DNA of 64,000 bases from Plumapathes pennacea (taxonomy: Eukaryota > Cnidaria > Anthozoa > Antipatharia > Myriopathidae): contig OZ038472.1 in assembly GCA_964036295.1 (NCBI GenBank), positions 558,001-622,000 of the forward strand. Direction: 5' to 3'. Positions 1-64,000 of this stretch are shown here, piece after piece (the stretch's first letter is position 1; the number at the start of each line of letters is the position of its first letter). The notes beneath the pieces were generated by a model. That model worked only from the letters and a program-made list of their open reading frames with translations. It was not told where the DNA came from and searched no databases. The position numbers and the translations under genes are program-made.

Positions 1-109
1 TTTGTCAATACAAACTTGCTGGGACAAAGGGCAAGACAACCATCGCTAAGACCCAGAATGTCAGTAAACCACAACCATAATACCAAATTACCACTTTTAC
101 ATTTTTCAG

Positions 110-235
110 TTGTCAGTGAAGAACTGCTTTATCCGAGGATCCGTAGTTAGATATGTCCAACTGCCAGCAGAAGAGGTCGACACTCAACTACTTCAAGATG
201 CCACGAGAAAAGAAGCTGCCCAAAACAAGGCCTGA
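110..235 (+). CDS. LSM2: LSM2, U6 snRNA-associated Sm-like protein, last coding exon (partial)
   Basis: A 3' splice acceptor ends at 109 (pyrimidine-rich tract, then CAG). The exon reads in phase 0 as LSVKNCFIRGSVVRYV, then QLPAEEVDTQLLQDAT, and stops at 233-235. This is the near-invariant C-terminal end of LSM2, including the Sm2 motif (IRGSVVRYV). LSm2 is a subunit of the LSm2-8 ring that binds the U6 snRNA 3' end in the nucleus and of the LSm1-7 decapping ring in the cytoplasm. Only about 41 of the roughly 95 residues are present; earlier exons lie to the left of the window. Bases 1-109 are intron. The family assignment is based on direct motif recognition. Confidence 0.93.
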   Translation: MSVKNCFIRGSVVRYVQLPAEEVDTQLLQDATRKEAAQNKA

Positions 236-323
236 TCAACATGTTCAGTTTTCCTTTTTACCAGCATTATTTTGTAGTAGGCTGACCTGTTTACACTGTA
301 TATAAAATATTGTAATTCAGCTA

Positions 324-329
324 AATAAA
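324..329 (+). terminator. Polyadenylation signal for LSM2
   Basis: An AATAAA hexamer lies about 90 bases after the LSM2 stop codon and is the first canonical one on this strand. Bases 330-670 hold no coding exon that I can see and are the space between the convergent LSM2 and EDF1 3' ends. Confidence 0.6.
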
Positions 330-671
330 CACTCTTTAGTCATGGGTACTGGACCTTTATTGTTGAAATGTTACAGTAACACCAGTGTGTAATTAAACAA
401 CATGGTGGAATATCATTGTTACATTTTGTAGTGAAGTGGTAAAAACTCTTTCATGTGTACTGTTTATTAAAGCACTACGTGTTAGAATACAACAGTTCAC
501 ACAATTTCTGTATTAATACTCAAACTTACTGCAGCTTAACTGAAATGAAATGATGGGACACCTGTGTTACTTTGGCCCAACTAAGATAAATCGAAAGGGT
601 CAGCAAGAAACAGATTTAAGACACAAGTGCACAGCTGTTCAGCTCAGCCTGCTTCATGTGATTGACTTTGA

Positions 672-2111
672 TCACTTTTTCCCCTTGCCAGTTTCAAAAG
701 GCTTTCCTTTATCTTTGCCCCTAAGTCTCATCCCTGCAAATAGAACAAAACAATGCCTTGAGGGTAAAGTGAATAAAGTGGAAAGAAAGCCTGCCACTTC
801 CCATCTTTACTGGAGTTGTTGATCATACATGTCCAGCAAAGCAGTGCCTACCTATAGCTCTTTCAATCTTGGACATTATTTGGTTGTTGGGTATTGCTTT
901 CCCAGATTCATATTCCATGATCACCTGTGGCTTCTCATTTATCTTCTGCAAATACAAGAATTACAGTAATGGCTTTAATAGTGCAGCATAGATGAATCGC
1001 TGAGATCATGACAATTGGTACAGATTCACAAATCTTGACCAACAATCATAAATTAACACCATAATCATGTAACTGGTCTCACCGTTGCCAGCTCTTTTTG
1101 TGTGAACCCTTTCTCCAACCGTCCCTTCTGTATTAGTTTGCCAACATCAAGGGAGACTTTTTCATCTGCCAGATGCCATAAAAGATAGCATACAAAATTT
1201 ATACTCATGTCCTTACTGGATTTGCAAAAAATATAAAATTGTGTACTTGCATAAATAAAATGTCTTGAACTAGATTCTAGGGTATGTTTGGGCTGATAAT
1301 ATTTTGTCTTAGGCATAATATTGTTGAGTGTTTCGAAGTTCATACGAGATGATATACAAATTACGCATGGTAATGCATCTTTAGGCATGCCCAAAAATAC
1401 AAATCTATTCATATTATCATGTGTAAAATGCAATGTCTGATCAGTAAAATACGATACACACGATGAAGTTCTTCGGTCTCCCTGTCTAGTTTGGCTGTGT
1501 CTTTGTTTGTGGAGTGTTGCCTGTTACTTGCAGCAGAATCTGCAAAAAGAATTTAGAAGACATGATCTACAGAATGATTATCAAATAATAAAACAACACA
1601 TACATTATTATCCACACCAACATATTTTTATATGTTTAGTTGTTTTTAATATTCATTTCCAAAAGTACAGTACGCATATCCCTGTGCCTATCTTGAAAAG
1701 AAAAATAATATGCTGATCTTACATTTTTCTTGGGTTTCCACATGAGCACCTTGTCGCTGTGCTGTGTTAATTGCCTGAAAAAAAAAAAAGAAATATAGGA
1801 TATGTAAATAGATATAATATTTATGCACTGGCACGTAAGTGTACATCGTCCAGCCCTGAACTCAATTTATTTCCTGACCAGTTAAATGCCAGTGTAATGC
1901 CTTTACAGTCGTTCAAGTGAAACCTAGTTTCCAAAACAACAAAAAGCCCTGAGTCAAGAAAAAATTAAAAATGAAATGGAAAAGTGTTGATAATGCAATG
2001 AATGTGAAGTTCGGTTGTATTAACCAAAACTACCTGTTTGGAACGCATTTCTGCCGCTCTTGGAGTCTTCTTTCGCAGATAAGTAACTGAATCCCAGTCA
2101 GATTCGGCCAT
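672..2111 (-). CDS. EDF1: EDF1 / MBF1, multiprotein bridging factor 1 (six exons)
   Basis: The coding exons, in transcript order, are 2111-2034, 1774-1723, 1539-1462, 1165-1083, 945-852 and 733-672. All junctions are GT-AG and the phases join to give exactly 148 residues, the same length as human EDF1. The start is [15 protein letters not shown], typical of the MBF1 N-terminal domain. The middle carries [20 protein letters not shown], and the helix-turn-helix (Cro/C1 type) core includes [18 protein letters not shown] and [19 protein letters not shown]. The end is basic ([17 protein letters not shown]). MBF1 bridges transcription factors and TBP, and in eukaryotes it also binds stalled, collided ribosomes. 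The gene is divergent from NFKBIL1. Confidence 0.95.
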
Positions 2112-2281
2112 CTTTCGGTTAATTTTCCGCAAATACTTCTAAAATTATCGCGAAGTGCAGTACAGTCAGAGGGGAATTATCAATTGCACATGCGTGAAAA
2201 GTAGCAAAGGAACGCGGGCTCCAGAATGATGCAAGTCGGCACCATTTCCCTCACGCTTGGAGGCCAGGCTGCTTAGTAAAA
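2112..2281. promoter_or_regulatory. Short bidirectional promoter between EDF1 and NFKBIL1
   Basis: Only about 170 bases separate the EDF1 start codon (minus) from the first ATG upstream of NFKBIL1 (plus). There is no obvious TATA box. A shared, divergent, TATA-less promoter is an inference from this spacing. Confidence 0.5.
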
Positions 2282-3423
<1,142 letters not shown>

Positions 3424-3499
3424 TGTCAAATAAATCTGTCCTATTGTAAATGCTCTAATAAACTGGACTGTAATAATATGGTTTAAGCCTAATGAGATG

Positions 3500-3900
3500 A
3501 GATATTTGAATAGGACAAAAAGATACTGGGGGGGGAGGGGTACTCAATAGGAATTTGAGTAGGAGGGTTAATTCCGCTGACTCTATAAAACCCTGACCCT
3601 ATTCAAGACACCAAAATGTAAATTTTGCTCCCCTGCCTAAGACAAAATGCTCTAATTTGATATCCCGTTCAAGACTGGACAAAAAATTTACCCTTTCAAG
3701 ACACTATCTTTGGCCATGTCAACACCAGTCTGGCACCGATTTGCGCATGATCTATTTTTTTAATATTCCAGTCAGAGAGAATAAGTATAGAGAATTAGCC
3801 TGTGTTGCACGCATTTCCACTGTAGTATACAAAGTTGCCCAAAATGGTGAGTGCAAGAAATATGGTCAAGGAGGGAGGGGAGATCTCAAGCCCCTTTAAA
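3500..3900. repeat. Dispersed repeat with CCCTATTCAAGACA-type motifs
   Basis: Between NFKBIL1 and CENP-A this stretch has a G-rich run (3530-3540) and repeated CCCT-ATTCAAGAC blocks (about 3597, 3663 and 3688). It resembles, more loosely, the repeat family at 28.5 kb and 56.2 kb. No coding exon is seen between 3424 and 4348. Confidence 0.4.
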
Positions 3901-4348
3901 ATAGTTTTCATTTTTCACACACAACAGTTTCTAGAGCAAGTTTTATTAACAACACTATCCAACAATATAAAAATGTACATTACAATCAAAATGTATACTA
4001 GCTGTCAACTGCATGATTGTATAGCTGGTAAATCTTACAGTTTGCAGTTATGAGTTTGATGAGAACTACATACAATATATGAAAATAATGGCATGTGGTG
4101 CACATCAGAGAAAAAAACCTCCAAAATAAAAGCTTTCTTTGTAAAAAGATCGGTGCTCAATTTCAACAAGTCCCTATTATAATAAGATATCTGGATAAGA
4201 CACAGCCAAGCTGCCTGTTGCACAATGTTGCAATATCTTAATAAGTCACAATCAGATATCCACCATCAATACACTGATAAAAAAATATTGTAAGTGAATA
4301 TTTTATAAACTGGTAAAATAAAGTGTGGTTCAAGAGCAGCACAAGTTT

Positions 4349-6392
4349 TCAGCCGAGTCCATCATGGCGACCTCGGATCCGCCTTGCTAGCTGAATGTCC
4401 TTGGGCATTACAGTCACTCGCTTAGCGTGGATTGCAAGTAGGTTCCTGTTTAAAAAAACACAGAGAACACAAGACAAACACCACATTCTGTCATTTAAAT
4501 CTGAATTTCAACACTACAAATGCATTAAAATATACACTGTTAGTAGAAACAACTACCACTACCATTTCTCAAATATTTTCTTCAATACTACTACAACTAT
4601 CATAACTACCATTTCTCAAATATTTTCTTCAGTACTACTACAACTATCATAACTACCATTTTTACATTAAACACCACTTACTAGTCACTAGATTATTACA
4701 TATTGTACAGTACAATACTTCTATTAACTATGACCACTGTTACAGCCTCTATGACTACAGTATAACTAGCAGCCAACAGCTACCATGAACATGTGCTGTA
4801 TGCATGGTGTATTGCCAGCTAAAACAAATGGTACGCATCCTCAAACAGATGAACCAGAAATGCTTCTGCAGCCTGATGAAAGAGAGATGACACGACATTT
4901 AATATTATGAGTGTATTATATACAGAGAGATACATCAATTCTGGGACAGAGGGAAATGACCAATGTAAATATATTATTGGTCAAAATAATAACCAAGATG
5001 CAGTAAATATGATCCAGTGTGTCAGTTGTATTATGGATTCCATGGATCAAACTGCTTTTGGAGCAATAGATGATTGTCACACTTTCTTCTTGAAAGTAGA
5101 GGATTAAAGCATTGGACTCAAATGTAAATAATTTATATTACATGACAACAAAAATTAACAAAACACTATTGTCATTTGTGTACCTCTTGGAGTGCCTCCA
5201 AAGCTGGCTTATGCCATCTTAGCTCATTTCTGTGATAAAAGCTATCAGCAATTTCTCTGACCTAAAAAAGGAAAAAAATAAAGTATGAAAGACACAAAGA
5301 AACAAGTCGATGAGTTTATAGAGCAAAAATGGATTAAAAAATAGAGGTATCAAGTGATTATATTGTAGTTAGAGAAGAAGTTTGAAGTGCTTGTCATTGT
5401 ATGATTTTTAAATATACCACTGACACCTATTTGTTACCCACTTATACTTTATCCCATGCTAGGCAAAATGAAAAAAATACAATCAAAAAATCAGTATAGA
5501 CCAAACAGACACACAAGATAAGCTTCAAATGAGATAATGTGCTTTCATCCGTTACCAGGCGCATAAAAGGTGCTCTCCTGAGGAGTAGACCCGTTGACTT
5601 CTGATAATGTCTTATCTCCAGTAAGGCCCTAGTGCCAGGTCGATATCTTCTTTCTGAAAAATGATGTGGATGCATACACGTTGGCAATGTGGCTTACATG
5701 CATTCGACAAATCTCGACCCAACTCTCCTTGACCTTTTGTGCATTTAATAAACAAACACCGGCTGTGCAGGGGGTGCCAAATGTGACTGCAGATGCATCT
5801 GCAATATAACAGTATTTTTCTGGAGAAAGTTGTGATGACATGTGCAAGTACTGTAGCTGGGACAACTATATAATTATTATTGACTATGAGATATTGGGTA
5901 CTGTAGATAGGCTGAAAGAGTCACAAATTATCTTCAGGTGTATTCAGGAGCTGCAGAAATCAATTACAACTTGTCTGAAAGGAGATATGTATATTTGTAT
6001 GAGGTCAAGAATTTCCGATCTCTGCACAATGTTAGGAACAATTGGGTTGGGCTGGTTTATAATATTCTGCAGCATGCCCAGCTGGTAAAAACTATTTAAT
6101 ACTAACAATAACCATCAACAAGAACATCAGTTTCATACAAGGTGTATTTATATAGTTAGATGTAAGATCGTCTAATCGAATGAAGACTGGTAAGTGCTGA
6201 GGGAGTGATTTCAAAATGAAGTCACATTTTTTATGCGTCTACACATTATACAAAACACCTACTTTTGCGTGTGGTGTCTTCCTCCCTCGAGCTTGTATCA
6301 TTCCGCTTGTGAGCAATTACAGAACTTTCACCAGAGCGCCTCTTTGTTGGTTGACCGGACTTCCTTCTACCACCACCACCAGGCCTCACCAT
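4349..6392 (-). CDS. CENPA: Centromeric histone H3 variant (CENP-A/cenH3), five exons
   Basis: The exons are 6392-6263, 5653-5556, 5261-5184, 4872-4835 and 4445-4349, with GT-AG introns and matching phases, giving 146 residues. The tail starts [19 protein letters not shown] and lacks the conserved H3 tail (no ARTKQTARK or ARKS motif). The fold then follows H3: [58 protein letters not shown], and [20 protein letters not shown] before a short end (RGRHDGLG). Loop 1 ([18 protein letters not shown]) is longer than in canonical H3, a known cenH3 feature. Canonical H3 genes are intronless, whereas this one is split. The protein would replace H3 in centromeric nucleosomes. It could in principle be another divergent H3 variant, but CENP-A fits best. 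Confidence 0.9.
4556..4665. repeat. Two-copy direct tandem repeat in the last CENP-A intron
   Basis: A unit of about 55 bases (CTACCATTTCTCAAATATTTTC followed by a CTACTACAACTATCATAA block) occurs twice in a row with almost no change, in the intron between the last two CENP-A exons. Confidence 0.6.
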
Positions 6393-6706
6393 ATTGAACA
6401 GCGATCAAACGCACACACCAAACAACGCTTTCTTCCAGGCGTCCTCTGCAACCAACCTTGAATATATCAATTATTTTGATTGGACAGCTAATCATTGGTT
6501 GGCCAATCAGAGTTTACATACTAACTTGGCGCCATAACCCCAGACGTTCTATCGGGCATGCGCCGTAAGACAGCGAAGAATCTGGGTACGATTGTAACTT
6601 CCGCTGGGTCATTTTCCTAGCGGCTCAACAATATTTACGATAACATTCCATGAATGGGGTATATTTTACGTTACAAAATAATCCGTGACAAGTCAAAACT
6701 ACCATC
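6393..6706. promoter_or_regulatory. Divergent promoter region of CENP-A and the SLC25 gene
   Basis: About 310 bases separate the two opposed start codons. An ATTGGTTGG-CCAATCAG inverted arrangement at about 6493-6510 gives CCAAT-type boxes on both strands. Dual CCAAT boxes are frequent in promoters of cell-cycle genes. The regulatory role is inferred. Confidence 0.45.
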
Positions 6707-8865
6707 ATGACACACAATGAAAAACGAACAGATTGGTTCAAGGAGGGACTCATTGGGCTGGGAGGTGAGAGATCACAAAATAACATGTACTGGTAGATCA
6801 ATTAGAGATCGGACTTTAGACAGCTGTAACTGCTGTAAAACTATTCAGCTGTTGTGACAGCAAATGTTTGCTTTCTCTTGGATTTACTCAGTTGGAGTGT
6901 TGTATGGCACAACAAGCGTTGCTGTGGGTCATCCTTTTGACACTATAAAAACCAAAATGCAAGCTCAACCGGGATTTGAGAGAGAAGGCATGATTAGATC
7001 GTTTACAAAGACTGTCAAAACCCAGGGAATACGCGGACTCTACAGGTTGGTTCAGGACACGTTACCATTTATTTACATTCTCAGATCTCCTCGCCAACTT
7101 GAAGAAGTGATAGTCATTAGTTAAGCTCAGGTTGGCGTATTGTAAAATAATGCTAATTATCAAGGATGTACTTTGATACGTTGAATATTAATTTAGAATG
7201 TATTTTAAAACTGTTATTGTTGTTGACAAAATAAATTATTTTTCTGTTTTCAGGGGATGTGTACCTCCTCTATGGGGATCTGGTATTTATAGGTCCACAC
7301 AGTTTGCTGTTTTTGAGGCTCTGTAAGTTCTTGGCACACTAGTTAATAATTAATAAATAAATTACTACCAGTACTGATAGAACTTGTCTTCCTAAAAATA
7401 ATCCTGGAATAAGTTACATTTAAAAATGTTGGTAGTTAGAGTTGACAGTATCAACATATAATTAGTTTTCAGTGTTATGTTTCTTACTGTTCAAATTAAA
7501 CATTTTTGCTTGAGTGGGAAAGTAACTGCATTATAATCATTTTTTCTGTTGAAACAGATACACCTATTTTAATGGGTATGGAACAAGGGAGATACCATTC
7601 ACTTCAGGGTTGCAAGTGTAAGTACTGACATGTTCACAAAGTGTCTATTAACCTGACTTCCCAAAAGTGATACTGAGATTAAACTGAATGAATATGATCC
7701 AGAATATGGGAATAATGTCAGGATATTTCTTTTTCTTTGTGTTAATCTGTCTGTGTGCAAACAGATGTCCATCATTTTCCTTCCTTCTATTACTTTGCCA
7801 CAGCCGGGTAGTCCTTGCTGGAGCAGCAGCGTCAACTTGTAGGGCCATCATTGAAACACCCCTGGAACTTGCAAAGGTAAGGAAAACAAAACAAAAACTT
7901 TCACTGTCAACAGCAAATTTGAAAGAGTACATAATAGAGTACATCTGTCTTCCATTTGTTTTATCAAAAAAAGGAGATCTTGTTTGTTGCTTTCTCACTG
8001 ATAATAATGCAGCTTTGTATCCTTATGAAGGTTAGGAGACAAACTGGGCAAACCTGGCAATTCAAAGGGCTGTATAGGGTAAGAGAATTTCATTTGTCAG
8101 ACAATATTCTTATTGTCCAATGTTTCTTGTAAGCTGCCACACAATTTATCTGCAACCATAACTTGTAACAGCTATAGTTATTTTACTCCCTTTTATTCAG
8201 GGTTTTGGTGTTACATGGGGTCGAACCCTGGGCCTCATGACAACGTATTTCATTTTGGTTGACACTGGGAGACGACACTTTCCTGAACAGTTCAAGAGAC
8301 CTTTGCTGGGGCCGTTCCTTGCATCAGGAATTGCAGCAACATATCCTTTTTTTTTTTTTGTAGTCATGATATTAGATGATAACTGGCTTGAACTCAGGAA
8401 TATGGTATCAGTAAAGTTGGAATGTTTGTCTATTGTGACTGTCTATGTTCACCAGTAAATTTTGATAAAGTTCTTCCTTGACTTCTGCACTCTTGCTTGG
8501 TGGTTAGTTTGGCCCCTGGAGAACATGAAATCACAAGTTCAGGGCAACTATGGCAAGTGAGTGATCACCCAAATTCAATAACTTCTTGTGTTAGAATAAG
8601 CACCCAATATTCAGCTGAGGGAGGGAAGGGTGCCATGTATATATTTTTTCCATGTCACAAAGTCTGCAACTTACTTACTTTGATTGACAGGGATTTACCC
8701 CTCGTAGCACGCATGAAGTTGGTGATGCAAGAGAGAGGGGGCTTCTTTGCACTCTATAGAGGAATTCTCCCAGGGTCCATCAGAAGCTTCATGTCAAATG
8801 GCACAAGTATGATCGTCATGAGCTGGGCGCAAAGGAAGGTCTCGCAGTGGGGAGTGAGGGAATAG
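6707..8865 (+). CDS. SLC25-family mitochondrial carrier (nine exons)
   Basis: The exons are 6707-6764, 6892-7045, 7254-7322, 7558-7617, 7804-7876, 8031-8078, 8201-8340, 8491-8556 and 8691-8865, encoding 280 residues. Three mitochondrial carrier signatures are visible: GHPFDTIKTKMQ (repeat 1), IETPLELAKVRRQTG (repeat 2) and VWPLENMKSQVQGNYG (repeat 3). Each has its matching glycine-rich helix (GLYR, GLYR, ALYRGILPGSIRSF). The protein would have six transmembrane helices in the inner mitochondrial membrane and transport a small solute. The SNGTSM block near the C-terminus resembles SLC25A45/47/48-like amino-acid or carnitine-type carriers, but I cannot fix the substrate. One intron (8341-8490) is AT-AC. 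The final exon ends at TAG 8863-8865. Confidence 0.9.
8341..8490 (+). other. U12-type AT-AC intron in the SLC25 gene
   Basis: The intron starts ATATCCTTT, a perfect U12 5' splice site, and ends CTGCAC. TTCCTTGAC at 8474-8482 is one change from the U12 branch-site consensus and sits 8 bases before the terminal AC. Joining 8340 to 8491 restores the carrier reading frame (SGIAAT then LAWWLVWPLE), which no GT-AG choice here does. Confidence 0.88.
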
Positions 8866-9228
8866 GTTGTCAATGACCTCAGCCAATAATATTTAAATGC
8901 AATGCTATGTTAAACCAATTTAATATAAGCAATTTTACAACCTAAAATATTTTAGTCATGTGTGCTCATATTATTTTATTTCACTGTGCAATACTAAAGT
9001 TAAATATTTGTATCTAGTATTTATACTGTACAGGCCAATACAAAAATGTCAAATTTGCTTACACTGTACACGAAAACTGGCACAATAATAAAATAATAAT
9101 TATTCAGTTTGTTTCCAGAGTTCCAGCTCATTCTATTTGATGACTTGCTATGAAATAAAGAGCTAGGGAGGGGAAGGAGGAGTGAAGTGGCTTCAACCCC
9201 AAAATCTTACAGATGCAGTGTCCACAAT
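8866..9228. other. 3' flanks of the SLC25 and WD-repeat genes
   Basis: An AT-rich gap between two convergent genes. It contains several AATAAA-like hexamers (for example near 9083 and 9153) but no coding exon. Confidence 0.5.
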
Positions 9229-12200
9229 TTAATCTCCCCCTGACGCCTGTTCAGCTCTCCAAACAAAAGGCAACTGCCTGTTCTCTGCAACAAAAGCATT
9301 TTGTTCATCCTCGTCAAATGGCCCATCCACAAGTTGGATGGCAATATCTGCTAAGTCCAGAATTAAAGTTTGTATGGTGCACTCAACATGTGCAGCTGTG
9401 TTGCCTGAAAAAGTCCACTCGAACCGCCTCAATGTCTGCCCCACTCTGGCAATTGTGCAGTCCTTGTTCATTTCCTGCCACTGCATTGCTGCCCTCCATG
9501 TACGACGACGCTGTCCCGGGCTATTCTTATCTACCAAATCTATGAGAGTTGCCGTGTTCCTACGAGCAGCATAGCAGATGACTGTCAAACCTTTAGGGGT
9601 GCTGGCTACTTGAAGTTGTGATGATGGAACAAGGTTATTCTCTTTGAGGGTGATGTGACAACCCACCTGATCCTCCTGACCTTCAGTTGTGACAATATTT
9701 CCAGTGGCCATAGAGAATGCTCCAAACATACCATGGATATTGGAAATGATATACTCGCTTGCAGTTGCATCCAATGCCTTGGTGATACTGAACGAACTGA
9801 AGCCACCCTGTTTGCAACGATTGTGCTCCTCAAAGCTGAGATCAACAATGACTTGGTTTTGCCAAAGTGTCATGTCTACAAGGTTGATAAATACAAATGT
9901 CACATGGTTCCCCCTGGGTGCAACCGTGGGAAACAGTAACATGAACACGAGCTTAGTTCCTGATGGGTTTGGTTTGCATGACAGCAAGCGTGAGCAAGGA
10001 ACTTTGCATGGTGTGAAGAGTTGTGTGGTGTAGGATGCCAGAAGCCCTGTCTTCTTGTCATAAGTGACGTGGTGAAATGTAGCACCCGACTCGGGGACAT
10101 TCTTGGGAGCATAAACACGCAGCTCTGTGTCACCTGCATCTTCCTTCATCCAAGGTTTTCCAAGATGCAATGAGTTGATTTGTGTTTGTGTTTGTTTTCG
10201 GTTCTTTACCATGTCTTCTCTCCTCAGAGCTGCCCTTCTGTTGAGCAAAAAGAGGCAGTAGCTTAACATCTTAACTCTAAGCATTCATAATTTAAGCAAG
10301 TTGATTTTACGTGCACTGCATCAATGTGGAGAAAGATGTATGAGGAATCAACTGAAGGTTGATTTGTGATGATCAAAGGGCTAAGGCTCGAAATGTCAGC
10401 TCAACTGTGCCCAGTTTTCACATTGTCCCTCAGTTGATTCATTATGCTGTACAATACATCTTGGAAATAGCCCATACTACATGACAGTACCTTCCTTTTC
10501 CTTTGATGGCGTCTGTGAAGTGAACCTCTTCTTGTACTCCTGGAGCAGGTTTGTAAGTCACCTCGGACAGGTCCAGCCGGTACTGCTGCACTGGGATGAA
10601 CCAGCCAAACCCGGTCAGTGATTTGTCCTCATATTCCCACAGATTGATAAATCCTTTGTTGTCAACACTAATCATAGTGCTGCTGTTCCTGAGGAAGCTG
10701 ATGCTGACAATGGGATTGTTGTGTGCCTTGAACAGTTCTGCCTCAAGGCCTTTGCCAACTATGTGTGGGACACCACTGTTTGGGGAAACCTTTGAAAATG
10801 ATGTGACTCTTTCATCAGACTCGGTGGTTAACTGTAGCCTTAGAATGTTGCCATTCTCCAGACCGACCATGATAGATTCTTGTTTTCCGAGCAGTGACAT
10901 GGATGGGTGAAATGCTACACTAACAGCTCTCCCGATGAGATCTGTTGACCCTACAAAAGGGCCTGCAGTGAATAACAAGTCCCTGGTTGCCAATGTAAGC
11001 ACATTAACCAAGGCGCTAGGCTTGAAGCGAAGGTTCTCTTCCACTGGCTCAAAGGGTTTCACATCATTAACAACAGAAATATTATCTTTCAAAGACCACA
11101 GCTGTATGGTGCCTTGTTCGTTTAGACTTAACAACTTTGAAAGATCAAAACTCCACTGCAGCTCCAAGATAGTAGTCTTGCCTTTACATGACCTGATTAT
11201 ACGAGGAGGATAAACCATTAGATCCCAGACGACAATGTCTCCCTGCACACTACCCAGTACAACAAGTGAGTGATCTGATGCAACAGCACTGCAAGAAAAT
11301 CCTCTATACCTCTTGCCAAGGGGCATTGTTGTTATAACTGGAGATATCTTAGCCCAAAACTCAGATTCCTCAACTCTGTAGTCAAGAAACTCCTGTGGCA
11401 TCTCTCTGTCAGGAATTTCATTACACGGCTTTATGTTATGGAAACTCAAAACAATTCCACTGAAGTCATCTTCCTCTTTTATTGCTTCTGATTCGGTTTC
11501 TTCAACATTTCCATAAAACTGGAAGCCTTGGCTGTGCATCCAGACGTCTCCCCGGTTCTGCCTTTCTTTCTTCATTTGTGTGTATGCATTGTCAATGAGA
11601 CTGGCAGTATCACTTCTGTTGCCTGGTTCTGGTGACTTTAGAGCCGTAAGTATCACGTCATCAGTGATGTGTTGTACCTTGCTACACAGTTCCAAGCTTT
11701 CATCTACAATATCAACAGCCTCCTCGCGCAGCACTTCATCGATTACGCTTTTCTCAGTTTCGCCGATTTCCTGGTTGAGTTGTTGGTATGCTTGCTCCAC
11801 TTCAAGATCCTCTTGAAACTTGGCCAAAACTTCGTTCATTCTGCCCTGCAACTCGTCGGAGGATTCGTACACGATGAGATCCAGCACCTCGTCTATCCAA
11901 GCCGAGACGAATTCCCGAACAAAGTAGAAATCGTCAAGCTGACAGGGCTCGTACGATCCAGCTCCCAGCTCACCTCGATAAGGCTTCCTCAAAGATCTCC
12001 TTCGACTTTCTTCTGCCTGTCTCAGAAAATGCAGCTTTTGAGAGAAATCGGGGATTTTGTTTTTGGCTCGCTCTAGCGCTACACTCAGTCGAGAGTCACT
12101 CTCTGATGACAAGACTGTCTCGCTGCCATCTGTGACATCTGTTGCCATGTTCTGGTGGCGAAGAGCAAGAAGTCTCTCTCTTTCTTTCATGATCTCCTCG

Positions 12201-12334
12201 CGCTGTCTTTGCAGCTCACGAGTGCGCTGTGCTCTGCTGTCTTTATGGCGCTCATAGTCTTCCCTGTGCTGAGCCAGGTTCGTGATATGTGATGAGGCAA
12301 ATGAGGACGTCTCATTCCTTGAGTGCGCCGCCAT
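9229..12334 (-). CDS. WD-repeat protein with N-terminal coiled coil (two exons), not identified further
   Basis: Exon 1 is 12334-10491 and exon 2 is 10237-9229, with GT-AG splicing and matching phases, encoding 950 residues. The first ~65 residues are strongly helical and charged (REDYERHKDSRAQRTRELQR, QREEIMKERERL), predicted to be a coiled coil. A second helical region spans about 140-290. From about residue 330 WD40-like units appear: GSVQGDIVVWDLMVYPPR, LSLNEQGTIQLWSLKDN, SIMVGLENGNILRLQL and MISVDNKGFINLWEYEDK, suggesting one seven-bladed propeller, perhaps with more blades in exon 2. The layout recalls cilia-associated or dynein intermediate-chain-like WD proteins, but I do not recognise a named orthologue. 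The start is the first ATG of the long open frame. Confidence 0.75.
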
Positions 12335-13509
12335 GTTTTGTTTGCAAAGGAAAGTCGACCCAGGTTCTCACGGACATATTAGAACAGCCTGGGAACGAAA
12401 ATGTGAACACATTTCCGAGAATTGGTACAAACACGTTGCATTACCCTTTGAATCTAGATCCCAGAATGATGTGTATATCTGTGGTTGGATAACCTAAAGC
12501 AAAGAGGTAAAGCTACTGTAGCATTTATATATGTGTAAGATGGACTATACATGCTTTAGTATGATTTCTGTCGAGACTAAACTATTTCGCTATATTTGTA
12601 TCACGGTAGTACTCTTCGTCTGGGGCCGGGCAGGTTTTCTATTCAGACGATTTAGCTATGTTTTCTTTAGTGTTGTTTTGAAGTATCAGTGAAAGCATTA
12701 AGGCTCCGAAGAAGAGATCGAACGGCGAAGGAAGCAGCCGTTTGCATGTTTACTGAAAAAGCAAGGCGCCGCAAATATCTTAGTATAATCCTATATATTA
12801 GTTGATCCCAAATTAATTCGCTGTCTTCGCAAGTTAAATATGGAGTGAGGACGCCGTTCTTTTTTTTTTTACTGCACAAATTAAACGCCAGCGGTCTACA
12901 GCTCCGTACTCCCACTAAAACAATAACAAGATACTGTAAATATTTACATGTATATTCATTTTTTGTCACAAGTGACTGGACTGTTGTGCACTTTACATAG
13001 AACTCTCCAGTTCAAAACAAATGCGTAACCGGCCCTGCTAAACGTGCGCGCTGGTATTAAAGATTCGTGACTTCAAGTTTTAGAGATTATTTTGAGCCAA
13101 AACTTTTAATTCCCCCTCCCACCATGATGTCATATATCCGGTTTCATTTTAACCGGATATATTTTAATTCAGTTGAATTGAAGAAGAATACTACTTATGA
13201 AAAGAATGAATTGGGGTGAAATTTCTCAACACATGATAGACACCTGAGACTGTATGTGGCAGAGGGAGAACCCCTCCCATTTCACTTGTCATTATAAGTC
13301 TAAACTTAGCTCATTTTAAATAACATTGTATAATCACTTTCTAAGTTTGAAAGTGCAATGTAGACCACTGTCAGGGCATCTTTTTGTGGCATTATTTATA
13401 ATTAGGCTGGTCACTGCACAGCTTTAGCTGAGGCATGTTAGAAAGTGAAAACAAATATTGTTGTATTCAAAGGGAAACACCTGCAGATCCAGACAAGTAA
13501 AGAAATACC
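12335..13509. other. Divergent intergenic region upstream of the WD-repeat and DEAH-RBR genes
   Basis: About 1.2 kb with no supported coding exon. It must carry both promoters. A poly-T run lies at about 12860-12871 and an inverted repeat at 13132-13162 is listed separately. Non-coding 5' exons cannot be excluded. Confidence 0.5.
13132..13162. repeat. Perfect 12-bp-arm inverted repeat
   Basis: ATATATCCGGTT (13132-13143) and its exact reverse complement AACCGGATATAT (13151-13162) are separated by seven bases, about 350 bases upstream of the DEAH-RBR start codon. It could be a transposon scar or a factor-binding palindrome. Confidence 0.7.
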
Positions 13510-16500
13510 ATGGGGAATTCAGACTCCCAGCCAAAAGCAAGAAGGGACAAAAAACAATCAAGCCCTCCAGAATGCTCCAAAAGAGATGGGGAGAGGTTAG
13601 GAACAATTAGTGCCAAAGCAACATATTCAGATACCCCACAGTTTCCTTCAGGAAGCAAAGTTGCTGGCTCCGAAACTTCAAGTGTTTCGAACAACACTGA
13701 TGAACACCGAATTTCAATGTCACAAACTAACACGAGTGAACTTCCTGTGTCGATTGGTTGTCTGAAGCTAGCACCCGAAGTTCCTTTGTTGGTTGTCTGT
13801 GAAAGCGAAACACCAGATTCGACTTCAAACACGTCACATGGCATAAACAGTAATGAAGTTCTGTATAATGGTGCTTTGAGTGAGGAAGACGACAGCCCCA
13901 GCTATCCGACACATCCACCGGTTGAAGAAGACAAACCTTCCTTTTCGTGTTATCCCAAGAGCAGCTCGACTGGTAAGGCACCAGCTTCATCGGTTGCTGA
14001 CGTCACCAGAGATGAGACCCCCCCAATTTGGGGCCTGGGTTTGCAACATCCCGACGAATGGAAAACTAAAGCACGAGCAGACCCTGTGCTTGGCGAATTT
14101 GATACCAAAGTATATTCATATCTGAAGACGCCCGGTCCAGCAATTGCTTCCGATTGCACCAGTGACACGCCGTATACTGCGGATGTGCTGCAGTCTCTAC
14201 AGGAAGAAGTGTACGCGGTGTCCACACTGAAGCATGAGGAGTCCATAGAACAACAACAACAACAAAAACAACAACAACAAGTAAAGAAGCCAATAGAATC
14301 AAAGCAACAAGGGGCAGAGGACGAGCAGCTACAAAATCTTCTACTGTTACACCAACAACAAACGAAAGAGCTACAGCTAGATGCTACAAATGTGAAAAGT
14401 TGCGACGTTCTAGAGTGCTCACAACCGGAAGTTGATCATATTGAGCATCGAGTTTTGGCTGACCTTATAAAGGGTGGTTCAACGCTTACGTCACGAGCAC
14501 AGAGATTTGATGTCACAGAACCGGACGTTGACGTAGATTGTAAGACCAAGTGGCGACTCCAGTCTGTCATTAACGACGACTTGTGGGAATCTGACGGCTC
14601 CTGCGGGACGGAGTTTATCGTGGTCTCGTCTTCACTTGAGAGTGACCCTCCTGTCGCGCGAGGCGTGGAACATTCACGTGATCACTCTGATGTCACCAAA
14701 TCTTCGAAAATGGGGTCACGTCCGGAAAAGTGTGAGTTGACGTTCTCCAACGTTACTTCGACACTATTAGAGAAAAACGGCGTCAGTGGTCGTCAAGAGA
14801 TTGCGCAGTTACCCCTTACAACGCATGACTACTCTGATGATGATACTATAAAGGATTCCAATAATTCTAACGAAGTAAATAAGTTGCTAATGGCTACCAA
14901 GGTTTTATCCGAAAGTGCCAACAGCGTTACCTCTAGCAGGTTTTACACCACATCAGGTGATAAGAGGGAAGATGTAAGCTGGTCGACGTCTGGTGAACTC
15001 AAGAAAAGTGGAGACTGCAATGATGAGACTTTGCAAACAAAAATGCGCCAGCAAGGAACATTAGACGATTCTACGACCTCCGTTATGACGTCATGCGCAG
15101 CACAAGATGTCATGTTCCGGACCGAACGAGAACATACAGAGCGTCTGAGCAGAAGAGTGGGTAGTAGTCGTGACGTCTGCACACAGCGACAAGTTCATGA
15201 AGACTGGTCATTACAAGTCAGCGGTGCGTCCGGTGGTGAACCGCTGTTAGCCGAAAGTGCAGGTTCGTGTCCTTCTGATGACGAAATTTGTAGTCATGAA
15301 GAATTGACGCAGGAAGAATCTAGTAACGATATGCGCCAAAGAAGTCCCGATGCTGCTCAAGACGATGAACATTTGGATTTGGCGACTGCATCTGAATCTG
15401 AAGTAGATAGCTGTGAGGACAACACGCTCCTTGAGACCTGGAAAGACAGTGAGATACCGTGCCCCTCTGCCATGAGACAAGATCAATTCACGAATGACCT
15501 GTCACGATCTACAGAAGGTCAAAACTCTCTGTCTATTGAAAATATAACGTCAAACGCTGGAGCAAGCAATTATTCCAACGGTACTCCTATTTGTGATTCT
15601 GATGGTGAAAACTACAGAGAAGACATTAAACATTTCAACGAAAAATTGCACGCGCAAATGGACAACGTTTGTGATGGATCAAAGGAACACCCGGTGAAAA
15701 AGACAACTGCACCTGGCGACGGAAAGTCAGCTAAAAACAAGTGTGCCACAAATAAGAGAAGTAAAACAAAACAGACGGGGGAGGTTTTTGCTGGTAAATC
15801 ACAAGAAAAAGGGACGAAGCAGAGGACAAAAACCAGAACACCGAGCACAAGTGACGATAACGCGACAGCTAAATTTCCAGGTCCCGGCAAATGTCATGGA
15901 CAAGGTGAAGGCAAACTGAAGAAACAGTCAAATAACCAAAAGTCTAGTTTCAAGAAGAATCAAAAGCCGAAGGAAACCAAGGAACATTCGGAACATTTCA
16001 GGAAAAAGTCGGGACCTGAATCCCGGGCGACGCCACAGTTTGGACAATCCTCACAGAACCTTTCACCCGTGGGGAAGTTCACTAAAAGAAAGGGCAGCGG
16101 CGGCTGTACAACTGACACACTTAGTGTGGGCGCAGAACGAATGAAGACCAAAAGCACGACTGCTCAAGCTGGCTCCAGTTTTCCGTCGAGAGAACTCCTG
16201 AACCTTGAATCAATTCGGGAAAACCTCATAGAGAGGTTGAAAAGACAGGGAACAGAAGTTCTAGCAAAGCACAAGAAGAAGATAAAAGATATTAATGCAA
16301 GTCTAACCAAACACAAGCCAAAGAAAAAGGGGAAGAAGACGACATACGTAAGGCTGGATAATTTTGAAAAGAGAGAACAAGAAATGCGCGTCCTGGAACA
16401 AAGGAAGGGAGAACTGGAAGATCAAAAACGAGAATTCCAGAAATTCCAGAATACCTTTTTTACCAAAATATTAAATAACAGGGGATGTTTGTCGAAAACG

Positions 16501-19500
16501 TACGTGAAGGATCAACGAAACGCCTTCGAAGGAGAGTGTAGTCGTTTGGAAAATGCACTTCCAATCTACGGCCGTAAGACAGTCATCGTGGAGCAGGTGC
16601 GACAGAATCAGGTGTCCATAGTTCTTGGTGAAACTGGATCCGGCAAAAGCACACAGATGGTACAGTATTTGTATGAAGCTGGATTTGCTGACAATGGCAT
16701 TATTGCGTGCACACAGCCCAGAAAAGTCGCTGCCACCAGCCTCTGTACGCATGTGGATAAAGAAATGGGCGGAAGACGGCTGGTTGGTTGTCGCGTAGGC
16801 GCACAGAGCCCCAAAAATACCCTCAACGCCAAAATTCTGTACACGACTGACCATGCGCTTCTTAACGAATGTCTGAAAGACTGGACCCTCATGAAGTACT
16901 CTTGCATCATTATCGACGAGGCTCACGAGCGCAGCATTTACACTGACCTCCTTCTTGGTATGATCAAGACAGCCCTGCAGACGCGCCCAGACCTTCGTGT
17001 TGTCATCACCTCCGCCACTATTGAGCCAGATCTCTTTGTGACTTATTTCAATGGATGTCCTGTGTTGAGGGTGTCTGGCCGGATGTTCCCCGTCGACGTC
17101 GTTTATGAACAGAGCAAGAAGGACTATGAACTGAACGCTGTACAAACGGCTCACAAAATTCACACTGAAGAGGAAGAAGGAGATGTGCTGGTGTTTTTGA
17201 CGTCGCCAGCAGAAGTAGAGAAAGCCTGCGAGAAGCTGCAGAAGATGCATCGCGGTGAAGATCTAGAATGTCTACCACTGCACGGGAAACTACGCCAAGA
17301 AGACCAATTGAAAGTGTTCCAATCCTACCCAGGAAAGCGCAAAGTCATCTTCGCAACCAATTGCGCGGAAACGTCTGTTACCGTACCGGGTGTCAAATAC
17401 GTTGTCGACAGTGGCAAAGTCAAAGAGATGAAGTTCGATGTGAAGCGGAATATGAGTTCCCTTGTCGTGACCGACATCAATCAGAGCTCGGCTGAGCAGA
17501 GAAAGGGACGCGCAGGGCGAACCCAGGCTGGCAAATGCTATCGCCTTTACAGCCAGGAGGAGTATGAGGCCATGAATAAGCGATCCGCACCCGAGATTCT
17601 CCGGATTCACCTGGGACAAGCGATACTGAAGCTCATGGAGCTGGGAGTCCAGGACCCTGCGGATTTTGACTTTGTTGAATCGCCACCGAAAGACTCCCTT
17701 TGCAGTGCCATGGAAACCCTTAAGACCCTTGGTGCTATAAGGGACGGCAGGTTAACGCAGCTTGGGCGAAATATGGCCAGGTTGCCTTTAGAACCTCGCC
17801 TTGCAAGGCTTGTATTCCAAGGGATCGATCAGAATGTTGGAGCCGAAGCACTGATCCTGGCTGCAGTAGCTACAGTTAACGGAAGTATTTTCTTCAGGAT
17901 GGGAAGTGACGAGGAGAAGAAACTTGCTGACACGCGAAAAGTGCAGTTCTGCCAGGAGGAAGGAGACCTGCTCACGCTTCTTGCAGCGTATCGAGACTGG
18001 AGTGCGATAAAGGGGACCAATAGGAACAAGTGGTGCTATGCAAACAGTCTGAACGCCAAGGCACTACGCATTGCCGAAGACACCGTGAAAGAGCTGAAAC
18101 TAGTGCTGAAGCATGAACTGAAGGTTGACGTGAAGGATACGCCAGCAGATCAAGATACCGCATCCTGCGATAAAACACTGCGTAAGATCCTACTGTCATG
18201 CTACATCAGCAACTTGTGCATGTTCAGTGGTCACGAGAGAGCTGGATATCTAGCGGTGACACTTGGTCAGTGTGTCGTGCTACACCCCTCGTCGGCCCTC
18301 AAGGTCCTGAACTTTAACCCTCGTTTCGCTGTGTATGGACAACTGCTGAAGACGTCGCGAGAGTTCCTGCTGAATGTGACGCCCGTAGAAGAGGAATGGT
18401 TGGACGAAAGCATCCAGGAAAGTGGTCTCGACATGGATTTGGAGAAACTGAAAGCGTCCGTTCTTAAACCAGAGACGTATACTTGCAGCAGTGAGTTGAT
18501 GAACGCCTCTCTGTTGTGTCGTGGTTTCACAACGCTCAAGCAGATCGAACAGGAATTAACCCAATTCACCAATTTTGACATGCCAGTATTTATTGAAGTG
18601 GACAAGAAGTCTGGTTCAGTAACCTCATTTGCACAAGCTTCTTGCAGCGTAGAAGTACGAACGAAGGTGGAGAAACGTTTGGAGGATGGCAGGAAGGAAT
18701 TGAGGCGCGAAGTAAAAGAAATGCCGGTCGTAGAGGGATGTAGCACTGTACGGGCACTAATGGGGAGTGGGGGGATGGTGCAGCGGCTTCTAATGCCAAA
18801 CACATACCGTTCAGTGGTCAGCAAGAACGTACCGCTGGAGATTCCACTTCTACAGGTACTGGACGAATTGAAGGCACATGGAACTGTAGTGAGTCACAGG
18901 ATATTTGATGACGACAGAAAGGTAATAGTGACCTATAACAGTCCTGAAGTTGTCACATCAGTACTTGGGCTCAAAGAAAGATTTCCATTCAACGTGGACG
19001 TCTATCAAACTGACCAGAACAGTAACTGTGGCCTGAAAGTGAAACTCACCTGGTGTCGCCGTCCAGCTAAGGGAACTGCTCAGATTAGCTTTCAATACCA
19101 TGAGGACGACATCGGAGAAGTACTTTACAGTCTACGTATCCACCCTCCAATCAATAAGTACGGAGCTGCAGTGAAATTCAAGCAAGACAAATTCCACCCA
19201 GGGCGACTTTTCTTGTGGAATCTTGGCACAGACGTAACTGAACGCGACATAGAAAAGGCGTTTGAGTCCGCTTGCTCAGATGTAAAAGTCATAGTGTTCC
19301 TGCACAGGCAGAAGGAGTTCGAAACGACTCAAAGGGAGCTCAATGACCTGAAGACCACTCTAGAGAGTGCCGTCAGTGATTATGTGCGGATGGGGGAGTT
19401 TCAGGTCCAAGTAAAGCCTCCTAGAACCGCCAAAGATTTCATGTACGTCGCTTACCTTCACTTCCAAGACGTAGAGTATGGAAGAAAAGCCCTCGAAGAT

Positions 19501-20871
19501 CTGGAGAGGATGAGGCTATCAACTCAACTCACAGGAAAAGTCGCCATGACGCCCCAGCTTCAATGCACCATGAGATGCCCAAAGGATATCTACGCCTTAA
19601 TCAAAGACAGCATAGAAGAAATCAAAACAGAATGCCTCGATCGCTGTCATGAGAGTTGTGGGAATAGCCGGGCATTGTACGTGGACATTAAACAATGCAA
19701 TGGAAAACAAGTGGCCTTGATGGTAAATAGTGAATGCATAAAGCATTATGTTCATGTGACGGGTGCCATTCGAGATGAACTGGACGGTGATGTGATAGAC
19801 TGCAGTGGTGATGGCGGCTTGGACGTCCTCTTAACTCCCGGAGGCAGAGAAGCGTTGCAAAAGGTTCAGGAGAAGACGGGTGCTTTGATTTACTCCGATC
19901 ACAAGAGCAAATCCATCAAGATTTATGGTAAGATCGAAAACAAAGAAGCAGCAAAGCGGGACATCAATTCCGTCCTGGAAGAGCTCTTCATCACTGACAG
20001 CCGATTGTGGGATATCCACCTGCGCGGTTCAAACCGGCCACGTGGTCTTCTCAAAGCTGTCGTTTCCCGCCACGGAGTAGATCTCCTTGGTCTGCGAAAG
20101 TTGGACGGAGTGCAAAGTGTGTCCCTTGATCTCCGCAGCCACGTTTTGAGGATTAACGGCTCTAAAGATGGATACGATGCTGTACAGAAGTCCGTAGAAG
20201 AGTGTGCCGGGTCTTTGCCAATGGAACCATCCAAATCTGATGCAGAGATGCCCGATGAAACAGAATGCGCCGTTTGCTTATGCCCCGTAGAAGGCGACGT
20301 GTATCGTTTGGCGTGTTGTGGCCACGCGTACTGCTTGGAATGCGCTCAAAATCAAGTAAAGACAAAGAAATTCCCTCTGCAATGCACCGGAGATGGATGC
20401 GAAGAATCATTTGTTTGGAAAGACATTCAGAATATCGTTCAAGACAAGAAGGAAATGCGGAGTCTCGTGGAGGCCTCGATTGACCACTACGTTACTACCA
20501 ACCCAAGCAATGTCAAACATTGCTTAACGCCAGATTGTGGAGGGGTTTATGCGGTGTCTGTCGATGGAAAGCCATTCATGTGCTACGGATGTCAAGTAGA
20601 GATATGCACTACGTGCCACGTCCGGTACCACCAAGGACTCTCTTGCGAGGCCTATCAGTCCGAAAAGAAGGATGCTGGAAACGTAGAGAAATATCTCAAG
20701 GAGCATCAAGACACAAAACGCTGCCCCAATTGTCGAGTGCTGATAGAGAAGACAGAAGGATGTAATCACATGACATGCCGTATGTGCCGGGCGCACATGT
20801 GTTGGCGATGTCTTAAGGTGTTCCTTACTGGAGGAGAAGTTTATGCTCATCAAAGCAAATGCCGATTCTGA
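13510..20871 (+). CDS. Giant DEAH-box helicase fused to an RBR E3 ubiquitin ligase (DEAH12-like), intronless
   Basis: One uninterrupted frame of 2453 residues starts at ATACCATGGGG, a good context. Residues 1-~870 are low-complexity and acidic, with a Gln-rich tract near 246-260; about 700-870 is very basic; a coiled coil lies near 930-985. The helicase core follows: GETGSGKST (about 1039), IIIDEAHERS (about 1135), TSATIEPDLF (about 1168), CAETSVTVPGV and QRKGRAGRT (about 1328), then the winged-helix and OB-like region of DEAH RNA helicases. Residues about 1800-2230 look like RRM/KH-type modules. The C-terminus is RING1 (CAVCLCPVEGDVYRLACCGH), IBR (CLTPDCGG, CYGCQVEICTTC) and RING2 (CPNCRVLIEKTEGCNHMTC); the Cys in EGCNHM matches the RBR catalytic Cys. 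Plant DEAH11/12 proteins share this fusion. Residues 2-6 (GNSDS) fit an N-myristoylation signal. An RNA-sensing ubiquitin ligase role is inference. Confidence 0.9.
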   Translation: MGNSDSQPKARRDKKQSSPPECSKRDGERLGTISAKATYSDTPQFPSGSKVAGSETSSVSNNTDEHRISMSQTNTSELPVSIGCLKLAPEVPLLVVCESETPDSTSNTSHGINSNEVLYNGALSEEDDSPSYPTHPPVEEDKPSFSCYPKSSSTGKAPASSVADVTRDETPPIWGLGLQHPDEWKTKARADPVLGEFDTKVYSYLKTPGPAIASDCTSDTPYTADVLQSLQEEVYAVSTLKHEESIEQQQQQKQQQQVKKPIESKQQGAEDEQLQNLLLLHQQQTKELQLDATNVKSCDVLECSQPEVDHIEHRVLADLIKGGSTLTSRAQRFDVTEPDVDVDCKTKWRLQSVINDDLWESDGSCGTEFIVVSSSLESDPPVARGVEHSRDHSDVTKSSKMGSRPEKCELTFSNVTSTLLEKNGVSGRQEIAQLPLTTHDYSDDDTIKDSNNSNEVNKLLMATKVLSESANSVTSSRFYTTSGDKREDVSWSTSGELKKSGDCNDETLQTKMRQQGTLDDSTTSVMTSCAAQDVMFRTEREHTERLSRRVGSSRDVCTQRQVHEDWSLQVSGASGGEPLLAESAGSCPSDDEICSHEELTQEESSNDMRQRSPDAAQDDEHLDLATASESEVDSCEDNTLLETWKDSEIPCPSAMRQDQFTNDLSRSTEGQNSLSIENITSNAGASNYSNGTPICDSDGENYREDIKHFNEKLHAQMDNVCDGSKEHPVKKTTAPGDGKSAKNKCATNKRSKTKQTGEVFAGKSQEKGTKQRTKTRTPSTSDDNATAKFPGPGKCHGQGEGKLKKQSNNQKSSFKKNQKPKETKEHSEHFRKKSGPESRATPQFGQSSQNLSPVGKFTKRKGSGGCTTDTLSVGAERMKTKSTTAQAGSSFPSRELLNLESIRENLIERLKRQGTEVLAKHKKKIKDINASLTKHKPKKKGKKTTYVRLDNFEKREQEMRVLEQRKGELEDQKREFQKFQNTFFTKILNNRGCLSKTYVKDQRNAFEGECSRLENALPIYGRKTVIVEQVRQNQVSIVLGETGSGKSTQMVQYLYEAGFADNGIIACTQPRKVAATSLCTHVDKEMGGRRLVGCRVGAQSPKNTLNAKILYTTDHALLNECLKDWTLMKYSCIIIDEAHERSIYTDLLLGMIKTALQTRPDLRVVITSATIEPDLFVTYFNGCPVLRVSGRMFPVDVVYEQSKKDYELNAVQTAHKIHTEEEEGDVLVFLTSPAEVEKACEKLQKMHRGEDLECLPLHGKLRQEDQLKVFQSYPGKRKVIFATNCAETSVTVPGVKYVVDSGKVKEMKFDVKRNMSSLVVTDINQSSAEQRKGRAGRTQAGKCYRLYSQEEYEAMNKRSAPEILRIHLGQAILKLMELGVQDPADFDFVESPPKDSLCSAMETLKTLGAIRDGRLTQLGRNMARLPLEPRLARLVFQGIDQNVGAEALILAAVATVNGSIFFRMGSDEEKKLADTRKVQFCQEEGDLLTLLAAYRDWSAIKGTNRNKWCYANSLNAKALRIAEDTVKELKLVLKHELKVDVKDTPADQDTASCDKTLRKILLSCYISNLCMFSGHERAGYLAVTLGQCVVLHPSSALKVLNFNPRFAVYGQLLKTSREFLLNVTPVEEEWLDESIQESGLDMDLEKLKASVLKPETYTCSSELMNASLLCRGFTTLKQIEQELTQFTNFDMPVFIEVDKKSGSVTSFAQASCSVEVRTKVEKRLEDGRKELRREVKEMPVVEGCSTVRALMGSGGMVQRLLMPNTYRSVVSKNVPLEIPLLQVLDELKAHGTVVSHRIFDDDRKVIVTYNSPEVVTSVLGLKERFPFNVDVYQTDQNSNCGLKVKLTWCRRPAKGTAQISFQYHEDDIGEVLYSLRIHPPINKYGAAVKFKQDKFHPGRLFLWNLGTDVTERDIEKAFESACSDVKVIVFLHRQKEFETTQRELNDLKTTLESAVSDYVRMGEFQVQVKPPRTAKDFMYVAYLHFQDVEYGRKALEDLERMRLSTQLTGKVAMTPQLQCTMRCPKDIYALIKDSIEEIKTECLDRCHESCGNSRALYVDIKQCNGKQVALMVNSECIKHYVHVTGAIRDELDGDVIDCSGDGGLDVLLTPGGREALQKVQEKTGALIYSDHKSKSIKIYGKIENKEAAKRDINSVLEELFITDSRLWDIHLRGSNRPRGLLKAVVSRHGVDLLGLRKLDGVQSVSLDLRSHVLRINGSKDGYDAVQKSVEECAGSLPMEPSKSDAEMPDETECAVCLCPVEGDVYRLACCGHAYCLECAQNQVKTKKFPLQCTGDGCEESFVWKDIQNIVQDKKEMRSLVEASIDHYVTTNPSNVKHCLTPDCGGVYAVSVDGKPFMCYGCQVEICTTCHVRYHQGLSCEAYQSEKKDAGNVEKYLKEHQDTKRCPNCRVLIEKTEGCNHMTCRMCRAHMCWRCLKVFLTGGEVYAHQSKCRF

Positions 20872-21967
20872 GAACATATTAGCCACAATTACATTAACTT
20901 TAATTGACATTGGAACCTCCTGAAACAAGCACAGCAGTGATGGGATTTTTTCCTGTCTTTTAAGCTTTTCCCAAGAGTCATCAACTTGCTATTTTCTGCT
21001 TTGGGTTCTCACCAAATATATATCATACAGTGGTGACTACTGATTAAGCTATCAATTCTCACTAGAGCACTCGTACCTTGTTTCCAAAAAAGTTTGGAGA
21101 ATTTACATTTTGAGCTTGGGAATAAAGTTTAAAAAAATAGAATAACTGGTGGGAAGTTCGGATACGAGGCTTTTAAAATAAGTAGTTGTAATAGAGCAAT
21201 CTTTTATTGTGTAAGATTAAAGTAGGACTCGCTGATACCAGATCAAAACGTTTGTAGTTTATTTGAATACTTTATGACACTTCATAATACTTTAACCGAA
21301 GAACAATACTTTAATATAAACGAGGATTACTTTGGTGTCTACCGAATAACTGCCGCTAAAAAATAAAGCCTAATATACCCCAACTTGTTAGCAATTACCA
21401 GGTGAAGTGAATTAGACATTTGTACATTAATTTTATACTTCAATATCATATTTTATCATTAGTTATTTTTGTGTCTGTGGCTTTTAGTGGTGCATAAAAG
21501 AATAATCTGCCAACTCCGGTCTAACTAACGTCTGAAGTCTACACCATGAAAAAAGTTTACCAAAAGGCCCGACAAACACTTTTACAAACAAATCAGCAAC
21601 AGATACGTAAACGTAACACCCTAACGTAAGACGGCAAGTCATACACGGTGTGCCTGTAAAAGCGAGCGTTTAATTTACAAATGGAAACCAATGCTAGGAC
21701 GTGGGGTCAGACTTCAGTGCATCTCGCTTCGCTTCTTTGTGCTCTGCTCCAAAATTTTTGCACTAAACAGCTTTCCTTTATAGCCCCACCCATCGTCATC
21801 TCCTCCTACAGAAAAATAAACAACCCAAGTACATCCCCCAACCTCTAAATTCCAGCCAGGAACCTATTGGCGTTTAATGAAGGGTTGCCTTCCTATGACC
21901 GTTCGCCACCAAACTTTATCCAGAAACTCTTAAAGGCGCGGAAGCTTCTTTCTGGCCGCCAGTCCAA
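20872..21967. other. Intergenic space between convergent DEAH-RBR and pseudoprotease-Death genes
   Basis: About 1.1 kb of AT-rich sequence with AATAAA-type hexamers (about 21121 and 21363), presumably both 3' UTRs. No coding exon is seen. Confidence 0.5.
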
Positions 21968-24900
21968 TCAGTTAGCGGTGTCGCCTTCACTCAAGTCGTG
22001 AGACTCATCCAGGAGAAGGTTGTTCTCCTCTAAGATCAGGTCAATGTCGTCACCTGAAAAAACAAGTAATGCAGAATTAGCGTCTAAGTATGATTAAAGC
22101 CGCAAAAATGGTTCTCGAGTTTTGTTGGCCAAAAGCTACAGAAAAAAAGTTGATTGTTTACTTAGTGAGTTTATTCAAGCTTTGAATTATTAAAAACGAA
22201 AACAAGATGATGTAATGAAAATTGACAGTTCCTACCGTTGAGGTATGTGGCTAGAACGTCCAGCACATCTTGTCGCTTCATAGCCACTAGTGCCAAAATC
22301 AACTCCTCTACCGTAATGTCTGGCTCACTCTTCTGTAAACTCTTAAACAGCAGCTTTGTGCTGCTCCTCTCATCCTCTGTGGGCTCAAAGAGTTGACACT
22401 TTTCTGGTGGCACCTTCAGTTCCTTCGCTAGTTCTCTCCAGTTCGGCTCGTCGTCGTTTAACAGGTCTGTGATTTGATCCATCAGTTCTGCGTCATCCAA
22501 GATGTCGCGCACGTGCTCATCGTCTGAGGGGGAAAGATTAAGGAGCGAGTTGAATTATGGGAGGATTTATGGAATCTCTTTTTGACGTCAAGAGTCAACC
22601 GACTGCCCGCCAAACGTCAACATTGTTGGCGGAAAAGGTGAAATACACTCTAAAGCGAAAGAGTACAAATGCAAAAATAAAAGGGGAACAGTATAAAGAC
22701 GAAAAGAGAGACAGTGAAGGAAATCAAAAGTAAAAACAACAACAACAAAGCGAAGAGACGACAAGGAAAAGAAATTACCCGGGATTCCAGCGGAGCCCAA
22801 CACGGAGATGACGTCTTTCCTTAAAATTCTCTCCAGCACTTCTTTCAGATCTGCAATTGTCAACTCGGGGGCAAATATGGGCAGGTATTTCAGCAGCAAC
22901 AGAGCGGAGTTGTATCCTTGGTTGGAACCGAAATTTTTGTACACCCGACGAGGGATGTCCAGCTGTTGAGCGAGGTGCTTCCAGATGACGGGGGAGCCTC
23001 GGTCGAGCTTCAGAGCCAGTTTTCCCAGTAGGTCCCGGTCCTCTTGCTCCACTAGACTGGCCACAACACTTTCGTCACTTATCAAGTTACCTGTTTGGCA
23101 TGAATCAACAAGAGAATGGTCACATGATGGTACCTTCCTATGAATTAACAACATGGTCACATGATGGTACTTTTCTACGAATTAACAATATGGTTACATC
23201 GTGGTACCTTTCTACGAATTAACAACAGTATCATCACATGAAGGTACCTCTATCCCCATTAGCTTTCCATATGAAGTACATTTTGAAGCTATAACAAGGA
23301 AGGACAAAAGGAAGGTGCAGAGCGAATGATTTGCCTTCCCTTGTCTTTAAGTGAACACCTTTCCCAGAAAGATATAAACAGTGACTTACGCATTCTAAAC
23401 TTATCCATAATTTGGACTACGTCTGGTCTTCCGATCTCCACCAGCGCTTCTCTAATTTCTTTCATGGTCATGTCGGGCTTCGTCGAAGAAAGAAACACGA
23501 ACAAGTCTTCGGTGGGACTGCTGACGGAATACACGTCATAATGTTCGTACGCCTCGGGTGGTATGGCCAAGAGATCTGCCAGGTCTCGCCAGCTCGGAAG
23601 CAAACTGTACTGGTAATCTGTGTCAAGGCATTTTGCCAACTCGTCCAGGATACGCGAGTTATCGGTGATAGTTTCCGATAGCAGTGAGTCTAGAGATTTT
23701 GATAGGCAATGTAAAGTAATATTGGTAAACGATGAAGAATGCCGTGTGCTTCAGTTATAGATGCACGCGTTGGAGAACAGCATAAATCCAAAAACAACAG
23801 TGCGAGAAAAAGGGGAACACTATGCGACTATTGTTAGTAGGAGAATGACGCGAGACACACCTCGTCCCATTTCCTCACTTTCAACGGCCGCATCGTGCGT
23901 GCGCGTCGTCATTTAAAATTGACTGGTGCGAGCAAAAGGGTCGGACTATTCATAAACGCATGGACCACTAGCATCTTAATATCTAAAATGAAATTTTTGT
24001 AATCACAGTCCATGTCTTACCTGCATCGATTCTTTGTACAACACTATCACTTAAATCGTCGACCTCCTCCTCCACTTGCTCCTGATTCATCAGCGGAGCC
24101 TGCTTTGTCCTTTCTCTAGGGTCGTAGTCATCATCGCCGTCTACTTCTACATGTATCTCTTCGTCTTTCAGCATTTCTTCGACTTCTCCTTTGTGTTTCT
24201 CTACGTGGTTATGCACTTCCTCTTTTTGTTGGCTTTGTACTTTCTCAGTTTCTCCCTCTTCTTTTTCTTCCTCTCCTTGAATGTGCCCCTTCACGAGTTC
24301 TTCTTCCTCTCCTGTGTCATTCTCTGGTCGATCTTGCACCTGCACACATTGACCCCCTTCGTCTTTCTCTTCTTGTTCGTGTCCTTCAATTTTCTGATCC
24401 ATTTCATTATCTTTCTCTCCTGATTGTTCCTCAGCCTCTCTACTAATTGCTACCGCCGCGTCTTCCCCATTTGTCGTCTCTGCAGTCATTTCTTCTTCTT
24501 TGTCCTGTCCTTGCTCCTGTCGCTGTATCTCCTCACTTACTTTACATTCCCTTTTGTCCACTTCCTCGCCCTTTCCTTCTTTCTCTTTCACTTCTTTCTC
24601 TGTTGTTTCCGTCACTACAGTTTCTCCATCTTCACCTTCACCAGTTGCTGTCGTTACTTCATCTTCTTCTTTTTGATCTTGTTCTGGGGCAGACTCATCT
24701 TCTCCGTCTTTCTCTTCTTTATCCGTCACTACAGTTTCCCCTTCTTGACCAGTTGCTGTCGTTACTTCATCTTCTTTTTTATCTTGTTCTGGGGCAGACT
24801 CTTCTTCCCGTTCTGCCTCTTCATTATCCGTCACTGCAGTTTCCCCATCTTCACCAGTTTCTGTTCTTACTATATCTTCTTCTTGATCTTGTTTTGGCGT

Positions 24901-27900
24901 GGGCCCCTCTTCACTTTCACGCCCTTCATTATCTTGCACCACAGTTGATGGATATATTTCACTCTGTTCCAACCGCTCTTTCCCTTCCGTCGTCTCTACT
25001 GATTTCATTTCCCTGTCACCTTCCTTCTCTTCTTGAAATTTCTCGTTGTCCTCTTCTCCGTCATTTTCTGTGTCTCCTTGTTCTTCAACCTTCTCTGCCA
25101 CTTTTCCCACGTTTAGCTCCTGTTCTCCAGATTCCATATGAGCCAACCTTTCGCTTGGTTCCTCGTGGCTGCTGTCAGGGGACCTCACGCCTTCCTCTGA
25201 ATAAATAAGGACAGGTATAGATGAGATTACACACTACAAAGTAGCAAGCTAATGTCGTATTTACTGCATTGACTGAAAAAGCACAGGGGGATTGTAAAGA
25301 TAATGTACAACAAAATTTAGTTTCTACTTAATAACATGAACCATGCACTGTACCATCAGAAGTAGTTGACAAGATCTCTTCCATGTCTTTGTCCAAGTTG
25401 AGGGTATCTGAAGGAGTTTCAACAATTTGGGTGTCTGGAATACAAGTTGTATCTGCCTTGTCATCAACAACTTTATCCATAACAGCTCCTACACCTGGCA
25501 CATTGGTGACTTCTTCTCCCTGTTCAGTCCCAGAGTTCACAGAAACTTGTTTTTCATTACTCAAGTTCTCATGAACTGTTTTACCTGATTCTAAGTCTCT
25601 TGACACTTCTGTATCACTGTCTGCTGAAGTTTGGACCAGTGCTGTTGCTGACTCATTATCACCTTGTTTACCAATGTTCAATTTAGCAGCCTGACTGGAG
25701 TGTAATTCATCTGATAAAGTCCTTTGTATTGAACTTGGCTGCAGCTCCTCACTGGCTGCAGTTGAGCCAAAAAGTTCCTCAGATGCACCATTCTGTTCAT
25801 CTGCTTTGCTTTCACCAACTAACCCAGGTTCTGCTTGGGCACCTTCTGCATTAATCAAAGTAGTGTCCTCTGACACACTCATGCCTTCATTAACAAAACT
25901 CACTGAAGTCTGGTCTTCTCTTGTATTTTCCAACAACTCACAGGCAGCATTCTCTTCATTTCTTAAACTGTCTTCTGCTCCTCCAGCTGACGTCACAATC
26001 TCATCAAGTCTTGTTTCGTCAACTGCAACAGTTTGGTCCTCACATTTTGGACTCTGATCATCCAAACTATTGCAAGAATTTTGTTCAGAGGAACTACCAG
26101 CAATATCTTCGCTTTTAGTATGCACCTCCACAACTATCTTGTCGCGGTCTTCGACAACGACTGAAGATTGCAAAACAGGCACCCCAACTAACACAGTGTT
26201 GTCATCCTGCTGCATCAAAGAGGCAGTATCATCATTCAGATCAATGGTGCTGGGAGCCGCCTCTGCAGAAGTTGTTCCTGTCGATGTATCAAGTGGCATC
26301 TGATCCTCGACAGCAGCAATTTTTTCACTAAGGTTCCCTGCCATAACAGCCTTCTCGCAGCTGTCTTCTGTGTGCTTCATATTTTTCCCTGCTTCTTCGT
26401 TCAGGGCCTCATCAAGACTATCCTTCTCACTGTCCTTATCAGGATTATCAGCTTGTTCTGCACCGGCCCAAGCTGTAGATGCATTGTTGTTTGATAATCC
26501 TTGATCTGTAGCTTGTTCACCATTTGTTGTGGTAACTATGGAAACAATAAATTACACTTATGCATGGGAAAATACTGCATTATTAATGCTAGACTAATAC
26601 TGAACAATTTGTTTGTTATTTTAGGTCAGCTACTGCTTGTAACATCAGGTAATATAGCTTTTTGCAGGCTTTATCAAATTACAATCTCAGCAAAAAAACC
26701 CTGGTTTACAAAAGACCATTTTCAGATTGGAAGCCTGTTTTCTCAACTGATTAATCTACTACTGTTTTGCAATAGCTTTGTCATACATACACACACACAG
26801 ACATAACAATATATATTTATCATTGATAAGGTTGTTGTATATATTCTTGACTTGAATTTAAAAAACTGGTAAAAACACAAATTATTTTAAATTACATGTA
26901 TTATTTTAATTTATACGTGTGCAGTTGTCTCGTTTTCTCGTAGCATTTCGTACTTGCCGTCACCATACAAAATTTGAATTTGAATCTAATCAAAATAGAC
27001 GTGCTATTGTGTGCAAAACATGCAAATTTACACAACAAGGAAAAGAGTCGCCGCGGTCAATATGTAAACACTAGGAAAGCGAAAATTAAAATGGATTATA
27101 AGTCCAGTAAAAACTAGTATTAGCCATCCCAATGGAACAAACGACAACATAAAATTATACGTTTTCGATCGAATGTTACAATGTGCATGCACGGTAGCAC
27201 GCCAGACGCGTATAAATAGAGTCGGAATCTCGGAAATACATTGTCATTCAAACAAGTCCCACGTGTGTCTAAATCGCTTTCATATTACTGCTTTACCAAC
27301 TTCCAATTAAGTCCTAAAAAGACACAATCACTGGGCCAGTTGGTGAGTTGTTAATGTGGTACTTAGTGTATTGTTTGGTTAATTAAGATACATCCTTGGG
27401 GGTGGTGTATATGATCACAGCATAAAGATCACGTTTAATGTTACAGATGCAGAATTCCATGCTGTTGAAAATCTAGAACAAGAGCATTTCCAGTAGGGTA
27501 GAAATCCGAAACGAAGGGGAAAAACATTATGAGAAAATCTTGAGCGTTTACCTTCTGCGGCCGACAAACGAATCTCTACAGAAAAGAAGTATGGCTCAAT
27601 CCTTTCCTCCGCGAACTCCAGAAGTCCTGCAAACTCTCCTCTCTTAGTATAAATCACAGCTCCTAAAGGCATCTCCTCATTAGGAAACCCCCTTATGGTC
27701 TTGATCTCAGTGTTTCCAAAATCTTGAAGAACGAATTGGCGCGTTTCCGCCAGAAATAAAAACTTGTACGTTCGTGTTGAGAACTCTTGGCTTTCTTCCT
27801 CCCGTATAACATGGCAGTACAATCCTTCGCTGAGCTCAGCGTTCAGCTTTGCAGTGTCAAAGCACACTAAAGGCCGAGTCGTTTGCAAGCTACTTTTCTT

Positions 27901-28296
27901 TGCCATTCGTCTCAGAAAGCCTCTCTTGTCGAGCTTCTCGACGGAAATGATTGTCATCGATTGCTCTTTTGCCAAACCGTCGTCTTTAACATCGGTGTCA
28001 TCCCAAACAGCACGTCCGGGAATATCCATACAAGCGTCTGCAGCAAGGTTAAGATCAAACGTTTCCAAGCCTTTCTTATCTTTGAGGAGAAAATCAGCGA
28101 CAAATGCTTTTCCTGGTGTGAGCTCGTCGCGATGAAGTACATTGCTGGAAGTCACCAAGATATATGGACATTTCCAGCCACGCTCGGACGAAAACCACTC
28201 ACATTTAACAACACAGCCGCTTCCTCGAGTTAACGAGCCTTCGTTTTTCGGCAAGATCTGCCTAATTCTGCAGACAGCAAACTCAACTTTGTTCAT
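21968..28296 (-). CDS. Trypsin-like pseudoprotease, acidic linker and three Death-domain-like modules (seven exons)
   Basis: The exons are 28296-27552, 26535-25354, 25196-24021, 23689-23390, 23090-22779, 22523-22236 and 22053-21968. All six introns are phase 1 and the sum is 1362 residues. Residues 1-248 look like a trypsin/HtrA-type barrel (GSGCVVKCEW, then ILVTSSNVL). The position of the usual catalytic His (ILTxxHVL) is Asn, so this is probably a pseudoprotease. Two exons encode about 790 acidic, disordered residues with internal repeats of the type APEQD...EVTTATG...GETVVTD. Exons 4, 5 and 6 each encode one Death-like helical bundle with a W..LA..L core: LPSWRDLADLLAIPPEAYEH, PVIWKHLAQQLDIPRRVYKN and EPNWRELAKELKVPPEKCQL, each followed by a P(D/E)(M/L/I)T...(R/K)(P/K/Q)DV helix pair. 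A short acidic tail ends the protein. It is probably a cytoplasmic adaptor in apoptosis or immunity. The start is the first ATG after an acceptor-like CAG at 28330; a 5' UTR exon may lie upstream. Confidence 0.75.
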
Positions 28297-28529
28297 TCTT
28301 AGGGCTGTTTTCAGAACCCATACAATCTGTTTCACGATGCTTCAGGTTCCCAGGCTTACTCGGCCATCACACGTACATCACGCAACCAAACAAGGTCACG
28401 AGTCGAACTTTCTGGAACACCATGTAATTGGATACCTTGGCCCAATATCAATCTGTTCGTATGCCCTGTAACTTGTTTAATGACATACAGTAGCTTGGGA
28501 CTTGTCAGCACTTGATCACTGTCAGTTTC

Positions 28530-28800
28530 CCGGGGTGGGAGGGGGGGGGGGGGGGGGGGGGAGGGGAGGGGGGGAAGGGGGAGGGGTGTACTCCCATATA
28601 TGAGCCATATAGGTGTGTGCCGCCGCCCCAAAGGGTATCATTTTCAGCATTTTAGTCTGAAATAGGGTATTGATTTTAGCATTTTAGTCTGAAATAGGGT
28701 TGGAGATTTTAATATTTGGTCTGAAATAGGGTCGAAAATTGTGCATTTTGGTCTGAAATAGGGTCAAAAATTGCATATTTTGAGGAGTATCCCCCCGGGG
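28530..28800. repeat. Dispersed repeat with G-run and tandem TAGTCTGAAATAGGGT units
   Basis: A near-pure G tract (about 28540-28585) is followed by CCCATATATGAGCCATATAGG and by four successive TCTGAAATAGGGT units spaced 30-45 bases apart. CCCGGGG-like sequences bound it on both sides (28530 and 28795). A second copy lies at 56180-56470. Confidence 0.75.
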
Positions 28801-29449
28801 TCAGTTTATCCTCAGAATTCACAAGTCATGCAGGTGCGAGTATGACTATAAAGTTGACATATATGTGACAAATTTTAATGCCAATATTTCAGGCTCAGTA
28901 TGATGTTGGAGATAACAGATTGAAACTGAAACTTTGGTCAGAACTTAAGGCTTCCTTCCTCAATCCTTGCTCCCCTGTTATGCTGCACTCCTAATGTCTC
29001 TTCAGCTGGCCACGGATCAGTGTTCAGGGGGTGGCAACCTCCTCAGCAAGTGTCTTTGAACCTTAGTAAATATAGTAAACAGTTTACAACCAACGGACCA
29101 ACGGCCAAATTTGTAGACCCAAAAATGGACAAACGCTCAGGACGTAGTTTGACATAAACTTAAGAATGCTTGGGCACACTCTTTATCGACCCTAAAAAAG
29201 GTACTGCCAAAATCTTTCCACCCATGGACAACCAGAAAATTTCTCACCCAAAATAGGCCCAAACAGCAAATTTCAATCAACCCAAAAAACACCTTCATAC
29301 CTCCCCATCAATAATATACCTAAGTACCTCCCTTGATATCCCCCTTAGGGCACAAGGTGAGAGGTTCCTGGCCTTCTGTAAATATTTCTATAATTTATAA
29401 AAGTTTGTATAATCACTTCTGTGTGTTCAGAACCGTATAATAATGTAAC
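28801..29449. other. Non-coding stretch
   Basis: No exon is recognised. Bases 29090-29320 are rich in CCCAAAA/CCCACC blocks and look like a decayed repeat. Confidence 0.4.
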
Positions 29450-29787
29450 TTATTACACGACTTCACATTTTCGAGTGCAAATATAGGCCAAAACGAGTGC
29501 AAAGATGGGAGCGTATTGCACTCATCAGGAACCAGATCAACTGGTTTATTAGCTTACGTGATCAGTTTTTGCAAGCAAAGTTTACGAACGCGTCATTTTT
29601 TGTTCCCTTTTGCGCGCGGCGGGAATGTTTGCCCTGCTTCGTTTGTCGTGTAATAAATAATTTATTACACAGTCATGCAATACGGCTGTATTTTTACTCG
29701 TCAGTTTTATTTTTTCTCGCCTGAAGCAGGCTCGAAAAAATAAAACCGACTCGTAAAAATACTCCGCCTATTGCCCTCGTGTAATAA
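29450..29787. mobile_element. Small terminal-inverted-repeat element (MITE-like)
   Basis: TTATTACACGA at 29450-29460 pairs with TCGTGTAATAA at 29777-29787. Internally GTGTAATAAATAATTTATTACAC (about 29648-29671) is a palindrome of the same motif, and a second imperfect hairpin (TTTTATTTTTTCTCG paired with CGAAAAAATAAAA) lies at 29705-29750. It has no coding capacity and lies just downstream of the DSN1-like stop codon. Confidence 0.6.
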
Positions 29788-29826
29788 CCTCTTTATATTA
29801 GCACTATATAGTTAGCATTGATAACA

Positions 29827-32800
29827 CTACTCACTGAATGAACTGAGTTGTTTTTCTACAAAGGCTTGTGAGCTGTCATTGTATTGCTTCAGTGTGTTGA
29901 TCACTTTGCAGACACGGTGAATCTGAAAATAAGAATAAAAATATTTTATTATCAATATAGTGTATAATAAATTATAAAATAACTATGATACTATGTGCAT
30001 TCTGATTGGCTAAATAACCAATATAAGATGACAGTATATTACTTTATATTACTGACCTGATGTGTGATGTATTTAATTGACTATATATGGCTACACACGG
30101 TAAGCTGGGGGTACACAAGAGTAGCATAGGGTGTTCTCCATCAGACCCCACCCCCACCCCCCCTTGGAATTTATCAATCCCTCTGTGGGAGGGGGGGGGC
30201 AGATAATTTTTGGAACTATACACATTGTAGTAATGTTAGTAATTAAAGGTTGGAATTTTCTAATAAAAGCAGAGTTAAATTTCATTAATATGGACAAAGG
30301 TATACCTGCAACGCAATCTGTTGCTGAAGTTGTTGCTGTTTTTCGAACAAGACCTTTAGGGAAAGTTTGCCAGAAAGAAGTTTGTGTTGTTCCAGAGACA
30401 GGAATTCAGGGCACTCTTCAGGAGTGTTATTGTTGATTTCTCGAGATTCCCTTAAGGATGAAACAAAAAATATGCATGTTAGAAACAGTCAGAAGGAGGA
30501 GGAGGTGGAGGAGGAAGACTGCACACAATTTGGCAGGGCCAGTTATTTAAAGCCCGATAAGCTAATCCAGGATTAACCACTTTTTTTACTTCATCCTTTT
30601 GGCCATTAACCTGCAAGATTTTGTTCAAAGACCAACTAAAAGACTTCTTTAGTGGAAACCTTATCATTACACTGAATTCTGAGCAAAGCATTCCCATTTT
30701 CAGGCTTGAAAATAATGACAAAATGTTTGCTGCTAATTCGCAGTCTTATATAGTGTCGTCCTTTGAACAACCAGGTCCAGACTATTAATCAGCTGGCTAA
30801 AACTGGATGCCTATCTGTCTCAATCAGTTCACCAATCTCAATATTTATTTAAACAGATTATTTTAAACACAATAGCTTCTTACTTTTCAGCTTGCTTTTC
30901 TTTAGCTTGGTGGCCTGAAAGAAGTTTATCCCATTTGTCTACTTCAGTCTTCAACCTGGTATTTGAAGTTTGAGTCAGTTTTTACAATTTTTATATTGTA
31001 TATTGATATTATCAATATTTATAATTCTTTTAAGCATTCCACTGTCAAATAAAAAATATGCCCAACCAAAGAATGAATGTCAACTCATCAGTAGCTATAA
31101 AAGTATACAATACACACATTAAAGTTTACTTACTTTTCAACAATAGCTTGAATGGCTGTACCAATTTCTTCAATCCTAACATTCTTAGGATTTTGTACAA
31201 GTCTAAAAAAAATGAAAGAAGAGTAAACGAAATACTCACTGTTAGTAATTATTATTATTTTGTTTTCAATACACTTCATTGTGTCAATGCCGGCCAGCTG
31301 GCATGTTTACTTACTTTGTTTCTTGTTTGGGAATTAGGAATGCTTCATCAATAATATTGCTGTCTGAGATAACAGATCTCAAGGAGCTGAATACCTCTTT
31401 GGCTGAAAATGAAATAGGTAGTTTTGATGACATCTTAATTTTTAAGCTCGCCTCACGAAGTGAAGGCGAGCTTGAAGTTGTCACGGTGTCCTTCCAGGCT
31501 TCTGTGTCAACAATGGACTTCCAAATAAGGAATTTCTAAAGAAGGAACTTGTCAGTTTCCAAATTTGGGCATGGTCGTGTTACGCAGTTCGTTCAAACAG
31601 AAGACGTCGAAGCTTCATGTGGAATTTCTTGTTTGTCATGGTTGTCAAGCATTCGAAGTTTGTTTGGCCATTAGGCCTGGGTGTTTCTACGAATGTAGGG
31701 ATTGTGCTGTGGTTACGAAAATATACCGCGATTGAGCGACACTGAAATTAATGAAATGCTGTGATCATGAAACGCAGACATTGTGCTGTTTTGTAAACAA
31801 AGACCAGGCGTTAAACGAGGGTGCTTCTACAGCTGTGATTGACACAAGCTATCACGTCGCCAGATCGAATGGCAAGGATTGTGTTGCGGTAGAAACATCT
31901 GAACGTGAAATGCTTGACGGACGGTCGCGTTACCATTTTACGTGGAAGGGTTAAGACTAATCGGAAGCGAGCGGGAACCGTCGCGTATTCCATTACGCAA
32001 AGTTCGAAGGCTTTTGCGAAAGAGCAAACACGTGCGGCGTAAGGTACGTCGCTACATAAGTAAATTTGTTTCCAAGTCGTCTGCTCTTGCCGAATGTTGT
32101 AAAAAGCATGAAACCCGTGCCAATACTGTCTAACGAGGCACGTAAAGCTTGTAAATGAGAGCAAGATTAAGGTTCGCAAATATGTTTATCTGTGTAAGCA
32201 GCGGCCAAATACGAAACATAAAAATTAAGACTTTATGTGGCTTATGTGGGAATGTCATTTTATTGGCCTTTGCACAACTTGGCATCTTACCAGCTTTGAT
32301 GTTTTGATGACAAGTTCTACAAATCCATTCAGAATTGTTCACACTTTCTTCCCCAGTGATACAAAGTTTGACTGATGCATTAAGATCTGAGTTGAATGAA
32401 TGTTCATGACATCTAATCACATCAGCTTTGTACCAAAGTTGATCACAGCAAGTACACATAACTCAGGTCCACATTTAATATTTTCATGAAGTTGCTTAAT
32501 AAGACCCTCAATGGTTTTTAATTTGTTTACTCTTTGTTTTTGCTTCGTCTGTTTTTCTTTTAGTCTCACTAATTGTGGATTTGTTTGCCTTTGTATTTTT
32601 TGGCTTGTCTCTTTTTCTTTAACAAAATCTGGGTCCTTTTCCCTTTTTCTTTTTTTGGCCTGTCTCTCTTTTTCTTTCACATAATCTGGGTTTGCTTCTC
32701 TGTATATTTTCTTAGCTTTATCTTCTTTTTGTTTTACTTTGAGACTACTTTTTCTGTTTCATGTGCGTTCTCATTAGCTTATCTTTAGCAAGATATTGTT

Positions 32801-34336
32801 GATCCATTCTTTGCTTTCTTTTATAATCTCTCAAATAAGCTTTTCTTTCCTCAACAGCTGAAGAATCACAATCTTTCTTGTTTGAGCAACTAACTGCATA
32901 AACAGTATTATCATTTTGATTTATATTATATTTTGTACTGCACTATTTACAGCATCATGACTGCAATCCTGGCTTTGAACACAATTATTTGTCACCAATG
33001 GAACATTTGAAACATAGTGAACCTAATCTAGGTGTCCAATGTACAAAAAGATTCTTCTTTGGAAGTTTCTGGATTCAACTAAAGAGTGCTTTCTGCACAA
33101 TTTTGAGCAGATTCTGTTATATGAATAATGTCTCACTAACTATAAAAGCAAAATAAAATTTTAAACAAAAACCATGTGAACCCTATCGACCAACAAGAAT
33201 GGGCGAGCTTTGAGCGGCAACGCTGCTTTGATTTATAAGTTTTACTAATATGAACATAAAGTTACAGTAGAGTATGAAGAGTTGGCCAGTTGGATGTTAT
33301 GATACAGTTACACATCAAGAAGCTACGGTAAGTTAGTAACCACACCTTCAGCCTTGAAATCAGGTATATCTGGAACATTGATTTCTCCATCATTATCCAA
33401 TTTATCCAGTGCAAGCTGAAAAAGTGAAAACAACACAAGAACAACAGAAAAAATGCGGCAATACAGTAAATACCAGTAATTGACCCTTGTAGATGATGTG
33501 CAATTTTTAACTCCAGGTTAAATATTTCTAAAGCAGATTGAATTTGCATTATTCTAGAAAAATGCATAAAACTGGGGAGATATTACTTGGACTGAAACGC
33601 AATCCCTTCTTTCTCTTCCGACACGCCGCGCACTTCACTCGCTCCAGTCTCCGGACACTTGTCGGAAGAGAAGGACTGCGTTGCAGTCTGGGAGATACTT
33701 AGATTTTAGAACATCAACTAATATATTTATATCACATGATTGCACTACATTTTCTGTACCTTAAGACAACCATCAAACAATTTGCACAGTCTGGCTTCTT
33801 GTGGCAGCTCATTTGGAATACTTTTGTAAAGTTCCTCTCCTGCAAGGGCGGCCTTCTTGAATATGCCTCCGTCTGGGTCGTACCTAGATTCCTCTGCCGG
33901 TGGGTCACATGACTTGAATTGAAAAAGATTGCAAGATAATAGTTTTGGCGGGAGGGCAGGAACCAAAGGAAATAACTTACTTAGTGACACAAGTCGTTTT
34001 CCTGTGCCACCCCACCCATCTGTAAAGTTTTTACCCGCTATCTTGCGGAAAAATAACGAGGGAAACAAGGCGATTTTCCCGCGATGTAGAAGTTCAACAA
34101 ACTACTTTAGCCTATTGCAGCATTCCGCAAATTCTATTCAAGGAGACAGGAGTAGAAATTTATCACCTTTGGAAAACAAAAAAAAGGAAGGAATATGAGT
34201 GTGCGTGTGTGTGTGTGTGCGGAAGATTTCCAAATAGCTTAGTGGGTCATGCGGTTTGGCTTACCTGGTCGCTAAGCCAACCAAACTGATCTACAACAAC
34301 CTCATCAAAACCATCCATAGCCAAAGTACTTTGCAC
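29827..34336 (-). CDS. DSN1-like kinetochore (MIS12 complex) protein, eight exons
   Basis: The exons are 34336-34265, 33912-33760, 33415-33346, 31402-31315, 31202-31134, 30955-30884, 30450-30306 and 29922-29827 (stop TAG). All phases agree. If translation begins at the in-frame ATG 34318 the protein has 248 residues; human DSN1 has 356. EELYKSIPNELPQEARLCKL, then FDGCLK and LALDKLDNDGEINVPDIPD, resembles the Mis13 head region. The rest is helical: EIGTAIQAIVEK, LKTEVDKWDKLLSGHQAKEK and VLFEKQQQLQQQIALQIHRV, ending VEKQLSSFSE, much like the DSN1 C-terminal coiled coil. DSN1 links the MIS12 complex to the inner centromere. The identity rests on pattern similarity, without alignment. The upstream exon 34736-34669 joins in frame, so this may be the C-terminal half of a larger fusion with the OTU-like gene. 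Confidence 0.6.
31440..31470. repeat. Short inverted repeat AAGCTCGCCT / AGGCGAGCTT
   Basis: An AAGCTCGCCTC arm and a complementary AAGGCGAGCTT arm are separated by about nine bases. A further GGGCGAGCTTTGAG copy occurs near 33201. These may mark the ends of a transposon inserted in the 2-kb intron, with the Helitron-like fragment inside it. Confidence 0.5.
32130..32930 (-). mobile_element. Helitron-like fragment (N-terminal cysteine-cluster region), decayed
   Basis: Minus-strand frames read KEKERQAKKRKREKDPDFVK (about 32680 downwards) and then, in another frame, CTCCDQLWYKADVIRCHEHS and EWICRTCHQNIKAGKMPSCA, followed by KANKMTFPHKP. This order (basic KEKER repeats, a CTCC cluster, then a C..CH...GK(V/M)P motif) is typical of the region upstream of the replication-helicase part in animal Helitron proteins. 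Stops and frame changes show it is dead. It sits inside an intron of the DSN1-like gene on the same strand. Confidence 0.6.
33591..33687. mobile_element. Short foldback element (about 97 bp)
   Basis: ACTGAAACGCAATCCCTTCT with TCTCTTCCGACA on the left pairs, with a few mismatches, with TGTCGGAAGAGAAGGA and CTGCGTTGCAGT on the right. It lies in an intron of the DSN1-like gene. Confidence 0.6.
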
Positions 34337-34462
34337 CTGTGTTTGAGATATAAACCAAATACGTGCTTTTTTACGTTCAAATACGTATGATAAGAAAACG
34401 TATTAGATAGTACGCGCGCTCTGATCGCCGGTAATTCCTTGTGCATTATAACGCACACATCA

Positions 34463-34582
34463 GGGTCCAGTTGCATAACAGATTAACGCCCGGAACCAGG
34501 CGTAAATAACAATAGAAATATATTAATTTCCATTGTTATAAACGCCTTGTCCCGAGCGTTAACATTTTATGCAACTGGGCCC
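34463..34582. mobile_element. MITE-like element with GGGTCCAGTTGCATAA terminal inverted repeats
   Basis: GGGTCCAGTTGCATAA at the left end pairs with TTATGCAACTGGGCCC at the right end. The inner part also pairs (GTTAACGCC-like arms around TAACAATAGAAATATATTAA). It is about 120 bp, non-coding, and sits between two in-phase exons. Confidence 0.7.
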
Positions 34583-34668
34583 AGAGGAGGCCCTCAATGT
34601 TGCCAGCACAACGTGTCCTTGTCATTTTTGCCAGGCTTTAACGCAAGTGAGGAGTTCATGTAACTTAC

Positions 34669-38973
<4,305 letters not shown>

Positions 38974-38989
38974 GGCTAATTCCTTCTTT

Positions 38990-39600
38990 GAGAGTTCACG
39001 TTTTCGATTCGAAACACCAAATATCTTCTTTGTATTGCACACACGTAGTCCACGGGAAACTAGACTGGCGTCAATGGTTGGTGTATTGCACTTTTATAAG
39101 AACCTGTGAATAACTTGTGAAATTCCACGTGAAAAAAACCCGTGAACTTGTGAAAGCGTGCATGTTCACATGTTGCAAAAGATGTAAAAATGCCTGTGAA
39201 CTTTCTGTCAAAATAAAACCTGTGAAAAGGCATATGAAAAATTCCAGAATATCTGTGCTTCTTTCACAGGTTTTTTCAAGAGTTTTCTCACAAGTATAAA
39301 TTTCTAGAAACCTGTGAAAGCGTATTTTATGTTCACGGGGACTTTCACAGGTGTTTTTTTCTGCAGAAACCTGCACGTGAAAATGACCCCGTGAAAAAAC
39401 CTGTGGGTTTTGTTTTTCATTTCCCCAACTTTTCACAGGTTTTTTTCAAGGTTTTATTCACTGGTGGTTTTTCTGTAGAAATCGGCCGGCTTGTGAAAAT
39501 TATCCCGTGAAAAAACCTGTGAATTGTTTTTTCATTTCGTTTTGTTGACCTTTCCAGGTTTTTTCACAAGCTTTCAATACGTGAAAATTAACCACTTGAG
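38990..39600. repeat. Region saturated with CCTGTGAA / TTCACAGG motifs on both strands
   Basis: CCTGTGAA-type words (CCTGTGAA, CCCGTGAA, CTTGTGAA and their complements) recur about 20 times between 39104 and 39575, in direct and inverted orientation, separated mostly by A or T runs. It looks like a foldback-rich repeat rather than coding DNA and lies upstream of the OTU-like gene start. Confidence 0.65.
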
Positions 39601-40602
39601 CAGGAAATTAAATTTAACTGCTGTTTATTTTTCACCAATACGGAAAATCATTGTGAGGAATGTGAGAAACTCCAAGGAGAAATCTTTTTGCACGTGCTGA
39701 TGAACTAACGACTTTACTCATTGAAGTTGCGTTGGCAAAAAACACGCATATTGGGGGCCGCTTCATAATATCCAAGCCATTTTCAGTAAAAACAATCACA
39801 CAACTCATCGTTTTAGGGACGTGGACGACAAAAGACAAAAACACATCTAAACTAACTACGCCTCCAAATCAAAATGTTTTACTGTAGACGTACGAGTCCT
39901 AAGAGCCACGCCAGATGGGCTAATTTCAATTTGCTACAAAATGAACGTGTAACATGATGTAAATTGATAGCTGTTGGAATGGAGTTCAAAGGAGAAATTG
40001 TGCTTTGGCCGCTTTCAGGAATGAGAATGACAACGTAAAGACAAAGCAAGGAAGAATAATTTACACCTTTAATAAAAACAAAAAGACGCAGAAACCAAAA
40101 TACATATAACTAATTCAGTACAACTGTTACAGGTCCGTAATTTTTTAAAAGTTTAAAGAGACCGACATACTTGTAGTTAGCAAACTCAATACTTGGGTTG
40201 CATATTAGACTATAGGTCAATGTAATACGTCATTTTACGGAGCTTGCACGATCATCTTGAACTAAACACTGGCTATTAAACGTAAGTGATGTAAAAAATT
40301 ACTGCTGTGATGCCACTTTTGACCAAAGCTTTGTGGAACACACTCCCATGTGATACAAAGGTGACAGACCTTTTCTTAAACATGCATGCAGAATCAAGCA
40401 ATCAGTGGTTCCTAGAGGAAGAAATGAAAGGAATATCCAATCAAATTTCTATTTTCCTACTATCACTCTCTTCAATATTCTTTTGTCCACCGGGTTGGTA
40501 ACGTTGCCTTCTTCAAAATTAAAAATAGAATAAAATAAAAACACAGCTTCCCTTCCTCTTGACATAATGCTCTTCATTCAAAGTAAATCAAGAGAGCCTT
40601 AC
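39601..40602. other. Non-coding stretch, possibly holding the last TMEM198 exon
   Basis: No convincing gene is visible. On the minus strand an acceptor-like TTTTGAAG at about 40515 is followed by a short frame ending in TGA at about 40480, which could be the missing final TMEM198 exon, but support is weak. Confidence 0.3.
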
Positions 40603-43142
40603 CCTTTCTCCAGTCCGTGGCTTACGCCTGGAGTAGTAAGCTGAAAATAAAAATAAAATAAAAAACATAACTCGTGCTTCATCCATTCAAGAGAGACGGA
40701 GTGCAATGCAGGGCAGAAACTTGGAATTAATGGATAGGAAGTGGGAGTAAAGGATACAGGAAGCGGGAACTTGAAACCTCCACCTCTACCATATGGGATG
40801 GGGTAGAACAACTGTTTGTTCATTTTGAAGTTGTTTTCAGCGAGGTATACCTGCTTTATGGTCGGCACCCGTAGCTGTGCAACAGTACTGAACCACCAAG
40901 CCCGCTATGAACATGACAGGAATGGCCCCCAGAAGAGTCCAGGTGTACCAGCACTGAGGTAGCACAGACTTCTCAAAATGGCCTGATATAGAAAAGAACG
41001 AAAACACCTCATATAAAAAAATGTTGTAAAAAGAGGAAAGGTCAGCTGTTAGCATTACCGTAAACCTCCAGTCAACCAACCAGTGCAGGTTGAAGCAGAA
41101 GACATCTCAAAAGATTGTACAGGCCAACACTCTGTATAGCCTCGGCTTAATCTTTGGCATATCAACCCCGACCTCAACCTACTGTAAAATTAATTTTAAT
41201 AATTGAGAAATAAAAAAAGTGTAAAATGAACTAGATGCTTCCAAAAAAAAAAATGTTGATCACATACCATTGAGCAGCTTTACTGTGTAATATAGCACTG
41301 TTCCATTCTCCACAAAGTAGTCGATCCCACTGACAAGGCTGAAGGCTCCCAGAAATGATGAAGCCAGGACAGTAAACAGCTAGGATGTAATATATAAAAT
41401 ACCAAGTTACAGTAACTGAATGGATGTTTTGTGCAAAACAATCCGTGTTTCATTTCACAGACTGATCAACATGGAAGTGATGTTGTTCAACTGCTGCCAT
41501 CAGAGCCAATTATACTTGCACACATTTGCAAACTCTAGTATCCCGAGTATTTCATTCTACTATATATTTTACATTGGTCATCAGTGAACATTTGTCCTAC
41601 ATACACACAATATATACCTATGCATAGCCGTGGATTAATTCTTAAATCTGATTCCCAAACCTTTTGAGCCCACAGGATAGCAATTCCTCCAGCCAAAGCG
41701 AATGCAACCAGGATAAGGTAGGGTACCCAGTTGTGCTCTGATAGATATTCTGAATGCTTGTACAGCAAAGGAAGGATGGTCAAACCCAAAAACCAACCCA
41801 TGGCTGCTCCTGTAATGGGAAAACACAAAGAACAGTAAATTATTATAATAGGAGTGAGCCTACAACAGAGTTTTTCGACCTTGTGAGAAGTTTGTGTTGT
41901 AGCATATTTAACAGGCCCAGTCTCATAACTAAAATGACAAAAATATATTAACACTGTCAGTGACTTACTTGATTCATGTATTCTAAATTTATTTATAAAC
42001 ATAGGTTTGGTACATTAGAATAACATTGTTTATACTAATTGTACTGTAGGGCCTAACACAGACACTTTCGCCCAATGTCTTCACTGTATACAAAACTTAC
42101 CAAGGACAAAGAGACCCAAGTAGAAAACACACACAGTCAACAGACCAACGACCAGTCCAGCACCAGCACTGATCCCCAGAAATACCTGATTAGAAGCGCA
42201 TGATCCACAAATAAATATCATTTGGGGAACTCATTCATACAGTAAAGAAGCTGAATATATAACCAGCTTTGGAATATTGAAGAAAATGATAAGGCAACTT
42301 TGTTCTGTACATTCCAATGTCAGTGAGTCATACATTGAGATGAAGCGAGTTTGTGGGAGCTATAGAGAAGGAAAGCTCATACAGAAACATGAAGCTTCCA
42401 GCTGTGCATAACAAGGGACAGTTGTCAGGTTGTTTTTACTATACTGTACTTACACACAAACTGCTGACTACATTCTCATACATTGAGGTGAATAATGTGA
42501 GATAATTGAACACAGTACCTGCTCCTTGTGCTCCAAAACTTTGCCAGATAGGTGTTGTGTCAAATACTCTGAGCACAGCATGTACGAGATGAAAAATCCT
42601 GACAAGAATCCACTCAGGAAAAGCAGCAGTTTGAACAGGCGATACCCTACAAAGTGAAATATTAAATATTTTTAGTGTGGAATCTAGTTCTATGGCCCTA
42701 GACAACTTGAACCTCTCTATGACTTAAACCAATAGTCATTCCCCTTTGACTTGCTAACACTGTAATTTTACCCCCCAATAACTTGGAACTACTCATAACT
42801 CAAACCACTTTTTGTTTCCTTCAAAGATTCCAGTTATCGACATTCCACTGTATGTTCAATTAAGACGTTCATAAAGTGTCCAGTTTAAATCTTTTTAATT
42901 GAGAACTCCTACAATATTCTCCAACAAAAGTTAAGTAACAAAAGACTACTGTAGGATAATCCTTAGCTTTTTAACTCACCAAAGAAGCACATAACAATCC
43001 CAAGAACAATGGCAATTCCAGAAAGGACACTGTCTTGAACATCATAAGAGTTATGCAGCTCACAGTCATCATTGTTTGGCTTGGCTAATGGTAAAGTTGG
43101 AGCAGACGTGGCAACCAAGAGAGCGAATTGTCTTCCATCCAT
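40603..43142 (-). CDS. TMEM198: TMEM198-like multi-pass membrane protein (seven coding exons found)
   Basis: The exons are 43142-42980, 42646-42519, 42185-42101, 41809-41661, 41379-41268, 40982-40851 and 40640-40603, all GT-AG and in phase, giving 269 residues so far. The last exon with the stop was not securely found. Seven hydrophobic helices are evident: VLSGIAIVLGIVMCFFGYRL, LLLFLSGFLSGFFISYML, VFLGISAGAGLVVGLLTVCV, FYLGLFVLGAAMGWFLGLTI, VPYLILVAFALAGGIAILWA, LFTVLASSFLGAFSLVSGID, and WTLLGAIPVMFIAGLVVQY. The G-rich pattern and FSGFF..YML..EYL are those of the TMEM198/DUF4203 family. Vertebrate TMEM198 promotes LRP6 phosphorylation in Wnt signalling. The N-terminus is short and polar; the C-terminal end is basic (AYYSRRKPRTGER) and presumably cytoplasmic. 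Confidence 0.87.
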
Positions 43143-43270
43143 CTTGCATGTGCTGTATTGTTCAGATCAATAAGGAGTGATGCAATGTTCTTCAATACTC
43201 CAGAGTTAGTAGAATTGCATCAGACTGAAAAGGGAAACAAAGAGCAAATATAGAATACCCGTCCACTCAC

Positions 43271-43513
43271 AGGCTCCCCAATCTTACTGTATGAGTTGAA
43301 AAAAAAAAAGCTTTCAAATTAAAGAAATACTTCACCTATGTAATATATATACAGACTGAATCAGCACCAAATGAAAATCGCTCAAAACGGCTTGAAACTG
43401 CTCAGAGATGATACACAAGAAATAAAAGCACACAAGGAACAACATAGGTGAAGTATTTCTTTAATTTGAAAACTTTTTTTTTTTTCAACTCATACAGTAA
43501 GATTGGGGAGCCT
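43271..43513. mobile_element. Foldback element with ~70-bp near-perfect inverted arms
   Basis: AGGCTCCCCAATCTTACTGT (43271 on) runs into an A tract and TTAAAGAAATACTTCACCTATGT. The right arm (about 43446-43513) is its reverse complement, ending GATTGGGGAGCCT. A loop of about 100 bases separates them. It lies about 130 bases upstream of the TMEM198 start codon, in its promoter or 5' UTR. Confidence 0.85.
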
Positions 43514-44200
43514 GTGGTCCACTTATAAAATCTAATGAAATTCTAATGTAATTCTTTGTAGAACGAGGCAATGATATTCAATAGACTGTATTGTTATGGA
43601 AAGCAGTGGCCGGGTATTCTCTACTTTAGCGCTTATTTCATTTGAAAATTCTCAGCAATCATCCTTGAAACCCTTCGCTGTCAATAGTGACACAAAAACA
43701 TCCATTTTCAAACTTTTTTCTTTCTTTTAGGTGGTAACGCTGTATTTGCAATCATCGTCACATAACCACACTATAATCACCGATAGCCATGCATCAGCAT
43801 CGGGGAATTTGTTGCTCTAAAATATGTTTCAAAAGATGGAAACACATTGGCGTACAGTACTTTCACTTTCATGTAGTGAATCATGAAATTATGAAAAAAC
43901 ATATTCTTCCAGTAGCAAACAATTTCTGCAATCTAACTATAGAGGTGTAAATTATAATGAACAAAGCGTGAAGAGCTCAAGAGCTTGCTGGCTCGCCATA
44001 AATTAAATCTATTTCTAAAGCTCAAAATATACAATTACACTCACCTTCTGACAGCATTTGTTTGAATAATTTCATCGGTCACGTGAAAATGATGTCATAG
44101 GTTTGTACTGTATGGCAAGAAATATATTTGTGGTAACATACTGTAAACATTGCGGTAGAATCGCTGCTTTGTTTGGCCGTAAATTTCGAGGTATCATAGG
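43514..44200. other. Non-coding stretch
   Basis: AT-rich, with no exon or repeat that I can support. Confidence 0.35.
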
Positions 44201-44640
44201 GTTGTGCCTAAATCGTACCAACGGGAAGGACAGCCGCGCAAGACTGAAAACGAGTTTAGACCCGATCGCCTCACGACCGAGAATCGGACGATGTCGGTAA
44301 ATCCAAGATGGCTGTCTTCTGTGTATTTCATCGAACGATGAAATGAACAAGCCTTATCGAGTTAAGTGAAATAACATCGCTTCCTTTCATCATAGTTTAG
44401 ACGATTATAATACATATGTATATATGGTTCAATATGTATTATAATCGTCTAAACTATGATGAAAGGAAGCGATGTTATTTCACTTAACTCAATAAGGCTT
44501 GTTCATTTCATCGTTCGATGAAATACACAGAAGACAGGATTTACCGACATCGTCCGATTTTCGGTCGTGAGGCGATCGGATCTAAACTCGTTTTCAGTCT
44601 TGCGCGGCTGTCCTTCCCGTTGGTACGATTTAGGCACAAC
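44201..44640. mobile_element. 440-bp foldback transposon with ~210-bp inverted arms
   Basis: GTTGTGCCTAAATCGTACCA at 44201 is the reverse complement of TGGTACGATTTAGGCACAAC ending at 44640. The arms match almost throughout and meet near 44420 at a TATGTATATATGG-type centre. The left arm carries AATCCAAGATGGCTGTC where the right arm lacks about 11 of those bases; the copy at 58537-58760 keeps them. The outer end carries GTACCAACGGGAAGGACA, also found in the hairpins at 58.25-58.5 kb. No coding capacity. Confidence 0.88.
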
Positions 44641-44648
44641 CATGAAAC

Positions 44649-45148
44649 ATGGCGACGGAGGAAACGAAGAAGGTAAAATCCTTGAGTTATTGGCCTGAAA
44701 TTAAACCATCCGTGTTCTGTCGAGTCATAGTTTCGTGCACTGCAGCAATAAGAACGTGATTGTTTGCATATTTGTGTTTTCATTCTTGCAATAGGTGCAT
44801 ATTTTAATATTTTGTTTGCTCGAGTAGCCATGTGGAATGCATATATTCAAAATAAAAACACAGAATGTTTATCTGGCGTTGCAGATCCTTTTACAGCTTG
44901 GTGACAGACGCCAAGTGGTTGAAGTCCAGCATTTCAAGTCTCTTGAGGACCTAAATCAATATACAAAAGCTCATTTTGACGTTTCGCAAAATAGGCGAAT
45001 ATATTTTCAAAGATTCGAGAGCGATTGGAACGAATATGTAGAAATATCTGATCTACATGATTTAAACAACAAGGACAAGATGATTGCCATTCTCAATGTC
45101 AACGTGAAGAGTACAGACGGCGACTCGGGCGGCGACGCAACTGCACAG
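44649..45148 (+). CDS. Unidentified protein, first two exons (possible ubiquitin-fold domain)
   Basis: Exon 1 is 44649-44672 (MATEETKK, then GTAAAA donor). Exon 2 is 44885-45148, phase 0 at both ends, encoding ILLQLGDRRQVVEVQHFKSL, EDLNQYTKAHFDVSQNRRIY and FQRFESDWNEYVEISDLHDL, then NNKDKMIAILNV and a Ser/Asp/Gly-rich end before GTATTC. Length and pattern (an N-terminal strand pair, then a helix SLEDLNQYTKAHF) suggest a PB1/ubiquitin-like fold, but no named family is recognised. Exon 1 begins nine bases after the foldback transposon ends, so its promoter may lie in or beyond the element. Later exons were not found with confidence; an ATG frame at about 45810 followed by an exon near 45960-46060 is a weak candidate. 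Confidence 0.5.
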
Positions 45149-46799
45149 GTATTCAAATTATAAATAAATATACTCATATTGACTTGATGTTAGTTTACAT
45201 ATTTTGAAGTTGCTCACGTTGAACACAAAATAGAGGCTGCTTTTGAAATAATATTTAAATGATATTATCTCTTATAAATTGACAAGCTTCTCTATACCGA
45301 CGATGATGAATAAAACATAAGATGGCATAATCCTTGATAAATTAGCAATTGAGTCATGTCCTTATGATCTGCAGGCTGTGACAACAGGACAACAGTGCGA
45401 AGTAATAAACTTGTTTGTACAAGGGGCACAAAAGCCATGATATTTCGACTTTTTTTAGTGTGTTTTAAACTGTTTTCCACTAATTTACATATAAGTTATC
45501 AGGTTTCGCTCTCATGCCTACTCAGTAACCTCCCTGCTTTAGAGCAGTAGGCACATGTACTTTTTAGATATCTATTTTTTAGTTATATGGCGGTGGCTGT
45601 TTACTTATAACCCAAAAAACCCCACCCAACCTCGTGCACTTTTTGTTCATGCATCCCATGCTGCTTTGTTCATGCATCCAACTGACAAGTGTGTCAAAAC
45701 TGGCTTGACTGCATTTTTCACACCTTTCGTTCCATCATGCACAGAAGTCATTTGTGCGAAGACTCCAACAAAGATGGATGTGTTTGTGAGAAGAGATTTG
45801 TAAACCAAAAATGGCAGAGCGAGCGAAAGTCAGGCTTTCTGGTGAGTCTTACTAAGTTGAAACTTGTGACATACAAATGAATGAAACGAACTTACGCTTA
45901 GCTTTATGCCTGTCTTTGAAACATTCCAGGTTATTTAATACATTTCTCTCTTTTCTCGCAGAGCTTTCATACCACGCAGCTTTCAGGACAGTGGAAAAGA
46001 GGCATGGCACATGGACTTGACTCAAAGTTTAGAAGGATTATTTGGCTGGAGATGGCTTCAAGTGGAAGATGAATGTAGAAATGTATTGAACAGAAAACTG
46101 TAAGCTCTGATATGTTATTCTACAGTCATGTATGATGTTATTTACTTTGTCTTTGAAAGAGGTGCTCTAAACGTTCTCAGTGAGTCCTATTCTCTCAAAG
46201 ACTTTATTTTACATTAATTTGTGGACATGAACGTTTTTAAATGGAGGGCACTTTTGAATTTTATATTTTATATTTTATACTTAGTGTTTGCTGCACTACG
46301 TTGGGCAAAAACCTAATTTGCTGTCTGTCACATACGTGTGAACAGCTTGCTTTTTTTATTAGATAGATTTAATCCAAAGTGCCAAAATTTCCAGGTCTGC
46401 TACGATATTATGCAGAAAAATCCCAAATGATAAGTTGTGCAAACAATACAGATATTGGCTGCTGAAAGCAATGATGTCTAATCAGTTTGGTTGACAAAGA
46501 ATTATTGCTTTGCCTGTGTTTTTATTTTTCAGGTGTCAACTTTTTTGCTGTTGTTTTTCTAAAACGTTCTCAATTGACACTGCCACAAATGTAGTGTAGC
46601 GCAAGTTGTGCCCTCTGGCCTTCCACCAGAAGTTATGTGCAACTCTCTTCTTTTTTTTGTTTTTCAGTTCTTACTGAGGCACAACTTCTAAATCATTTAA
46701 TGAAAAATGGCTCAAGAAAGATAAGTGAAGTGTTTTAGATTTTTTACCATTCTGTCATACCACAAGCATCCTGGGCCTCAGCAACTTTATGTTAGGAAT

Positions 46800-47120
46800 G
46801 CTTATCCAAAGGGCGAGCTTGTTTGAGGGGAGGCCCTTATTAAATCTTCCCTAGTCATTTACTTTTGCAATGCGTATCATTTGCTTATGAACAACAAAGC
46901 AGTTCGTATAGATCTATTAATAGCGACATACTTTAAAGCATAAAACATCGATTTTGATTTTTGATGGTGCTAATTTACCATCAGTGCAAAAACGACAAAG
47001 TCTGTAAAGGAGAGGAGGCACTTATTTAAAATTTTGGCCAAGAGGGGGGGGGGGGGGGGGGGTGGGTGGTGGTGGTCATCTATTAGAGTGGGGCACTTAT
47101 TCGAAGATCTTCAGTGTGAC
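46800..47120. repeat. Dispersed repeat with GAGGC(A/C)CTTATT units and a poly-G tract
   Basis: Three GAGGCCCTTATT / GAGGCACTTATT / GGGGCACTTATT blocks occur at about 46832, 47016 and 47092, with a run of about 17 G at 47046-47062. The rest of 45149-47300 shows no supported exon beyond the weak candidates noted for the preceding gene. Confidence 0.5.
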
Positions 47121-47559
47121 CATTTGTTAGAACCTTGTGCAATTTGTCACAGCAGTTGATCCGGGTCAGTCTCTCTTATGAGAGAGCACTTTTCTGAAGT
47201 CTTCCCAAAATTACAAAATTCCCTCCAAAATTTCCTAAATAGGTAGATAATATATTATTGAAACTTGGTTTGTAGCACTGTTCTTGGCCACTGGAAATTG
47301 ATGCACTTTTAAATGTGGCTAAATGTAATTTAGGCAAAGTTAACCACGAGGCAATTGCTGGTCAGCAGTCGCTCCCCGCAGCAGGGGGTGTCCCATGGCA
47401 TTCTGGGGCTTTGCGCGGTTTGTGGCATTTGCAGTTTGCTTGCAGATCGTTGCAGATCTCTTGCTTGGCTCTAAGTTTGCGATGTTGCGTCAAACTCGTA
47501 ATAGTCTTGATAGTGCTTACTCTTTGGCCATGGCGTCGAGTGCTTCGACTCTACCACGA

Positions 47560-48480
47560 CTTTGTCTTCTCTGGTGACAGCTCCTCCTTCGCTGCCACGC
47601 TCTGATCCTAGTCCTTTGCCGGAGTTCATCACCTCTTGTGGCTGCAGTTCGTGTTGCGTTAGCTGCCGATTTGCCACCCGCTGGACCTGCGGCCTTGTCG
47701 CAATTGGCATCTGTTTTACCAATCGTGAGTTCGATCACACCTGTTCGTGTGCCTGTTGTTGCTCCATCTTGTTTGGCGTGGGGTGGCCTCTCCAACGGAG
47801 CCGGAGTGTCTCAATCTACAAGCTTCCTCCGCCCCTTCTGTTCAAGGTAGGTCGGTTGCTGTGCCCTCATTGGGAACACTTACTCCCTTGCCATTCTGCC
47901 TATTGCTGTGTTGTCCAACTCTGTGTCGTCGTTCGTCCAAAACCCGTTCCACGTGGCTACCTCTGCTCACGTTCCTAGTTTGGCCCCACCCATTTTTCAA
48001 CAACCCTTTGTCGTTGGTCCCAGTTTCTCTTCTGTACCTGCAAAGCTGGTGGCACAAACTGTGACGGGCAAATTCGTGGATTTCAGCGACCTTCTCTAGG
48101 TGAATTTGTCAGAAGTTGAACCCGAGCCTCAACTGCTGTTTGATAGGCATGCCATTCTCACCTCCACTCCCAAGAGACAACGCCGGCACATCAAGGGCAT
48201 TGTGTCTTGGATTGAAGCGTTCTCAGTTTTTCCTTGGTCCTTGTTTTCTCACTTCCAACATCGCTGGCGTGATTTAACGAGCTACAAGCTTCTAATCCTC
48301 CGTACTTACTGGCAATTTGCCGGTCGTGTTTGGTTGGCCTATGATTGTGCCATTTGCCAGCATGCCGCCGCCACGAAGCTGCAGGATTGGTCAAGCATGG
48401 ATGTCCAGCTGTTCAATTTCCATTCAGTGGGTGCCTCGCCCTGGATCTGTTCTGTATCCCGTCTTAGCGGAGTTTAGCGA
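47560..48480 (+). pseudogene. DIRS gag-like region, frameshifted
   Basis: Successive frames contain VAQTVTGKFVDFSDLL, LLFDRHAILTSTPKRQRRHI, KGIVSWIEAFSVFPWSLFSH and FQHRWRDLTSYKLLILRTYW, then AAATKLQDWSSMDVQLFNFH. This is typical of DIRS gag proteins in cnidarian genomes (from memory of the family, not a search). A stop separates the first two parts. A Cys-rich stretch follows (CSAPYSSCRFAHKCSSCSGL, then H), resembling a zinc knuckle. Confidence 0.75.
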
Positions 48481-48889
48481 AGCTTGGGGTAACAACTTGT
48501 CGCTTGCTGTCTGCAGGTCATGGAACCGTGATTGTTGCTCTGCGCCTTATTCTTCCTGCCGCTTCGCCCACAAATGCAGTTCTTGTTCTGGCTTACATCG
48601 TGCCAAGGATTGTTTTGATTCGCCCGATCTGGACATCATGCCTGACGCCAAACATGGTTTGTCGCCTGGCCCAGACTCCAAGGAGCTCTCCAAGCATCCC
48701 AAGAAGGGACTTTATTTCTTTTCTGTTTTCTTGCTAGTCACTAGTTTTGCTGTTGCTGTTGCCTTGGTTGCTTCTTAGTTCCATTAAGTTTTGCTTGAGT
48801 TGCTTGGTTGCATTGCTGCGTGCGTGTTCTGGTTGCCAATTCATTTTTACTTCCCCTTCTAGCATGGCCTCCCCTTCCTCCAGTCAAAT

Positions 48890-49480
48890 TAGTTAGCCCT
48901 CTCGTCCCTGACCTCTTCACCCAGGAGCTGCGTGAGCACCCGGACCAGAATCGAGTTTCCTTCGTAATCCAGGAGCTTAGGCATGGGTTTAAGGTGGGCT
49001 TCCTTGCAACCTCTCCGCTTAGCTCCTCTAAACGTAACAAGCCGTCTGCCCTTCAACATCCGGCCGTCGTCGATGCCTATCTGGCCAATGAAGTATTGAA
49101 AGGCTAGTTTTACATCGATCTCATGCTCCCGTTTGGCCTTCAGCACCGTTCATCTTCAACTCAGTAGCGTACTTAGTGGAATGGATCCTACGTGGTGTCT
49201 GATCTCGTTCACTACTTGGATGATTTCATCAGCGTGGGCCCTCCTAATTCTCTACAGTGTGCTCACAATCTCGACACTGCCTTAAACGTTTGTCGTCGGC
49301 TGGGCCTGCCACTGCATCCCACTAAGTGTGTGAGACCCACAACTTGTATGGTTGTTTTGGGCATCGAACTTGACTCAGTCAACCAGATAGCTCGCCTACC
49401 AGCTGAGAAGCTACTTGCCCTTCAAGATTTACTCTTCTCGTGGGTTCCTCGCTGCTGGTGTGACAGATGGTAACTCGAAT
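48890..49480 (+). pseudogene. DIRS reverse transcriptase, broken
   Basis: FVIQELRHGFKVGFL and LMLPFGLQHRSSSTQ-like pieces are followed by DLVHYLDDFISVG, the YLDD catalytic motif, and LGLPLHPTKCVRPTTCMVVL and GIELDSVNQIARLPAEKL. At least one stop and one frame change precede the YLDD block, and the fingers region is shortened. Confidence 0.8.
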
Positions 49481-49593
49481 CCTTGATCGGCCACCTCCAT
49501 TTTGTGGCCAAAGTGGTCTGGCCTGGCTGAACCTTCCTGCGTCGCATGGTTGGCCTGCTCTGCTGCTTCTGGTAACCTGATCATCCTATCCGG

Positions 49594-50148
49594 TTGAACT
49601 GGGAGTTCCACCTTGACCTCCAGTGGTGGGTTCAATTTCTCTCTTCGGGGAACGGCGTCAGCTTCTGGCTCTATCCAGGCTTGACCCCGGATTTAGATCT
49701 GGAGGTCACTTCTGACACAGCAAGTTCCCTTGGCTTTGGTGCCTTTTTCCGCGGAGAATGGTTCTCTGGTCCATGGTTGCCCATCCAATGGCACGAGTTT
49801 ATTGCCTACAAGGAACTCTTCCCGGTGGTTATTGCAGCGCATCTGTGGGGCCCAAGGTGGGCTAAGAGGAACATTTTGTTCCATTCTGACAACACAGCTG
49901 TCGTGTCGGTCCTCAACTCTAGGACTTCCAAGGTCCCCCAGCTGATGCATCTAATGTGTAGTCTGCTTATGGCCTCAGCCTGTTTCAACTTCTTCACGGC
50001 CCGACACATTCCTGGCATGCGGAACTCAATTGCTGATGCCCTTTCTCGTTTTAATTGGCTGGAATTCCGGCATTTAGCTCCTGAGGCACACCCGTTTCCA
50101 GTTCCAATTCTGCATCAGCTTCTCAAGGATCTGACTTCTCCCAACTAG
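49594..50148 (+). pseudogene. DIRS RNase H domain
   Basis: An open frame of 184 residues contains LEVTSDTASSLGFGAFFRGE, WHEFIAYKELFPVVIAAHLW, ILFHSDNTAVVSVLN and HIPGMRNSIADALSR, the usual acidic residues and the final IADALSR of retroelement RNase H. Confidence 0.85.
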
Positions 50149-50155
50149 AGCAGCG

Positions 50156-51070
50156 GTGCTGGAATTTTCTTACGAAGGTCTGGCCCCTTCTACTCGCCAA
50201 ACTTATACGTCCGCCCAAGACAGGTTTCACCAGTTCTGTCTTCATTCCGGCAGGCTTCACACCAGTGGCTCTCCTTGTCCAGCCGATGAGTGGACCCTCT
50301 GCCTTTTTGCAACTTCCTTAGCCGAGTCCCTCCAACATTTCTCCATTAAGGTCTACCTTTCTGCTGTACGGTCTCTACACATCGAACAAGGCTTCCCCGA
50401 TCCTCTAGCCAACTGTCTACATCTCCAGGGTGGTTCGTAGCATCAAGCGTCAACAAGGCTCTCCTGCCAACGAACGTTTACCTGTGACTGACTCCATTAT
50501 GTGGATTGTTGCCAACTCCCTCGATCTGATTCTTCCTGACCACTGCATGTTCTGGGCTGCCTGCACTCTCGCCTTCTTTGGCTTCTTGAGATCCTTAGAG
50601 TTCCAGTCCCCAACCTCGCCTGTTTCCAGTCCTCCATTCACCTTGAGGTATCAGATATTGCTGTGAACTCCAACTCTAACCCTTCCTGCTTGCAAGTTAA
50701 GATTAAGGCGTCCAAGACTGATCCGTTCCGCGTTGGCTGCTTTATTCACATTGGCCTTGGTACACCTCTTTGTGCTGTTCAGGCCATGTTGGCTTATCTA
50801 GCTCTCAGAGGTATTGCCCCAGGCCCCTTGTTCTTGCTGCAGGACGGGTGGCCTCTGACTTGCACCTTACTCACCAACTGGCTTTGTCAAATCCTGGCAG
50901 CTGCAGGTGTACCAGGCAACTTCTCTAGCCATAGCTTTCGCATCGGAGCACGCAGTGGAGTGCCGGATCACCTCATTCAAGCCCTGGGGAGGTGGACCAG
51001 CAGTGCTTATCAGCTCTACATCAGAACTCCTGCATCAGCTTTGGCTGGCCTCTCTCATCACCTGGCTTAG
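50156..51070 (+). pseudogene. DIRS tyrosine recombinase, split over three frames
   Basis: GLAPSTRQTYTSAQDRFHQF and AESLQHFSIKVYLSAVRSLH form the SAM-like core-binding part. AACTLAFFGFLRSLEFQ holds the catalytic Arg, NFSSHSFRIGARSG the H..R box, and ALGRWTSSAYQLYIRTP the terminal Trp and catalytic Tyr. Frame changes lie near 50430 and 50660. Confidence 0.85.
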
Positions 51071-51102
51071 CAGTTGGGGTGATCTGCTCAAGTGAGGTCT
51101 GT

Positions 51103-51135
51103 CCTCTTTCTGTAAGTCTTACTTACAGAAAGAGG
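51103..51135. repeat. Perfect 15-bp-arm hairpin at the end of the DIRS-like element
   Basis: CCTCTTTCTGTAAGT and its exact reverse complement ACTTACAGAAAGAGG are separated by three bases, directly after the recombinase region. It may be part of the element's terminal structure. Confidence 0.7.
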
Positions 51136-51599
51136 TACCTTGGTTATGGGTTCAAACATGCTGTGGCAACAGCTAGATACAATCTGATGCAATTTGCAAC
51201 AAAATAAATGCCTATGATGGTGGCTGGGTCCTTGGATAATTGTTGAAGGCAGTTGGGAAGTTCTGGAGGAAAGCACATGTGTTACAGGACTCGAATATGC
51301 AAGCTAGAGAATGCTCCAAGATGAAGAAAAGGCCTCTCTTATCTGATAGGTTTTGTAGTTGGCTTACTAATCCAGGATGTAGTCTCAAGTAGGATGATGG
51401 TGGTCAGGAAGAGGATCGAGTCTCGAACTGGTGTGTTTCTTGCATCATCAGTGAAAGGGTGATTGTCTTGCCGTGGGGATGGTTGCTTTGGCGAGCATCG
51501 TGTGCATTTCAAAGATGTGCTAGAGGTCAGACTCCTTGGCGAATTGGTTGAGCTGTGTCCAATGCTTACAGGAAAAGAAACTTGGTTACAATTACTGTA

Positions 51600-51690
51600 G
51601 GCCAAGTTGCCAGACAGGACTTACAACAGGTTTCTGATGTGCACTGAGGCAGCTCTTCCTCAAGTTCTTGTACAGGCCATTCTGCAACTG
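51600..51690 (-). repeat. Left inverted copy of a ~80-bp sequence flanking the minisatellites
   Basis: On the minus strand this reads AAGAGCTGCCTCAGTGCACA...GCAACTTGGCCTA. The plus strand at 53415-53490 reads AAGAGCTGCTTCAGTGCACA...GCAAACTTGGCCTA. The two copies are about 80% alike by eye and point toward each other across the minisatellite pair. Confidence 0.65.
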
Positions 51691-51799
51691 GGATGTCATT
51701 GGCATTCTTAGCACGACCACTGTCATAAAATAGGGTGTTTCTCCTTTCATCAGGAACAAGCAAGAAGCAGTCAAGAAGATTGTGGAGCCTTTGTGTAAC

Positions 51800-52400
51800 C
51801 ACCTTCCGTCTTGCTGCGACTGCCTTCCGTCTTGCTGCGACCGCCTTCCGTCTTGCTGCGACCGCCTGCCGTCTTGCTGCGACCGCCTGCCGTCTTGCCG
51901 CGACCGCCTTCCGTCTTGCCGCGACCGCCTGCCGTCTTGCTGCGACCGCCTGCCGTCTTGCTGCGACCGCCTTCCGTCTTGCCGCGACCGCCTGCCGTCT
52001 TGCCGCGACCGCCTTCCGTCTTGCTGCGACCGCCTTCCGTCTTGCTGCGACCGCCTTCCGTCTTGCTGCGACCGCCTTCCGTCTTGCCGCGACCGCCTGC
52101 CGTCTTGCTGCGACCGCCTGCCGTCTTGCCGCGACCGCCTTCCGTCTTGCCGCGACCGTCTGCCGTCTTGCCGCGACCGCCTTCCGTCTTGCCGCGACCG
52201 CCTTCCGTCTTGCCGCGACCGCCTGCCGTCTTGCTGCGACCGCCTTCCGTCTTGCTGCGACCGCCTTCCGTCTTGCTGCGACCGCCTGCAGTCTTGCTGC
52301 GACCGCCTGCTGTCTTGCTGCGACCGCCTGCCGTCTTGCTGCGACCCCCTTCTGTCTTGCAGTGATCGCCTTCCGTCTTGCACTGATAACCTTCTGTCTT
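51800..52400. repeat. 21-bp minisatellite A (about 28 copies)
   Basis: The unit is CTGCGACCGCCTTCCGTCTTG. Variation is almost confined to two positions (CTTCC or CTGCC; GCTGCG or GCCGCG). Because 21 is a multiple of three and the unit has no stop in any frame, all six frames stay open, which explains the overlapping long open frames here, such as (RRSQQDG)n and (CDRLPSC)n. Coding status is not shown. Confidence 0.95.
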
Positions 52401-52689
52401 CTGGAAACCTTTATGCTGTCTTGCTGCGGGCAGGAATGGCACGTCTTGCTGTGGTATATGTTCTGTCATTATGTGGCAGGCCTACCGTCTCGATCCTCGG
52501 CGCATAGCTGCGACCGCCTCTCGTCTTGTGCCTACTTCCCCCATTTCGTGCCTGCCTGCCGTCGTAAGGCGTGTTGGGTAGCTGCGGGGGGTTGTCGCCC
52601 TGGCGTGTCTGATTGTCGCCTTTGCGTTCTGCGTTTCGATGCCGTGTAGGATGCTTCCTTGGCTTTGTAATGTATACACACTGGGCGTA

Positions 52690-53280
52690 TCAGGTTGTCC
52701 AGTTGGCAGTTGGTTGTCATCCTGGCGTGCTTGGTTGTCACCCTGGCGTGTTTGGTTGTCGCCCTGGCGTGTTTTGTTGTCGCCCTGGCATGTAAGGTTG
52801 TCGCCCTGGCTTGTTAGGTTGTCGCCCTGGCGTGTTTGGTTGTCGCCCTGGCGTGTTTGGTTGTCGCCCTGGCGTGTTAGGTTGTCGCCCTGGCGTGTTA
52901 GGTTGTCGCCCTGGCGTGTTAGGTTGTCGCCCTGGCGTGTTAGGTTGTCGCCCTGGCGTGTTAGGTTGTCGCCCTGGCGTGTTAGGTTGTCGCCCTGGCG
53001 TGTTAGGTTGTCGCCCTGGCGTGTTAGGTTGTCGCCCTGGCGTGTTTGGTTGTCGCCCTGGCGTGTTAGGTTGTCGCCCTGGAGTGTTTGGTTGTCGCCC
53101 TGGCGTGTTAGGTTGTCGCCCTGGCGTGTTAGGTTGTCGCCCTGGCGTGTTAGGTTGTCGCCCTGGCGTGTTAGGTTGTCGCCCTGGCGTGTTTGGTTGT
53201 CGCCCTGGCGTGTTAGGTTGTCGCCCTGGCGTGTTTGGTTGTCGCCCTGGCGTGTTAGGTTGTCGCCCTGGCGTGTTACT
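52690..53280. repeat. 21-bp minisatellite B (about 27 copies)
   Basis: The unit is GTTAGGTTGTCGCCCTGGCGT, with GTTTG/GTTAG as the main variant. It has the same period and nearly the same array length as minisatellite A, with a mixed transitional segment between them (52490-52690). Four of six frames stay open; TAG/TAA occurs in the other two. Confidence 0.95.
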
Positions 53281-53409
53281 GCCTCTCACCCTGCTGCTGT
53301 CTCCTTGTTGTCCTGGTGTGACTCACTTTACACCTCTTGGACTAAGGTAAGAACGTGTCTTTGCTTTTGTTGACATGGGTCGTAGTAAGAATTGCAACAA
53401 AACCCTGTT

Positions 53410-53490
53410 GCAAAACTACAAGAAGAGCTGCTTCAGTGCACAGCAGCAACTTGTTGAAGGTTGCATCAGCAAACTTGGCCTAGCAGTTAC
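53410..53490 (+). repeat. Right inverted copy of the ~80-bp sequence flanking the minisatellites
   Basis: It matches the minus strand at 51600-51690 (see that entry). The minisatellite pair lies between the two. Confidence 0.65.
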
Positions 53491-53529
53491 CACAGGGCTT
53501 TTATATGCACGCATTCCAAGAACTAATCC

Positions 53530-53650
53530 AATCTGTGCAAGCTCCAATGCTACTACTCCAACTGGATGTATTGATCTTCACAGAGACTTGGCTAGGTGAC
53601 ACAACATTAGATGCGGAGAGTGAATTCCTGGAATACCAACTGGAACGCAG
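53530..53650 (+). pseudogene. Possible LINE endonuclease fragment
   Basis: DVLIFTETWLGDTTLDAES resembles the ETWL region of non-LTR retrotransposon endonucleases. It is only about 40 residues long and cut off on both sides. Confidence 0.35.
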
Positions 53651-53779
53651 GGAGTTTTCATGTATATATACTCTGAAGCTACGTATGATGGAATGTTCTT
53701 GACAATATTGATTACTTCACCAAGACGTTTCTGAGTGTCACTGGTGCCATGCCCTACTGGTTTAGAAATGAGTGATAAA

Positions 53780-55640
53780 ACAGAGGCTAACTCCTTGAAG
53801 GACACCTCATATCTGCAGTGAGATTAGACACTTGCTTTTTCAGCTTTCTCTGGCATTTAGCAGTGAATCTCTTGATCCATGCGGTCACTCTACGTAGGTT
53901 AATTCATGAGGAGGTTTTCTCTGGATCCATTAAGGTGTTGTCCACTTTGGAAGAGAAAGCGGACCACATCTCGACTTCAACTTCAGGGTCATAGTAATCA
54001 GGAGGTCGGCAGATTTTTTGTTCTGGCCAGTGACTTTCGTCTTGCCAGAGGAAACTCAGTCCTTGGATCCATGGGCTTTCTTGTCTTAGGTCTTGTGCAG
54101 ATAAGCCCCTGGAACAGTCGCTAGAAGTGTTTAGGTAGCCAGGAGCATGCCTCCACTTGTTTGGATCCGAGCCTTCTCTCAATTCAGCAACCCCGTTGTC
54201 TACAAAAGTGTGAAATCTGGCTTTCTCACTCTTGGTATACTGGAGCATGGTAGTTAAATCTGTCCAGTAGGTGATCTGCTTAGCCTAAATATCTAGCTCT
54301 CTCTGGGTGGTTTGGCCAATCCGTACTGTCAGGACCGCAGCTTGCAGCTCTAATCTCTAATCTCTACTTCACCTTTCCAAGTACAAAGGAGCAGTGGTGA
54401 ATGCCGTCTTCAGACTGGAGTCTTAGGTAAGCTACAGCGCTAAAGGCAGTCTCAGACGCATCAGCAAACACATGACGTTGGCGCTGTACCATGCGACCTT
54501 CACTTTTGTTGTAGCATCTGGGGATTGATAGCTTTGCCATGTCCATTCCGTCTTGCAAGTTTCCGTGTCAGATACTGGGCCCGTTATTGACTGATCCATT
54601 GGTTTCACTGCACCAATGATCCTGCAGCTGCATTGGGAGCTTCTTCACCATGTTTTGATGATTTTTGCGGGTGGTCCAAGATCGTAAAGAAAGAGAGTGA
54701 CATCATGGCTAAGGCATTGGGTTAGGAAAGTTGAATACCGATCAAGGGCAACGTCATCTCCCAGTTTGATGGTCGGCCATTCAGTTACTTTCTTGAGGTA
54801 AGCATTGGAGATCCTCTATGTGTCACCGTACTTTTCTTCCAGCAGCTGTTTTGCTTCCAGGTAACCCTTCTTGGGGTCCATGAATAGACACCCCTTTATC
54901 AGTTTCTTTGGTTGTCCTTCCGGGTACAGTTCTTCAAAAGTTCGGTTACAGGGAATTTGTCTGCTTTCAGTGAAAATCTGGTTGTAATCACGCTCTTCAC
55001 TGGGGGCCGTAGCTCAATTGGTTGAGAGACAGATAAAGCCTTTGATAAAGCAGAAGTGGGTTGCTGCGACTGTAACTTTGTGTTCATCGAGATATTCATT
55101 CATCCCGTCGTTAAAGTTCAGTTCTTGTTCCACTTGAGCGTATGCGTGCTCACGAGCTTGAGCCACTCCAACCCCTTCCTGCAGTTCAAGCCTTACAGTT
55201 TCATTTTGAAGAGCTTGTTTTTTCTCTAGCATAGCGGCTCTGGCAACTAATTCTGCTGCTTTGGCTCTTTCTCTGGCTCTCGTAGAGACAGATGAAGCTC
55301 TTAAAGAAGCCTTGGAACGGTTAGACAGTTTGGAGATAATTGAACCGTTATTGAGCTGTTCCTCTATTTGGCGCTTTGCCAAGATAGTCCAATTTCCGAT
55401 TTTGTCAATGAAATCACCCATTATCTTGTGCTCTTGGTATTAGTCCCTTGCAATGAGTTTTTCTTCCTTTGTGGTCAGAGTACCACGTAAGACGTGTGTT
55501 TTCTGCAGGTCTTCAAGAACTTCATGCAAAGTCTTCAGTTCACTCTGAACTATGTGCACGTTGTCATAGTCTTTAGTGAACAGTTCTATTTTCTTCATTT
55601 GACGCGATATTTTCCTTTGGGCAGATTGACGTTTTGCCAT
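53780..55640 (-). mobile_element. BEL/Pao-like LTR retrotransposon remnant, internally deleted
   Basis: Reading the minus strand from 55640: gag sequence (QSELKTLHEVLEDLQKTHVL, RERAKAAELVARAAMLEKKQ), then CNRTFEELYPEGQPKKLIKG and GYLEAKQLLEEKYGDT of the gag core. Protease and most of the reverse transcriptase are missing. Next come the RNase H-like block (HVFADASETAFSAVAYLRLQ, HHCSFVLGKVK) and the pre-integrase block (FHTFVDNGVAELREGSDPNK, LSFLWQDESHWPEQ). Stops interrupt it in several places. No long terminal repeats were identified. Confidence 0.8.
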
Positions 55641-56179
55641 TTAATGTGGGCTTGAAAAGTCATGCCTTTCGCTGTGGGCTTTTTTGTTCTTGCGCCGCCG
55701 ACAACGTCTTGCTTTGTGCTTGTTGCATACTCATTTGCTTTGATGTTTAAATCTTCTCTCGGTCTTGGTGAACCTTCCAACTCTTGATTAGAGTCAATCA
55801 TTTCCAAATTCTGCCATCCAGCTCGAAGGACCAGAAATGTTGATGACTGGACTCTAGACTTGTGAGATGTCCGGTTGCTGAAGATTTGTTGGGCCCACTT
55901 CACAGATACACAAAAAGGTTGATTGATTTATTGACTGACTGAAGACTGATAAAAAAGCTATTGCCTTAAGTAGCCCAAAAAGAAGTAACATATGGTAGAA
56001 TACAAAGAACTGAAACAAAAGAGTAAACTGTACAAAGGAAAAAACAGACAGTTCCGGCCAGTTGGCAACAAGATCCATCAAAAAAGCAAAGTCTTCATTT
56101 TTAATAGTCTATTGAGAACAGTTAAAGCCCTAGAGAGCTTTGGAAGCACTTTAAGAATACTATGGGATGCACCCAGAAA
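55641..56179. other. Flank of the BEL/Pao remnant
   Basis: Probably the 5' leader of the same element (minus-strand frame 55903-55595). No independent gene is seen. Confidence 0.35.
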
Positions 56180-56470
56180 AAAAAAAAGGGGGGGGGGGTT
56201 ACTTCCATATGTATATATATATAAGCCATATATGTATGTGCTGCCCCAAGGGGTATTATTTTCAAGCAGTTTTAGTCTGAATTGGGTATAGATTTGCCTT
56301 TTTGTTCTGAAATAGGGTATCGATTTTGTCTTTTTGGCCTGGGATATGGTATGATTTTAACAAAAATCGGTTGTTGTGGACATGAAAAAAATATCTGAAA
56401 TAGTTTTGAAATAGGGTATACATTTTGTAGTTGAGTCTGAAATAGGGTATAGATAATTTCTCTTGACACT
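56180..56470. repeat. Second copy of the G-run / TCTGAAATAGGGTAT repeat
   Basis: An A tract and G run (56176-56198) are followed by ACTTCCATATG, an ATATAT tract, AGCCATATATGTATGTGCTG and then four TCTGAA(A)T(A/T)GGGTAT blocks, in the same order as at 28530-28800. Confidence 0.75.
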
Positions 56471-57930
56471 TTTGCCTTTTATTTTCAGAGGGACTGTGAT
56501 GTTGATGGAAGCATAAAGAACTAATTCATTCAGCCCCAGATTTTGCTAGTGGGAGGTCCATTTGATATAGATTAATTACAAATTGTTGAAAGTGTGCCGT
56601 GCACCACTCCTTAACAGAAAATGCTAGACGCTGTTCCTGGGCTGCTCGCCTCCTACTTGTACATGTTAATACATACCTAGCACAAATTGCAAAGCATTAT
56701 TGACGTTATTCGAGCAGATTTTGCTTGAAAGGTGGGGGTTAGTCTTTCTGTCTGCTTGTCTGTCTTTCTATCTGTCTGTTTGTCTATCTGTGTCATCTGA
56801 ATCATCAAAGTTTTTCCAAGCGCAACGGAAGAGGACATAGCCGATCATATCAAGCCGACGGGGGCTAGGGGGCTAGACTTCATTGAGATTTCTTGTGATG
56901 CAGATTTTAATGCTTTTGGATGTAATGTTAGGGGTTTCCTACTTTCCGTCCCTCTCGAACACAGTTTACGGTCGTTCGTGTATGTGCGTTATCATAATAA
57001 ACATAAAATCAGTCAGAACACTGTGCCTTTTGCAAATTTTATTGCTTTAAACCTATTGATATCACCAAGGGAAGAAAACAATATTTTGACTACTTCTTGC
57101 AAATAGTAGGGGGTGTTGGGGTAATATCGTCAAGCTAGGCGTGACCTTTTTATACGCAAAATTCTTCAAGAACTTGCTCCAAGGACAGCAAGAGCGATCA
57201 CACCTCGAGTTCTTCATGAGCATATTTATTAAGCATTTAGCTGTACTGAAGTTATTAGGTTCAAGATTTCCGAGGGCTTGACGTTTAAGTAGCGTCACCC
57301 TGCGTGATTCGTGTGAACCATTAGTTGCCGCAACAATATCTGGCAAAAAATAGAAAGAAAGAAACAATTCGCGTAAACTTTCATTTAGTATTTGGACAAA
57401 GTAACAGAACAAGTTTCATTGTTTTATCAAACCCACAATTGTGCCGATTGCGGTCTGCTCCTCGTTTATGAGATGTATCTTCGCTTTTAAGCCCGTATGA
57501 AGTCTCCCTACACAAAACCAAGAAGCCTGACATTTCATTGTTTATCAACTTTTTGCCAGTTGATGCACCGCTTGATCGTGCCAATCTTCTCGAGGATTAA
57601 TCAGTTTACCACGAACAGGAACACCTTTAATGAACGGAAAGAAAAAAGTCCTTGCAGTACAAAACAAATATTACCTCGTATATATAATTAAAGCAATATA
57701 GTGTAAACTGCCACTTGATAATAATGCCAAGGAAAGGCACCCTCAAGAATCTCTACGCTGTCCAGCGATATGTCGGTGATCGTATTGTATCTGGGCACCA
57801 GAACTTCAATTCTAGTTTCTCTTAGCAAATTTTTCAGTGCAGCTTCATGCATTGCTTAGAGGACTCTGAAATTCTGTCATAAAATAGCAACAACATACAA
57901 ACATCCACACAGTCATGTACAAATTAACAC
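56471..57930. other. Non-coding stretch
   Basis: No supported gene. A TCTGTCTGT-rich run lies at 56747-56795. A minus-strand patch at 57730-57835 (IEVLVPRYNTITDISLDSV) has exon-like codon texture but no clear splice sites. Confidence 0.35.
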
Positions 57931-57939
57931 TAATTCGTC

Positions 57940-58225
57940 CAACACGCATTATCCGTCATGGCCACACGGATACAACGTCTGAAATGTGTGTTCGATTTAG
58001 ACGTCGCAGCAACGACGCATCGAATGAAATGCATAAACTACACGAGTTATTTTAGCCGATAACATTGAGAATGAAGGAGGATTCACACATGGGGTTTAAA
58101 TTCGTCTGCATTAAATCCGTCGTATGAATCGGAGCGACATTTACGTCGTCTGATCGACGAAGTTAATATGAATTAAATTCGTGTGAATTAAATGCGACGA
58201 TTGTGCGACGTATAAACCAGGCCTG
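57940..58225. repeat. CGTCG-rich dispersed repeat ending ATAAACCAGGCC
   Basis: Repeated GACG/CGTC words (TTCGTC, GACGTC, CGTCGT) in both orientations suggest a foldback-type element without coding capacity. Confidence 0.45.
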
Positions 58226-58257
58226 AAGATACGGTTAAAGATAGTCTGGTTATTTCC

Positions 58258-58530
58258 CGCTGTCCTTCCCGCTGGTACGATCGGCGAACTCCATCGTACC
58301 AGCGGGAAGGACACATCACATTTTCCACAGTTTAGTTCGCCTCAGTTGTCTAAATCACCATCAAAGGAAGAGATGCCACTTGATTTTATTGAAGATACAC
58401 TTACTCTTCACTTAAAATGATCCTTGACTAATATAGTCGAGTTATTTCACTGTGTCCTTCCCGTTGGTACGACACGATTTTACACCGTACCAGCGGGAAG
58501 GACACGTCACATTTTCTACAGTTTAGTTCG
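58258..58530. repeat. Two hairpins with TGTCCTTCCCG(C/T)TGGTACGA arms
   Basis: Hairpin 1 (58261-58313) and hairpin 2 (58451-58505) each have an arm GTCCTTCCCG(C/T)TGGTACGA, a loop of 8-15 bases, and the complementary arm. Both are followed by the same ACA(T/C)(A/G)TCACATTTTC-ACAGTTTAGTTCGCC block, so they form a direct duplication about 190 bases apart. Confidence 0.8.
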
Positions 58531-58536
58531 CCACGA

Positions 58537-58760
58537 GGTTCAATATGTATTATAATCGTCTAAACTATGATGAAAGGAAGCGATGTTATTTCACTTAACT
58601 CAATAAGGCTTGTTCATTTCATCGTTCGATGAAATACACAGAAGACAGCCATCTTGGATTTACCGACATCGTCCGATTCTCGGTCGTGAGGCGATCGGGT
58701 CTAAACTCGTTTTCAGTCTTGCGCGGCTGTCCTTCCTGTTGGTACGATTTCGGCACAATC
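58537..58760 (+). mobile_element. Half-copy (single arm) of the 44.2-kb foldback transposon
   Basis: From AGGTTCAATATGTATTATAA to GGTACGATTTCGGCACAATC the sequence follows the right arm at 44424-44640 base for base apart from a few changes. It has the AGCCATCTTGGATTTACC segment that the right arm there lacks. Confidence 0.9.
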
Positions 58761-58826
58761 AAAGTGAAGCCCAACCAACTTTCAAAACCAAGGCTTGGTT
58801 ACATAGCGTCGAGAGCCAAATCCAAT

Positions 58827-58982
58827 ATGGCGGATGATGTGAGTCCTATTTTACTTGTCTGGATGTAATGAGTTTCTTTGTTTAATTGAAATACACTGTT
58901 GATTTCTTTCTTCACTGAAGAATTCAGTTGAGATCTCCATCCAAGACCCCATGGAAGAAATGATTCTGAATCAGAAAATGAG
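58827..58982 (+). CDS. Candidate first two exons of an unidentified gene
   Basis: ATGGCGGATGAT followed by GTGAGTCC gives exon 1 (MADD, 58827-58838). An acceptor at 58920 opens exon 2 (58921-58982; NSVEISIQDPMEEMILNQKM), which ends in phase 2 at GTACGA. Splice signals and codon texture look real, but no downstream exon was found before the repeats at 59.0-59.45 kb. It may be a truncated or broken gene. No family is recognised. Confidence 0.35.
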
Positions 58983-59101
58983 GTACGATTTTCACACCTG
59001 ACTCCAAAAATGTATACCCTATTTCAGACCTGATTCCAAAATGTATACCCTATTTCAGACCTTTAGTTAGAAATATTTTGTTCTTTTTGTTCTTTTGGTC
59101 G

Positions 59102-59440
59102 GCAATTATTGCGCTAAATTGTGCCATAGGCCATCTTGGTTATTCCAAGTCCAAAAGTGAAGCCATATAACTAAGGCCTTGCAAAGGAATTGTTGCGCTA
59201 AATCGTGCCTTGGGCCATCTTGGTTATTCTAATTCCAAAAGTGAAGCCATATAACCAAGGCCACAGAAGCGAAGGGATAACGCCGTGTTAGGGAATTATT
59301 GCGCGCTAAACCGTGCCATAGGTCATCTTGGTTATTCTAAGTCCAAAAGTGAAGCCATATAACCAAGGCCACAGAATCGAAGGGATAACGCCTTGCTTGG
59401 GAATTATTGCGCTAAATCGTGCTATAGGCCATCTTGGTTA
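59102..59440. repeat. Four-copy tandem repeat (85-108 bp) with internal inverted repeats
   Basis: Each unit contains GAATTATTGCGCTAAATCGTGCC and GGCCATCTTGGTTATTC, then AAAAGTGAAGCCATATAACC. CTTGGTTAT and ATAACCAAG within a unit are complementary. Units start near 59103, 59188, 59293 and 59401; the last is truncated. Confidence 0.85.
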
Positions 59441-60164
59441 GTGAAGTAAACATTCCGCTGAGCATAAAATATAGTTGACTTATGTGCGATGTTTTTAATT
59501 ATTTGCGCGTGGACGTTTTGTGAGCATATCCGCTTTCATTCTACGTACTAGCATCTTTTCTTTAGTCTCACGGCTTTTTGTTTTCTTATCTTAAATATTG
59601 TCTTTTATCCTTTTTTGTCTTAATCTCTTTTATCTTTTTGTTTTTTATCATGAGGCTTGACGTTTGCGCGAAGCTTGACTCAGGTGCCCCAACTGTGCAA
59701 AAAGAACCTTTAGTTTCGAGGAGTGGTGTCAGTTAGCTGACAAAGCGTAGTTATCCTTTTATTTACTTAACGCTGGCAGTAATACAAACATAAAATGCGC
59801 AGCAATATTCATTTCAATTAAAATCTGCCTCTTTTGTTCGAGTGTGGACTTTTTAGCAATGAGTACAAGGAACAAAAATAATTTTGCTGCGTCGCCAAAC
59901 TTACACGACTGATAAAATTATACAACATTATTTTACGCATATTGAAGCACATAAAAATGAACAGTGGACAGGAAGACGACTACCTTTCACCATCATTCTT
60001 AGATAACACACTGTTAGCTGGAATATGTGTTGAAAAATAAGGTCACACATTAGGTTTGTATATATTTTTTGACATTTCAATACTCAGTGGAGACACTAGC
60101 TCTTTATTTGCCGTTTCTCGGCCTTAGAACGTAGCACACTATATCATCTTCTGAGCGCAATAAC
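59441..60164. other. 3' flank of the GPCR gene
   Basis: AT-rich with long T tracts (59570-59650). No exon is seen. It presumably includes the GPCR 3' UTR. Confidence 0.4.
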
Positions 60165-61259
60165 TCAGCGAGACCTCTTAAACACTCGCTTCACTTCGTT
60201 TCTGAAGTTTGCGTTTCCAAATGCATAAATTATAGGGTTTAGGACGGAAGTCGTAAAACTAAAGCACACGAGTAGAGGTCTTGCAGGATACTCCCCGAAA
60301 TATAGATCAGTTTCACAGTAAGATTGAAGAGTGTCCATCACAGTTAATGGTCCCCAACTGATAAGGGTAGTTATGAAGACTAAAATAAGCATGCGGGTTG
60401 TCTTGTACCTAGACTTTGCAACGGCACTGTTTATAGCACCCATACGCGCTCTTGTCCAGAGAAACCTCAGAATCTTCCCATAGCACAGAGCCATTACGAG
60501 GATCGGAATCAGAAAAGCAAACAGAAGAAACACAGTAACGGACATTCTACCGGCCCATAAGTCTGGGTTCCCCGTAATGCAGTCGTCGGTCTGCAAGTCA
60601 AATACAATTTTCTTTCTGTTTTGCTTCTGATTTGTTTCAGAGGTGTCAGAGAAGTTAGTAGCCACTTGGTACGTCCGGACGAATCGTTTATTCGTGGCAG
60701 TGACGAGAAACGCGGAGCAAACGACGAAAGCCAACGCCCAAGTAAGTAGAATTGTTTTCGCCTTTGGCCATTTGAACCGGAGACTCCGCAAAGGATAGAG
60801 AATGTGAAGGTAGCGATCAACTGCTATTAAAGCCAGCAGGAAAAATATTACAGCAGCGAAGAGCCCCTGACAGAAAATCATGAGCTTACAGTGAAGGGGA
60901 GAAAGGATCTTCTTACTGAGTCCATCAGAGATACCACCTGCAATCCCAAGGGCTCTGAAAATAAGGTCGGTGACGGCCAGCTGGAATATAAAGCAGTTAG
61001 CCATGGTCGACTTGAATCTTCTTCTTCCGTTTATCATGACGAAGCAGACGAGAAGGTTAGAAACGATTCCGAGAGCAATCAAAGTCCTGCCAATAATATA
61101 TAGGACCTTGATGTACACGACAAAGCGAGTGTGGTCACTCTGCATTTCAAGCTGAAGGCGGTGCTCTTCCTCCGAAGTTAGATTCATCGTTGCTCTGTAC
61201 TGGCGGGCGGCGTCTAACTTTTGTCCTTGCCGAAATTGACCTCTTGGTGACTGACTCAA
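60165..61259 (-). CDS. Class A (rhodopsin-like) G-protein-coupled receptor, intronless
   Basis: A single exon encodes 364 residues. The extracellular N-terminus has an N-glycosylation site (NLT near residue 26). Seven hydrophobic helices are seen: TM1 IALGIVSNLLVCFVMI; TM2 CFIFQLAVTDLIFRALGIAG (the LAVTD block, as LAxxD); TM3 with Cys before it and AVDRYLHILYPL (DRY) after it; TM4 KTILLTWALAFVVCSAFLV; a long second loop with DDC (disulphide partner); TM5 VTVFLLFAFLIPILVMALCY; TM6 MLILVFITTLISWGPLTVMD, with SWGP in place of CWxP; TM7 ending NPIIYAFGNANFR (NPxxY). The pattern suits an amine or peptide receptor of the kind strongly expanded in cnidarians; the ligand cannot be predicted. A second in-frame Met at residue 25 is an alternative start. 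Confidence 0.92.
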   Translation of the reverse strand: MSQSPRGQFRQGQKLDAARQYRATMNLTSEEEHRLQLEMQSDHTRFVVYIKVLYIIGRTLIALGIVSNLLVCFVMINGRRRFKSTMANCFIFQLAVTDLIFRALGIAGGISDGLSKKILSPLHCKLMIFCQGLFAAVIFFLLALIAVDRYLHILYPLRSLRFKWPKAKTILLTWALAFVVCSAFLVTATNKRFVRTYQVATNFSDTSETNQKQNRKKIVFDLQTDDCITGNPDLWAGRMSVTVFLLFAFLIPILVMALCYGKILRFLWTRARMGAINSAVAKSRYKTTRMLILVFITTLISWGPLTVMDTLQSYCETDLYFGEYPARPLLVCFSFTTSVLNPIIYAFGNANFRNEVKRVFKRSR

Positions 61260-61989
61260 GTCGAAAAGCCTTTTCTTTATTTATAGTTACTCCAATCCCT
61301 AACACACCTGCTCGGCTTGAATAGTCTTGAGCGGGACAAATTATTACGTGCTCGCTTTCACATGATGTTTAGAAACTACTTGTCTTGTTTTAATTACACA
61401 AATTAATTATGTTTGAACTTCTGAGGGATTGCACTCTTTGTCAGGTGTCGCACTTATGCTACCGCTTTGTCATTTTCAGTGTCAATTTATAATATTAAAT
61501 GCCAGGAGTATTGCCAAAACAAATATTTCAACCTATCACAGCTCATCAGTTCTGACGTAACAGATTATTATGCACGGCCCAACAAAAATCCGCACATGAT
61601 GGACTAGGCGGAAATACATTCATGAACTTTATTAAGGTGTCAAAATCTTCTAAATATATGTAATATATATAAGCTACCAAGGTTGGACCCAGGCTCCTTG
61701 GGTTAGATTCAACCAAAATTCCTTGGTCTCTGAGTCCAACTAGAACGCACAAAACAGGCACTTGAGCTGGTAAAATGATAGGAATCTGGCCTTTGAGTTT
61801 GAATTGAGAAAACCCAGTCATTAGACCCAGTCTTCTTAGGTTAGTGTTTTCTCGCTGGAAACTGCTGACCAGACCATCGTTGGCACAGCACGAAAAACAT
61901 GCCGGACACGGGCTGGCTTGCTGAAGCCGAACAGAAACAACTGGAGACTTGAATGCTAAAAGGGAACTAGAGGAGGCGTCACCGAGGCC
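61260..61989. other. Divergent region between the GPCR and the next gene
   Basis: About 730 bases without a supported exon. It should carry both promoters. GGAGGCGTCACCGAGGCC just before 61990 is the likely 5' UTR of the plus-strand gene. Confidence 0.4.
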
Positions 61990-63062
61990 ATGTTTCGTAC
62001 TCGAGCAGCGCAAATTGCAACTCTGCTAGTGTTGTCTTTAGGTGCTGGAACCGTTCTGATACTGGCGGCGAGGTATCTGAGACGGAAACGAAGGGAGCCT
62101 TCCAGTGGATCCAGCCCGTCCTACAACGACCAGCCGCTTCGGAGGAAGAGAGAAAAGAGACCCACATCAGGTGATTGATGTTTTCTCTGTGTTAAGGCTG
62201 TAAAAAGTTATACAGATGTATATAGAAAGAACACATTTTGTGCGTACAGTATATATATACGCGCGGAATTAATCGAAAGTGCTTCATGATATACGTGACT
62301 TTTGTTTATTCAAGACTTTGAAGGTAGGTTAAACCTGTAGATAGGTTCGAGCATTCTGTCTTGTTTTTGCTCTCGCTGCACGCACACTCCGTTTTGGTTT
62401 CTGTGACAATGTTTTGCTCATTTGCATGACGGAAAATTGCATTTTAATTGTGGGGCAACATTTTCAAGTTGTATTCAATGCGAATTTTAGTCTTCAAAAT
62501 AAGGGAAATTTTCCTGTAGGTATACACTGGAAAGATATGCATCTGGACTTTAACAGTTTTCAAATCTGTAAAATGTCTAGTGTTATAAATAATTCACAAT
62601 GAGTTGCTTGTCTCACAAGCCACTAATAATAAATATTGAATAAATGTACACCTTAATTTGTGCACAAGGGGTATATGGAAGGGATGAGAAATTTGTGGTT
62701 GTTCTGATTCCCATTTCTTACAATATTCTACTACATATATTCTGTAATGAATATTAATCAATTATCTGTATTGATAAGATTTTGGTTTCCTAGCATAAAA
62801 TGTGCCTACAAAGAATGTTGAAACTGTAAACAAACTTTAGTCAAAACTATCATCACTCCACGAATATAAGTTGGCACAAAACAACATTGAAAACATTTCC
62901 AGAATAACTGCAGAATATACAGTATTAATTACTGTGACAACTGGAAAGTGGCAGCAATAATATATTGTCAAGCTTTTGCACTGATTTTAATGCCTTACTC
63001 TCTGATTCCTTGTGTTTCTATTTACTGTAGTGTCAACAATAATAACATTCTTATTATATTAC

Positions 63063-63116
<54 letters not shown>

Positions 63117-63860
63117 GTCTGCATTTCTTGCACATATAGTTGGTGTGATGTTGGTTTTTGCATAGATATTAGAATCATTCAGATCTTTGAACGTACAGTA
63201 GTTGATATACTGATGAGGTCATAAAGAGCCTTCCATGTTCATGCCTCCTTGTTCACTCATCCTTAAAAACAGGGGCTCACTATCATGCATCTACTGATGT
63301 TTCTATGACAAGAAGGCGGATACCAGAACCTGATCTAATTCCTCGGCATCGTGTAGAAATTAAACGCAGTCACTATGAGGAACAGAATCTTGCTGCATCA
63401 TCAGGTACTTTATCATTCACCAGGGAGGCTTGAGTGAGTGTGTATCCCCACTCCCACTCCCCCTCCACCCCCTCCACACACACACACACACACACAGACA
63501 CACACATACACACACACCTTCTCTTCTTCCGGATTGGGCAGCTACAGTGGCAGCCTTGGTAAGGTGTCTTTGAAAGTTCATCAGCCTCAAATTACTGCAT
63601 TGTATTTGTTTATTGTGTACCTGTACATTTCCTTATTATAATCATATTTTATGAGGAGCAATATTTTTTTCATTCTTTTTTTATTTTTATCAGTTTTGCC
63701 ATCTCACTATTTATTTCCACCTCCTGTTCATCTAGATATCTTATTTAATATGTTTCTGGGATTTTCTTTTCCTCAGAAGGCAGAATATCAGAAGACAGTG
63801 CTGTTGATGTGGCTGATGTTGCTCATGAAGAGCTTGTGGTTGAAAGCTTGATAAAAAGGG
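61990..63860 (+). CDS. N-terminally anchored membrane protein, first three exons (partial, runs off window)
   Basis: The exons are 61990-62170, 63273-63404 and 63777-63860, with GT-AG introns all in phase 1. The translation starts MFRTRAAQIA, has one hydrophobic helix (TLLVLSLGAGTVLILAARYL), then a strongly basic flank (RRKRREP, RRKREKRP), and continues with polar, disordered sequence (GAHYHASTDVSMTRRRIPEP, ISEDSAVDVADVAHEELVVE). One N-terminal helix followed by RxKRR is typical of signal-anchored proteins of the outer mitochondrial or ER membrane. Mitoguardin (MIGA) has this general plan, but the sequence here is too short to claim it. The rest lies beyond 64000. Confidence 0.6.
63058..63115. 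repeat. (ATT)n microsatellite
   Basis: About 19 ATT/TTA units lie in the first intron of the membrane-anchored protein gene. A (CA)n-rich tract follows at about 63473-63518. Confidence 0.95.
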
Positions 63861-64000
63861 GTTAGTTTGATTCACACTGTCACCACGGAAACTGAAAATG
63901 GAGACAGAAACATTCTTACATTCACTGATTTATAATTAGTGTGACTTTAATATAATTATTATTTTCTTCAAAACCCAAAATAATATTTTGTTCTCTCACA

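Follow-up and report, generated by a model that had tools for sequence, protein, structure and literature searches.

In animals, caspases and kinases are the best-known partners of Death-domain pathways, and c-FLIP combines a dead protease of caspase fold with tandem death-fold domains, in this case DEDs. Bacterial trypsin-like peptidases fused to bDLD1 or bDLD3 domains have been linked to NTPase-based conflict systems and are described as peptidase effectors (Kaur et al. 2021, PMC8195603). In MoxR-vWA systems of bacteria, inactive trypsins are reported to occupy effector positions and have been proposed to serve as dominant-negative regulators or as peptide binders (Kaur et al. 2020, PMC7159879), and in magnetotactic bacteria the repurposed protease MamO promotes magnetite biomineralisation through metal binding (PMC4794232). 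As for animals, a figure legend in a study of Nematostella vectensis, whose tryptome was collected with the Trypsin and Trypsin_2 HMMs, describes a trypsin-Death protein that groups with trypsin-PDZ proteins (Babonis et al. 2019, PMC6767649).

Here we describe a predicted gene of Plumapathes pennacea in which a degenerate trypsin-like domain is joined to three Death-type domains. It lies on the minus strand of the window (the whole 64-kb stretch of DNA that was analysed), from the ATG at 28296 to the stop codon ending at 21968, and its seven exons encode 1,362 amino acids in a three-part layout: a 248-aa N-terminal domain, an acidic linker of 786 aa and, each in an exon of its own, three Death-type domains. 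Exon 1 (27552..28296) encodes aa 1-248, assigned by the gene model, AF2, Foldseek and VIA-align to a PA-clan (trypsin-like) pseudoprotease domain. The first and second halves of the acidic, probably disordered linker are encoded by exon 2 (25354..26535, aa 249-642; D+E 22%, net charge -63) and exon 3 (24021..25196, aa 643-1034; net charge -99). Exons 4 (23390..23689), 5 (22779..23090) and 6 (22236..22523) encode the Death-type domains D1, D2 and D3, and exon 7 (21968..22053) a short C-terminal tail with the stop codon. The splice sites were chosen by eye from the genomic sequence, and the model is to be read as predicted; all six introns are GT-AG and all six are in phase 1. Exons 1-6 are open beyond chance: among 500 dinucleotide-preserving shuffles of each, 0, 0, 0, 0, 2 and 2, respectively, stay open. 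Hydropathy over the whole protein peaks at 1.4 (19-residue window), with nothing resembling a signal peptide or a membrane segment, and therefore the protein should be intracellular. The original prediction had placed one gene at 21968..28296, which agrees to the base with the complete seven-exon model; it had also given the linker about 790 acidic residues, of which the acidic character stands (D+E 29%, net charge -162 over the whole linker) and the length becomes 786.

Within exon 3, the repeat scan picked up a 105-bp (35-codon) tandem repeat of 2.8 copies (24592..24897, minus strand). TRAF-binding and caspase-site motifs were looked for by eye in the linker and were dropped as unconvincing. 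The D1-D2 intron holds a 37-bp tandem repeat in three copies (23116-23227), and just upstream of the gene lie a poly-G tract (28532-28586) and a 32-bp minisatellite of about four copies (28640-28782). Elsewhere in the window there are an ankyrin-repeat ORF (2335-3423, plus strand), a single 2,453-aa open frame with DEAH helicase, KH_DEAH11 and IBR domains of the RBR ubiquitin ligase type (13510-20871, plus strand), an RVT_3 (reverse transcriptase-like) ORF (49594-50148, plus strand) and a Rhodopsin-family GPCR ORF (60165-61259, minus strand).

The assignment of the N-terminal domain comes from structure prediction. Pfam returned no family at E<=10 for any of the six family members (this barrel and five relatives), Trypsin_2 (PF13365) and Trypsin (PF00089) included; NCBIfam listed a single, irrelevant domain (E 0.2), and a PDB sequence search yielded weak unrelated chains only. 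No relatives turned up in viral contigs, whether these were scanned with the barrel or with the Death profile. AF2 run on the single sequence produced an unusable model (pLDDT 34); with the six family sequences aligned (alignment A2), it reached a pLDDT of 65.9 and a pTM of 0.58. Among the PDB matches listed by Foldseek for this model, 48 of 50 are or contain chymotrypsin-like (PA-clan) proteases, with a top probability of 0.99, and all 50 of the matches listed by VIA-align, MamO among them, belong to the PA clan, the scores of both programs being modest. With moderate confidence, the model points to a PA-clan, trypsin-like (S1) fold, that is, a chymotrypsin-like double barrel, in good agreement with the trypsin-like barrel originally predicted for residues 1-248.

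To place the catalytic residues, we read by eye the registers of two hhalign comparisons of A2, one with E. coli DegPQS (E 0.021, probability ~2%, score reached by 1 of 200 column shuffles) and the other with ten Trypsin_2 domains from the same genome (alignment A4; E 0.046, probability ~1%, score reached by 1 of 150 column shuffles), neither of which is significant; the reversed-alignment control scored 15.8 versus 21.4 for the real one. The two registers agree at the His and Ser sites and disagree at the Asp site. Both set Asn52 (codon 28141..28143, minus strand) at the position of the catalytic His, so that the claim of an Asn at this site is now backed by profile comparisons with two separate sets of proteases, neither of them statistically strong, and both set Leu211 (codon 27664..27666, minus strand) at the position of the catalytic Ser. 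Across the five relatives, the residues at the His site are Q, Q, E, Q and Q and those at the Ser site V, E, H, L and V; the residues required for an active peptidase are thus found at 0 of 12 aligned His and Ser sites in the six members, so Asn52 is neither a sequencing error nor a recent lesion. For the catalytic Asp, the favoured but unsure position is Ser113 in the Trypsin_2 register (codon 27958..27960, minus strand), where the relatives have G, G, a gap, G and E, while the DegPQS register points to Ala86, which adjoins Asp87, and some relatives have an Asp beside that column. Neither candidate is Asp, and although the placement of the site is unsure, this residue has probably been lost as well. 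The protein had been proposed to work independently of proteolysis, and the loss of catalysis that this presupposes comes out stronger than claimed, with both His and Ser gone in six members.

The three Death-like modules of the original prediction are borne out to differing degrees. D3 exceeds the Pfam cut-off for Death (PF00531; E 1.3e-8, 35.3 bits versus 22.6; bDLD3 at 15.4 bits is below cut-off), D1 exceeds that for bDLD3 (PF20690; E 1.1e-6, 28.9 bits versus 27.1; Death at 17.0 bits, E 0.0067, is below cut-off), and D2, the weakest by Pfam, is under both (Death E 0.02, 15.5 bits; bDLD3 E 0.023, 15.1 bits) yet homologous to its neighbours. Pairwise blastp among the three domains gives E values of ~1e-12 to 4e-7, with D2 matching D1 and D3 at ~2-4e-7, and by sequence comparison D1, D2 and D3 are mutually homologous. 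Common to all three are a conserved Trp and an RxDV motif; a Trp and an RxD-type motif are among the Death-domain features given by Kaur et al. (PMC8195603). Searched against the PDB, a profile of D1-D3 matched the Death domains of NRADD (5.1e-5), ankyrin-2 and p75NTR. HipB antitoxins also appeared in this search (~0.003) and were taken as chance helical matches.

The original prediction dealt with a single protein, whereas the genome has at least five loci of this kind, the present one included. The counts obtained from the own-genome assembly (290 Mb, 24 contigs) are lower bounds, with 150 of 257 Death candidates scored; the search with the window's barrel had four candidates scored and missed two of the relatives. 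A GFP-family search, made as a check for an anthozoan, gave no match at E<=0.001, a result that does not establish absence. Five barrel exons lie on the window's contig, C11 (the window's own and those at 6918k, 10129k, 10130k and 14881k), and each of the five is followed on the same strand, ~2.4-4.7 kb downstream, by three Death exons. C11 carries nine of the at least ten loci with Death triplets, and on C8 a further locus has two firm Death domains and one weak. In a tree of 32 Death domains, the domains group by their position in the array (three label changes against a minimum of two and a shuffled mean of 15.7; 0 of 200 shuffles as low), so the ordered D1-D2-D3 triplet is probably old and has probably been duplicated or inherited as a unit. 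Only D1 forms a single group (bootstrap 86%; D2 26%, D3 14%); long branches make individual groupings uncertain, and the clustering by position is firm for D1 and weaker for D2 and D3. The barrels of the relatives are 22-29% identical to that of the window and their barrel exons are each open, which would fit a fold that is kept while its surface changes. Read by eye, a phase-1 donor able to end the barrel exon is present in five of the six members; for the 35 Death exons, a phase-1 acceptor-like site was counted in 32 and a donor-like site in 25 (raw counts with no chance baseline). Upstream of four triplets (5425k, 5457k, 15712k and 15725k), there is no barrel in the sampled 5.6-6.8 kb, about 1 kb of the 15712k stretch being unsampled.

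Two further arrangements were seen among the relatives. At C11:10129k-10130k, two barrel plus three-Death loci (L012 and L010) are arranged head to head, with roughly 150 bp between the presumed start codons. At C1:38654k-38662k (L054 and L077), a barrel-like exon is followed on the same strand first by OTU-like pieces (PF02338, E 0.019, under cut-off) around a reverse-transcriptase-like ORF and further on by a Death triplet; the order at this candidate locus is a hint that other cargo may be accommodated between the barrel and the Death array.

We tentatively favour, as the most likely of the roles considered and in line with the original proposal of a proteolysis-independent sensor that recruits Death-domain partners, a putative role as an intracellular, non-enzymatic signalling scaffold, in which the dead barrel would sense a ligand and the Death triplet would nucleate a Death-domain complex. 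The barrel would be the recognition end, its old substrate groove or its loops binding either a protein of an invader or a protease of the cell itself, and the long charged tether would hold it away from the Death array until the ligand is bound. Binding would cause several copies of the protein to cluster, and the clustered arrays would seed a Death-domain assembly that recruits FADD-, MyD88- or IRAK-like partners. The strongly differing barrels of the paralogues would provide different specificities, and the triplet a common output.

The main rival, which we consider doubtful, is that the dead protein would act as a brake in the manner of c-FLIP, regulating active protease-Death relatives within one cell by taking up places in Death-domain complexes that both share or by pairing with active barrels. 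Potential targets of such a brake are present: the genome has 48 Trypsin_2 matches, 45 of them above cut-off, and the ten domains that we aligned all keep His, Asp and Ser (the alignment drew on twelve fetched loci and omitted L071 and L074, which nearly duplicate L069 and L070). Five of the 48 have at least one of the 150 listed Death exons within 6 kb on the same strand, where 0.25 would be expected, and none of 1000 rotations gave as many (with the largest listed coordinate on each contig taken as its end); at C2:7462k (L075), a Death exon above cut-off (C2:7463390) comes after a Trypsin_2 domain. Since Trypsin_2 exons are found near Death exons beyond expectation, putative active trypsin-Death genes may exist beside the dead ones. 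However, nearness of the two kinds of exon is no proof of fusion, and the other 43 matches have no listed Death exon within 6 kb. Furthermore, the dead barrels have not been copied recently from the active Trypsin_2 domains of this genome, because A2 against A4 gives E 0.046 as compared to 4.1e-8 for DegPQS against A4.

Human NLRP1 and CARD8 sense viral proteases, and a bolder rival to the ligand-sensing scaffold, in our judgement a quite improbable one, is that an invader protease would cut the 786-aa acidic linker as a bait and thereby free the Death triplet to oligomerise. This function would suit a linker that is long and acidic, carries a repeat and connects a recognition-type fold to a signalling array. 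On the other hand, a disordered linker by itself is a common feature, and the stretches fetched for the relatives showed no linker exon of comparable length and acidity. More improbable still is that two adjacent genes, one encoding barrel and linker and the other the three Death domains, have been wrongly joined. The join does depend on splice sites picked by eye in genomic DNA, and at some triple-Death loci the upstream range that was sampled contains no barrel, but order and strand are constant and spacing is similar at all five C11 barrel loci, the phase-1 introns are consistent across the barrel-Death join, and all but one of the six members could end the barrel exon with a phase-1 donor. 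Finally, a decaying relic with no present function would account for the lost catalytic residues and the low identities within the family, but is made extremely improbable by exons 1-6 being open beyond chance and by the persistence of open barrel exons in relatives at 22-29% identity to the window's.

A wider proposition, which we regard as unlikely, is that these genes represent an unrecognised class of animal immune sensors, with diversified dead trypsin barrels as receptors or protease baits, tripwire-like linkers and a conserved three-Death output; together with active trypsin-Death proteases, they would form a pair comparable to c-FLIP and caspase-8 in a trypsin-based cell-death pathway. 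A dead trypsin-Death family in a genome that also has some Trypsin_2 exons close to Death exons would point to the persistence or re-evolution in animals of the wiring of trypsin and Death-like domains that Kaur and colleagues described for bacteria. Its members offer specific proteins on which the idea of a trypsin-based branch of death signalling can be tested.

Compared with known systems, the predicted protein resembles c-FLIP in joining a dead protease to tandem death-fold domains; c-FLIP, however, has a caspase fold and DEDs, the reverse domain order and no long acidic linker. With MamO, which was among the VIA-align fold matches, it shares a repurposed trypsin-like fold; to our knowledge, MamO has no Death domain. 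Like the inactive trypsins described for MoxR-vWA systems, it has a trypsin domain without catalysis, but those are fused to a vWA component in bacteria and not to a Death triplet (PMC7159879). The bacterial trypsin-bDLD fusions likewise combine a trypsin fold with a Death-like domain, and D1 is over the bDLD3 cut-off; they differ in being bacterial, in their NTPase conflict context and in being described as peptidase effectors (PMC8195603). In the Nematostella protein, likewise from an animal, a trypsin-type domain is also joined to Death; unlike members of that tryptome, the barrel described here matches neither the Trypsin nor the Trypsin_2 HMM, and the cited description of the Nematostella protein mentions neither an array of three Death domains nor an acidic linker, nor that the protein belongs to a family (PMC6767649). 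The original prediction knew of no named family with this layout. This holds for the exact layout, as no pseudoprotease with three Death domains was found among the matches listed from the open-licence PubMed Central literature, but not for the combination, for which Nematostella (PMC6767649) and bacteria (PMC8195603) provide precedents in the descriptions cited. The trypsin-Death combination and inactive trypsins are known, and what is new, as far as the listed matches go, is the dead barrel together with an acidic linker and a probably heritable, ordered Death triplet.
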